NCBI RefSeq assembly: GCF_040954645.1
Contig: NC_092810.1
Coordinates: 12,572,377 to 12,636,376 of the forward strand
Length of the DNA stretch: 64,000 bases
Source of the DNA: Diabrotica undecimpunctata
Lineage: Eukaryota; Arthropoda; Insecta; Coleoptera; Chrysomelidae
Direction: 5' to 3'
The position numbers and the translations under genes were made by a program. The notes beneath the pieces are model-generated. The model made no database searches. It saw nothing but the letters and a program-made list of their open reading frames with translations, and had not been told where the DNA came from. Shown here piece by piece: positions 1-64,000 of this stretch (positions are counted from its first letter, which is position 1; every line of letters starts with the position of its first letter).

Positions 1-224
1 GAAATGGTACACCGACCGTGGATGGAGCCTACCACAGAGGGAGATGCAGTAACATCCAGGTTCCAGATAAGTGTTGTGTGAGTTTTATAGACAATTCTTT
101 GACTTTCTTTCTAGACTTTACTTTGTATTTTTATATTTATTTTTTTGTGTATTTTCACATGTATTTTTGTATTTTTATTCAATACATATTTTTCCCAGCC
201 GCAGAGTCTCCAGAAGAGGGGGGA
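1..224 (+). mobile_element. 3' end of the internal region of an LTR retrotransposon (family A), with polypurine tract
   Basis: This stretch runs directly into an LTR that starts TGTCATCG at 225. It ends with a purine run (about 212-224), as expected for the plus-strand primer of reverse transcription. The context CAGAGTCTCCA, a purine run and then TGTCATC is repeated almost exactly at 51079-51108 before the 3' LTR of the family B element, so the two families are related. No gag, pol or env motif is recognisable in the short T-rich remainder. The rest of the element lies outside the window. Confidence 0.75.
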
Positions 225-749
225 TGTCATCGAATGCCATAGTCTGTGGACTAGTGCGCATTTCGATGCGCATCGCCCCGCCTCGAATTTTCCCATTGGC
301 TCTTGACCTGGAAATCCCTATTTATCGCTCGAACGGCACATATAAATATTGGCAATTTTCAGGTCAGCCAAGTCAGTCCCTCTGGGGGACTCTCTTAGGG
401 CGCTGCTTCCTGCTTTTCCAATTATACTCTGTGGCTGAGATATTATTCAACTACAATCTGATGTTTTATTTCGACCTATATTTTTGTCATGTAAGAAATA
501 TCTTGTCTTTTTCAAGACAAGCCTTCAGAAGACCACGACCTGATGCTTTATTTCAACTTGGTGTACCTTTGTCATGTAAGAAATATCTTGTCTTTTTCAA
601 GACAATTCATCAGACGATAAATATTTACTCCATAACCCGAAAATGGACTTAAGTAGAGGAGCTCTCGACAGTATATTCGAAGCCCTCTACAGATCACCCG
701 GGGATATCAGAAGGTGGTTAGACCCTTATTTGTTCCCCCCGAGGTGACA
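225..749 (+). repeat. 3' LTR, family A, copy 1 (525 bp)
   Basis: The repeat begins TGTCATCG and ends GAGGTGACA, the usual TG...CA termini. It matches the solo LTRs at 4477-4930 and 38111-38564. It is about 70 bp longer than they are, mostly because an ~82-bp segment is tandemly duplicated (unit starts near 458 and 540), which also duplicates a hairpin (502-521 and 587-605). TATAAATA (341-348) lies 32 bp upstream of TCAGT (373-377), an arthropod TATA plus initiator arrangement. The 5' flank is internal element sequence, so this is a 3' LTR and not a solo LTR. Confidence 0.85.
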
Positions 750-1740
750 CTACCTTGAGTATATAAAGACTGATTCTCAAGCAGAATGAATGACTGTCCG
801 TTGATTCTGACAATCTATTTTCCTTCGTCAATAATTATTGACTGGTCAACAAAAATCAATTTTTTTTTGTGACGTGAATAGAACATGTTGTTCATTATGT
901 GCACTATCATTAGAAAGCCGAAAATGAACTTTTTTATCATCCACACTTTATTTGCTGCAAAAAATTTTGGATTGTAGGGGAATATATCAATTTTGGTATG
1001 TTCTTAGCAGTGTGCTTGCCTTGAAATATTGTGACTGATGTTTTCCGGCGATAATTATTATCTACAGCAACACAAATTAATGTTCAGCAGTAATCGGCCA
1101 GCAGACTTTTACTTCATGTACCTTGGTAACACTTTTTCATGGCTACAACGTTCTGGTAGAACCGTTGTCGATGTTCATCATTTACAGTGCCTAAATTTTC
1201 AGAAAAAAATTCAGATGAGCATCCAGGACGTGAATTTTCAGAGAAATGTCATATATCATTTCTCTGGAGACACTAAGTAATTCATTAACAAGATCTCTGT
1301 AATTGTCAGCTTGGGCATTTTCAAGAAATTTGGAAACAACTGTTTTAAAAGCTGTTTATGCTCTTACTTTAACTTTATTTAACAAGTTCTCAAATTCGCC
1401 ATTCCCTTTCGTCCGCTATGATCTAGTGTTTTAAAAATTTTTTTTTGCTAAGCCTAATTTTTTGTGTAGTGGCCGAAAAACTACTTCTTAAGGGTTAACC
1501 AATAGGTCGTTAGTAACATTTTTTAGACCCAAAGTTGGTGTTTGCAGCAGTGTAGCCAAGCTGCAGTTTAAGAAGAAGAGCTATGACTTTTAGGTCTTCA
1601 CATGTCTTAACGGCTCTGGATACTGGTTGGGAATAAATGGGCGAATGGGCCATTGTCACATTTGGAGATAGGTCCTCGATTGTTGTCCTGTACTCTCTAT
1701 GGTACAGAACAGCATGGCCCAAAATTTGAAATCCCATTTA
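750..1740. other. No gene recognised
   Basis: AT-rich sequence with no open frame resembling a known protein. The longest frames (1038-1280 plus, 1510-1737 minus) show no motif I recognise. The last 250 bases directly precede an R1-like LINE RNase H remnant and may be decayed sequence from that element. Confidence 0.5.
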
Positions 1741-2090
1741 CCTTCTTGGTTTAATTTCCTGACCGGAATTAGTGGATGGAACGAGAGTCTTCATAGATCT
1801 GTCGAAGGAAGTTCACGTGGTTGAAGGATGGGTCCAGAATAGACGAGCAGGTAGGTACTAGAGTATGTGGTAGTGGAATGGGATTTGAATCTGACCAGGA
1901 TCTCGGCTCCCATGCATTAGTCTTTAAGGCTGAGATCTTTTCGATCCTGGTATGTGCTCAGGAGGTAATAGATAGGGCGTGCTCAGGCATGACGATCTCT
2001 ATAGATATTCAAACAGAGCTAAGGTCTTTGGAAGTACCCCTGTGGAAAGACCAATCTTCTGCTGAAAATTTGACACCACGAACCTTACTT
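1741..2090 (+). pseudogene. R1/LOA-like LINE, RNase H domain remnant
   Basis: The frame from about 1821 reads KDGSRID, FKAEIFSIL and ISIDIQTEL. These line up with the D, E and D blocks of the RNase H domain found at the C-terminus of R1/LOA/I-group non-LTR retrotransposons. The fragment has no reverse transcriptase in front of it and is interrupted at 2090 by a G2 LINE insertion. The target duplication GAACCTTACTT occurs at 2080-2090 and again at 2960-2970. Similar RNase H remnants occur near 32370 and 48880. It is certainly inactive. Confidence 0.6.
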
Positions 2091-2959
2091 ACAAGACCAG
2101 AACAACAAGACCAGAGTTATAATGCCAACAGGGGAAACAGAATACATAGAACTAAAAGAAGGAATCCGCCAAGGAGACTCGCTCAGCCCATTGTTATTCA
2201 ATATGGTGATGAATCAAATAATTCAAGAAGTAAGAAAACGACACGGATGCCACATGGGAGCGCATAAAATCACGATATTATGCTATTCCGATGATGCAGT
2301 ACTAATTATTGCTGATAACGAAGATAATCTACAAAGGCAGGTCCACACCTTCAATATCACAGCAAACAAGCTTAATATGAGAATATCAGTAGAAAAAACT
2401 AAATGTATAGTGATCAGTAAAGAGCCGCGTAGATGCAAACTAGAAATAGAAGGCAAAATTGTAAAACAAGTAATGAAATTCAATTACCTAGGAGTAGAGA
2501 TCAGTAGTGACAGGGATATAAGAACAGAGACCACAAGGCAAGCATCAAAAGCGGCAAGAGTAAGTGGTTGACTCCGAGAAACCATATGGAGAAACAAATA
2601 TCTGACCACGGAAAGCAAAATGAAAGTATACAATACAACAGTAAGACTAATCCTAACATATGCAGCGGAGACAAGGACCGATACAAGAAATACGAAACAA
2701 CAAATCAACAATATCACATAACAAAATATTAACAGGTGGATAAAAAAATGAAAAAAAAAACTGGAACGAACATGTAAACCGAATGGGACCAGATAGATTA
2801 GCGAACATCTGTAAAAACAACAAACAGTATAGCAGAAGACCTGTTGAAAGGCCGCCAAAAAGGTAAAAAGATGATGTACAGTCAACAACGACTGAAACAG
2901 AATAAGAGGCAGACAAACAGGAGTAATCCTAGTCGCGCGAAGAAGAAGAAGAAGAAAAA
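2091..2959 (+). mobile_element. 5'-truncated GAA-tailed LINE, subfamily G2
   Basis: An open frame (2122-2571) carries the reverse transcriptase motifs RQGDSLSPLLFN and YSDDAVLI, the catalytic box with Y-S-D-D in place of Y-A-D-D. It is followed by KTKCIVISK and FNYLGVEIS. Further downstream in broken frames are LTYAAETR and a basic RPPKR segment. The copy ends in a (GAA)n tail around 2940-2957. It is flanked by an 11-bp target duplication, GAACCTTACTT, at 2080-2090 and 2960-2970, so both ends are fixed. It lacks the endonuclease and the first half of the reverse transcriptase. It is inserted in an R1-like RNase H remnant. Confidence 0.85.
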
Positions 2960-2970
2960 GAACCTTACTT

Positions 2971-3954
2971 GTAGGAATTACAGCTCCTGATAGTTTTCAT
3001 CTTCGAAGTTGTTTTTGAATTTAAAGGTGCTAAAAGCTCAAAAAAAGTTAGCTTCTACCATAGGATTGATTAAAAATGTTTTAAAAAATCATTTTGATCT
3101 TCTTTTCGAGGTTGACTTTTCTCTTTTGGACATTTTAATAAAGTTTGTATTTGATGTACATTTAAATTTTTTTGTGATTGTCTTATAACAGACAATAAAT
3201 TTAAATATAATCAAAACTTAAAATGAATTAAAAACTTATAATTAAAAAAACTTAAATCAAAATTTAATATGCTATTGCATTTATATCTGCAACTTTCCTT
3301 ACACGAAACATTTATCTTCTTTGCAGGTATAAACTTATCTTTGCAGGTCTTATCGCTAATAAGTTCTCTTTTAGCATTATGTCAACCCATTCGTTCTCAT
3401 TTTTGATACATTGTCTTTCTATCTTTACTGTTTTATCACTTTGCGCTTTATTTTTAATGATAATCTGTCTAATAGCACACATTACTTGTCTTGTCAGATC
3501 GATTCAGATCATCGTTTTCGGATTTTGATCCTAGAGGAACGTAGTTTCTATCATCATCGAAATAATCAGAAGGAAATATATTAGTGTAAAGTATAGTAAA
3601 TGACAAAGTTTAAATAAAGAAAAGACGTTGAAATAAACCTGACATGATACTATTCGTTTTAAAATTTACTTTCGTTGGTGGTCCTGTGTAAAATATTTAG
3701 ATATTTTTAAGTAAATTTTTTACCAAATATTCAAATAAATATTATAACAGTAACTTGTCTGATGCTATTTGTGTACCTAAAATTCGTTTAGTTCTCTGCA
3801 ATAATATTATAAATTAGTAAAACAATAACCAAGTTTATTTTTTAAGTGCTTCATTTGCAATAATGTAAAACAACATTTAACATAACCTACAATATTATTA
3901 CCTTAACTTATTTAGATGTATCTCACTCCTTCCTCACAAATTTCTTATGAATAC
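2971..3954. other. No gene recognised
   Basis: AT-rich sequence with no coding frame, RNA gene or clear repeat structure that I can support. The first few dozen bases are the continuation of the interrupted R1-like remnant. Confidence 0.5.
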
Positions 3955-4418
3955 AATGGACCGTGGAAGTGATGACGTAGATTTTATTGACATATGTCAG
4001 TTTCACTTTCCAAACAAACCTTGTTTAGTGTGGATAATTTGTATTTTTCGTTATTTTTTCATTTTTTTTACAGAATCTTTCCGCTTTTTGCAATATCTAA
4101 GTATTCTAATAGTTACTACAACAATTTTACAAGGTTGTGTAAACAATAAAGCATGTTGTTTTATAAAAATAGAATAAAATGCATGTATCAATAAAGTAAG
4201 GTTAGAATGTCTTTAATTTAAACTTTTAAACTATATTTCATAGAAATAGAACACTGAATTATGATGGTATTATCTTAAAAACACTATACTTAAAAGAAAA
4301 AGCAGCAGAGGAAGCAAAATGTTAACTTTATAGAAATTAAAAAGTCTTGAGATTGGACATTTCAACTTTTGTTTGGAAAGTAATTGACAGTTGTGACGTC
4401 ACACTTCCACGGTCCATT
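3955..4418. mobile_element. Non-autonomous inverted-repeat element (MITE), 464 bp
   Basis: The left end AATGGACCGTGGAAGTG is the reverse complement of the right end CACTTCCACGGTCCATT. The pairing continues with gaps for about 65 bp, including TTTCCAAACAAA near 4011 paired with TTTGTTTGGAAA near 4369. No transposase is present. I could not find a convincing target-site duplication, so the superfamily is left open. Confidence 0.75.
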
Positions 4419-4476
4419 CGATGTGCAAGTACTTAAAGGGATACGAAGAACGATCATGCGCGTGAACCGGCGAAAC

Positions 4477-4930
4477 TGTCATCGACTGCGATAGTCTGTG
4501 GACTAGTACGCATTTCGAAGCGCATCGCCCCGCCTCGAATTTTCCCATTGGCTCTTGACCTGGAAATCCCTATTTATCGCTCGAACAGCGCATATAAATA
4601 TTGGCGATTTTCAGGTCAGCAAGTCAGTACCTCACGGGCTCTCCCAGAGCTTAGTGCTCTCGGGGCTCTGCTTCCTGCATTTATTTTCCATACTCTGTGG
4701 CTGAGAATTGTTTCCACTTAACTTGGTGTTTTATTTCGACGAAGAAATTGTCATGTAAGAAATATCTTGCCTTTTTTAAGGCAAGACACCGAAGATAAAT
4801 ATTTTCCAAGTCCATAACCCGAAAATGGACTAAAGTAGAGGAGCTCTCGACAGTATATTCGAAGCCCTCTACAGAGCACCCGGAGACAACAGAAGGTGGT
4901 TAGACCCTTATTTGTTCCCCCGAGGTGACA
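4477..4930 (+). repeat. Solo LTR, family A, copy 2 (454 bp)
   Basis: The repeat runs from TGTCATCG to GAGGTGACA and is flanked on both sides by AAAC (4473-4476 and 4931-4934), a 4-bp target duplication typical of Ty3/Gypsy-type integration. A full element inserted here and was then reduced by recombination between its two LTRs. TATAAATA is at 4593-4600 and TCAGT at 4624-4628. A hairpin with stem TCTTGCCTT lies at 4765-4786. It is very similar to copy 3 at 38111. Confidence 0.92.
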
Positions 4931-4934
4931 AAAC

Positions 4935-6100
4935 CATGCATTTTTAGTAGCACATTTCATAAATACTTTCATTGAAGAAAGTGAGATTTATACCTATAAA
5001 TATTGATATAAATTACAATAATTATTATATTAAATAAACAAGTATGTTATTTTATTTGCAGTTTACAAACGAATAATATATTAAAAGTGCTAATAATTTC
5101 GCTGATCTGTGACACTAGGTGTTTTTGACAGTTTTCGCTGGGAGGGAGTTTAGATCATTAGACGAACCATTCAAGTTATCAGCTTCGGTACACCCATTTT
5201 AAAGTTATTGGCTCATTTTATAAAAAAATGATTTGTTTTGATACAAATAAATATAAATACGAAATAACACTTGTGTATCTTATATATGCGAATCTTTTTA
5301 TCAAAAATTCTTTAATACAAATAGTTATAAATTAAGTTTTTCTCGTTTTAATCCCAGATTATAAAATTTTTACAAATATCCCAAGTGAAATATAACCAGC
5401 ACTGCCTTGTTTATTACTTCATCAATTAGAGTAGAGAACAGTTTACAGCATGGAGCAATATGCAAATCGTTTCTGTCATGATAGTTTATTGCCAAAATTC
5501 ATGATCTCACACAATTGTACTAAATATGAAACATAATGCTGCTGTTTCCCATTAAAATTGGCCGTGTTTACGAACCATGTGAAGCTTATGAAGAATTATA
5601 ATAGATGTGTTCAGTTTCGGTCAATGTTCGTCATTAAGTCGAACATTTGTATTAAGATGTCATGGAATTGCATTGTCAACATCTGCGTTATATGAATTGC
5701 TGTAAATGAAACAAGACATTAAAGAACAATAACTGTTATAGATTAAATAATTGCACTGGATATAATAATATTGTGAACTATATGGGGTACGGTTGTATAA
5801 GTGCTAATGTGGTAAAAATATTTGCTTATAGCAAACTAGTAGTTTTACCCGTTGCTTGTGACGAGAGATCCAATCAATTACCATCTACAGTTACTGACTA
5901 AATTATTAAAAACCACGCGTGGCACATAGAGAGTGCCGATAGAAGTGAATTTATTTTATTTTATTTTAGTTTTATTAAATTTCATTTAATTTTACTTAAT
6001 TTTGTTTTATTTTGTTTATTCTTATTTAATTTTATTTAATTTTTTTTTATTTAATTTAATTTTATTTATGTTATATTTCATATAATTTTAATTATTGGTA
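4935..6100. other. Non-coding; T-rich low-complexity tract at 5945-6075
   Basis: No coding frame or repeat that I recognise in 4935-5940. From about 5945 to 6075 the sequence is an irregular array of TTTTA/TTTAA-type units, a simple-sequence tract, abutting the end of a piggyBac remnant. Confidence 0.55.
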
Positions 6101-6104
6101 TTTA

Positions 6105-6748
6105 ATTTTCCACGGCTGGTGCTTATAATTTGGACACTGCGGCTGGCACTTTTCAAAACACCTGCCAAATCGAGTAAACCAATAAAAGCACAAATTTCTA
6201 AAGCATCTAATTTCTTTGCGTTTCTCTCTCGATTATAGTCTTCTTGAGAGTGTCTAATATGTTTATTTGTAAAGATAATGCAAACACTCCTGACCATGAA
6301 GCTGCGCGAAGGCGGAGTCAAAATTCACGTAAAGGCAGAAAGGTTCTATTGTAAACCAAATTTCGTCTACTACGCCGTGGTCAGGAGTGTTTGCACTATC
6401 TCTACATCCAACAATAACGTTTATCATGTTATCGATAAATTTAACATTCTAACATTGGAGTGTTCTAACATTTTTTGGAGGAATATCTTTTACCCATTTA
6501 GTAGTTGTGACTTTATCAAAAAAGAAAGACCCAGCAAAAACCATTAATTTAGCACCTTCCGTATCAGAAATTCCTTGTTCTGTATCACTATTTTCATCCA
6601 TTTGTTCTATGTTATTTTCTTCCTCGTAATCTTCGTACTCAATATTTTCATTCTCGTCGTCAACTCGAAGGCATTCGTCCATTAGATATTGCAATCGTTC
6701 TTGTTCTGCCTCATACGCATACATTTTTAAATTCCCAATAACTAGCAA
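6105..6748 (-). pseudogene. piggyBac-like transposase, N-terminal remnant
   Basis: Read on the minus strand, the N-terminal frame is strongly acidic (ENENIEYEDYEEEN). It then has TTTKWVKDIPP, the tryptophan-containing segment before the piggyBac catalytic domain. The second block, FTNKHIRHSQEDYNR followed by ICAFIGLLDLAGVLKS, is the conserved start of the piggyBac DDE domain. Between these blocks a ~127-bp inverted-repeat insertion (6274-6400) breaks the frame. The first catalytic aspartate and everything after it are missing. It is a dead copy. Confidence 0.8.
6274..6400. mobile_element. Very short inverted-repeat insertion (about 127 bp) inside the piggyBac remnant
   Basis: The left end has GATAATGCAAACACTCCTGACC and the right end its near-perfect reverse complement, GGTCAGGAGTGTTTGCACTATC. 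It separates two parts of one piggyBac domain, which argues that it is an insertion. No target duplication is certain. Confidence 0.55.
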
Positions 6749-6897
6749 ACGTCAGAATTTCAAAACAACACGGCTAGCGCGCGGAGAATTTGTTTGCAAT
6801 TACTAATACCTTCACATCAACGAACAGGATGCCACTGACGCCAGAGTATATACCCCCTAGTAAGGTAACTCCCATAGAAAGTTTTGGGAGAGGGTTT

Positions 6898-7035
6898 CTA
6901 GCGCCAAATACGGACGGGCCGAAACTAATTTCATTTGGTGGCAAATTCAAAACGTAGGTTCTGATTTTTAGGCGGCAAATTAAAAAAATATGCTCTGAAT
7001 TTTAGGCGCCAAAATTCAAAAAGTATTCTTTTAAT
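6898..7035. repeat. Imperfect tandem repeat, about 34-bp period, four units
   Basis: Units with the core GGCGCCAAA or GGTGGCAAATTCAAAA start near 6902, 6937, 6971 and 7005. The units are degenerate but the spacing is regular. Function unknown. Confidence 0.55.
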
Positions 7036-9308
7036 GGAAAGTAAATATAGTCATAAAATAAGAAATAAAAACTTATTCTATGCCAAAAAATATATTCTCT
7101 CTGTCCAAAAATATAGTATACACATTTTCATGTATAACATAATATCTGATACACAGATAGTATATATTATTGTATAGGAAAGTTTTTATTTAATATTTTA
7201 TGATTATATCTGTTTTCTATTCCATTACATTAACAAACCAAAGTTTCGAAAACAATAAAATAAAACACAGACATCGAGACACTTGTTTATTTGTATAATT
7301 TTCTCTGGAAAAGTATGGGCAACAAATCTTCTCCCCCTCATTCCTTGAGCCCTTGTTAAGATGTGGGTGGAGACACTCTAAATTTTGTTAGCTTGCTGTG
7401 TCCATTGGCTGCAATTCTGTACCAGATGGACAACTTTATGAAGGGATTTTTCCACCAATCTTCATTTAATCTTCCCATCGCGTTGGAGATCTTCCTTTTG
7501 ATATACAAATATATATACCTCTATATTCATTAGAAATGGTTTGTTGTAAGTTCCATACCTTCTAAAATACTCTGCCTTAAAGTACCATCTGTAGATAATA
7601 AAGTGTAAACTCTACTATTTCTGTGATCTTGCTCTTCAGGATCCTCACAAATTAGCATGTTACTCCATGTAACTATTGCTCAGAAGTAAAAGATCCATGA
7701 AAATCTAAAATAATGAAATATTAAAATTAAGAATGTATGTTTTTTTTAAATAAGGCAACTTTTAGGAATGCGATGATAAGAGTTAAGAGTTTTAATGATT
7801 TTAAAATATATATACTATATAAATATAACACTAATGTTGGTTAAGATTTAAGGGTTATTTAACTACAAAAACAAAATATACAAAATAGTATCGAGTTTGT
7901 ACTTACTAACAAAAGTTTGGTATAATTGGGTGCTGTTCTTACCTGGTGGTTGTAAAAATAAACTCATAATGTTTAATAGCCATTTGTCCAACTTTAACTT
8001 TCACCCATCAACAAAAAATACTTATTCTTTTGATTGGGAATAGGTACCATACCATTTTGGTAGTGTACCTTCTTCTCTTTTAGCAGTGTTTATTAGATAT
8101 ATAAAAATTGATGTATACTGTTTTTATCGCCTTTTTCTTAAATTTGGAACACGATGTTTTTATAACGCCATTTGCAACTTGCAAAGGCAGGGATTACAAT
8201 GTTGCCACTAACAAATTTTTTATATTGATACTCATTATTCTATAGAAATAAGTTAGGTATTGTAAATTTAAGTGGTGATTTTAGTAGAATTTGCTACATT
8301 ATTTTTTTTTTTTTTTTGGAAACCATTGTATAGTATAATCATTATTTGGGTAAATATGCAAAACTAGTGAAACCATGGCAACAACACTTACATCAACGTC
8401 CCAAGTCTTTTGCTATGTCATACCTCCACCTAATGTGACTAGTAGCGCCGCCGCCATTACGAATGGATAGGCCCATGCAAATCACTCTCTCCACCCGTCC
8501 TATTTCACTTATTGTGACTGACGCTTGGTCTGAATAAATCAATTAACATTTGTTGGAGGAACATAAGCGAACCAGAAAAAAGGGTGCGTAGTTTTTGAAA
8601 AATTGAGAAGTTTAGATCGGCGTGGAGATTTTGTCCACGAGCCAGCTGTGAAAGGTTAATTTTGTTTATTTGTATTTAATTTTATTATTTTTATTGAAGT
8701 TGTCTTATGAAATCGATCTAAGCTCTTCTTTTATATAACGTTGCGATTAAAACTTTTCGCCAATCATTACTTTATAGCTAACAAAAAAATTAATTAAATT
8801 AATAAGTTTCTTTAAATTCTAGTCGATTTTTTTGGATAAAGTTAAAAATCATTGTAATAAAATGTTTAGCATAGAAATATACGCCTCCATAAACATCCAC
8901 TTACTGCCCTTCGGTAAACAACAAAAATAACGACACAACTTCCTACCAAACATGCGAAACTTTAACAAGAATTTAACTTCAAATGAAAACACAGATCTAT
9001 TGCTGTTAAAGAAGGAATTGACGAAAGGAATTAGAGGTATTCGCTATTTTATGGATGAAAGCTCTGGACAACATGTATGAAGTTCGTTAAACTACAATAA
9101 AATAACAGTCTACTGGTCTAATGGCATATTTGTTTAACTGCAATGTAGTATTTGTGTATTTTAGTGGAAAATGCAGTGGTAGTAGATTGAAAATTTATCT
9201 AAACTTGTGTGGGAAATAGTATAATAAATTTGTGATACAATGTAATGCACGTAAAAACTGAAAAAATAAAAAATTCGTATTTTTTGACACCAAAAGTTTA
9301 AAGGATAG
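7036..9308. other. No gene recognised
   Basis: AT-rich non-coding sequence. It includes short homopolymer runs (poly-T near 8304) and a few GC-richer patches (near 8445). None of the frames shows a protein family I recognise, and I see no paired terminal repeats. Confidence 0.45.
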
Positions 9309-9575
9309 TAACGTATGGTCCTAAAGTTTTGGGAAAAATTTCAAAAGCATATAACTCTGACCACAATAATCTTATATTTTTATTAAATTATTCAACAATT
9401 TAACTTAACCATCCTTATGATAAATCAAAATTCAAATGATAGACAAGGGACCATTATTTTTGATTTGCCTAATAATTCCCCTGACACTTTGCATCATCCT
9501 TTGGACGACCTCGGCGTCAATTTCTTTAATTTTTGTATATATGCGGCGTCTTTACTGTTCCTGATTTTGTGCTTC

Positions 9576-10851
9576 TCATCCGTTATTGACTTTCCGACGT
9601 AATATTGCCCAGAACTCTTCAATTGGATGAGCCTGAGGTAGGTTGTGGGGATTGTGTGCTCTCGCTACAAAGGTAATATTGTTAGTTTCGTACCAGTCCC
9701 TTGTGATCCTCGCGTAATGACATAAAGCAACATCTGGCCAAAAGACTATTTGATCATTTGCATGATGTGTGTTCACAAACTGAAGCAATTTAGAGAGACA
9801 TCTTTGAATATAAATATTTGCGCTTAAGGCTTCGTCTCGAACAACACCAATGTAGGGCTGTGAGATAAAGCCAGCCTCAGAAATTGCACACCATACCAAA
9901 ATTTTGTCCTCAAATTTTTTCTTACTTTTGAATTTTATTTCATCAGGTACATTTTCGTAATCGTTCGTGTAAAATCCATCGTTACCCTTCATCTCAGAGT
10001 TGGACAAAGTAAAATATTTTTCATCGTCCATTACGATCAACTTGTTGACGAAATGGACTTGCCTTAACGCGCGGCAACATCTCGGAATTCTCTCTAATTG
10101 ATCCTCTGTGTATTTTGGAGCTTTCCTTCTTTTCCGGTAGATAATATTGTAGGGCCTGCGTAGCGCAAGCGGTAGGATGCTTGCCTCGCACGCCGGTGGT
10201 CCGGAGTTCGAATCCTACCGCCGGCAAGAACAACTAGACATTTTTAAAAATGTCTATAGGCCCCAGGTCGACTCAGCCTGAATAAAATGAGTACCTTGGG
10301 TAAAACCAGGAGTAATAATAGGCGGTTGAAGCGTAGCACTGGCCATGTTACCTTCCTTGTATACCGTAGGCCCTAGATATAGCAGACTACCCTGCTATAC
10401 TCCCAAAGCCGCTAGCGGTATAAAACGGCAGACTATTATAGATAATATTGTTACTCGATAGGGTCCTGTATACTGTAGTCTTTCCAACATGAAATCTTCT
10501 GGCCAGTTTTCGCTGTGAGACTCCAATTTTGTTCTTAGCTGCTTCAATCAGTCTTGCCTCTGTTATATGGTTCAAAATCTGAGGTCGGCCACTTTTACGC
10601 AAGTTAGCACATGGTATCCCTTCTTCACATTCTCTGATTGTGCGATAAATTGTCGATTTGCTTATGTTTTGATCTCGATAAATATTAACAATATCTCGTT
10701 TTGACATTCGCCCAACACCTCGACGAATATCAATTTTATAAGATATTTTGCAGAGCACAAACCAAAATATTCTGCTTTGTTTATTAAATGTCAATAACTG
10801 ATGACATTTCAATTCCATGGCCTTCTTTGTTAAATGCATTTTGCTTCTCAA
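9576..10851 (-). pseudogene. DD37E mariner-like transposase, interrupted by a SINE
   Basis: The N-terminal part (10387-10851) holds two helix-turn-helix stretches (MSKRDIVNIYRDQ; ISKSTIYRTIRE and VGKTTVYRTL). The C-terminal part (9576-10040) holds the catalytic triad: MDDE, then WPD and, after 37 intervening residues, the E of PIEEFW. This is D,D37E spacing, as in the ITmD37E group of Tc1/mariner elements. The two parts are in the same frame once the SINE and one copy of its target duplication are discounted. The total would be about 324 codons from 10851, or about 276 from the more plausible start at 10707. I see no other stop or frameshift, so the SINE seems to be the only lesion. Confidence 0.88.
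10151..10438 (+). mobile_element. tRNA-derived SINE (288 bp)
   Basis: The 5' part is tRNA-like, with A box TAGCGCAAGCGG (10161-10172) and B box GGAGTTCGAATCC (10203-10215), the internal promoter for RNA polymerase III. The body contains GACTCAGCCTG and GGCGGTTGAAGCG segments of a kind I associate with insect tRNA-SINEs. It is flanked by a perfect 13-bp duplication, TAGATAATATTGT (10138-10150 and 10439-10451). It sits inside the DD37E transposase gene on the opposite strand. Confidence 0.93.
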
Positions 10852-10929
10852 TCAGACCAGGTGAAATTTTTCCCAAAACTTTAGGACCATACGTTATGTT
10901 TATTATACAGGCAGGAGTGGCTGTACTCA

Positions 10930-11055
<126 letters not shown>

Positions 11056-11094
11056 TTATATTTCAGAGCATAGTTTTGAAAATATACGTGAGTT

Positions 11095-12428
11095 TTAGGC
11101 TTGAGATTTTATAAAATTGGCTATCTGAACAAGTTCATAGAGTACATGTTCATCAAACATTTGCTTTGCTACCAAAGCTTCTCTGTGGATACTACAATGG
11201 ATAAAAGTACAATTTTCTGCAACCAGTTTTACTTTGGTAGTTACACCTCCGTATTTTGCTGTCATGGCTGGGGCACCATCCGAACATAAACCAACGCATT
11301 GTTTCCAATCTAGTCCATTTTCCACAAAAAAAATCATTGATTTTGTTTCATCGGCAGTAGGTCGTTCCGTTAACGCCCCACAAAATAAATACTCCTCTTC
11401 GATTTTGGGTTGAAATATATATCGCATATAAAGCATAATCTGAGCATAGTTTTTTACATCTGTTCCTTCATCAAGTTGTATTGCAAAAAAATACTATTTT
11501 TATCCGGTTTACCAATGTTTCTTTAATATTTAATGCCATTATTTCAATCCTACGACGTACGGTATTATTGGATAATGGTATAATACTAAGCTATTTACCT
11601 GAATTCTTCCCAGAAATACACGTTACCATATCTTGTGCGGCAGGCAGCACTAGTTTTTTACCGATGATATGGGCTTTTCCACACTTCGCAATTCTTAAAC
11701 TCACGAGTAAGGATGCCTCTACTGCTTTTTGGTTGCTGCTGTTGAAATTCACCATTAATTAATTTTTTTGTGTCTGTCATCTCCGTTAACTTTCCTTAGG
11801 TTTATTTTTCAACACTGAATGTATTGTATTAAAGTGGCGTTTGAATAGCGAAGGTTTCATACTGCCGCTGATTAAAAAGAATTTCCGAACAGATTACACA
11901 TTGGGGCCTTGGCTCATCATTTATATTTGTGAATGTAAATCCCATATTACTGTATTCAGGATCATATTTCGTAACCGCCACTTTTAGTTTTTTGAAAGAA
12001 CTCTTTTTGTCATCACCCTGTCTAGGCTCCGACTCTGAAGTGGAGCTCGATGGAATGGGATTTTCAGATGTTTTGTTGTTCTTTTAAGCCACTTATAAAT
12101 TTTTTATATGCAAAAATTAGTACGAATCAGTAACAGCAAATCACTCGACAAAACCAACTACAACGACTGACGGCCACGAGGAAACTGATGACGTGTATCG
12201 CAAATTGTCAAGGGCGGTGACAATTTGCCGTGATTGCAGTGTTGCCAACAATGAATAAGACATTACGCACTTGTGGTTTCAAACTCACAGCGTTGCCATG
12301 TACAACGTAAAAATAACATTTGTTAGTAAATTTTATTAAAATTCTTCGTTTTTTCTAGTTTATAGAGTACCACATTAAGTGCTTTGGGTACCACCAGTGG
12401 TACGTGTACCACAGTTTGAGTTCGGCTG
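11095..12428 (-). pseudogene. hAT transposase remnant (SCAND3/ZBED-like group)
   Basis: Minus-strand frames give, in order, a zinc-finger-like CVIC segment; GKAHIIGKKLVLPAA; IPLSNNTVRRRI; QLDEGTDV (first catalytic region); LFCGALTERPTADE; GLDWKQCVGLCSDGAPAMT (second catalytic region); and CSIHREALVAKQ. This is the domain order of hAT transposases of the FAM200/SCAND3 type. The frame shifts at about 11440-11510, has a stop near 11600, and the C-terminal dimerisation domain is absent. A CAGCCGAACTC-type terminus ending at 12428 is plausibly the 5' end of the element. Confidence 0.82.
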
Positions 12429-13224
12429 CCCTAGAGTTAAATATATATGTAACAGCTTATAAGTTTTATTAGCTGTTTTTTGTTTTGAAAATAAGCTAAG
12501 AAACTCAACAACAGAACTCATACGAACAATGATTTACCATAAAATATAAGATTTTTCAAAAATATAATAATTCGGGATATTAAGGATTAATATATTAAAT
12601 AGTATTTTAAACCAAGTTATTAACTGCTAATTTACTACTTTTTGTATTTTTTAGGCGCGATTTCTTTTAAATAAGTAAAAAAGTAAAGTTTTGAGTTTCC
12701 TTAATATTAACGTATTGCTTTCGAATAATCAGTACCCAAGAAAATTTCATCTTCGTCAAATCCCCACGGACACAATTCTTCTGCACCACTGAATATGACA
12801 ATGTGAAGTTCGAAATGTTGAATCTAACTTCACTTGAGTTTGTGAGAGGCTATCCAGTCGACTGAAATAATGTATACTTTCACAAGATAATAATACATTC
12901 CGTTTATATATGACCTTTGTGGAAGTTGGCTCCCTGCTTCCAGGATAATAATGATTTTTCTCTTCGGTGAATTCAATTTAATTTTCAATTTAATAATTCG
13001 AAAAGTGAATCTCCGGAAAATTAGCTGAAAATGTTTTCGCTTTTACGTCAATTAGGAAGATTATAAGGAAAATATTGTTAAAGTAGCTGTTTTGTAAGTA
13101 AAGATAATAAAAGTAATTTTTTACGAAAACCCTAATAATATTACAAATAAATATTTCCATTATGTTATGTTCCCTCCCATGTTTTATATAGTTATTTCAT
13201 TCCGATAAAAAAGTTTAGATCTTA
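12429..13224. other. No gene recognised
   Basis: AT-rich, with no recognisable coding frame. The last part may be decayed 5' sequence of the piggyBac remnant that follows. Confidence 0.45.
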
Positions 13225-13790
13225 CACTCCATGATGACCAAATCGATCCGACAACGGATGACAAAAGTAGACCTGAAGTAATAACGTTCTATATGGCGGT
13301 GTGGACATATTTGATCAACTTCGAGATTCCTATACTGTTGCAAGAAATACAAAACGTTGGGCCATGGTCATCTTTTATGGATTGCTTGATGTTGCTGCAA
13401 GAAATGCATTTGTGATACAGAGAACTAACAAACTGGATCTAAAAACAAGCAAAAGAAGAAGACTTTTATAAAAGAACTAGGTCTTTAATTAGTAATGGAC
13501 AATATAAAAGAAAGAGGTCAATCTCCTCATTTCGCAAGAGATATAAGAGAGCTTGCTGCTAAACTCAGTGGTGTTGGACCAGTACAAGCACTTGCAGAAT
13601 TGCACAATAAAAGGGGGCGTTGTGCTTTTTGTAGAGATCGTAAAACTCGATACATGTGTCACTATTGTAAACAATTTATTTGCTTGGAACATACCGTACC
13701 TGTTTATCGCATACGCTATGATAAAATCACTGAATATATTATATACAAGGTGTTTTTTAAACATCGGTCATATTGTAGTACGTAATTTCT
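13225..13790 (+). pseudogene. piggyBac-like transposase, C-terminal remnant
   Basis: The frame around 13290-13440 reads GGVDIFDQL then NTKRWAMVIFYGLLDVAARNA, the last conserved block of the piggyBac DDE domain. The open frame 13495-13785 reads ELAAKLSGVG and then CAFCRDRKTRYMCHYCKQFICLEH, the cysteine-rich C-terminal domain that binds the element ends. A stop separates the two parts near 13470. The N-terminal half and both element ends were not found. It is not the complement of the 6-kb copy, which lies in the opposite orientation 7 kb away. Confidence 0.82.
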
Positions 13791-14345
13791 TTTATATTTT
13801 TAGTTTTAATATTATAATAGAAGTTCCTTTTCTTTTGATGTATGTAAGTTGTCTACAGTAGTATTTCTAATATATGCAATGCAAACCTGTTGTTACAAAA
13901 TTAGCGTCGTTATATAAATATATATTATATAAATATACATGTTGTTCTGATAAGACCTAAACAGGTTGAAATGCATATAAACGGCTTGCAGATGCGCTGC
14001 AATCAAAATTAAATCTTATACCGCATTTTTGTGATTATAACATAATATTAACATTACAAATTAAATATGCTAACCAGAGAGAAAGATACGCCAGGTACCT
14101 TATTTCTGTTATAGACAATCTGCAGAGTGGCAAATTCAAATTAAGGCTTCTTGTATTATATTTATGATTGGAAAGCAGGTGATAAACCAAAGTTAAATTT
14201 GTAAAAAGGAACATAATACATTTAAATATATATTAATATATAATAAGTAAATAAAGTGATTTAAATTGGCCTCTACAGGATTCTCCCGCCTTTAGTCCAA
14301 ATATTACGCGAATTGCCTTTTTTTTGGACTACAAAGACAGTTGAG
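13791..14345. other. No gene recognised
   Basis: AT-rich sequence. A stretch near 13950, GACCTAAACAGGTTGAAATG, resembles repeat boundaries seen beside retroelements, but I cannot assign it. Confidence 0.4.
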
Positions 14346-14986
14346 CTATCTACTGCAGCACCAGAGAATATTACTCCATATCGCATACCAGAATATGTTT
14401 GCATAATATACTATATATAGTAAAATCCCCTGATCTAGATAGCTCTTTAACACTCTTAATGAGTAGCAGGCTCTATTCAGTTTTTTTGTTGTATTTTGTA
14501 TTTGTTCTCCCCAATTCAAGTTGTGGTCAATATAAAAACCAAGAAATTTAACTGATCTAGCAGGTTTCGTGTTTTGTGATAGAAAATTGAACTGGGAACT
14601 GTTCTCGTAACTGGCTAGTTCTAAAGTAAACAAAAACTGTCTTATCAGTATTAAGCATCATTATCAGATTATCAGATATTTGGAATTACCCTTAATTTTT
14701 TTTACCAATTGCCAAGTCATTTTAGTTTTATTTTCGCTATTTTCAATTCGTTCTTTATAAAAATTTTTTCGAGATTGAGTGAGTAAAGAATTGCAAACAT
14801 CGAACCTGGATTTACAATATTTTATACATTCATTTTTAAAGTACTTTTGTGATTTTTTTTATTTGCTGTATTTATCTCTTTGAGTGGAAAACAATCTCTC
14901 AAAAACAAATACCCAGACTACAGTACCTAACATGGAGTTAAAAAATTATTCTCCTTGCTAAATATTGTTTTTTTTTTATTATATTT
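14346..14986 (-). pseudogene. Daphne/CR1-like LINE, linker and reverse transcriptase C-terminal remnant
   Basis: On the minus strand 14346-14633 encodes SVKFLGFYIDHNLNWGEQI and LNRACYSLR, the segment after the reverse transcriptase catalytic core. KTVFVYFRTSQ precedes it in a nearby frame. At 14690-14830 the minus strand encodes the endonuclease-to-RT linker (CKSRFDVCNSLLTQSRKNFYKERI). Most of the catalytic core between these segments is deleted. The endonuclease part of apparently the same element continues beyond the RTE insertion at 16646-16990. Confidence 0.65.
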
Positions 14987-14997
14987 GACTCAAATTT

Positions 14998-16634
14998 TAT
15001 TACAGATACTAAACAGATGGGCGGACCATTTTGAAGAACTGCTTAGCGACAACCACGAAGATGGCAAGATTGAGGATCCCATGTTTCAAATGAATGAAGA
15101 TGATCGGCAACCACCCCCCACCGAAGAAGAAATTAGAGAAGCCATCGCAACACTGAAAAATAATAAAGCTCCCGGTTCGGTTAATCTCCCTGCCGAACTT
15201 TTTAAAAATGGCGGCGACCCCTTCATGAAACACATGCATAAACTGATAACTGCAATCTGGCAACAGAAAGAAACACCCACAGACTGTAAGTTAAGTGTAC
15301 TGTGTCCTATACACAAAAAGGAAGACATGATGGTGTGTGATAATTATAGAGGCATCACTCTACTCAATATGGCATATAAAGTGTTGTCCAACGTATTGTA
15401 CAAAAGACTCCCCTACGCCGAACAAATAGTGGGAGGATATCAGTGCGGTTTCCGTCCTAATAAATCAACAACGGACCAGATATTTACAGTGAGGCAGATC
15501 CTTGAAAAAACCCTAAAGTTCGGCGTCGACACCCACCACATATTTGTTGACTTCAAAGCCGCATACGACTCCGTTAATAGAAATAAACTTCTACTTGCTA
15601 TGGTAGAATTTTGCATTCCGTTTGATCTTGTCCGGTTAATTGAACTTACACTCACAGGTGCAGAGAGCATGTTAAAAATCCAAAACGATCTCTCAAGACC
15701 CTTCCATTGCAAAAATGGACTAAGACAGGGTGATGGACTATCATGTCTCTTATTTAACCTGGCATTGAAAAAAATAATTCAAGAGTCGCAGATTACTACG
15801 AATGGTACTATCTTTAACAAATCAGTACAAATTGTCGGATAAGCAGATGACATAGACATCATAGGTAGGTCCCACAGAATCTCTGACTGAAGCATTTTGG
15901 TCGTTAAGAGCATCTGCACACAGATTGGGACTAAATATATATGTTCAAAAGACCAAATATATGTGTTGCACTAGGTCAAGCAACCCGACACCTACACGAA
16001 TAATAATTGATGACCTAGAACTGGAAGGTGTTGACACCTTTATATACTTAGGGTTGCTGCTAACCAAAGATAACAACGTCAGTGAAGAAATCAAAAGAAG
16101 AATAGTGCTCGCCAATAAGTGTTACTATGGCTTAAGAAGACAGGTGGCCTCAAAAATGCCTAGAAAAATTAAACTAACTGTATACAAAACACTAATAAAA
16201 CCAGTGCTAACACATGGTTCAAAAACTTGGACATTAACACAGAATGACCAAGAATTGCTCAAACGTTTTGAGCAAAAAATACTAAGACGAATATATAGAG
16301 GCATAAAAGAACAAGGTTTGTGGCGCAGGTGTTACAGTTTTGAGTTCTATAGAAGATTTGGAGAACCTGACGTTGTAAAATTCATTAAGGTAGCATGCCT
16401 CAGATGGATAGGTCATGTAATCAGACGAAAGGAGGATGCCATAGTCAGAAAAAATTTTGACCGAAGACCGAGACTTCAGGTACCAAGACAACCTAGAAAA
16501 TGATTTGAAGTCTATCGGAATTAGAGCATGAAGAAGAGTTGCCAGAGACAGGGGCGAATGGAGGATTGTTCTGAAGAAGGCTTTGGCTCATAAAGAGCTG
16601 TAACGCCACTGATGATGATGATGATGATGATGAT
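14998..16634 (+). mobile_element. RTE-like LINE insertion with (TGA)n tail
   Basis: The open frame to 15842 holds the first half of a reverse transcriptase: NKAPGSVNLPAELF, DNYRGITLL, YQCGFRPNKST, VDFKAAYDSVNR and GLRQGDGLSCLLFN. It stops exactly where the tyrosine of the YADD box should be (TAA at 15840-15842, followed by ADD). After a frame change 15925-16503 gives YLGLLLTKDN, THGSKTWTL, FEQKILRRIY and RWIGHVIRR. The tail is (ATG)n at 16612-16634. The duplication GACTCAAATTT at 14987-14997 and 16635-16645 marks the ends. The copy is 5'-truncated and dead. Confidence 0.88.
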
Positions 16635-16645
16635 GACTCAAATTT

Positions 16646-16990
16646 ATTTAATTCAAATTTGTCTTTATGAGCAGTATGATCAGATTTATGAGGATTGAAT
16701 ACAAGAGAATTAAATATGTCAAGATTTGTAAAAATAATATCTATACAGGATTTTTTGTTAACTTGTATGCATGTATAGTCTTTGATAGAAGGTTTAATAT
16801 CTTTAAGAAGCTCAAAAACATTTTTAATGTGTCTGGCCACCTTGCACCCTCAATCAGCATATCTAAGTTAAAATCACCAGCCAGAAAAATTATGGAGTCC
16901 TTGTCAACTAAATCACAAAATATTTGGTCTAATTTATTTATTAAAAATCATATAATATAATGCTGATGTGTGCTTCCGTCCCAGATGTGG
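16646..16990 (-). pseudogene. Daphne/CR1-like LINE, endonuclease remnant
   Basis: The minus strand encodes LAGDFNLDMLIEGARWPDT (the conserved GDFN block of LINE apurinic endonucleases), then QVNKKSCIDIIFTN and a PHKSDHT segment, the catalytic SDH box. The frame changes between these blocks. Position and orientation match the linker and RT remnant at 14346-14986, from which the RTE insertion separates it. Confidence 0.65.
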
Positions 16991-16993
16991 TTG

Positions 16994-17080
16994 CCACCCC
17001 TTCTAGTGGGTGGAAATTTTTCACCTCCTAAATAGGTGGGATTTGTTTCCGGCATACCATAAAGATATGCCGGAAACAAA
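16994..17080. other. Run of three stem-loops
   Basis: Three stems follow one another: CCACCC/GGGTGG (16994-17013), CACCT/AGGTG (17022-17038), and a perfect 15-bp stem TTTGTTTCCGGCATA with a 9-base loop (17042-17080). No coding sequence spans them. Confidence 0.6.
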
Positions 17081-17739
17081 ACTTTCAAGGAAAGTAATAC
17101 TTTGTAGTGTTTCCCTTTAATCCTTTTTGAATATAATACTTCGTTTTAATCCATTTTGATAATAGAGTTTTTATTAATACAACTTTAGATACTTTGAACG
17201 TTCACTTACAAAACTTATGCATAACAAATTTCAAAACGTTTGTTTTTTAAACTCTACAACATGAAGCATTTTCGTCTGAATAAATTTTAATCAAGTATTT
17301 AACAAAGAGGGCTCTAATTCTTCCTGTAACGACACGAACATAATAAAGAAAATTAGTATGTAAATTTTTGCAAGCATATAACAATGAGGCACAGTGTAGA
17401 CACCACGCCTTGTCGCCATTGTAACACCGCCAGACACATTTTATATTATAATTGGTGTTATCACTCTCCCAAATTAGGGTGTGTTTTCCTTCGTAAAGTC
17501 ACATCCGTCTCAGGGCTGGATCTGCTGTTTTCGAAATATAATTAGTTATGCGAATGAAACCCTTCAGAAAAGGGGTGGTAAGAAAAAACCTAGTTGGGAG
17601 ATAAATATAATATAGAACGAAAATAAGAACTATGAACGAAATAGAATTCAGCAACTTTAATTTATTAGTTCCCAAGGTTTTATTATTTTATTATCTTTTC
17701 TTTTATGATATTGATGATTTATGTAATTTAAGTAAATTT
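17081..17739. other. No gene recognised
   Basis: Mostly AT-rich sequence with a mildly GC-richer patch around 17400-17530. No coding frame and no paired repeats that I can support. Confidence 0.4.
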
Positions 17740-17750
17740 TAGTTGTTAAT

Positions 17751-17992
17751 GGTGGCAGCCGTAGCTCAGGAGCTGTGTTACTGGCTTAACAAGCCGGAGG
17801 GCCCGGGTTAGGATCCTGGCACCGCCAAAATTTTCAATTTCTAATTTAACTGAGCTGCCACCGTGCTTCGGAGGGCACGTAAAGCCGTCGTCGGTCCCGG
17901 CTACGAAAGTAGTCGTTAAGTCATGTTAGGGGCGCTGGCGCGACCTGAAAACCGTAACACTAGACCTTAGCCAGAAGGTTATATGAACTTAC
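17751..17992 (+). mobile_element. tRNA-derived SINE, second family (242 bp)
   Basis: The head is tRNA-like: GTAGCTCAGGAGCTG as A box region and GGGTTAGGATCC (17805-17816) as a decayed B box. The body contains GGGCACGTAAAGCCGTCG and GGTCCCGGCTAC, a core I associate with arthropod SINEs. A perfect 11-bp duplication, TAGTTGTTAAT, flanks it (17740-17750 and 17993-18003). It shares no obvious body sequence with the SINE at 10151. Confidence 0.9.
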
Positions 17993-18003
17993 TAGTTGTT
18001 AAT

Positions 18004-18445
18004 TATTATATCTTACTCTTATTATTCACTCAAATAATTAACCGTTTTCATTTGTTCGAAACTTTAAACATTAGAATTCCATTTCTTAGGTATTTGGAGC
18101 TTCCTCATTGAATGTGTTAGCTGTTGCTCTAAGTTCTTAGGGTCTTCTAACGTTATTGCCACAAACTGCTTGCATTGCATCTGTAGTGATCCTTTTTCTA
18201 GTTTACATGTTCCTTTTCTAACTTAGCTGCACCGTACTGATGACAACCAAATAGAAATACGTATTTATAGTTGCCTTTCATCTATTTACCTATTTTTTTA
18301 TTTTTCCTTGTAGTGATCTTCTTGCGAGATATGTCATTACAATTTAGCTTTATAAGGATTTTCTTTCGATTCTATAATGGTGTCATCCATTTTTTCTTAA
18401 TAAAAAACCTATATGACTCTCGAAAAAATTAACAATCATATTCTA
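18004..18445. other. No gene recognised
   Basis: AT-rich, non-coding as far as I can see. It ends at the target duplication of the following LINE. Confidence 0.4.
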
Positions 18446-18457
18446 AGAATGACAATA

Positions 18458-20046
18458 TTTGACAAAATATTATATTGGAGACAGAAAAAAAACTACGACG
18501 ATGGAGAGAGTACATCGAGGAATTATTTCATGACCAGAGAGAAGCTAGTACATCTTTAGATAGCCAAACGGGAGATGTATGCCCAGAGATAACCAAATCA
18601 GAGGTTAGTCGAGCATTAAACTCAATGAAAACAAATAAATCTGCTGGTCCAGATGAATTACCAAGCGAGCTATTAAAGTTGGTCAACGAGAAAAAAATAG
18701 ACATAATAGTAGAACTGTTCAACGCTATCTATACTACGGGAATCATCCCTAGAGAAATGTTGACATCAGCATTTGTGTGTTTGCCAAAGAAAATAAATTC
18801 TAGAGTGCAGTGACTATCGAACCATAAGCTTAATGTCACATACCTTGAAAATTCTGTTGAAAATTATCCACGTCAGAATTCACACTAAACTGAAGCTGGA
18901 TATTAGTGACACACAATATGGGTTCCACAATGGTATGGGTACCAGAGAGGCACTATTCTCCTTCAACGTACTGATGCACAGATGTTTGGATATGAACCGT
19001 CCTCTTTACGTTTGTTTTATAGACTACAATAAAGCGTTTGATAAAGTAAAACATGACTGACTCATGGAAATTCTAAAAAATAAAAACCTAGGTGAAAGAG
19101 ATTTAAGGCTAATAACAAACCTTCATTACAATCAGCCAGCAAAAGAGACATCTGAAGAGATGGAAATAAAGAGAGGAATCAGGCAAGGCTGCATACTATA
19201 ACCTCTATTATTTAACGCTTATTCTGAAGAGGTAATTCAAGAAACTCTGGAAGATGAAACAGTCGGCATAAGAGTAAATGGAGCCTTAGCTAACAACATC
19301 AGATATGCAGATGTTACAGTAATAATAGCCGATATTTTACAAGACCACTCTCGCTCAATATCAAAAAGACGAAGTTTATGAAAATTTGTAAAAACAACCA
19401 TAATACTAACGAAACCTTGACAGTAGAAGGCCAGCAGATCGAAAGAGTAAACAAGTACACTTACCTAGAAACACTTATAACAAAAAATATTGACTACACT
19501 GCAGAAATCAAAGTCAGAATCGAAAAAGCACGTTCTAATTTTATGAAAATGAAAAACGTCCTATGTGGCAAAGATTTAACATTAGCTCTTAAAGTACGCC
19601 TAACAAAATGTTACGTATATAGTGTACTATACTATGGAGTGGAATCATGGACGTTAAATCTAGACACAATGAGACGACTTAACGCCTTTGAAATGTATAC
19701 CTATAGAAGAATTATGAGGGTTTCCTGGGTAGATACAGTTACGAACAATGAAGTACTGAGAAGAATAGTTAAAGAGAAGAAAGTTGAACTTACAATTAAA
19801 GAAAGAAAGCTACAGTATCTCGGACATGTGATGCGGGGCGAGAAGTATGGCATCCTGCGACTCATATTGCAAGGAAAGATAGATGGCAGAAGAAGCATCG
19901 GAAGAAGACGAATTTCATGGCTCAAGAACCTGAGAGAATGGTTTGGATGCAGCTTAAAACAACTATTTAGAGCTACTGCCTCAAAAATTAAAATAGCTAT
20001 GATGATTGCCAACTTCTGTAGCGGAGATGGCACCTGATGAAGAAGA
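18458..20046 (+). mobile_element. 5'-truncated GAA-tailed LINE, subfamily G1
   Basis: Frames give, in order, RRWREYIEELFHD; NKSAGPDELPSELLKL; QYGFHNGMGTREALF; CFIDYNKAFDKVKH; RGIRQGCIL then PLLFN; RYADVTVIIAD; then the open frame 19378-20037 with YTYLETLITK, YGVESWTL, FEMYTYRRIMRVSW, LQYLGHVMRG and GRRRISWLKNLREWFG. The catalytic box reads Y-A-D-V, so the second aspartate is lost, and stops interrupt the frame near 18810 and 19060. It ends with (GAA)n at 20038-20050. The duplication AGAATGACAATA occurs at 18446-18457 and 20047-20058. The endonuclease is absent. Confidence 0.88.
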
Positions 20047-20058
20047 AGAATGACAATA

Positions 20059-20954
20059 GTTATATATTACCATTATTCTAAAAGTAGTAATTTTTGAGAT
20101 ACAAGAAGTTACAATTCAATACATCAATTGGACATTTTCAAAAAACTGTATTTATTTTTTAACAGCAAATTGGAATCCTCTCACTTATTGGCAGTCAGTA
20201 ACCCCTTCTTTGAATTTGTATACCACGTTTTTAAGAATTTTAGGTCAAATAGTACAAACTGCTACTGCAAACTGTACAAGCTTCATTTAGGATGTTTGGG
20301 TTGTTATTATTTCTGATCAGCGCGATTAGTTTTGTAGTACTATTTTGTATGTGTAAATATTTTGCTCCAGCGAGATTTAAGTCTACGAAAAGTGAGCTGA
20401 TAATTTTATTGTCAATTATTACTATCCATACATTAACCTTTTTAGAAAACTGAGCATGGGCTAAATATTTATTGGCGTCCAATATCGACAGTTTTAAAAC
20501 ATGACGATTTATCTGAAAAAAGAATATTGTTAGATTTCTTTTACTGCGTTTCACTATGTCTTAGAACAATTATAATCTATTAACATAATATTTGTTTAAT
20601 TAACGGATTATTAGAAAGTCAAAGACAAATCACCTACAACTATACCTAAATGTTACCTATCGAAGAGCAAAGAGGTTTCCAACGGACTCATTAACGGAAT
20701 TAAAGCAATAGAGCACTAGGCCCTAAACCATTTGCCTATTGAGATAATGACTTTTAAAAGAATACCAAGTCCATTTTCACTTAGAGGGATAGAACACCAT
20801 GTGGACCTAATATTTTAATCCTCTACACATGTGAATACCCGCTGCACATAGTGTTGCATATCTCTATGATAACAGGTAGACTGTTAGTTATCTTATAATA
20901 GTACTTTGCCATTTATGGTCTTTTTACAGTTGTTTGTTACTAATAATACGAATA
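20059..20954. other. No gene recognised
   Basis: Sequence between the G1 LINE and a gene-like relic. Frames here, including 20240-20554 on the minus strand, do not resemble a family I know. Confidence 0.4.
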
Positions 20955-21387
20955 ATGTACCATAATTCTTGTGGGAGAAAGATTCTTGTACTACTGAAAA
21001 GTTCTGCTAATTCTTCTACTGCATTTACAGGTAAACTACCTTGTTTGCTCATTATTTTTAAATTATTCAAAAACATAACCTCAAATGTAGTGATTTAATA
21101 CCAACCTTAAAATAGCAATATTATTATATATTTTAAAACCAATATTATAAGCCTAGTTTTATTTCAGAATCAAATAATACACCAAGCAATGACATTTTAA
21201 ATGAAGAGCATATTATTAGTGATGGCTTGAGATTTAATGAAGAAGATGAGTCTTATATAGACAAAAGTTATGGTGAACTACTTGTGGTGGAAATGAAATT
21301 GGATCTGCATTACTAAAAGCGGCAGATACCGTCATTCTTGGCAGTGAGATAGAAGAAATCATACTATGGTCGGTACGACCAGAATAA
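20955..21387 (+). pseudogene. Possible two-exon gene start, unrecognised and probably decayed
   Basis: ATG at 20955 opens 25 codons (MYHNSCGRKILVLLK...) ending at a GT donor at 21031 (ACAG|GTAAACT). A 137-base AT-rich interval ends in ATTTCAG (21161-21167). Splicing there keeps the frame and adds an acidic stretch (SNDILNEEHIISDG, FNEEDESYIDK). About 15 codons later one frame stops at 21316, while a single-base shift continues as EIGSALLKAADTVILG to 21387. I do not recognise the protein. The tidy splice sites and continuous frame suggest a former gene, possibly related to the relic at 22190. Confidence 0.35.
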
Positions 21388-22189
21388 AAATGTAAGCATT
21401 ATTATGAGTTTCTTTTTGATACTCCATAACTATCCTCAAATAAAAATCATCACTCAGAAGTTGATTCAATCCTTGTATGAGCCTCGGTAGAATATCAGTT
21501 CGATTTTCAACAAAAACTTCAGAATTTTTTGTTTCATTAAATGAAAATTAGTAACCAAAATGTCTATGCTAACAATATTCTAATAAAATAGAGTTGCCAT
21601 ATAATTATACTAGCAAAGTACAGACAAATACTCACAATCCAATGGTATTACTGTTTGATATGGTTATACTTTATTAATATAAAAAACTTTTCTAATTAAA
21701 GACAACACAGCTATAAGGATTCAAAATATCTAAGAAAAACAAACTACAAACTTCTATGTATACCAAAGTACCAAACTACCAAAGTAAATCTCTGGTAAAT
21801 ATCTGTAACAAAATTAATAAAAACAAAATTATATACAACAGAATGAAAATTACTATTAACGAAACTCATATTATATTAGAAAATACAACCAAACAATACA
21901 AATATTTTAATTATTTTACCAATCATAAAACAATAGTTTCTATTTTTCTGTTTTGCCTAGTTTATACATTTAAAAGACAGGTTCATTATCGACTAATCAC
22001 AAAAAGCAGTAATTTTAAACGTCCAACCTTCAAAATATTCTTTTATCCAAAGACTAGCAATGAATCACACACTTGCATTTAATTAGTTGACAACAAAACA
22101 TATAGAAAGCATTATAGACGATATAAGGAAGTAATTGGCCAAGTAAATAACCAATTGCCTGTTGTAAATTGACTCATTTAAATGAAATA
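21388..22189. other. No gene recognised
   Basis: AT-rich sequence. The open frame at 21756-22082 is lysine- and asparagine-rich with no motif and is probably chance. Confidence 0.4.
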
Positions 22190-22560
22190 GGTGGATCATT
22201 TAATGAATCATCATCACTCAGAAGTTTCTACTAAAGAATCACACCCACATGGAGGCGGACACTGTCCTTGCACTAATAGAGTGAAAAAGAAAAAAACTTC
22301 TATTTTAACGCCCTAGGACTGACAGCAGTTAGTCAGACAAACCTTAATGAAATATACCGCACGTAGTAGGAAATTGGAAGATTTTAAAAATTTTAGGTTT
22401 TGTATAATGTCAAAACATTTCAAAATCAGCCTTTGATTCATAGAAAAGGATAGATTAACCAACAGTAAGAGTTATTTTGTCAAACTGTGTTTAACTGCAA
22501 GTAAAACAAAACAGCATGGGAACTCTGTTTTGGATAAGTAATTTTTATTATGAAAACTAG
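22190..22560 (+). pseudogene. Decayed coding fragment of an uncharacterised family
   Basis: One frame reads HPHMEADTVLALIE followed by a lysine run. This resembles the H-x-x-M-E-x-D-x-x-H/L-A-x-I-E signature I associate with uncharacterised, transposon-associated arthropod proteins. Downstream frames keep short plausible pieces such as MSKHFKIS. Stops and frame changes are frequent. The assignment rests on this one motif. Confidence 0.3.
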
Positions 22561-22850
22561 GAGATTGACATTGTTAAGTTTCGAAGGGGACAGCTTACAT
22601 TGCCAAAGATTTGCAACTGTTATCACAAAGTAAAATACATACATCACAATAAAAGTATAATGACCTATTGGCATTACTGCCATCTGTTCCTAAATTTTGC
22701 CATGATTTTTATAAAAATTGGTATTTTGATAAAAATCATGATATAGTTTTGGATGTGGTCTTCTATCGTCTATTCAACAGATTTATTAAAAATAAAATCG
22801 GTTTGTAAATAATCAAGAAATCAATTTATTTTTTATTTTTGTTAATTAAG

Positions 22851-25013
22851 TGTGTCAGGCTAGTTTATTCAGGCTATATTTATTAACAAAATAGAGATTT
22901 TTTAAAGGGACAAAAACTGGTCTATTCCATTTACAATACACTTTAATACGGCGAAGAAAACATCATCCCCTAAATATTCATCTCTTAGTTACAACCCCTA
23001 ACTTAAATTTTTTAATGGTACCCTGTACATTTTTTATAATTTAAATGTGGTCTTCAATCGTCTATTTAATCGATTTTTTAAAAATAAAATGGGTTTGTGA
23101 GGTATCAAGAAAATATCAGTTTATTTTTTATTTTGTTAAATTAATCAAGATAGCATTATAAAATAGAATAGAAAAGAAATATTATGCTTTATTATCACTG
23201 AAAATTTTACTATTTTAACTACGTAGTATAACTTCTTACGTGCGTACGAAGTAGACACTCTTTTTATTTAAACATTATTTTGAATTTTTCAAAATTTGGT
23301 CTTTGTTGGAGCATACGTTATCTTCCAGTGTGCAAAATTAAGTGTGCAAAAATTAACAAAAAAATCTCTTATAATAAAGTCACAATATTTGAAAAACTTT
23401 TTCGGTTATTTTACGTCTTGGATATTATCCTTAATTCAAGTTGCCATGATTTGATATGTCAAATCAACAATTATTATTTTTGACGTTTGGTATTAGACCA
23501 GTAATAATTATATTTGTTGTAATTGTGTATCTATAATATTTCAATATGCCTTATTTATTTTCACCTGACGAGTACGTTGATATCATTTTGATTTATGGAG
23601 AATGCCTAAAACATAGGAGAATTTCCCGATAATTATATCAAGAAAGGTTTCCAAATCGAAACATTTCAAGCGAAAAAATCTTTAAATTTGGAACGCTCAC
23701 TTGGACAGAGACATTTTCCTAATAATAAAAGAGGTACAATTGAACGCACAGTAAGATGTAACCAAAAACTTATTAATGTACTAGCATATGTTAATTTTAA
23801 TCCCAAGGTGTCTGTTAGAGTCCTCGCCAGGGAATGTGGTATTCCAAAAAGTTCTGTGCATAGAATTCTCAAAGATTTTAAGTACCATCCTTTTGAAGTG
23901 CACCTAGTTCAAGGATTACAGCCTGGTGATGACCAAAGACGTCTTGAATTTATTGCAAAAATGAAGTTAAAAATCAGTGATGATCCACTTTTTTTATCAA
24001 AAATATTGTGGAGTGATGAGGCTAGATTTCACAATAATGGTGTTTTCAACCGTCATAATTCCAATTATTGGTCTCCCGTGAACCCACATTGGATGATGGA
24101 AACAAGATTTCAGAATATTTGGGTTATAAATGTGTGGTGCGGTTTATTTAATGGCCGTGTTATAATAGGTCCTTACTTTTTTAACGGCACTTTAACAGGT
24201 GTTCGATATTTAGACTTTTTAGAAAACATTCTACCCGATTTGCTAGAAGATATTCCTCTTCATAAACGTCAAGAAATGTGGTGGCAACAAGACGGAGCTC
24301 CTTCACATAATGCAAGAATCGTTAGCGATCACTGGATAGCAAACAACTCTCCAGAAATTTTGTGGGCCGCACGTTCATGTGATTTGTCACCTCTTGACTC
24401 TTTCTTTTGGGGAGCGATAAAAGATATTGTTTATCAATCAAAACCGCAAAATTTAGAGAAATTAAAAGAAAAAATAAGACAGGCATGTCGCCTAATTACT
24501 CCCGAAATGATTCGAGCCACATGTACCAGAAACCTTCTGAAACGGTGGGTTACAATTCGAACATTTAATGTAAATAATACTAGTTAGTTAGTTGGTGTTT
24601 TGATTTACTTTTTCATGTAATTTTTATTGCATTTGTTTTTATTGTTCCTTCAAGTTTTATTGTTCCTAAGGTTGTATTTTATTTGTACAAGTAGTATGTT
24701 CAATTTGCAATTTATTTAAAGTTTGCAATAAATTGTGTTTGTTTTACTTTCATTCATTTATTTTGTAATATTGACGATTTATATAATTTCAGTGACAATA
24801 AAGCATATTTCTTCTCTATTCTATTTTTTAAGGCTATCTTGATTAATGTAACAAAAATAAAAAATAAACTGATATTTTCTTGATACCTTACAAATTTAGG
24901 GGATGATTCTTTTCTACGCCATATTAAAGTGTATTACAAGTAGAATAGATCACTTTTTGTTCCATTTTAAGATCTCTATTAAGAGATATAGCGTGGGTAA
25001 ATTAGTCTGGGTC

Positions 25014-25018
<5 letters not shown>
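22851..25018 (+). mobile_element. Tc1/mariner-class element with long degenerate inverted repeats
   Basis: The right arm (about 24770-25018, ending CACCCTA next to a TA run) is the reverse complement of the left arm (about 22851-23200). Paired blocks include ACAATACACTTTAATA, CATCATCCCCTAAAT and GTATCAAGAAAATATCAG. The left arm carries an extra ~100-bp insertion. Part of it repeats, in direct orientation, sequence just outside the element (22749-22855 versus 23040-23143). The transposase gene lies between the arms on the plus strand. Confidence 0.72.
23546..24587 (+). pseudogene. Tc1/mariner-class transposase with D34D spacing, nearly intact
   Basis: The start MPYLFSPDEYVDII at 23546 aligns with the start of the DD41D transposase at 53055. 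It is followed by one stop near 23631 and a frameshift near 23680. The remaining 299 codons (23688-24587) are open: helix-turn-helix VSVRVLARECGIPKSSVHRIL; catalytic SDEARF (D110); QQDGAPSH (D202); and LSPLD (D237), 34 residues after D202. The motif context is that of the DD41D relatives but the spacer is seven residues shorter. The normal RSPD is RSCD, which may be a lesion. Confidence 0.82.

Positions 25019-25090
<72 letters not shown>
25017..25090. repeat. (TA)n microsatellite
   Basis: About 37 uninterrupted TA units directly after the terminal CACCCTA of the preceding element. Confidence 0.97.
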
Positions 25091-25092
<2 letters not shown>

Positions 25093-25978
25093 ATATTTTT
25101 CCAAACAGAATTAAGCTTTGCTAATTGTTATTAAATTCGAAGTTTTGAAACAACTGCATCCCTGGTATTTAGTAAAATAAATTTTATCATCGAGGGCAGC
25201 TTTGATCAATTTAAACTTCCTAACTTTAAGTGTAACATACATGAAACTACCACTTTGTAAGCTCGTTATTGAGTGAATAAGAACATATAGAACGATGTTT
25301 GTTTTGTGAGCGTCGCACAGTTTGCAATATAGAGGGCGCTCGAATAGCAATTTAGTATATATAGCACATGAAGGGCCTGCCCACTGTGAACATCAATTCT
25401 GAATTAATCATGTTGTTGCTCCATCCAAACATGTTTGCTTGTCTTGATTCGAGATTAATCTGTCAACGTTTTATCACTTCATTTCACAATTCAAACGACT
25501 AGCGAACGGAGTGGTGAGCAATTAATTGTAACTTAGAGTGCTTGTTTAACTTATTAAAGTTGTTTGAGGAAAAGCAAATAATGTTATAAATAAAAATGTG
25601 CAGGTATACTACACATCTAGAGTTTTACACATTAAATGATAACTTGTATTATTATTTTACGGATAATTGTAGTAGACAAGATTAATAGAAATCTTACTAC
25701 AAATGTTAAAACCAAAAGTTTTCAATATGTATGTTCTCTCCAATGAGAACATATTTGTTTTTTTTTGTATAACATCTGTGCGGTGTTTATATACTGCTAT
25801 CTGGTCACAAATAACCAATTATCAGTAATTTTCTGACCTATCTTAATAAACAGCAAATATTTAAATCTAAGGGCTTACCCTATAGCTTAATCTTATTTTA
25901 TCTATCAACTAATGCACTACAACTTACATACAATAACCTCGCAGCACTATACTCTGCTTTTTACACTAAACTATTACA
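25091..25978. other. No gene recognised
   Basis: AT-rich, non-coding. The part near 25310-25400 contains a TATATATAG box followed by GC-richer sequence and could be a promoter or repeat edge, but nothing confirms it. Confidence 0.4.
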
Positions 25979-25981
25979 CAT

Positions 25982-27260
25982 TTACACTAACTCAAATGGT
26001 ATAGTCTTTATGAGTCTTCTCTTTAGTTCAGTGTTGTCAAGAAGCTGAATTGCCTCGACATTCACATGACTATGCAGCCTCTGCTCGTAACTTGCTGCTG
26101 TTCTCTTGATTATTTCGGTCACAGTTTCCATACCCAGGTCCTGGTGGAGATTGGTGTTACGGATATACCAAGAAGCATTAACAATGTTTCTCAGTACTTT
26201 ATAGTGAAATCTCTGGATAATATGTAGATTACTATCTTTGGTACAGCCCCAGAGTTGGCACCCATATACCCATACTAACCTCAGTACTTGCTTGTAAATT
26301 TTTGGTTTTGCTTGGCCCATTTTCTGGCCCAGTTATGTATTTAATTTACTGATAGTTGCAATTAATGAGTCGCTTCTTCACTAGTGTCTCTTATCGCTAG
26401 TATGACTATATCATCTGCGTAGCTGGCAATAGTGTTTTGTTCTAGCTCTGGAATGTCACACGTATACAATAGGTACAGGACCGAACCAAAGACACTCCCT
26501 TGTGGCACGCCAGCTTTAATCTCCCTTAAGTCGGTGTACACCTCTTGTTTTACTCTAAAATATCTATTCGCAATGTATGATTCTAAGATTTCTAAATACT
26601 GTTTATGCTTGGACGTTCTTAGTTTATAGTTTAAACCCTCATGTCAGACTTTATCAAACGCCTGTGCTACGTCCAAGAAGATTGTAGAGCAGACTTTCTT
26701 TTCTTCTAATTTTTTCTTATAAACCCAAATTGATGATTTGGTATAAGATTTTTTCTTTCTATTATTGGTTTTAATCGTTTCAATAGAAGTTTTTCAAATA
26801 GTTTTGACATCACCGGAAGAAGTGATATGGGTCGATAGGTTGTCACTTCATTAGGAGATTTACCTCGCGATCATAATGACTTTGGCTACTTTCACGAGTC
26901 TAAGATATCTCAATCTAAAAGCAGCATTTATTAGGTGTGTCAGCTTAACTATGGTTTTTTTTAGTAGATTTTTTAATAGTTCTCCCATTATGAGATTATA
27001 TCCTGGAGCTTTCTTAAGATTTATAGTCTCTTTTATCTCTGTCGACACTTCTCTAAATGATGCCAACGTTATTCTTTTTTAAGTTTGGAATGGTTCTTCC
27101 CATCTCAGTTCTTCACCATCATTGTCGTTGGGCTTGAACGTGCTTTCTAAATGATCAGCAAATCGTTCTGCTTTCTGTTCGTTACTTCTAGCCCAGTTGC
27201 CGTTTTTCAACTTAATAGAAGGAGAATGAATAATTGGTTTCTTCATTCTTTTTGTTGAGG
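25982..27260 (-). pseudogene. Jockey-like LINE, decayed copy (same family as 58.5-60.9 kb)
   Basis: Minus-strand frames give TINLKKAPGYNLI; IVKLTHLINAAFRLRYL; a decayed central reverse transcriptase; and the C-terminus YKQVLRLVWVYGCQLWG with NLHIIQRFHYKVLRNIV, then LHSHVNVEAIQLLDNTELKRRL. Nearly the same words recur in order at 59500-60900 on the plus strand. Many stops and frame changes; not functional. Confidence 0.82.
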
Positions 27261-27361
27261 TGTGGCACTTGCGGCAGTTGCTCCTCCTGCAAAGTTCGCC
27301 ATAAGGGATCTGGCTGATTTAGAAGGTCCTACCTTCGATCTGTAGATAATATGGGGCTTTG

Positions 27362-28319
27362 TTAACCTTCAGCTGGGTGCGCCGCAGTAATTTGCTGCGT
27401 AAACTCAATATTTCTAGGTAAATTGTTAACGGGATACGCTATGTACGTGATATTTTTAAAATTCCCTTATCGGTTAATCCTTAGTCGGTACCCATCATCG
27501 TCTTGTGAAATCCAAATCCAATTAGTTAGTTATCGTACTTTATTGTGAATAGTACATCGAGGCAGACAATTGCTCCAAGGTGCCTGGTAGTGAAATTCGC
27601 GCAATTTTTTTTTTGGAATAACTAATATATTATATATCTTTTTCGAGAAATTGAAATTTTATTGGTAAGTAAAATTATTAATAATATAAGATTTAATAAT
27701 ATATATGAAACATATTAGATTATTGTAAAATTCTATATTATAACATATTTTATAATTTTAGATTACGCCTGGTGTTAACCCAAGCACAATTAGAGGAAAT
27801 TCTAAATAATATGACAGATATTGAAGATGAAACAGATGAAATATTGGAAAGTGATAGTGATTTGGATGAACAACAAATTGAGGAGAACCACGACGATACA
27901 ATATGTTCAGAGCAAGATATGTCAGATAAGGAGGAAGTGTTTTACTGCACGTCAAATAAAAACAGAAATTGATGCGTTTTTTGCTATTATCAATATTGAT
28001 ATGGTTGATGAAATTCTAATTTTTACCAATTTATATATAAATGAACATAGAGATAAAACGCAATATTTGAGAGATAGAGATTGCAGAAATGTGGACAGGA
28101 GTGAGTTATTGGCCTTTTTTGGACTCCTCTATTTGATTGGCATAAAGCATGGCAATCACACAAATGTGATGGAACTTTGGGAAAAAGATGGCACAGGGAT
28201 TGATATTGTTCGAGCAGTATAATTAGAAGTGTCGAAAACAATAAGAAACTACATGGCAGCAAATTTCTGCAGCGCGCCTGATAATGTAATTATTTAGGGC
28301 GCGCCTGGCCGAAGATTAA
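27362..28319 (+). mobile_element. Internally deleted piggyBac element with TTAA target sites
   Basis: TTAA (27362-27365) is followed by CCTTCAGCTGGGTGCGCC. The right end, GGCGCGCCTGGCCGAAGA, is followed by TTAA (28316-28319). The two ends are imperfect inverted repeats of about 18 bp, and TTAA is the hallmark piggyBac target. The 958-bp element keeps only the first part of the transposase gene, so it is a non-autonomous deletion derivative. Confidence 0.85.
27772..28222 (+). pseudogene. piggyBac-like transposase, N-terminal fragment
   Basis: The first frame is acidic (DIEDETDEILESDSDLDE), as usual at the N-terminus of piggyBac transposases. A frameshift near 27960 leads into TNLYINEHRDKTQ, LLAFFGLLYLIGIKHG and LWEKDGTGIDIVRAV, the start of the catalytic domain. 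The frame ends just before the first catalytic aspartate block, at the internal deletion. Confidence 0.82.
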
Positions 28320-29320
28320 AGGGGCTTTTCGTTAAAGGAAAATACCTGATTTAATAACTAGCATAAAGTATTTTGACGTTTTATTGCTTCATTCAAGTAA
28401 GAGCATGTATTTTATCATACATCTTGAATAATATTATTATCTAGAGTAAAATATAATTTAATAAAACGTATTGACTATAGATTAAAATATTCACCCAACT
28501 AATACCACTACAACAAAATATTTAATTTCCAAAATAAATACAAAATCCCTTAATTCTGGCTTACAAAATTAGTTACGGCGCATTCGGATGAAAAACAGTA
28601 TTTCATATTTTATTGCAATTATTTACTATTTATATTCAATTTCCTACGTTTGTGGATTTATAATTACTAAAACATAGTGTTTGAGGGCGACTACCAAAAA
28701 AGTGTATTGAGCATTCAGCGCAACTGTTTTTGTATATGTAAATGCACCACCACTGTGTCACGGTTTAATTACTTGTTGTGTAGCAAACATTGTTAGAATG
28801 TATTTAAAACAATATTAAATTATTAATTTAATATTAGTTGCAGTAGAAAACAAATGGTTATTTTGATGCTTTGAGGGAAATAATTACATAACACTGGTAT
28901 ATTATTTGTTTTAATTTGATATTAATTTAATATTATACATATTATTATATATTTTTATACACTCTATACTTTTTTGTTATAAATACATCTAAAAATGCAT
29001 TTCCGATAAAGCAGATATCGGATATATTGCAAAAAAAAATTATTTTGACCTAACCCACGACATTCCCACCACAATATAAATCATGTGATGCATATTCTAG
29101 GTATGTACAGTACAATCAAGTTTGGGTGATAGTCAAAGTGGGGAAGTATCGACTGCAGGATGATATCGATCACTCTTAAATTTCATCAAATTGACGCACA
29201 GCAAAATGAATGCGCACATGCTGAACGCATCAACAAAAGGACCATAGTGGTCGATTTTATCCCAACGTAATCGATATTACCTTAATTGTAATAGGTCTCA
29301 GTTGATGTTATTTATTTCAG
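28320..29320. other. Mostly unassigned; distal part probably the 5' end of a pogo-like element
   Basis: 28320-29105 is AT-rich with no recognisable feature. A TA followed by CAGTACAATCA near 29108 is a plausible pogo/Tigger-type terminus for the transposase that begins at 29321. No matching right end was found. Confidence 0.4.
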
Positions 29321-29845
29321 ATGCCACGTACATATCACAGAAAACAACACGACCCTCATGGAACAAAGAGGCGATGGAAAGGGCCCTCAACGAAATAGCT
29401 GACAAAATACTTTCGATTAGAAGAGCATCCAAGTTATACAACATTTCTTATGGAACATTGCAAGATCGATATTAAGAGGTCGTCAAAAAGCTGTCCTTAC
29501 CAAGGAAGAGGAATCCGAATTTGTATCAAGAATTTAAGAACTGTCGAAGTGGTTTTTTGGCCTTATATAAATTTAAACATCCATTTAAAATGGCAACGAA
29601 AATGTGTGGAAAAGACTGGTTTTATTCATTTATGCACCGTCATCCAGAGCTCAGTTTGCGTAAACCAGAAGCAATAAGTTTAAGTAGAATTACTGCTTTT
29701 AGTCGTGAAGATCTAAAGATATTTTACAAAAACTTGGCAACTCTATGTGACCGTTACAAATTTGAATGTCATCAAATTTTTAATATTGACGAGACGGGTG
29801 TCAGTAATGTTCATATTCCCTGTAAAATTGTTGCTGCCAAAGGCC
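29321..29845 (+). pseudogene. pogo/Tigger-like transposase, N-terminal half
   Basis: MPRTYHRK at 29321 leads, after a frameshift, into KEAMERALNEIADKILSIRRASKLYNISYGTLQDRY, a Psq/CENP-B type helix-turn-helix. After a stop the frame continues with GKDWFYSFMHRHPELSLRKPEA (CENP-B DNA-binding), CHQIFNIDETGVSNV (first catalytic D region) and KIVAAKGQ. It is cut off abruptly near 29845 where LINE G1 sequence begins on the other strand, so the second and third catalytic residues are absent. Confidence 0.82.
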
Positions 29846-30205
29846 AGGTAGATCTCTATCAGTATTTGCCTTTCTTAAGACTTCCTCGTTTCTCAACCTA
29901 TCTGTCCATGGTATGCGGAACATTCTTCGCAACGTCCACATTTCGAAGGCCTCCAGCTTATTAATGAAAGGAACTCTTAACGTCCATGTTTCCATCCCGT
30001 ATGCCAATATGGACCATACATAGCATTTAACCATCCTGTAGCGGAGATTGCGGTTACATAGTAGCGGTTTAAATTTGATAAAAGCTTGTCTGGCTTGTTC
30101 GGTACAGCATTTTATTTCGTGTTGAGGATCCCATTGGTCATTCAATCATCTTTCTCAAGTATTTAATTATTTTTACTTTATCGATTGGAGCATTATCTAC
30201 TTGCA
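29846..30205 (-). pseudogene. LINE G1 fragment, reverse transcriptase C-terminal part
   Basis: The minus strand encodes LLCNRNLRYRMVKCYVWSIL, YGMETWTL, LEAFEMWTLRRMFRIPWTD and EEVLRKANTDRDL, which aligns with the second half of the 18.5-kb G1 element. Both ends are truncated: on one side by the pogo fragment and on the other by the GAA tail of a G2 LINE at about 30205. Confidence 0.8.
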
Positions 30206-31010
30206 GTTCTTCTTCTTCTTCCTACTTTAAAAATAGTCAGAATGCCTGTTTTACTTCGGTTTTTAGCCTCAATTAACGTTGTCTGACCATCTTTTCCTCG
30301 GTCGTCCCAATGATCTTCTTCCATTTGGCGATTTGTCTCTTGCTATTCGTACTATTATATTTTCTGTCATTCTTTCGATCTGTTGATTCCATTTCACTTT
30401 TCTTCTTTTGGTCCACGCGTTTATTTCCTCTATACCACATCTCGCTCGTATTTCCCCACTTCTTACTCTGTCTCTTAGAGTTTGGTTTGTTATTTTTTCT
30501 GTTGTTTCCAGTAGTCTTTGTGTTTTCGCCGTATCTGCTCTTGTTTCCGCTGTGTACGTCATTATCGGTCTTATTGTTGATTGACTTGCAGTTATATTCT
30601 TAAAAGTGCGTTTTTTCTTATTGCCATGCATTTAGTTTTTCTAGCATTTATCTCCAAGTCATATATTTTTCCTGCGGTGTTTATTTTATTTAACAACAGC
30701 TGCATATCATGTTCGTTGTCTGTTAGTATCGCGGGGTCGTCGGTGTAACGTATGTTATTTATCGGGAACCCTTTTACCTTTATTCCACACTTGGAGCCTT
30801 CCAGTGCCTCTGCAAAATGTTTTCCACATAGAGATTGAAGAGCATAGGAGACAAAATACACCCCTGTCGCACCCCTCTTAAAATTTCAAATTCTTCTGTG
30901 TTAGTTGATTTGTTTAGTCCCACTCGTGCTTTTCTATTCCAATAAAGGTTCTGGATCTACGTATATTTCAGTGTTTTTTCTAAAATTTGTTTTAGGGTTG
31001 CAATCTGATG
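30206..31010 (-). mobile_element. 5'-truncated GAA-tailed LINE, subfamily G2
   Basis: The minus strand encodes RGVRQGCILSPMLFN-type sequence, NIRYTDDPAIL (catalytic box Y-T-D-D), LEINARKTKCMA, MTYTAETRADT, GIEEINAWTKRRKVKWNQQI and GRPRKRWSDNV, with a frameshift near 30600. The 3' end carries a GAA repeat, read as TTC on the plus strand near 30208-30222. It appears inserted in the G1 fragment that follows. Confidence 0.82.
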
Positions 31011-31900
31011 AATTGTCGTTTTTCATCTATTTAAAGTAAAATTTTTATTCCGAAACTCATTTTATTGTTGAATATTCCTCTTGGGTTTTTTTTAATAAAT
31101 ATTGTCTTATCAATAAGGGACTTCAAAATCATATGTACACATTAAACGGATGTAGCGAGCCTATAGCCTTTTCTCACGTATGTGAGAAATGAGAGATGTC
31201 ATGCAGTATCCGACAGCCTACACCATTTGAATGTCTAAAGACTGAGTCTGAAGAACCATCAGTAACATTTTCATTGTATACTGGATCAGTATCGGAATCA
31301 TAAAACGTACTTTCGGGCATACTGATATCACTAAAGTCACTCTCCTTGGCAATTCTGCAAAGTTTGTCTTTCGATAGTCCTTTACGGAACAATATTTTTT
31401 TTTAGTTTCACTTTTTAGCAAAAAACTAAAGAGAAATTAGTCTTAGTTAGACGTTCGAACCGATACTGACTGAAGTATATTAAAAATTATAACCTAACTT
31501 GTTTGTGAACACGTGGTTTAACGGACATACGTTACATAACGTTTACACAAATTTAAACATAAGAAAGCACGGCAAATGCGATCCTCGACGAGCCACAGCT
31601 TTAGACACACGACACGTCGCTGTGGCCTGATAGGTACACATGGTCCCAGATAAAACTAGAGTGTGTGCCAGTGTGGTACACATGGCGTGGTAAGAAGAAA
31701 ATGACGACATATTTCTCGTATTACATGTATGGAATAAAAAAACGGATGTTTTATATTTTGGAAAACGATAATATACTTGCAGAATTCTACTTGAGGATCA
31801 GATAGTGGTGGGTTCTTAGCCACTAAACTTTATTCGAAATTCCTCTTCCTCGCCATCAAATTTAGTTTTGGAGCGACCTTAATATAATAGCATTGAGATC
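31011..31900. other. No gene recognised; one acidic short frame
   Basis: A minus-strand frame (31174-31392) has an acidic, serine-rich stretch (DSDTDPVYNENVTDG) that could be the N-terminus of a DDE transposase, but nothing else supports it. The remainder is AT-rich and unassigned. Confidence 0.35.
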
Positions 31901-31904
31901 CGAT

Positions 31905-32145
31905 ACGAAGAGACTACAATTGATCTCTATTTAACAAAAAAGCAAAAGAATTTAATATGACAATCTCATCTCAGAAAACTAAAACAATAGTAGTCATCAA
32001 AGAACCAAGCAGATGTGGAAAAGAAATTGGTGGCATCAGTATTGAACAAGTATAGGAAATAAAATACCTGGAAATTACACTGTCTTGCTATAGACATTTC
32101 AAGAAGTGAGAGATCAAGTACAAAAAGCAAATAGACTGCCAGGAG
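31905..32145 (+). pseudogene. LINE G2 fragment
   Basis: Plus-strand frames read FNMTISSQKTKTIVVIKEPS and, after a stop, IKYLEITLS. This aligns with the NMRISVEKTKCIVISKEP region of the G2 element at 2.4 kb. Only about 240 bp remain. Confidence 0.7.
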
Positions 32146-32345
32146 GTCTTCTTCTTCTTCTAGTTCCATGACCGTTATCGATTGTTGGATATCATGTTGG
32201 CTACCATATTCGCTATCGCGACTTTATTGACAGCAGCTCGTAATAACGATGTAGTTGATTTTCCATACCATTGCCTTATATTTTTCAGCCATGATGTTCT
32301 TCTTCTACCAGGACCACAATTACCTTGGATCTTTCCCTGAATGAT
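32146..32345 (-). pseudogene. LINE G1 3' end fragment
   Basis: The minus strand encodes IIQGKIQGNCGPGRRRTSWLKNI and ends in a GAA repeat (TTCTTCTTCTTC on the plus strand at 32147-32159). This is the invariant C-terminus plus tail of the G1 family. It abuts the G2 fragment tail to tail. Confidence 0.8.
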
Positions 32346-32359
32346 CAGATGTGAAGAAG

Positions 32360-32720
32360 GTTTATTTTTCTCATTTTACAAGTTTGGGGCATCAGAGCAT
32401 CAAAGGCAATGAAAAAGCAGATCAGCTTGCAAGAAGAGAATTGAATCAATCAAACGAACTCTGGGAATACCAAAGGCAGCAGTTCGTAGTGCTGTAGAGG
32501 ATACTGGGATAATGGAAGAGAATCCCAAAATAAAACACATAAAATAATCTTCATTGGTGGACCATGTAGAAAAAGTAAAGAGGAACTGTTTTATGTGGAC
32601 AGGAACAAACTGAGAACAGTAACATTTATGTTGACGAGCATGCACCAGTAAGAGGATTCCTGAATAAAATAGGCATTTACAAGGAAGGCCTTAAACGGCA
32701 GACTCTTTTATAAGGAACTA
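32360..32720 (+). pseudogene. R1-like LINE RNase H remnant
   Basis: One frame reads GHQSIKGNEKADQLARREL, the last catalytic block of LINE RNase H domains, followed by decayed sequence. The same block occurs at 48890 as GHKDHKGNEKADEMAKQSL. Confidence 0.7.
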
Positions 32721-32721
32721 T

Positions 32722-34175
32722 GCTATAATTTCACTATTTGGGAGAGTAATTCATCGTTTAAACGCTGAATATCCTCAAATTTAAATATACACAGAGGCCC
32801 TCGAAAACTACCTGTTTTCTTAATTGCAATTTGTATTTTTTCATAAGAAATTACACAACATATAAGTAGTATATTTATTGGTGCTTCTCTATAAAAAAAT
32901 TGACCAGGAGTTGTCGTACAGTGTAGCCAATTCTTGTTCACAAGTAGTAATTATGGTCATACAAAACCTGCATTCTTCCATGCAGCGATTATTACTGTCA
33001 TAAAAATACAAAAAACATGATTTCAATACTAAAAATTAAGCACAAAATTGTATTTAAATAAATTTTATTTATATGTTCCGTTTCGTTACATATTAAATTT
33101 ATAAAATAAAAATCGATATTTTAAAACATTATTTTTCAATCGTTTGGCAACTTTGGAATTAGCGACAAAACTCCGTTTCAATTCCCATCCACAGAAAGCC
33201 GTAAAACTGGTTTTTACTTCATCAACAATCGTTCATTTACATTGGCGTTTCTGAGGGTAGTGCATGTGTTGCATTTTGTGAATATATTTTATGCGATAAG
33301 TTCGTGTTATTGATAAAACGTGTTACTGATAATACGAGTGTTATAGTTTGTCGTTTTATAGTAAATTTTTAGTTATATTCTGTGATTATTTGGTTTGAGT
33401 TTTATTGTAGTTGGACGAAAAACCGAGTTGTTAATACTTGGTTTGGAACTTTCGATAAGTAGTTTAATAAGAACATCAGCATAAAAAAAAACAAAAACAA
33501 AAGAACACGAGAAGAACATAGTAAGTGTGTATAGTGTTTGTGTTTAAATATAATAGTACAATGTTTTGTTACATCAAACATTATTTTTATTTTGTTTTTA
33601 TAGAATTTTATTTTGTTTTATAGGATTTTATTTTGTTTTGTTTTATACTGTTTAAGTGTTTTTTTTTATTTATAAGACAATATGGCTCTTGGCGAACTCC
33701 CATTTAAAGAAAGTAACGCGCCACAAGACCTCTGGGGTGGTGTGGAAACTGTCTTAAAATTTGTTTTAAAAAAATTTCATTGTGTAACTCTTTAAAGACG
33801 GGTCACGTCAAAAGACGTTTTAGCGTAACTTCCGCGACAGCCGGGTGGTATCAGTAAGCTTTCTGCAAAATTACTTGTTTTTTATAGCTTCTTGTTTGTG
33901 GCATTCTGTATTTTTAGGGGAATGTAGGGAATGAGCCACAAAATATTTATTCATATGTTTATTTACTGACGTTTCGATCTCTATATCCAGAGACCGTTTT
34001 CAATTATAAAAATGATAGTAATATTTATTTTCTATGGCTTTTTGTTTGTCGTTCTATATTTTTGGAAATAATGTGGGGAATAAGCCACAATATATTTATT
34101 TAAATGTTTAATTTACCTTTCGCACATCTGTGCCTTTAAACGATGAATCACTCTCCCAAATAGTGAAATTATAGC
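32722..34175. mobile_element. Possible CACTA-like element bounded by 41-bp inverted repeats
   Basis: GCTATAATTTCACTATTTGG at 32722 and its reverse complement ending at 34175 form a 41-bp inverted repeat with about one mismatch. CACTA...TAGTG lies ten bases inside each end. The interior has no recognisable transposase. A minus-strand frame (32723-32941) runs into the left repeat, and a short frame starts MALGELPFKESNAPQDLW at 33682. The target duplication is unclear. Confidence 0.5.
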
Positions 34176-35133
34176 TTATAAACATAAATTTCTTTTTATT
34201 TTGTCTTCCAAACGTTGTCAAAATTTCCATCATCTCTTGAGTTTTGTATTATATTTTCCTGATTTTTCCTGTATATGTACAAATATTTTTAGAAAACTGT
34301 CTGAATACTCATAAAAATTTATATTCAAAAACTATATTAAACGATATTTTATACTACAAAAACTTTCCAATTTGTATGCTTATCACAAAGTTTTCAAATT
34401 TTCTCCATCATAAAATATTTGTCCACTACGCTCAAACTTCCGATTTACTTATAAGGTAAAGCGCTTATGAGACGATATTGTAAAGAATAACGTCAAGCAT
34501 AACAAAAACCATAAAAATCCAATGAAACGAACCTAGGGTAATAGAAATTGTGAGAACCCCGTCTGAAATCTAACACCAATCACGATTTATAGTTCCATCG
34601 ATTTTCCAACAATTTCGAAATTCCTTTTTCCTCCCGGGCTGCAAGTTATAATACCACCTGCAGTTGATGGGCTTCAGATATTAACTTTTGGATAGTAATA
34701 TAACTGAAACTTGATAAATATTAATTTATTGGTGCTGTAAATATCGATTAACGTTGCTTGCTGCTGCCAAAATTAACCAATTATATAATTTATATACCGG
34801 AAGCGAAAAATGAAAAAGTTGGCACGATGAACACGAAACTTTTATTAGAAATATCCGAAATATTTACGGTCTTTCCTTTTAAATATAAATAACCTTCACA
34901 TATACATAAAAAATCACTCTCTATATAGGTATATAATACAGGATGCGGCAGATAAACGGTCAATTAGAAATATCTCGAGAACTAAAAGTAACTGAATCAT
35001 GAAAATTGGAATGAGGAGGTTTTGAAGAATGAGCTATTTAATGAAAATATATTTTTTTTATTTGCTACTTCCGGTTATACATCTGATGACCTCTGAGTCC
35101 TTAGATGACTTTGAGTTAGATTTAGAAGCTAAT
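34176..35133. other. No gene recognised
   Basis: AT-rich sequence without a coding frame I recognise. The stretch near 34930-35040, starting TACAGGATGCGGCAG, looks like a transposon end, but I found no partner for it. Confidence 0.4.
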
Positions 35134-35369
35134 TTAACCCTTAAGTACCATGGCGGGGTCAAATTGACCCCCCGCGTTTTTAGTGCCAAGTAAGTTTCTC
35201 TACCGAAACATTGATTGAGCATTGCTAATTATCGACCGGTAGGTGATTTATCGATCTACGAAAATTCCGTTAGTTTATCTGTTAGTACTGCAGAGTTAGG
35301 CACGCATAGGGTCAATTTTGACCCGCTTATGGTATAAGTGTTTCTAGTGCAATTAGCGAGTAATTTGTA

Positions 35370-36450
35370 ATGGCGGAGTGTAGTCGCAATAAACGTCCTC
35401 TGACACAGAAAGAACTTGAAGAGGAGGGACAAAAAATTATGGACAATGGACTAGATAGTGACAGTGAGTTTTTAGACCAGGCTAGTGAACACAGTGATCA
35501 CGAAACAGACAGTGAATAGGAATGGGACGATGATGACGAAAAAAATTGGCAAATTAATAATTCCGAAACTGGTAGTGAATATTCGGGTGAAGAAAGTGAT
35601 ATAGCTGACTCAAGGGATGTGTTTTATGGCAAAAATAGGTACAAGTGGTCTAAAACTTCTTTCACCTTTTCTCGTACACGTAAGCATAATTTAATTAGTC
35701 ATTTACCTGGTGTTATTGGAAAAGCTAGAGCCTATGCCAAAGAAATGAGAATATAGAAATAGATGAATAGAGAAAACCAATGAACGAATAACTAATATGG
35801 CTTCTAAATATAATTTACACAATTTATTGTGTCAATATACCAATCATCTTGACATAATTGAATTAAAGGCCTTCTTAGGCTTATTATATTTAGCTGGGAT
35901 ATTTAAATCCAATAATTGATATTCAAGGTCTTTATTTGCTACGAATGGTACTGGCCGTGATATATTTCGAGCAACCATGTTACTAAACCGATTTTATTTT
36001 TTGCTTGGAAGCCTTTGTTTTGACGACCCAGCTACTAGACAAGAACGTATTGCGCACTGGCACATAAACTAGCAGCTATATCCAATATTTTTAATATGTT
36101 TATAATTAATTGCCAGTCCAATTATAGCTGTGGTGAATATCTCACAATAGATGAAATGCTTATTGCATTTAGAGAAAGGTGCCAATTCAGGATGTATCTC
36201 AAAAATAAGCCAGACAAATACGGTCTGAAAATGCAGTGTTTAGTAGACTCTAAGACACATTATTTGCTGGTTTATAAATGGTTTTATATATACTGGAAAA
36301 GATACACGCAGAGCAAATCCAAAAAAGTTATTCATTCCCACTCTAGATGTTTTGACACTTATTCCACCAATTTCTGGTACAAATAGAAACATAACAGCAG
36401 ATAATTGGTTTTCGTCCATTGAGCTCATAAAAGAACTGGCCATAAAAGAA
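35370..36450 (+). pseudogene. piggyBac-like transposase, truncated (left copy)
   Basis: MAECSRNKRPLTQKEL at 35370 starts an acidic N-terminus (DSDSEFLDQASEHSDHETDSE). Later frames give [19 protein letters not shown] sequence, then EYLTIDEMLIAFRERCQFRMYL and KPDKYGLKM (first catalytic aspartate block). In a shifted frame GTNRNITADNWFSSIELIKEL (second catalytic block) follows. Several stops and frameshifts. The C-terminal zinc-binding domain is missing. Confidence 0.78.
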
Positions 36451-36534
36451 GCCATAAAATTTCATATCCTTGAACTCTAAAAAGAAATAAAAGAGAGGTT
36501 CCTGCTGAATTTCAACTCCAAAAAAACAGGCCAC

Positions 36535-37400
36535 CTAATTCTGCCTTTTAACTTTAATAAAAAATAAAAAATAAAATACTTTTAACCCATACTTTGCAGG
36601 CTTGGACGGGATATATTGAATAAAACTGCATCTACCTCTGAAAGGTATTAACATTTCGTCAATTGTTACTTCTTTTCCTAAACAGTAGTTATTGTTGCAG
36701 TTCTCCACAAAACGATCCAGTGTAAGTCGAATAGCAGCAAATTTATCAGTTTCCTTGCGTATCCCTCTACTATTTTTGTCATCAAATCTTAGGGCAGCAA
36801 GCAAAAATAAAAATCGATCAGCACTCATGCACGCTCTAAATATTTCTGAGCCGGTTCCGTCTTTAGTCCATAATTCAAGAAAATGTGTACGGTTTTGTTT
36901 TTTAGTTCCTGCAAGAAGTCCGATAAATGCCATAATTTTTTCTGTTTTTGTTGTGTCTTTACCCCGTCTTGACCGGTTATACTTTATTCGCATATTTGCA
37001 ATTTTCAAGTTTGTACACTCAACTATATTTTCAATAATATCTCTAGCACTTAGCTTTGGCCCAGGAAGTATTTTTACAATATTTTGCTGAAAGTTTTGCT
37101 ACATTTGCTCACTACTGAATATTTATACCACTTTGTTTGTTTATCTTTCGCTATAAAATACTCATCTTTATCGCTTTCTAAACTCTCACCATCGCTCTCG
37201 TTATCTGAATCAGAAGACTCTATCTCCGACTCAGTGTTATAATCGTTGTCTTCCGTAATTTCTTCCTCTTCTTCTGACGAACTAGCATCCTCTTATTCCC
37301 TAACTTCTTCCTCAAGTTCTTCTTCGAACAGTGCTTCAGGCATAGCTCTAGGCTCATCTTGTGTGAGACTTTTGGGGTTTCTAACAAGCACTCGATCCCT
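36535..37400 (-). pseudogene. piggyBac-like transposase, truncated (right copy)
   Basis: On the minus strand the N-terminus is very acidic (SSSEEEEEITEDND, SEIESSDSDNESDGESLE). The open frame 36535-37008 has IMAFIGLLAGTKKQN, LWTKDGTGSEIFRACMS, FLFLLAALRFDD, KEVTIDEMLIPFRGRCSF and KPAKYGLK, where it stops being piggyBac. The second half of the catalytic domain is lost at the junction with the left copy. Confidence 0.82.
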
Positions 37401-38110
37401 ATAAAAAATATTTCTCCTAAGTTTCCATTTCACATTTTTGTATTAAAAGTACAATGTAACAGTTACTATACAGAAAATAACTCGTTTGCAGGTAATTTAA
37501 AGTTTAACATTCGTTAAATTTACTTACATAACCATGTGCGTGGTGTACTGAAGGCACCGTCCGGGAACTCACTTTGATATTTTTATCACAACTCAACTAT
37601 TCGATCAAAAATCACGTATCGACTGTAACAGACAATGGTTGATACTATACTGATAGGAAACCAACTTAACACGCATGGTGTACTGTGTACACCGTAGCCC
37701 GTAGTTAAAGGTTAATCAAAATGAACATTTTTGGACATTAAGGATAAAAAAAAATATTTTTATTACTATTTTTTCTTATAAAACAGTAGGAATATTGTTT
37801 AACAAAATGTATGTTGTTCCTATAAAAGCCCACTTGGGTATTTGCATCATATGGGTGTAAGCTGTATATTGATATTTATTTATGACTTAAATAAAAAAAA
37901 ACGGGTGTGGCAGTCCAGTGGGACTGCCGGTAGAAGTTATACTTCTATACACGCGTTCGCCGTTAAAAATTTATATACGAGCCAATCTGCACAATCATCA
38001 CATATGTAATGCTATAGGTAAGAGCGAGCAGAAAGAGAAAAAGAATTAGTTATATAGGTATATGGTGCATCGTTTGCTGTATATAAACATTTGACCTGTA
38101 ATAGGAGTAT

Positions 38111-38564
38111 TGTCATCGAATACCATAGTCCGTGGACTAGTACGCATTTCGATGCGCATCGCCCCGCCTCGAATTTTCCCATTGGCTCTTGACCTGGAAA
38201 TCCCTATTTATCGCTCGAACAGCGCATATAAATATTGGCGATTTTCAGGTCAGCAAGTCAGTCCCTCACGGGCTCTCCAAGAGCTTAGTGCTCTCGGGGC
38301 TCTGCTTCCTGCATTTATTTACCATACTCTGTGGCTTAGAATTGTTTCAACTTAATTTGGTGTTTTATTTCGACGAAGAAATTGTCATGTAAGAAATATC
38401 TTGCCTTTTTCAAGGCAAGACACCGAAGATAAATATTTTCCAAGTCCATAACCCGAAAATGGACTTAAGTAGGGGAGCTCTCGACAGTATATTCGAAGCC
38501 CTCTACAGAGCACCCGGAGACAACAGAAGGTGGTTAGACCCTTATTTGTTCCCCCGAGGTGACA
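38111..38564 (+). repeat. Solo LTR, family A, copy 3 (454 bp)
   Basis: TGTCATCG...GGTGACA with a perfect 4-bp duplication, GTAT (38107-38110 and 38565-38568). It has the same length as copy 2 and only scattered differences from it. A hairpin with stem TCTTGCCTT lies at 38399-38420. It sits inside an older inverted-repeat element. Confidence 0.93.
38227..38262 (+). promoter_or_regulatory. LTR core promoter: TATA box and TCAGT initiator
   Basis: TATAAATA at 38227-38234 and TCAGT at 38258-38262 are 31 bp apart, the standard arthropod RNA polymerase II core promoter geometry. The same pair is kept at 341/373 in copy 1 and at 4593/4624 in copy 2. Transcription would start in the TCAGT and define the R region. 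Confidence 0.7.
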
Positions 38565-39189
38565 GTATAGTAAATGAAGGATTGTATCAATATTTTAATG
38601 AAAATATATATTTTTATTTTTATATATGTATAAAAGGAGTTGAATGCAAAAAAATTACACATACTCTGCAGTAAAATTCGTTGTTTATTTTGTTATTAAT
38701 ATAAAAATTACAATACAATAAATACACTGCAACATAATTCAATATAATAATACAATATAAATTAAAATGTAATATTCATAAGTATTTAAAACTGCCAATA
38801 TACATAATTTACTTTACGAAGATAAAAATAAAAAACCAACAACTTGAATTATGCTGTAAATTTTTATTCTATTTTAAAATTTATGTTTTTTGCGTATATT
38901 ACATATATTTAATAAGATTAACGTGAGGTTTTTAAATATTTCAAAAATAAAAAAGGAAATTCGTAATTGGGATTCGAACTCACAACCACCAGCGTATGAA
39001 CCAAACACGAAAAGGATTTGCCAATTAGACATGACAGTAACGGATTTCAAAATTGACAGTTCTCCGTAAAACAGTGATTATTTTGAAATACAAAAGCCTA
39101 AAATAATTATAAACGTTTAATTTTAAATAATACAAAACATATCACATAAATAATAATATTAATACATATTATATTATATATAACATTAT

Positions 39190-39197
39190 ATATATAC

Positions 39198-39250
<53 letters not shown>
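39190..39250. repeat. (AT)n microsatellite
   Basis: Interrupted TA/AT repeats around 39165-39265, with a pure run at about 39207-39242. Confidence 0.9.
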
Positions 39251-39251
<1 letters not shown>

Positions 39252-39422
39252 TATAATATTAAATATATATACAAAAGGAAGATTTTTATATTCCAGAGAG
39301 GAAGAGAGAGAAAATATATCTTCTGTCTCTCTCTTACTCATTATCTTACGTATGTAATGGTTTCACATATTCACTCTCATGCAAATTTCCAACGCCGACC
39401 GTGCGTATAGAAGTATAACTTC

Positions 39423-39985
39423 AAAAATATGAATTCGTATTTCTAAATAAACCATATTTTGAATGAAATTTAAAATATTTCTATATCCTATTATATTCTG
39501 TACAAATAAATACAACCACTGCTGTGAATGAAATTAACTGCAAAATATGTTTATGAAATAAATCTAGCATCAGTCTTGCGTAAAATTATATCAAAAACAT
39601 TTTAAATATATGAAATGAAATTTGTGCTCGATATCCCACATACTTTGAATTTGGCACGTTGTACATTTATTAGTCCCTCTAATAAGGTACGTCATGAGCA
39701 CATTAAAGAAATTTTATAAAAAGTGCGGTGAAGTATGGAAACTCACTGGGTCTCAATAAATTCCACACAAAATCGTTCTGATGAAAGTAAAATTTAACGA
39801 GAGATAATTTTATAGAAATTCTTATTAAATATCGAGAACTGTGGAGGTTGAAAATATGGAGAATCAATAATGAATATAAACTCAAGTCTGTTGGTTCAGT
39901 GGCGTAGTAATATGTGTGTGGGGGAGTGATGTTCCCGTAACAGTAATATATTTGATACGAAACATTTTTAAATTTTAGTAGTTTT
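39423..39985. other. No gene recognised
   Basis: AT-rich, with no supported coding frame. It ends where a minus-strand G2 LINE begins. Confidence 0.4.
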
Positions 39986-39989
39986 ATAC

Positions 39990-41000
39990 AAGGTGACAAT
40001 TGCCAAATGTGTATATCTATTTTTTGCTTTTTTCTTTTACAACAGTTGTTCCATTGTGTATATGTGGTCTATGTACGATCTTCCTGCCGTGAAGCCTGCC
40101 TGATCCTTCCCGATTTTGCCTGCCTTTTAACGCTTGCTCTATCTTTTCTCGCAGTATCTTCCGATATAATCTTTCTATTGATGATATTACGCTTATTCCT
40201 CTGTAGTTTTCGCATCGTTTTCTATCTCCTTTCTTAAATATATATGTTATATATGCCTGTGTTCATTCCTTTGGGAGCTGTTCTCCATTTATGGCGTTCT
40301 GAAATATCAATTTTATCATCCGGTGTAATTTTCTTGAGCCGTACTTTATAAGCTCAGGTGAGATGTCTCCAGGTCCCGGTGCTTTATTATTTTTGATTGC
40401 ATTTATGGCCGTTCTCATTTCCCTATCTGTTATTTCTATTTCTTGTTGTGGGGATCTGCTTCGTCTTCGCCTGTTTTCTTTTCCAATGAATTGTGGTCTT
40501 TGTTCTGTTAACAGTTTCTCGTAATAGTCCCTCCATTCTTTGTACTGTATATTTTCCAATTTAATTTTTTCTTTTGAGTTTTGTTTCAGTTCTCTCAGTA
40601 CTTTCCATGACTCCGAAGTTCTTGTACCTCCTATGTATGTTTCAATATTTAAACAGGTTCTGTCCCATTCTTCATTCTTTTGTTGTGTTATTTGTTTTTT
40701 TTTTCACTTGTCTATCTTTTTCTCTATATTCTTTATAAATTTTATCATTGTTTGTAATTAGCCATTTTCTGTATAGTTGCTTTTTTTTTAATAATTATTT
40801 TTGTTGATTTATTTATTTCATAATAGTTGTGTTATATGTTCGAATGCTGCTTGTTTTAAACTCGTCATTATATGCTGGTATATTTCTTCGATGTTGCCGT
40901 ATCTGAGTTATTTATATGATTTTTCGTTGAATGTTAATTTGTATGAGGTAAGAATTTTAAGTAACATTTTTCCGTAAGTGCTTATTTCCTCGGTCATACG
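39990..41000 (-). pseudogene. LINE G2 fragment, linker and first half of reverse transcriptase
   Basis: Minus-strand frames give QLYRKWLITNNDKIYKEYR (linker), YKEWRDYYEKLL, MRTAINAIKNNKAPGPGDI, PELIKYGSRKLHRMI, then in another frame CENYRGISVISSIERLYRKIL. The 3' part of the reverse transcriptase is absent. The piece is largely complementary to the 30.2-31.0 kb G2 copy, which has only the second half. Confidence 0.8.
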
Positions 41001-41002
41001 AT

Positions 41003-41735
41003 ATGTATTTGCATGTAATTCAGAGGACTTTATTAGAAAACAAATTATGTTTTCCATACCCATTCAATAATGGTTATGATCCCAACATTATCCATAAGCT
41101 TCTAAATAGAGCTAAACTCAGAATTTCAGAAAAGCTTGCATATTATTCATCACAATGTTTTTTTCAACCTAATGCTTTAAACAACATCAGATATTTCTCC
41201 TTTACTTATACTAGCAACATTTCCAATAAAATATCTAAAATTTTTACTTCTACAATAATTAAAAACATCAAAATTTCCTTCAAGTCACACAACACTTTAG
41301 GTTCCTTTTTAATCAACACCAAAGATAGGATGAACACACTTGACAAAAGTGGTATTTACAAATTAAAATGTGATGATTGTGATGCCTCTTATGTAGTTAG
41401 AACCATTAGGAAGTTATCTACTAGAATTTCACAACATTTGAAAAGACCAAACTCTTCAATTTTTGGTCAACACTTATTATCTAGTAAACACAATTTTAAC
41501 ATCAATACTGGTTCGTCTATTTTACATTAGTAGAAAGAAAAACTATTTGAAGTTGGATTTATTGGAAGATTTGGAGATCATAAAGGAAACAAATGAAAAC
41601 TCTCGCTGTCTTAATATTCAAATTAATTTAAAATGTACTAAATTTACACCTATTTTTAAAAACTTTATTGCAGCTTCACCTCGTAGTGAATCAATTTCAT
41701 ACTTTGATCAACATTACTATTTTATTCTTCAATAA
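41003..41735 (+). pseudogene. Penelope-like retroelement, C-terminal region with GIY-YIG endonuclease
   Basis: The frame 41003-41530 contains IKISFKSHNTLGSFL, then KSGIYKLKCDDCDASYVVRT and LSTRISQHL. This is the GIY-YIG endonuclease with its CxxC motif that follows the reverse transcriptase in Penelope-like elements. The usual SYxGxT is SYVVRT here. The next block SIFGQHLLSSKHNF is also characteristic, and a frameshift then leads to 41735. The reverse transcriptase is missing (5' truncation). Confidence 0.8.
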
Positions 41736-42542
41736 TTTACAAAACTAGCTTGCTCAGGTTCAATTGATCTATAGTTGGCGTTAATTACACTCTCCATACC
41801 TCTGCGTAATTTAGGTATACCATCTCCACAGTTGTATATTTCAACATCTCCCACTGTTGGTCAGTTGGTCCTCAGACCTAGGGAATTTTCCCTATACCTA
41901 GGGAATTTTGAGCCAGCTTAGGGAAAAAGGGATTTTTATTCAAATCTATGAAAAATCTAGGGAATTCTCAATATTTGTAGGACTATTTTTAAAAATCTGT
42001 TGAATTTAATAAAAATTGCACATATCTACTTGGAAATCGTAATTATTCGGGAATTCGAGGAATCACTGAATTCTATTCATGTAATTTTCCGTCTGTGACT
42101 AGAGTGGTGGTATTTCACGAACTGCGAATTACTTCGGGGATGCACCTGGGCTATAGTAAATATTGGCTATTGGCCTCGGTCAATTTTTGGTTTCTAGATT
42201 CTCTTTCTCTAACTTTCTCTGCTAATTCCATGTAACTGTATCGATTGTGCCTTTGTGTTTCGTTTGTACCTTTGTGTTTAAGTTATTCAACATATAGGAT
42301 GTCTTTACAATAGGTAAGTACTTATTTATTTTTATTTCTATAAGGTATGTTTTTATGTTTACCTATTTTAAGATGTTGATATATTTTATCTCATAAAATT
42401 AATATTTATGAAAGTTTTTCAGGAGCTTCTCAAATTATATTTTATAGATCAATGTTTCAATAAAAAAGGTCTTTAAGCACAGAATATTTTAAATTTTCTT
42501 CAAAATCCTTCTACTATATTATACTTACATTTTTTAAACTTT

Positions 42543-43370
42543 GTGTTGCCCCTTTTTATGGATTTAATTCTAGAAATGCAAACCGAAAGTATTAAAATAC
42601 ACATTCTATATAAACGAATTGAAACTGTTTTAAGAACACTTTTAGATTGCTACTTAAAAAGAGATTATTTAGATAAAACTTTGATTGAAAATATAGAATA
42701 CAAAAATCCTCATTCTTTTCTAAAAATAGATAATATTTATTTAGGTGTCTATGTAACAGGTGCTATACACAATAACGAGCATTTATTAAATGAGGCAGAT
42801 TTACTTGATTTCAGAAAGAAGTGTTTAGATTTTTTGATAGAAGGTTGTTCGCAGATTTACAAAAGATTCGATAATACAAATAAAACTGTGGCTACATTAA
42901 CACAGTCACTCATTTCACCAGATGAAGTAATATCGAAAAAACATACTTCTTTGTGACCTTTAGTCTTCTATTTTCCCAACTTAACAATTGATAAATTAAA
43001 TGACATAGATAGAGAATGGCGTACTTTAAGAAATCTTAATTTAAATGAATATAAAGATTTAAGGGTGCAAGATTTTTGGGTAAAAATTGGGGGATTGAAA
43101 ACTGGTGATGATTCTCCTATGTTTCCGACCTTATCCAACTTTGTTTTTTGTTTGTTTAGTCTGCCACATTCAAGTGCAAATGTTGAACGGATATTTTCCA
43201 AAATAAATCTTAACAAAACTAAAATGAGAAATAAATTATCAACTGAAATTTTAAGCGGAATATTACATAGCCAAGTATTGTTTAAACATGACAATTGCTA
43301 CAAATTTAATATTCCCGATGAATTGTTAAAAAAAATGGATTCGTCAATATATAACAAAAGTCAGAAATGA
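42543..43370 (+). pseudogene. hAT transposase, C-terminal part
   Basis: The frame 42543-42956 (EMQTESIKIHILYKRIETV, LLNEADLLDFRKKCLDFLI) matches the helical region after the hAT catalytic core. After a stop and shift, 43065-43370 reads FPTLSNFVFCLFSLPHSSANVERIFS and KMRNKLSTEILSGILHSQ, the hAT C-terminal dimerisation domain. The catalytic N-terminal half is not present. It differs from the hAT at 11-12.4 kb. Confidence 0.82.
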
Positions 43371-43799
43371 ACTATAAGTTCTGATTCTGATTTTAATTTT
43401 TTTTATTTTCTTATTATGTGTATTTTACGAAATAAACATATTTTATCTAATTTGTTTGTTAACATAGTTTGGTATACGATGTTTTTTGTTGAATAGTTTT
43501 TATTTTTGAATATTTGTTAATTAGGTTATAAGTACGTAATGTGTATTTTAATGTATTTAAAAAAAAATTCGGTTGCTTGTAAAGTCGGTTTTACGGGCGA
43601 AGATTTTACGTGACAATGTCTTTTTCTCGGTAGAATATTTATTGATATGAATATTATTAAATTGCACAATAGGAACAAGGAATTGAATGAAAATAAGAAT
43701 TGCACAAATTTTAACTATAGAAATATATTTTGTTTACTAAAACATTGTACATGTAAACTTAAACTTAACTAATTTCTATTTGAGTGATTTTGTTGAGGA

Positions 43800-43980
43800 T
43801 AGGACGATGATGCACGGAAGCACGCACCGATTCAACGCGCCTAATTCTCTAGTGCTTTGCGCGCAGCGGACCGATCATGTTTGAGTGGGAGAGAGACGCA
43901 AGGCATTCGCCGGTCCGGCGGGCCTCTCTCTCGTTCGGTGACTCACTGTAACAGACGTGAGCGGGCGTTACACTTTTTCA
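43800..43980. other. GC-rich island within the hAT element
   Basis: About 170 bp with far higher GC than its surroundings, containing GAGAGAGACGC pairing with CTCTCTCTC around a CGCCGGTCCGGCG palindrome. A short frame at 43857-44051 has no recognisable motif. It may be a subterminal structured region or a separate small insertion. Confidence 0.5.
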
Positions 43981-44743
43981 TGAATGACTCCGAGCCACAA
44001 CCTAATTTAAGACGTTGTCACGTCAATAACACTCCTACCAAAATATTTTAAAAAGTATATACAAAAAAATATTGAAAATATGTAGGGAATGGACTATCCT
44101 AAATATAAATAGTTAATAGTAGTTTTGTTGTCATTATTGAAAAATTCAGTAATACTGGATATCTTCAACATATGTTTACTAGCCATTATAAACTCATTGA
44201 CAATGAAAAAAGACTAAAACATTAATTTATAATAATTATTAATTAATTAGTTAATTATTAATATTTTTCAACTTAGTAAATAAATGCAATGATTTATTGA
44301 TTTATTTAAAAAAACCCTGATAAAAACAACAAAATACCTTAAACCTTAAAATATGAACATTCATAGTAAATATCTTAATATACTTTGATATTTTTACCTC
44401 ACAAATTCACGAACAACAAATAATACCAATCACACAGAATGAACCTTCATAACCAAACGTTCATATCCAAAAATATTTATTCTTCAAACAATTAAAAAAA
44501 CCAATATTTCCAACTTCTTAAGGGTCAAATACACACAAATTAGAAATGTTTGGAAAGGTTTTTAAAATGCCCGCCTATTCTGACGCCAGACTTAAGTAGT
44601 CCATTCTAGCACAGCATATTATTCCTTATGTTATGCTGTGATCGTTTGACCTGTGATTCTAGGCTTAATATAGTTGTCAAGTTGTTAGGGAAATCTAGGG
44701 AAATTTTGGCAAAAATTCTAGGGAATTAAAAAAAAATCATCTG

Positions 44744-46470
44744 GCAACGTAACGCTTTTACATATTAATTTTATAGTTCTCCCATTGACTGGGGGTTTAA
44801 CTGAACTACTTGAATTATACTCCATTTATACACTGCTTCTAATTTTGTTTTTTTTAATTTTTAGTATTTTAATTTCATAGTCAGATTTCTTTTTTTCTAC
44901 GGTATTGATAGTACCTGGTAGACCCTTTTATTGTAGTCAACAACCCACTGTCTAATAGATTGTTTAGTCTATTTCTTGCATTGATACTTTACGTCCACTT
45001 CAGTTGCTCTCAAACTAACACCCTAATTATTATAGACAGGTTTAAGTGTGAGATCTGGATTATGCAATCCAGTTAAAATATTAGATATGTCATATTTAAT
45101 CAGTTGATTTCCTATAGTAGTGTCAGTTGGACCTTTGGTCAATGCTTATTTACATAGAATTTTGAAATGTGCAGACCACATCTCCATGATTGTGACTGCT
45201 TATCCAAGCTGTCATATGTCACATGTCACTTTAACATTTCCGTTAATACCGGGAGCCATTCTCTTTCCTGTTGCCAACCAGAATGTAGCTTCGACTATTT
45301 TTTAAATAATTTTAAACTGTTTGTCCTTGTTTAGTGTAGTGTTATGTACAATTTTATGATTATAACATTCTGCGATTGTTGGATAGCCCAAAATTGACAA
45401 AGTAAGTCTTAAACGTAAAAAAAAACTTTTTTCATCTATTAACTTCAAGTTTTTTGTTTTAGTTAATCAATTTCTACATTTAAATAAACGTTTCTTGGCT
45501 TATTTCAGATGCCCCTGTAGATGCTCTAGGAAGCGAAAGTACTTGGACAAGATTTCATTAATAAAACTGTGCTCGATATCTGCCTTTCATTTTATCAAAG
45601 TTAATCGTATTTTATAGAACATGTAGAAGAACAGATATCGCTAATATCTCTTTATATAAGACGAAAATCCTTTTTATCAATAGAAGAGAGAATGTTTTTA
45701 AATATTGTACATACTTTAATGCTATTTACTTGTCTCAATGCAGTTTGGGTAGCACCTTTTTCCAGCTACAATTATAAAAAATTTTAACAAGAAATATAAA
45801 AGTGGATTATTTTCGCGTCTTAAACTTAATCTGCCCTAATAAACTCAATTTAAAAAATATGCAACTTCCGCCACAGCTTTTCTCTCGCACCGTCACTTTT
45901 TGATAACTTCCCTTCCCTTTGTTTGCGCCTCGTCACAAGTGACGCCCAACGTATAATATTATTAAAAACTTAGAGAAGGGATCCGGCTTCAATTTCGTGC
46001 TCAGGACACATCCTAATTTGCTTTTGATGAGAAATTGACAGTAAGTTAAGAGTTTGCTCTTAGAAATTCTCCAAATAACGCGACATTTCGGTTTGTGGTC
46101 ATCCTAAAATTCATTTAAAATTTATAAAGTGTGTAGGGGTCGAATTTTCGCTGTCATTGTTTCAAAAACATGTATGAATTATTTAGTTTCGTAGAGACAA
46201 GTTTTAGTGCTCAATTTTAGAAAAAACCTTTATAAAGTATTTTTATTAAATTTACAGAGCAAGTGAGGGCAATAAAAAGAACGCCCCAATATTAGTAAAA
46301 AAAATATTGGCCATTTTCTAACAGCTCCATTCTGCTCTAGTAAGCCAGAAATCCGTAATTGGATTGAGCTAAAATGAGTAATCTTCGCTTTAGTGTTTTT
46401 TTTTGTGTCGATTTGGCTATTTAAAATGTTTTCTTACAATTTTTTTATTCACTAACTTATGTTAGTGTCT
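44744..46470. other. No gene recognised
   Basis: AT-rich sequence. Frames such as 45120-45305 show no family resemblance. A slightly GC-richer patch lies near 45880-45950. Confidence 0.4.
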
Positions 46471-46507
46471 AGCTTTGCGCAGTGGCGATATCGTAACCAA
46501 TGAGGTT
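46471..46507 (+). ncRNA. U4 snRNA 5' fragment (retropseudogene part)
   Basis: AGCTTTGCGCAGTGGC followed by TATCGTAACCAATGAGGTT matches the first ~37 bases of spliceosomal U4 snRNA (stem II and start of the 5' stem-loop), with the expected first base at 46471 and about three differences from the human sequence. Homology ends at GAGGTT, and LINE endonuclease coding sequence begins at once. It is not a functional U4 gene. Confidence 0.85.
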
Positions 46508-47608
46508 AATATGATCATAATGAACACATATTTCGAAAGAAAAAAAATACACAAGGAAACATGGATATCGCCAGATAAAAGGACTAAAAACCAAATAGAC
46601 CACGTGCTCATCGAAAAAGAAGAACAGCAATGTATAAAGAAGATAAGAACATATAGAGGACCAGACGCTTACTCAGATTATTACATGGTGGGCATCAAAA
46701 TTAAGCAACTGATACCAGAAAACAAAAACAAAATAAAAGAAAAGAAATGTGTAAATAACCCAATTTGATTAGCAATAAAGAAAGAGCAAGAAATTTACAA
46801 GGAAATAATGGAAATAGAACTAAAAAAGATATAAATAGAAGAGCAAACTGAGAACAAATGGGATAACATAATAAAAAGGGGAAAGACTGGTTCGACATAG
46901 AGTGCCAAAAAGATATAAAACTAAAAAAATCATTAAGGATGGAAATGATCACGAAAGAAACAACAGAGACAAAGAATAGATATATGGAGCAAAGACAAAA
47001 AGTAAAGAGGTTGTTGAGAGAAAAGAAGAGAAAACACATAGAAAATAAGTTAAAAGAAATTGAAGAGAACTACAGAACTAAAGAAATAAAAAACCTATAT
47101 TCAGGAGCTAGAAATAAAAAAAGAGGTTTCTAACAAAAATCCATATTTGTTAAAAACAAAGCAGGAAATAATAAAAGCAGTGGAGCAGAAATAGTCGAAA
47201 GATGGAAAGAGTATTTTGATGAATTACTAAATGGCAATAATAAGTCAAACCGAAGAGAATGTATGGGAGCAGAAGCAAGAATCGAAGATTTAGAAGACAT
47301 AGATAATTCACCCAGCAAAGAACAAATCGAGGAAATCATAAAAAATCTGAAAAACAACAAATGCCCTGAAAGCGATAACATAATAGCAGAGATGACGAAA
47401 TATGGTGGAGAATGGCTAAATGATTGGATATACAAGATCATAAAGGAGGGATATGGATAAAAAACAAATACCAGAAGATAAAAAGGAAGCAATTATTTGC
47501 ACATTACACAAAAAAGCAGACAAAATAGGATGCAGTAATTACAGGAAAGTAGCGTTACTAAATACCGTATATTATTTCCTAATAAAATCCATAAAAGATA
47601 AAGTCAGA
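46508..47608 (+). mobile_element. LINE fragment (endonuclease C-terminus to early reverse transcriptase) fused to U4
   Basis: MIIMNTYFERKKIHKETW and KRTKNQIDHVLIE are the last conserved blocks of a LINE apurinic endonuclease (the NQIDHVL segment). A charged linker follows (46930-47130), then ERWKEYFDELLNG, EIIKNLKNNKCPESD and, in a shifted frame, VALLNTVYYFL. It resembles the G2/RTE-like group. The copy stops at about 47608, where an R1-like reverse transcriptase begins. Confidence 0.75.
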
Positions 47609-47611
47609 TAG

Positions 47612-49490
47612 CTATCTTCTTTTCTATTTAAAACGGTGGAAAGGCTTCTTGATAGGTACATCAGAGACGAAGTGCTAAAAGATAATTCTCTAAGCCATCG
47701 TCAATATACATACCAACCTGCTAAATCTACTTACTCTGTATTGCATGATCTAAATAGGCTCATCTCAATATCTCTAAGTCAATAAAAGATAATGAAAAAG
47801 ATAGCAGTGATCGCTTTTTTGGATGTAGAAGCGGCGTTTAATAACGTTAATACCAGCTCTTCTATAGGGGCAATGAGTAGACGAGGTGCACCTGCGGTAA
47901 TATGCAGATGGATAAGGGCATCCCTGGAGAATAGGACAGTAATGTCCACTCTGGGTAAAGCAACCATCAAAGCAAGAGTAGGTAGAGACTGTCCACAAGG
48001 AGGAGTTTTGTCCCCATTACTTTGGGCAACCTTGGTAGATGATGTCCTCAGAAATCTGTCCACAGAAGGCTTTTATTGTGATATACCGACGACATAACAA
48101 TCGTCGTCAGGGGCAGGTTTGCTCAGGTGGATAAGAGAGACTGATAGTCAATGTTCAAAAAATACAAATCGTTAATTTCACCAAAAAAAAAAAAAACTGC
48201 ACTACAAGGCCTAAAACCACCGGTGCTGGGAGGAACAGAGATTTTATTTGCCAAAGAAACAAAATACCTTGGAAAGTATTTTAATCATAGGCTTACATGG
48301 AATACTCAGATTTTGAAAACCACACAAGAAGCTACTATGTCCCTGGTTAGATGTAGAAGAATTGATAACTTAAACCCAAACTGACTCTATGGTTATACAC
48401 AAAGGTTATTAGACCAATGATAACCTATGGCTTGGTAACTTGGTGGACCAAGATACAGCAAGTGGGAGCAACAAGGTTGCTAGGTAATACACAAAGGTTA
48501 GCATGCCTGTGTATTACGGAAGCCATAAAAAAAACTCCTACTGCATCGTTGGAAGTCCTGCTGAATCTACCACCACTTCTTATCTTCATACAGGCCGAAG
48601 TCAGATCAGTGATGCACATATTAATCCATAGTCAGCGACATATAAGCCAGATGCATGGTTCTGACAACAGAAAGCTAATCTAGGAGCTAAATGCCGATAT
48701 TGTGATGGGGCGACCTATCGATGCGACAGCTACGAGATATAGCTTTAACAATAAGTTCACAATTAAGATACCAGGCAGGGAAGATGTGGGAGCCGGCATA
48801 GTAGGAACAAATCAAGGGATACATTTCCCGGTAGTCTACTTAGATAAACCAGGAGACCATAGCAAGGTTACAGTAGTCTGAGTACTGGGGCACAAGGATC
48901 ATAAGGGCAATGAAAAAGCAGATGAAATGGCCAAGCAAAGCTTATCAATGTCATTACTTGGACCGAAACCCTTTTGCGCGGCATTGCAAAGACAGTAACA
49001 AGAACGGCTACAAGGAAGTAAGCAGCTCACAAATTTCTGGAATGGTGAAGGAATTGACCAGGACAAAGAAAGGCGAAAGAAACAGTTCATTACAAAACAT
49101 TCGCCAAAATTTATGGCAAACCTAATAAGCAAAGACAGGAAAACAGTCAAAGCAATAGTAGGTCTTCTAACAGGGCACTGTAAGCTGAATAGGCACTTGA
49201 AGCTGATGGTATTATCAGATGACGACTTGTGCAGATTCTGTCACCTCGAAGAAGAAACAGCAGAGCACATTCTATGTCAGTGTGACAGTCTGACATATGT
49301 GCGGTTCTTTGCATTAGGAGAAAAAAATCCACCGGCAAATACCTACATGGAATGTACAGACTCGAAGCTATTAGAGTTTTTAAAAAGGGTTAGGCTAGAT
49401 AATGTTATCTAGGACTAAAGGACCACAATAGATCTGAAAAGGTCGCAGTGGAGAATAGGCCAAAAGGCCACCTCTCTGAATCTATGTATA
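47612..49490 (+). mobile_element. R1/LOA-like LINE, 5'-truncated
   Basis: It starts in the reverse transcriptase (FLFKTVERLLDRYIRDEVL, YQPAKSTYSVLHDL), then AFLDVEAAFNN, DCPQGGVLSPLLW, and in a shifted frame TDDITIVVRGRF (catalytic box). Next come TKYLGKYFNHRLTW, YGLVTWWTK and the RNase H end GHKDHKGNEKADEMA. Last is a C-terminal zinc-knuckle-like stretch (CRFCHLEEETAEHILCQCDSL, 49230-49290). The frame changes several times and stops are present. The 3' end is near 49490. Confidence 0.82.
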
Positions 49491-49981
49491 TAATAAATGA
49501 ATTTCTTTGAACGTTTCATTAAAACAAATTCTACTAATGTAATTGGAAATGAAGTGTGGAGTAGGTACAAAACAAAAATATTTTACAAGACTAAATATAT
49601 GGTAAAGTAAACTATAAAATTTCCATTAAGCTATACCTTTGGAAAAGTAGATTATAAGATACAAAACAAAAATGCTCTCATATGCTGTATCTTTGGCAAA
49701 GTAGATTATAGGATACAGCTTAAGAAATGGTTCGGTATTGTCACTTTTGGATATTTATATATAAATATTTATATATGTACGATCACAACACATCATCATA
49801 CTACAACTTCGCCTTCTGTATTAAAACAAAATACTTGTTTTTACACTAATACTGGATAAAACTTACCAGCCTTTTTCTAATCGGCATTCACTAGGCAAAC
49901 ATCTTATAAACAATTGTGACTAACTTTAAATGATCACTATAGATGGCAGTACTATTAGGTTTTTGAGTTAGTAGACGTATA
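49491..49981. other. Non-coding; short imperfect repeats of about 54 bp
   Basis: CTTTGGAAAAGTAGATTATA near 49637 and CTTTGGCAAAGTAGATTATA near 49691 are copies of one unit, with a more decayed copy near 49600. Otherwise nothing recognised. Confidence 0.45.
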
Positions 49982-50001
49982 TTGAAAATACCTTGGACAG
50001 A

Positions 50002-50435
50002 TGTCATCAAGTGCCACCAATCACGCACTTCGATGTTCATCGCCCTTCCTTCTGGAACATATAATTAAATTTAATTGGTTGAGAAATGAAAAAGTTTCAT
50101 ATAAAAGTTAATTTATCTTTAAATATGGGACATTTTCGGATCTCAAGTCAGTAGTGTACAGTACATGGCTTTACCCGTGTAGGGTAGCTCCCTAGAGCAC
50201 TTTGCTCGAAGGGCTCTGAATCTTTCTAAGACTCTAAGAATGTGTTTTATTTCCACCTCTAATAAAACCATAATGGCATTGTCTCTTCAAGATAATGCCA
50301 CAATAAGAGCGTACCGGCCAACTACGCAATATTACACTATATTGCGCAATAGTTGGACAAATTAATAAACATGGAATTTTTGCACCAAGTTGCTAAGACA
50401 TTTTCATACGTTTATTAATTAGACCGGAGACGACA
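50002..50435 (+). repeat. 5' LTR, family B
   Basis: TGTCATCAAG to GACGACA. It contains TATAAAAG (50100-50107), TCAGT (50148-50152) and a hairpin with a GGCATTGTCT stem (50275-50299) just after AATAAA. It is nearly identical to the 3' LTR apart from a roughly 10-bp length difference near the end, which suggests a fairly recent insertion. Confidence 0.92.
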
Positions 50436-50474
50436 TGGCGCCCAACCTTCAACGAAATCTACCACGACTCCGAG

Positions 50475-50702
50475 ATGTTAGAGTTCTCATGCTCCGCGAT
50501 CGAAAATCGCAAAAAGTTCCAACACGATGCCTGCATCAAAACCACTCAAGAAAATAGCGGGGAGAAGCATCGGATGTTAGTACACCAAACTAACATGCCG
50601 ATGTTCACCTTCTGCATCCCTGAAACCGTCGATGTACCATATCTCCGACGAGCCAGCCTACTTGATGCTAAGTACCTGATGCAATGGATGTCTCCGCAGT
50701 AG
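50475..50702 (+). CDS. 75-codon open frame in the family B interior, unknown product
   Basis: The frame lies shortly after the primer-binding site, where gag would begin. It contains LEFSCSAIENRKKFQHD and VDVPYLRRASLLDAKYLM. I recognise no gag motif, zinc knuckle or protease. A second frame downstream (to about 50880) is rich in E, D, A and H residues and may be the tail of a former polyprotein. It could equally be non-coding. Confidence 0.3.
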   Translation: MLEFSCSAIENRKKFQHDACIKTTQENSGEKHRMLVHQTNMPMFTFCIPETVDVPYLRRASLLDAKYLMQWMSPQ

Positions 50703-51102
50703 CCAGTCACTGCCTGCCCTACCATTATGTGGTCCAGAGCACCACGGAGGCTCAGGCAAACTCACCGGCGACACGCAGATGGGAAATGTACAGCTAGAGA
50801 GGACGAAGCCGCCGTAGAAGAGCACGTCGTCGAGGATGGACCTGCAGATGCTGTCAACAACACCGACCACCGCCTGTGAGTGTTTTTGTGCAGTGCAAGT
50901 GCGCGCTACGCGAGTGTACGCGAGTGTAGTGTGTGTTGGAGAACTGTAAGTTGATTTGACAATATAGACATATACATTTTTGATATATTTTATGCATTTT
51001 TTTTCTTTTCTATATTTGGATTGTAAAAAAATTGTTTTTCTTAAGTTTTTTTAATAAAATCAGCTTTTTTTATCAGCCTCAGAGTCTCCAAAGCAGGGGG
51101 GA

Positions 51103-51526
51103 TGTCATCAAGTGCCACCAATCACGCACTTCGATGTTCATCGCCCTTCCTTCTGGAACATATAGTTAAATTTAATTGGTTGAGAAATGAAAAAGTTTCA
51201 TATAAAAGTTAATTTATCTTTAAATATGGGACATTTTCGGATCTCAAGTCAGTAGTGTACAGTACATGGCTTTACCCGTGTAGGGTAGCTCCCTAGAGCA
51301 CTTTGCTCGAAGGGCTCTGAATCTTTCTAAGACTCTAAGAATGTGTTTTATTTCCACCTCTAATAAAACCATATTGGCATTGTCTCTTCAAGATAATGCC
51401 ACAATAAGAGCGTACCGGCCAACTACGCAATATTACACCATATTGCACAATAGTTGGACAAATTAATAAACATGGAATTTTTTCAGAGACATTTTCATAC
51501 GTTTATTAATTACACCGGAGACGACA
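51103..51526 (+). repeat. 3' LTR, family B
   Basis: Copy of the 5' LTR, preceded by the polypurine tract and followed by the CAGA target duplication. The hairpin is at 51376-51400. Confidence 0.92.
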
Positions 51527-51896
51527 CAGACAAAGTAACAAATAGTGAAGTTCTTCGAAGTATGAACAAAGAACAGGAGCTGTTTATAACTATTAAGAGA
51601 AGAAAGTTGGAATATTTTGGTATTTTTTTGTGATGAGAGGGAAAAAGTACCGATTGCTCCAGTTAATTATCCAAGGAAAGATTCAGGGCAAACGAAGCGT
51701 GGGGAGACGACGTATATCTTGGCTGCGCAATTTAAGAGACTGGTTCCAGTGCACATCTAACCAATTATTTAGATCAACAGCTTCAAAGATACGAATAGCA
51801 ATGATGATTGCCAAACTCCGTAGCGGAGAGGGCACTTGAAGAAGAAGAAGACGTATAGACAAAAACAAAACAGACAATAGTGAGTAAATAATTTAA

Positions 51897-52016
51897 AAGA
51901 TCATCATCATCAACCTGTATGCGCCCACTGCTGGACATAGGTCTCCCTCAGCTCTTTCTATCTATCACTGTCTGGTACGGTATGCATCCAGTTATTTCTA
52001 ACACGCTTCAGGTCGT
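51897..52016 (-). pseudogene. RTE-like LINE, 3' end fragment
   Basis: On the minus strand this reads GGGAGACCTATGTCCAGCAG, then GTTGATGATGATGAT. This is a 3' end I associate with insect RTE elements, with a (GAT)n tail. About 100 bp remain, running into the palindromic region at 52010. Confidence 0.7.
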
Positions 52017-54870
52017 TAAACAATGTGTTTATTTTGTAAATAAAAAAAACTATGTTCAAACGGAGTATAACGATATCTAAAATAAATATTTTCAATAGGA
52101 GATTTATATACAGGGTGAGTCATGAGGAACTTTACATACTTCTACCATAAGTCCCTCAGGGAGCATATCATGTGGCCACTAAAAAATGTCAACTCCTTTT
52201 CTTTATTAATTAACAGGGTGATTTGTGTAATTGACCATTTATTTCATTTTACTGTAGTGTTTATACGGCTCATTTGATTTTTTTAATTTTTGCATGATAC
52301 AGTACACTACTATCAAGCATTCTACTGGTATTAGCGAAACTAAAAAATTCCAGGACTGGCTTTGGAAAAATTAATTTAGGGATTCGTATTAAATATTACA
52401 CCCTGTATAAATTTTTTTTAAAATGCAATAAGGGATTTTCAAACTACATAAATAGCCAATGAAAACGACATATGCGACAATGTTGTCGCACTTTTATTAA
52501 ATTTTTAGTGAACGATCAAATCTTACCAAAAATAGAACAACCATAATGAAGTATCAAATTATAAGGTATTAATTTAAACAAATGTTATAAATTTCAAACA
52601 TTTTAATTAAAATGAGTTCCTACGACATAATCTAATACGTAGAAAATTAACATCTTTACTGTCACTTTGTATTATCTCTACGATAGAATCAATTGTTTTT
52701 CAATTTTTAATTTTTACTCATAGATCGTATTGGGGCATTATTTTCGATAAATAATAAATTAAATTGATTAAAAAGTCAGACCTCTTGTATGTGTTAGTTT
52801 TTGTTGATTGTAAATGATTAAAATTTTATGTCAAATAATAATACATTGCATCTGCTGTACTAAATAAAAATAAATCTAAAAAAGTTTAAAAGGTTGGCGT
52901 TGATCGTTTGACGTTTCTTGATATTTTATACCCATTGTCATTATTGTCATTATCAATTATTATTTATGTGTACAAGAATACATATTTCTTCTGTCATATC
53001 TACGTTAAGTACATTGTGTTAGTTTTGGTAGAGCTTTTGTTACTTTCGTTCAAAATGACACATCAGTTTTCGACCACAGAATATGCAGACATAATATTTG
53101 TTTATGGATTCTGTAATGGGAATGGTAGTGCTGCTAGTAGAGAATATCGCAGGAGATTTCCTAATCGTCGAACTCCCAGTCATCCAACATTTGGGTCAGT
53201 TTTTAATTATTTGCTGGCACTTTTTCTAGTGGAACAACAGAGCGACATGTAGATGAAGCGCAGGAAGATGACATTATGGACACCGTTACTATGAACCCTA
53301 CAATAAGCACTAAACAAGTAAGTCGAGAACTCAATGTTACTCAATCAAAAGTAAGTAGAGTCTTACAAAAAAATAATCTATACCCATATTACATTCAAAT
53401 GGTTCAGCGACTACATGCTGGAGATGAGATCAATAGGTTGGAATTTTGTAGATGGATTAACAATAATCGACCAACGCTATACAGGACACTATTTACGGAT
53501 GAAGCCCAATTTACCAGAGATGGGATAAATAATTCACGAAATTCACATGTGTGGACAGAAGAAAATCCCCATGCTATTCGAGAACGTCGTTCTCAGTTAA
53601 GGTTTTCGGTTAACGTGTGGATTGGTGTCATAAATAACCAATTAGTAGGTCCTCACTTTTTTGATGGTCCTTTAACAGGGCAGGTCTATTTGAACATTCT
53701 ACAAAATATTTTGCCGAATTTGCTTGCCAACGCGAACGTTGCTATCCGAGGGATGTATTTTCAGCATGATGGGGCACCCCCACACTTTTTACTTTCAGTG
53801 AGACAACATCTCAATAATGTTTATGGCAACAGGTGGATAGGACGTGCAAGTCCTATTTCGTGGCCTTCAAGATCCCCTGATTTCAATCCCGTTGATTACT
53901 ATATTTGGGGACGATTGAAGCAACTAGTTTACGCAGTGAATATTAATAACCGACAACAATTAATTGATAGAATTATACATTGTTGTAATACTATTAGAAA
54001 CGATCCCCAGAGTATCCGTAATTCAATACGTCAATGAACAATTCGGCAACAAAAATGTGTACAGGCTGCAGGGTTCCATTTCGAAAATCTATTTTGAATT
54101 ATTTTTATTTTGTTATCATTATTGTATCTTTTCCAGTTCTAATTTATGGGTTTATCATAACTATGTACATATTTTTAGTTTTTTTTTTAAATTGTTCTTC
54201 GTTATTGTTAGTAATTACTGTTTTTTGTTGTGCAGTGACTCAGTTTATCATTTCAATTAAAATGTTTAAAATTTATAACATTTGTTTAAATTAATTACCT
54301 CATAATTTGATACTTCATTATGGTTGTTCTATTTTTGGTAAGATTTGATCGCTCACTAAAAATTTAATAAAAGTGCGACAACATTGTCGCATATGTCGTT
54401 TTCATTGCCTATTTATGTAGTTTGAAAATCACTTATTGCATTTAAAAAAAAAATATATACAGGGTGTAATATTTAATACGAATCCCTAAATTAATTTTTC
54501 CAAAGCCAGTCCCGGAATTTTTTAGTTTAGCTAATACCAGTCGAATGCTTGATAGTAGTGTACTGTATCATGCAAAAATTAAAAAAATCAAATGAGCCGT
54601 ATAAACACTACAGTAAAATGAAATAAATGGTTAATTACACAAATCACCCTGTTAATTAATAAAGAAGAGGAGTTGACATTTTCTAGTGGCCACATGATAT
54701 GCTCCCTGAGGGACTCTACATATGGTAGAAGTATGTAAAGTTCCTCATGACTCACCCTGTATATAAATCTCCTATTGAAAATATTTATTTTAGATATCGT
54801 TATACTCCGTTTGAACATATTTTTTTTTATTTACAAAATAAACGCATTGTTTGACGACCTGTAGCGTCGT
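52010..54870. mobile_element. DD41D Tc1/mariner-class element with very long inverted repeats
   Basis: Sequence from about 52010 to 52611 is repeated in inverse order from 54870 down to about 54252, with high similarity. Within the arms CAGGGTGAGTCATGAGG starts at 52111 and its complement ends at 54759, each flanked by TA (52109-52110, 54760-54761). Further CAGGGTG or CACCCTG boxes occur inside (52214, 52397 and mirror positions). The transposase gene lies in the unique middle. Confidence 0.82.
53055..54037 (+). pseudogene. DD41D transposase with a single frameshift
   Basis: The N-terminus [18 protein letters not shown] starts at 53055. Near 53210 one frameshift leads to the frame that runs open to 54037. 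In the 253-residue part from 53276 there is a helix-turn-helix (STKQVSRELNVTQSKVSRVL), TDEAQF (D75), QHDGAPPH (D165) and FNPVD (D207), which is 41 residues after D165. D,D41D spacing is known from the rosa/DD41D branch of Tc1/mariner elements. Apart from the frameshift it appears complete. Confidence 0.87.
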
Positions 54871-55499
54871 GTATACATAGATATATGTATACGTATATCT
54901 AATTCCCTTCTACCTATAAGATGTATTGATGTGTTAATAACAACCAATATTTTCAAAAACAATAAACCACGTTAAGCTTAAACTGGCACAGGATTATATT
55001 TTTAATCACGCATTTGTATGTAGTACTAAATTAAAATCATCACATTCGCAGTATCAGAATAGTTCTATCGTTGTAAATTTTAAAATACAATACATGTATC
55101 AAAAAACTCAGCATGATTCGAAAACATTGAAAATATTTAAACGAGAACGTTTTATTTGTATACAGTTGAATTGTTATTTTGTTCACACAATTACAAGTTG
55201 TCATAACATGTATTTTTCCCACTTTATAACGACACTTATGGATATATGTTATTTTATTTTTATTTGCTAAAATAAATTTTATAAAAAATTCGCATTTCCA
55301 CGAAATCACCGGATTTATCTATCTACTATCTAAATACGTATTTCTACTATAATAAAAAATTAAATCAATACCGAATTTTTATTTCCAACAACATAATTAG
55401 TTTAGCAAAATAAATTAGTTTTATGTTTTGCTGCTGATATATAAAAATGTTGGACGAATATATTTTTTGGATTCATATCAAACAAGTGTAATTACTCTG
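54871..55499. other. No gene recognised
   Basis: AT-rich sequence. The minus-strand frame at 55040-55309 has no motif and is probably chance. Confidence 0.4.
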
Positions 55500-57110
55500 G
55501 GCATCAGCCCATATATTGTAGTAATTAACTCTTAAAAGACAAATTAGGAAAAATTGAGATTCGAAACTTCTCTGGCGTGGGTTATAACACAAAGGAAAGA
55601 ATCATCATACCCTGACCTAGAATAATCTATTCTCAGTATATTTTAGGAAAGAGCTTGGCAATTATATACCATCATTTTTTTTGTTTAAATGGCATAGGCA
55701 AGTGCCATACAGCCAGTCACAACATGAAAATATACTACCCAGAAAGAAGATTGTGTAGTACAATATAAAAAGATAATATAAATTTCAAACTTAAGTAGCA
55801 TTACAAATTTTAAGCATTAAAATTATTATTAAGGATAGGATAGAGATAAAACATGGACACTCGTTTCTCGTCTAGGGACCCATCAAAACATTGCTTTTAA
55901 GACAAACTAGATTAGGTCACGGATAAAAGGTAATACCAAATGGGGTAAAACAGAGGTTAGGATTCTAATTACAGTTAAATATTAAGCTTACTTTTGCAAA
56001 TAAATTCCATCAAACTTTCATTTACAGCTCTTATAATAAGGGGTTTGCAGATAGCACATATTGCACGGAGGAAAAATTTTGATGTTGACTAAATTTTTTA
56101 TTAGACTTTCAGTTTGTTTTGTGTATTTTTTATATTCGAAGAAAATGTGATCTAGATTACTTTCTTTTTGACATTCTGGACATAAATTTGAAATTACGAT
56201 TGTTAGTTTGGACAGATGACTAGGATAGCAGGCGTGTCCAAATTTTATTCTAATTATGGATGTTATATACCTTCGTGGAACAGAATAATTTTTAAACCAA
56301 TAATCACTTGGGATTAAAGTCTGTATAGAAGCATATTGCGAGGAAGACTGCGTACTATATATATGCCAAGCTTGTTTCCATTTACTATTGATATTATTTT
56401 TAATTATTGTTAATGCCTCTTGTCTACAGATTTGGTGACCAGCTTGCGTTCCGGTATCAATGGCCTTCTTAGCTAATAGGTCAACATGTTCGTTGTATTT
56501 AAGACCTATATGTGCTTTAACCCACAAAAAATGAACAACTCTTCGGTTTTAATAAATGTCATAAACAAGTTATTTAATTTGAAAGACATATATATTTGAG
56601 TTATTACTAGGAAAATTTAATAACAGAGAGTAACATAATAGACAATGAGTCAGATACTATTGTAACAGATGTATTCTGAGTGTTTTCGAAGTATCTTAAT
56701 GCTTCATATATTGCTACAGCTTCAGCACTAAAGATTGAAAAACTAGGATTTAGTCGACAAAGTTTTTCTGTATTAGTTGATGGAATGTAGAAAGCACACC
56801 CAGTACCAACAATAGACTTTGAGGCATCCGTATAAATAACTAAAGAGTCTGACAGACTAGATAAACAAAACCTCAAAATATTTGAGCTAACGGAAGAATT
56901 TACATGGTAATTAGGTTGTATCACAGTTATGGGTTGCAAGCACGAATAAAAATGTTCGATGTTAAGATTATCCTCTGATTTAAAGTCATAATCAAAATTT
57001 GTCAGGCTTCTAAAAGCCTCACAAAGTGGAGGTGAGTTCTTAAGTCTCCAATACCGATTAGTTAAATCTTCTTCGTTCAGTTTTCTGATATTTTAGTAGA
57101 GAGTAGTGTT
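55500..57110 (-). mobile_element. I-like LINE, C-terminal region with RNase H
   Basis: The minus strand encodes LNEEDLTNRYWRLKNSPPL, then the RNase H domain: SLVIYTDASKS (D), FSAEAVAIYEAL (E), VTIVSDSLS (D) and, after a short decayed stretch near 56530-56606, WVKAHIGLKYNEHVD (H and D). A C-terminal zinc-binding-like region follows (LCPECQKESNLDHIFFEYKKY). All catalytic residues are present. The reverse transcriptase is not in the window. 55500-56017 is probably its 3' untranslated part. Confidence 0.78.
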
Positions 57111-57599
57111 ACAGTAGAGAGTAGGGTTATATACCATCGTGTCTTGAAACTTTATTATTTTTTATGATTTAAAACTCTTTCTATTTCGAATCCCTCTTTG
57201 GTAGTAACTTTGATCCCACGTGTTTTATTTTTCATTTGACGTTCTCTTTTGTTGATTCATTAGACAAGACTTTTGTATAAGGTTTTTTAGAAGTCTTTGA
57301 CTATCTTTTTTATTTTATACTTGTCTTTCCCTTTCTTAATATCGGTGTCTTTAATTTTGATGATTTTTGGTCACCTAGTGTTGGTCTTAGACATTTTAAA
57401 TCCCTGTTGATTTCAATGACTTACTCGATTAAGTACTCGTTTCATTTTTTTATGTTTAGGTTCATTATAGCGTTTGTTTTCCGCTAGTAGTTGTCTTGTT
57501 TGCTTTAATAGTTATTAAGTGTCGTTGCTTAGTCTGTCTTCTTTAGTTCTTGTTTTATTTGCGACCTGTAGTCCGACTTTGAGAAGGTTTTTATTTATG
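57111..57599. other. No gene recognised
   Basis: T-rich sequence; nothing that I can assign. Confidence 0.4.
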
Positions 57600-57696
57600 T
57601 TTATATTTAGGTAATGAAATCCAAATGCCAGAGAAAACCAAACTGCTGAACTGCAACAAAGAATCACTACAGCATGGGCCGTATATGTAGCTAAAT

Positions 57697-57731
<35 letters not shown>

Positions 57732-58070
57732 TTCGGCCAATGTGTTCACCCATTCTACAGCAACCAAACTCAGAGTATCCCAAAAAAGAATGAAACACTC
57801 GCTGCTTGGACCTCAGAGATAGGGTTAGAAACGAAGAAATGAGAAGGACAGGTGTCATCGATGTCATAGGACGCATAGCATGGCTGACGTAAAACCAGAC
57901 TTGTCATGTGTCCAGAATGAACGACTTTCGGTGCACTCAAAAGCTACATAATGGAGAACGCGAACATGCGGAAGCAGCAAAGGTAAACCACCTAAAAGAT
58001 AGACAGACGACGTTAAAAGAATCACTAGGAATTGGCTACAGGAAACTCAAAAACTATGATGATGATAATT
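57600..58070 (+). pseudogene. RTE-like LINE 3' fragment with internal poly(A)
   Basis: Shifting frames read ELQQRITTAWAVYVAKLL, DVIGRIAWLT, HVSRMNDFRCTQKL and KPPKR then TDDVKRITRNWLQET, the C-terminal region of RTE-type LINEs. It ends in a short (ATG)n tail at about 58056-58066. A run of 29 A residues (57701-57729) interrupts the coding part. Many stops. Confidence 0.65.
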
Positions 58071-58449
58071 TTGATATAAATAAAGATAATATTAGTAGTA
58101 GAGCAGTAGTGGTGTAATGATCACAATAAGTTTAATGTAAAGAAAAAACAATACCAAAAATAACCAATATTTAGATAATATTAGAGGTTTAAATAAGAGT
58201 TAGGTCCCTTGAGAGCTTATTACAATAGTGTGAAACTGTGAAACAATTCTCGATCTAGAAACTAGTCTTAAAAAGTAATCTATCTATATAAAAGGCTACG
58301 ACGACAAGTAACACCGTTTGTCCAGTAAATCTGAACTACTGATATTTTAAGATATGAGTAGAATTCGTATTTGGCTTTCGAAACCAAAATATTCAAAGCA
58401 GACTCCTAGTATACATGGATCTTACAATGTAGAAAGCATTAGAAGTTGC
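58071..58449. other. No gene recognised
   Basis: AT-rich sequence between two LINE remnants. Confidence 0.4.
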
Positions 58450-60910
58450 CGTCAGCATGGAGACATCAACCCGAGATGCAGCTCGATTACAGAACTCAAA
58501 TACAAGTGCTAGTATAAATAAAGTTTCTAGTGTCAAGAATAAACAAGGACACATACAACCTACAAATGTGAAAAGAAATGATATTCATCATAACCAAACT
58601 AAAAATATTTTTTGTTTTAGATGCGGATCTTCACAAGCGGACATATTTTGACCTGGGTAATAATCCAATTGTTACAAATACTTTTGCATCAAATGAAGCA
58701 GCACCATGTTTTAGTCCAGTTCAAGATACAAATGTACATGATTCAAATGATACTTTAACTTGCTTACCACAAATACTAGATACTACAAATACTTCAGCTA
58801 ACTCAGATGACGCCCCCGTACTACGAATTTCCTTAAAAGTTTAGCATTTCCTTACGCGGAGAAAAGTTGTCATATATTTAACATAATGTTGACATTTGTG
58901 AAGGATGGGATATAAACTCCGGTCATTCACCCATAATTCTAACCATGAGTGATATGATTATTAGAAAAGAGAACAACCCAACCTTAACTAATAAGCTCAC
59001 AGACTGGGAAAGTTTTAAAGTAACTCTTGAAGAAAAGATCATTTTAGCCGTGCCACTAAAGGCAATTGAACAGATAGATCAAGAATTAGATTTATTTGTC
59101 AAAGATATTTAAGATTCAGCATGGGATTGCACTCCCATACTGAAAACAAAAGTTAAAGGGAATAACCACCCTAAAGAAATTCGTGAATTAATAAAAGAAA
59201 AAAGAAAACTAAGAAGAAAATGGCAGTAAACGAGAGCCCCTCGAGACAAAACTAACCTAAACAATGCCAGCCAGCAACTTAAAAGAGAAATCCAGAAAAT
59301 TAAGAATGAATCTATTAAATCTTATCTGGAAGAGTTAACAAACGACAGCAGCCCAGAGTATTCGCTTTGGAAAGCTACAAAAAGAATTAAAAGGCCAATA
59401 TTACATTCTCTTCCAATAAAACTGGAAGACGGTAGTTGGGCCAGAAATAATCAGCAGAAGGCAGAGAGATTTGCCACTCATCTAGAGAACACATTTAAGT
59501 TGCAAGATGACCAAGACGATGACCAGGATTGGCCTGAACCAAAGCAAATAGATAAGAATATCAAGCCAACTTCCTCAAAAGAAGTAGCTGAGTTAATTAA
59601 AGAACAAATCGACCCAAATAAAGCACCAGGTTATGACCTCATTACCGGAAGACTGCTAAAAAATCTACCAAGAAAAGCTATCGTAAAATTAACAAATTTA
59701 ATAAATGCTGCCTTTAGACTACAATATGTTCCAGATTTATGGAAGATAGCTGAGGTGATCATAATACCAAAGCCTGGGAAACCCTCCAATGAGGTGACAT
59801 CATATAGACCAATATCACTTCTACCTGTGATGTCCAAGGTGCTTGAAAAACTCCTCCTGCGAAGAATCCTACCAATAATTGAAGAAAAGAAAATAATTCC
59901 AGATCATCAATTTGGATTTAAAAATAAGCATTCGACAATTGACCAGGTGCATAGAATAACTGCTATAATTGAAAGATCATTAGAGAAAAGAAAAGTCTGT
60001 TCTGCAACCTTCCTAGATGTGGCACAGGCGTTTGATAAAGTCTGGCATAAGGGTTTGATACATAAACTTAAATAATTCATGCCTAAACAATATTCAAATA
60101 TATTACAATCATATCTAGCGAACAGACATTTTAGAGTTAAACAAGAAGATGCATACACTGATCTCAAGAATATTGAAGCAGGTGTTCCACAAGAGAGTGT
60201 ATTGGGTCCAGTCCTATATCTAATATACACGTGTGATATACCTGAACTAGAAGACGACACCATAGCTACCTTCGCAGATGACACTGCTGTCTTAGCGGTA
60301 AGTGACACCGTCGAAGAAGCTACAGAAAAACTACAAAATTCAATAAATAAAATCCATTAATGGACCAAAAATGAAAAATTAAACTGAATGAGAATAAATC
60401 AGTCCATATAAATTTTACCAATAAGAGAAGTGCCTATTGCAACATCAGCAAAGTACTTGGGGATCACTCTTGATGCGAAACTTCGCTGGAAAGCTCACGT
60501 GAAGAAGAAAAGAGAAGAACTAGGCATCCGCTACAAGAAAATGTATTGGTTAATGGGAAGACATTCCTCTCTATCCATAAATAATAAACTCCTAATCTAT
60601 AAACAAATAATGAGACCTATGGCTGCCAACTCTGGGGCTGTGCCAAGCCTAGTAACATCAAAGTAATCCAGATATTCCAGAATAAAGTACTGAGGAACAT
60701 CGTAGATGCGCCTTGGTACGTTAGGAACAACGACCTTCACCGGGACCTCAAGATGGAAGACGTCAATCAGATAATCAAGAAATTTGCAGGGAGCCATGAA
60801 CAACGACTCCATCATCATGTAAACGTCGAGGCTATCCAGCTCCTCGACAATACGAACCTAGAAAGAAGGCTCAAAAGAACAAAGCCTTTTGAACTGGTAT
60901 AATGAGTGAG
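58450..60910 (+). pseudogene. Jockey-like LINE, long decayed copy
   Basis: After decayed upstream frames (58457-58844, including a CFRCGSS stretch) comes the endonuclease-RT linker (58980-59480). The frame 59500-60075 holds DPNKAPGYDLITGRLLKNL, RPISLLPVMSKVLEKLL, HQFGFKNKHSTIDQV and FLDVAQAFDKVWHKGL. After one stop, 60079-60360 holds AGVPQESVLGPVLY and TFADDTAVLA (catalytic box F-A-D-D). Then come AKYLGITLDAKLRWKAH and the C-terminus HVNVEAIQLLDN in other frames, ending FELV near 60900. Same family as the minus-strand copy at 26-27 kb. At least five lesions. Confidence 0.87.
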
Positions 60911-61944
60911 TGAAAAGCAGAGTAAAGTGTTGTGCGAGTATGCATGCTAAATTTAATACTAGTTATTAGAAATAAAAGGAAAGATACTAGTGAGTAGACA
61001 CCTAATTTTAGGATTTCATTAGTAATTTAAGTTAGAAACAAATTGATAATTGGTCTTACTGACCAGAACATTTAAGTAGTTCTATGACATGATACTTGGA
61101 CGTTGACAGATGTCATGGGACGTTACTCACTTCATTACATACATGTTTTTAATTAGTAAAATAAAGAAACATAAAATACATTCGACACCATTTTCATTAC
61201 ATTACACGTACATATACAACAGAAAGTAATAAAACTTTACACACACACACACGCAGTGATCAACCCTGCCCCTAGGAACATGTGTATACCAATGTAAGAA
61301 TGGGATCCACATGTCCGAAGATCAAACCGGTCACACCTCGCTAGTCGAAGTGGTACCTATCTGACCCCCAGGCTTTTCCACCACCCCTCCTCATCGTGTG
61401 ACTTACGTGAGGAGGCTTATGATCTGAAATTTACTTAAGATGCCCTGGGTAATAGGACATCCTCGGTTTTTAGTGAATGTGGTTATGCCACCTAACTGTA
61501 GGGGTAGCCACATCTAGGCTTTTCTCCCTATTTACTTTACTGACTCAATTGATTTTACTCTAGCTTTACGTCGGAACTTGAGTCCCTAAAAAAAGAAAAA
61601 AGAGCGTGTGTTCCGACCATAGAGCCATCAGCCTGAGCTGATGACTCTATGTCCGGAAAAGAGTGTGTGCTCGGTCACTCAGCCGCCGATTTGGCAAAAT
61701 AAATTTTGTTCTCCTCGCCGGCTGAGCACCCGAGAGGGGTCCGGCCACCAAGCCCATGCATGCCGCACATGACCTCAGTGCTCGGATTTCGCGAGTAGAT
61801 CTTTCATTTCGATCTGCCTTAAGGGCCTAGTCCGCGGAGCGGTATATAGAATTCTATATTTGCTATATAAGGTAAATTTACGTTAAACGGTTTAATGAAA
61901 AGTATGAATGTATCAATATGAATTTACGTTATTTAATCAGAAAA
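60911..61944. other. Non-coding; (CA)n at 61230-61252 and a GC-richer structured stretch
   Basis: 60911 to about 61200 is probably the 3' end of the Jockey-like element. A short (AC)n run follows. From 61260 to 61860 the composition is distinctly less AT-rich and contains two strong hairpins (61611-61658 and 61670-61734). No coding frame was found. It could be the untranslated region of a retroelement. Confidence 0.45.
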
Positions 61945-62263
61945 CACTTTTTTTTTGTTTTTTTTTTTGTTTTTTTTTTTTGTTTTTTTTTTGTGGACTT
62001 CCTTGTGGCGTCGGGACTATAAAATGCCTGGGCAACAATTCTTTCCTTTTTTCCTTAATCCTATTTGTGTGCGTGTATTGGGGTGTGCATTCCCAAGTGT
62101 ATAATGCTCTCACACACCCCGGTGTATATTGGACTTATAATTACCTAAAAACCTAAAAACCTAAAAAAGAAAAGCGTACCCTCTCGCCAGAGTTTTTTTT
62201 GGTGTGTTTTCTGATTGACTGCATTTCTTTGTTCGTTCTTCTTGCAACCATCTCATTCTTTAT
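61945..62263 (-). other. Probable 3' untranslated region and A-rich tail of the Jockey-like LINE
   Basis: It follows the stop codon of the minus-strand LINE frame at 62264. On the minus strand it ends in A8-12 runs separated by single C residues (61947-61993), a plausible LINE 3' tail. Confidence 0.5.
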
Positions 62264-64000
62264 TTATTCGTTCGGGTTCTCCCTATATCGAGCTATCTGT
62301 TGTTTTGGTCTTCTGTGTACCGTCCTTGTGTTTTCATTGTAGTTAGTCAGCTCTCTTAACATTCTGCTGGGGTGGTTTCTTAGTCCGTTAAAAATTTCAT
62401 ATGCTCTCTCGTCTAGCGTGCGTAGGATTCTTGTTTGTCCTGAGTCTCTATATACATATCTCAAGGGTACGTACCTTGGTATCTTAAGGGCATCTCTGAC
62501 TATTTGATTTTGAGTAGTCTGTATCTTTTTCCTGTTTGTTTTACAGGTGTGTCCCCACGCAGCGGATGCATATGTTAGGACTGGCAGGATAATACTATTC
62601 GCAACCCTGATTTTGGTTTTAAATCGTAGTTTACTTTTCCTTCCAATAAGTGTTGAGAGCTGACTTTTCAACGCTTTGGCTTTGCGTATTTGCTGATTGA
62701 TGTGCTCAGTGAACGTTAGCTTCTTATCTAGATGTACCCCTAGATATTTAGCCTGGTTGGTCCAGTCTACTGGGGTGTTTTCGATTGTAATTTCGCGATT
62801 TGGTACACTTCTTCTGTGACTAAACATTACAGCCTGTGTTTTATCTGGATTTAGGGCTATTTTCCATTTTATACACCATCTTTGGAATCTGTTTAGTGCT
62901 CTTTGCAGATGATTAGCTGCATGATCCGGGTTTCTCCAGCTAACAGCTATTGCTGTGTCGTCAGCGTAAAGACTCAACAGAGAGCCTGGCTCTTTTGGCG
63001 TGTCGGCCGTATAGATGGTGTACAGGTACGGCGACAGCACCGCTCCCTGAGGCACACCCGCCTCCAGGGTCCCGACCTCGGATAGGGTTGCCCCTATTCG
63101 AACTCTGAACCTTCTGTTGGCAAGATATGACGCAAGGAGGCATGTCATCGCCTCACTGTAACCAAATTCATTCATTTTATAGATGAGTCCATGGTGCCAG
63201 ACTCTGTCGAAGGCTTTGCTGACGTCCAGAAAAGCTGTAGCTGTGTACATTTTTTCATTAAATCCTTTGGTGATGAATTCTGTAAGTCGTAGTACCTGTA
63301 ATTCACAGGAGTGTTCGCTTCTGAACCCGAATTGAGCCTCTGGTATGGTTCCTAGCATTTGTGATTCTTCATTGAGTCTTTTTAGTATAACTCTTTCCGC
63401 TATCTTGCTTATAGATGATAATAAGCTGATAGGTCTGTAATTTTGCGGAAATGTGCCGTTTTTACCAGGTTTTGCAATCATTATTACGTGTGCCTCTTTC
63501 CACCTATCTGGGAAATATCGTAGTTTTAGCATGTTGTTTATTATGTTAGTGATATAAACAATAGCTTTTGTTGGTAGATTTTTCAGCGCCCTATTTGTGA
63601 TGTTGTCGGGTCCTGGGGCTTTTTTGGCATTTGTCATTTTTATAATATCCTTTATTTCTTCGGGAGATGTATGTGTAATACCTATTCTGCCCTTTTTCCT
63701 TCTAAGTCTTCTCGCTGTTCTTTCTACCTCTTCTTCAAAGTCTATGTCATCGTCGGGGTCTTCGTTGTTTCTACACGCCCTTTCTAGTTCGTCCTTCATG
63801 ACTTCGGCTTTGTCGATTTCCGTATGGACAATCCCGTTTACTCCGTGTAGGGGAGGTATGGGTTTCTTGTCCTTTCGAAGGATTTTAGATAACTTCCAGA
63901 AGGCGGATTTGTTAGGATTTAGCTCATCGATATAGGAGTCCCAGCTTTCATTTCTATGATTTTGAAGTTGTTTTTTCACTTCCCTGTCTAGCTCATTTGC
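62264..64000 (-). CDS. Jockey-like LINE reverse transcriptase, open frame running off the window
   Basis: The frame is open from the window edge to the stop at 62264, about 578 codons. A linker (WDSYIDELNPNKSAFWKLSK) comes first. The reverse transcriptase follows: NAKKAPGPDNITNRALKNL, YRPISLLSSISKIAERVIL, AQFGFRSEHSCELQVLRL, AFLDVSKAFDRVWHHGLIY, AGVPQGAVLSPYLYTIYTAD and SLYADDTAIAVSW (intact Y-A-D-D). Then come AKYLGVHLDKKLTFTEHI and a C-terminus with YASAAWGHTCKT. There are no stops or frameshifts. It would copy its own RNA at a nicked target site. The endonuclease and ORF1 lie beyond the edge. This is the best-preserved LINE in the window. Confidence 0.92.
   Translation of the reverse strand, partial: ANELDREVKKQLQNHRNESWDSYIDELNPNKSAFWKLSKILRKDKKPIPPLHGVNGIVHTEIDKAEVMKDELERACRNNEDPDDDIDFEEEVERTARRLRRKKGRIGITHTSPEEIKDIIKMTNAKKAPGPDNITNRALKNLPTKAIVYITNIINNMLKLRYFPDRWKEAHVIMIAKPGKNGTFPQNYRPISLLSSISKIAERVILKRLNEESQMLGTIPEAQFGFRSEHSCELQVLRLTEFITKGFNEKMYTATAFLDVSKAFDRVWHHGLIYKMNEFGYSEAMTCLLASYLANRRFRVRIGATLSEVGTLEAGVPQGAVLSPYLYTIYTADTPKEPGSLLSLYADDTAIAVSWRNPDHAANHLQRALNRFQRWCIKWKIALNPDKTQAVMFSHRRSVPNREITIENTPVDWTNQAKYLGVHLDKKLTFTEHINQQIRKAKALKSQLSTLIGRKSKLRFKTKIRVANSIILPVLTYASAAWGHTCKTNRKKIQTTQNQIVRDALKIPRYVPLRYVYRDSGQTRILRTLDERAYEIFNGLRNHPSRMLRELTNYNENTRTVHRRPKQQIARYRENPNE

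Follow-up and report, generated by a model that had tools for sequence, protein, structure and literature searches.

Within the window, the whole stretch of 64,000 nucleotides of Diabrotica undecimpunctata DNA analysed here, the first 37 nucleotides of the host U4 small nuclear RNA (snRNA) stand at the head of a composite unit. The U4 piece is followed by an internal fragment of one LINE and by the 3' portion of another, in that order and with all three parts lying in one orientation (Table 1). The snRNA starts at its exact first base and is joined directly, in sense, to a LINE that is truncated at that very point. The clade names used for the two LINEs, RTE for the first and R1 for the second, are background designations and not computed assignments.

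Table 1. Parts of the composite unit and its two flanks, in window coordinates.
Feature	Coordinates	Strand	Basis
Left flank, single-copy host DNA	46230..46470	.	One match in the host genome, which is the flank itself (1 candidate)
U4 snRNA nt 1-37	46471..46507	+	Alignment to both U4 genes; end read as nt 37
Internal fragment of RTE-type LINE, from the end of the endonuclease to the early RT region	46508..47601	+	Comparison of copies
5'-truncated R1-like LINE that keeps a complete 3' end and has a short tail	47602..49486	+	Comparison of copies; RVT_1 in 47786-48097
Right flank, part of a dispersed repeat	49487..49800	-	Other copies extend further to the left, past the insertion point

The original prediction, made from the letters of this stretch, placed the exact first base of U4 at 46471 and gave the piece about 37 bases, and both statements were borne out, since the piece is identical at 37 of 37 positions to the two U4 genes of the host, L039 and L040. 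A search of the window with the U4 5'-end pattern, allowing up to 3 mismatches, returned one match, where 100 dinucleotide shuffles gave 0.00 on average. At the Rfam gathering score there were no matches in the window, the U4 piece included; at a loose threshold U4 aligned from model position 1 at 46471 (13.4 bits, E 7.3), a weak score that is expected because the piece is so short, and the remaining three matches in the window had E values of 6 to 9. The window departs from U4 at nt 38, where the genes read GGTTTTTCC and GGTTTATCC and the window reads GGTTAATATG, although a BLAST search with the whole U4 gene extends the window alignment to nt 40 with one mismatch. The most parsimonious junction, 46507|46508, has zero bases common to U4 and the LINE, while allowing one substitution at nt 38 makes AT potentially common to its two sides.

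That U4 runs straight into a LINE of the same orientation was confirmed by comparison with other copies of the element. With 46440-46700 as the query, 40 of 298 candidates were scored, comprising the window and 39 others, and the match started at 46508 in 38 of these others and at 46510 in the remaining one. None of the 39 carries the U4 bases, which disposes of the alternative that these bases are the 5' region of the LINE itself. The host assembly of 1.74 Gb yielded the U4::RTE junction a single time. A U4-headed SINE was likewise rejected, since many copies with the same junction would be expected and each junction was found once.

The far end of the RTE-type fragment was fixed by reading 29 copies, in 25 of which the match ended at 47601 (earlier in the other 4). 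This LINE had been predicted to end at 47608 against an R1-like element; the neighbour stands, but the boundary moves to 47601. Other copies extend upstream with endonuclease-coding sequence absent from the window and downstream with the remainder of the element, so that the fragment in the window has no 3' end of its own, and in one copy (L032) an ORF at L032:4613-6472 encodes Exo_endo_phos and RVT_1 domains. No further parts of this family were found in the whole window when it was compared with 29 loci of about 3.2 kb each, or in 44001-56000 when this interval was compared with seven 10-kb loci. Separately, approximately 51750-51851 matches at about 80% the 3' end of a different, RTE-like LINE that is inserted in L032.

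The R1-like part had 828 candidates, 40 of which were scored; the 39 besides the window match it from 47612. In a looser comparison of these loci the match starts at 47598 in some, and the copies extend upstream; 47602-47611 also fits R1-like sequence by eye, with about 10 nt absent at 47611/47612, and we therefore place the RTE-R1 join near 47601. The 3' end stops near 49486 in a comparison of six copies, beside another repeat, and one copy of the element (L044) has EN, RT and RNase H domains. The first LINE does, as predicted, abut an R1-like LINE, and their join occurs a single time in the host genome at up to 3 mismatches. An R1-like insertion inside an RTE copy, with a duplication, was rejected: 0.146 of 500 random windows did equally well, and no RTE remainder was found.

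The two flanks differ in kind. The 80 nt upstream of L039 strongly resemble the 80 nt upstream of L040 (a likeness reached by 0 of 500 shuffles), and this stretch common to both genes is presumably the promoter; the left flank of the unit shows no such relationship, since fractions of 0.92 and 0.46 of 500 shuffles equal its likeness to these two upstream stretches. On the right, 42 candidates came up for the repeat and 40 of them were scored, giving 44 matches elsewhere; 23 of these start exactly at query base 8, that is at 49487, and one at base 4. All five copies that were read extend to the left of the 49487 point. From reading alone, the repeat would be a piggyBac-like DNA transposon. About 0.9 kb lying to the left of the break, taken from one copy of the repeat, had no match in the window at E 0.01. 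Since the repeat breaks off at the R1-like 3' end and its far side is absent, we have to assume a deletion, either at insertion or later.

A target duplication flanking 46471 and the 3' end of the LINE or of the R1-like copy, which the original prediction had proposed to look for, was not found around the unit: the likeness of the flanks was reached by 0.386 of 500 random windows and, when judged against the target repeat, equalled by 0.113 of 1000 random windows. The motif CACTA-ACTTAT, considered as a possible remnant of the right-hand repeat on the left side of U4, was rejected as not significant on the same measure (0.113). Finding no target duplication counts against a chimeric retrocopy; at non-28S sites in Drosophila, R1 is described in PMC2718515 as making duplications of 2-14 bp. 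Two side observations concern other places in the window. Positions 19907-20045 have 72% similarity to a small insert (L083:164-302) found in one copy of the right-flank repeat, and 50000-50435 and 51101-51526 are direct repeats, 96% identical over 436 aligned positions and about 0.7 kb apart, which look like the LTRs of a short element.

Searching the host genome with the whole U4 gene gave four matches from four candidates, namely a pair of genes, 145 and 143 nt long, and a pair of 5' fragments. The genes, L039 and L040, are two variants: nt 39 distinguishes them within the first 88 nt, and there are more differences in their 3' part. The second 5' fragment, L042 (C4:30955601-30955689), lies on a contig other than that of the window, and it answers the suggestion that other U4-LINE junctions be sought in the host. 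Its U4 portion spans nt 1-88 as read (the search alignment runs to nt 89), with 3 changes relative to L039 and 4 relative to L040, and it adjoins, in sense, about 250 nt of a high-copy element that ends in a (GAA)n tail. Of 1513 candidates for this element 40 were scored; all 39 others start at the junction, the four copies read all extend upstream of it, and 1-2 nt at the junction are possibly common to U4 and the element. Further upstream in one copy of the element, 771 nt contain an ORF with an RNase H domain, and also a sub-threshold zf-RVT match. The element had no match to the RTE loci and belongs to a different LINE family. The left flank of L042 has no likeness to the sequence upstream of the U4 genes or upstream of the LINE, and no target-site duplication was found around this second fusion (0.32 of 500 shuffles). 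Elsewhere in the window, on the minus strand, 55851-55927 shows 78% similarity to a section of the LINE joined to the U4 portion of L042.

Thus both of the non-gene U4 copies found (2/2) lie at the 5' edge of truncated LINEs, which belong to different families, and that both are U4::LINE fusions supports template switching by LINE reverse transcriptase. We consider it probable that the unit in the window is a chimeric retrocopy made in this way, and we infer both the switch itself and which LINE drove it. The enzyme would copy LINE RNA by target-primed reverse transcription, leave the RTE RNA internally, at window 46508, for nt 37 of U4 RNA, and copy U4 from there to its exact 5' end (nt 1), after which the cDNA would be joined to host DNA. 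Template switching, already put forward in the original prediction, is still the best account of the U4::RTE junction and is strengthened by L042, although no target-site duplication accompanies it and the need to assume a deletion tells against it.

The places where the switches would have landed have a property in common. In one predicted minimum-energy fold of gene L040, the apical loop of the 5' stem-loop contains nt 37, and the breakpoint of the same type in L042, nt 88, is unpaired, just before a stem. Both U4 breakpoints would then be internal and unpaired, as reported for 3'-truncated snRNA copies, whose truncations fall in single-stranded segments according to Doucet et al. (PMC4476161). 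Internal landing in predicted loops, if the chimeric reading is right, would make it testable whether RNA halves or pausing set the breakpoints.

For the unit as a whole, we tentatively read the three parts as the product of a double switch primed by the R1-like element, from R1 RNA to RTE RNA to U4 RNA. Synthesis would then have run from the R1-like 3' end through the R1-like interior and the RTE interior to U4 nt 37 to 1. We prefer the double switch, which is only modestly favoured over two separate insertions, for the reason that of the two LINE parts the R1-like one alone retains an intact 3' end, and this end lies at the break in the repeat. The tripartite chimera that had been suggested is upheld as regards its three parts and their single orientation; a single event is possible, though no duplication common to the parts was found.

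Divergence within the two LINE parts bears on this choice. As references we used majority sequences built from 19 of 29 RTE and 17 of 29 R1-like loci, chosen by eye, with 10 and 12 loci excluded, respectively. Over all sites the window differs from these at 74/1092 positions in the RTE part and 152/1622 in the R1-like part (p 0.016), and at codon positions 1+2 at 59/728 and 94/1081 (Fisher p 0.73), the last two denominators, ~728 and ~1081, being taken as two thirds of the sites. Third positions account for 15 of the 74 RTE changes and 58 of the 152 R1-like changes, from which it follows that most changes arose after insertion. An equal age of the two parts, for which the similar values at codon positions 1+2 speak, would fit a single event; the difference over all sites speaks against it, and the higher all-site divergence of the R1-like part gives no help to its later arrival. 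The U4 piece is unchanged, as against 7-9% in the LINE parts, which is mildly surprising at that age (the chance at equal age being ~0.03-0.07).

The explanation that competes best, although we think it somewhat unlikely, involves two events: a one-switch U4::RTE insertion by the RTE enzyme, and a later R1-like insertion into the downstream repeat, accompanied by a deletion that took away the 3' end of the RTE element as well as the repeat's left half. A single deletion would cover both absent parts, and the left flank, being single-copy and no part of the right-hand repeat, agrees with such a history. This scenario predicts, however, a younger R1-like part, yet the R1-like divergence is not lower, a comparison that is confounded by subfamily age.

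Improbable, in our judgement, is RNA ligation, in which a U4 fragment cut in the 5' stem-loop would be ligated to RTE RNA before reverse transcription. The breakpoint in a predicted loop and the parsimonious junction without a common base would suit it, and PMC13174262 names ligation as an alternative for U6/L1; but ligation of U4 to RTE RNA alone leaves the R1-like join unaccounted for, because the RTE part is without the 3' end that its reverse transcriptase needs. Slightly less probable again is that a 3'-truncated U4 retrocopy landed by chance beside an older truncated LINE. Such copies are the largest human class in PMC4476161 (21 of 32 characterised for U4, its Table 1), and the host has many partial U2 copies that begin at nt 1 (10 of 22 matches). 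For chance landing, however, both U4 fragments would need to have struck a truncated LINE precisely at its 5' edge, and the window left flank is single-copy and hence not LINE, just as no LINE likeness was seen left of L042. It is very unlikely that the junctions are assembly errors, given a contig of 146 Mb, each junction found once, and the like fusion L042 on another contig. Finally, insertion of a LINE into a genuine U4 gene or a duplicate of one, which would explain the identity to both genes across 37 nt, was rejected as having next to no probability, because the piece is without the genes' upstream sequence, no other U4 remainder was found in the host or at the site, and the DNA to its left is single-copy, so that it is not a broken U4 gene.

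Other snRNAs of the host were also surveyed, with fly sequences as the queries for U2 and U6. All 16 U1 matches in the host span nt 1 to 163 or 164 of 164. U2 gave 22 matches, 9 full-length and 13 partial, and 10 of the 13 partial ones run from nt 1 to a point between nt 42 and nt 67; these may be 5'-fragment retrocopies, while ends near nt 67 may reflect mere divergence from the fly query. U6 gave 107 candidates on many contigs, and among the 40 that were scored, with 88-96% identity to fly U6, 25 span nt 1-106. A wider and more speculative possibility, which we think rather less likely than not, is that several host LINE types, the R1-like one included, routinely jump to internal positions of snRNAs made by Pol II (U4, perhaps U2), that snRNA retrocopies are largely 5' pieces heading truncated LINEs, and that the window holds a one-insertion double switch from R1-like to RTE to U4.

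If the chimeric reading is correct, template switching between snRNAs and LINEs would extend to U4 with an RTE-type LINE in an arthropod host, and the view, argued for human in PMC4476161, that sense-strand switching involves for the most part just U6 and U6atac would be weakened. In the same source none of 32 characterised human U4 copies is repeat-associated (its Table 1), which, like the argued limit on sense switching, speaks against the chimeric reading. There are very few U4 copies in this host (two genes and two fragments found), and every retrocopy is therefore open to examination.

Comparison with known systems brings out both likeness and difference. L1 is already known, from PMC13174262, to have U1, U2, U4, U5 and U6 as partners, and the U6/L1 and other mammalian snRNA/L1 chimeras consist, like the window unit, of a sense snRNA 5' end and a 5'-truncated LINE (PMC4476161, PMC13174262). 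The U6 pieces described there are typically full-length, whereas U4 is cut at nt 37 here and at nt 88 in L042, and most of those chimeras have flanking target duplications, whereas none was found around the window unit, which for this reason we do not assign to the canonical duplication-flanked U/L1 class. The snRNA-joined LINE of a canonical U/L1 chimera also keeps its 3' end; the RTE part in the window stops at 47601, unlike the LINE part of L042, which reaches its 3' tail. Human sense U5/L1 chimeras contain a 3'-truncated snRNA (ending at positions 83, 78 and 98 of 116), read in PMC4476161 as internal switching; the window differs from them in its snRNA, in its LINE type and in that no duplication was found.

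Non-L1 LINEs, RTE-like ones included, are joined to an snRNA in vertebrates too, as in the window: in Anolis U6 is fused to RTE-like as well as to L2-like LINEs, and in platypus to L2 (PMC4476161). Here the partner is U4 in place of U6, and the unit holds an R1-like element in addition. The tripartite fusions of Magnaporthe and mouse resemble the window in uniting three retrotranscripts, with no microhomology found at the switch sites in PMC2104539; they carry duplications of 14-16 bp, whereas none was found for the window unit. Titles and the beginnings of abstracts in the open-licence literature mentioned no snRNA-LINE chimera from an arthropod, which is weak evidence of absence. The widening of the picture foreseen in the original prediction is accordingly narrower than stated, U4/L1, U6/RTE-like and tripartite chimeras having been described before (PMC13174262, PMC4476161 and PMC2104539): fusion of an snRNA to a LINE is of a known kind, and it is the host and the LINE partners that are new, as far as searched.
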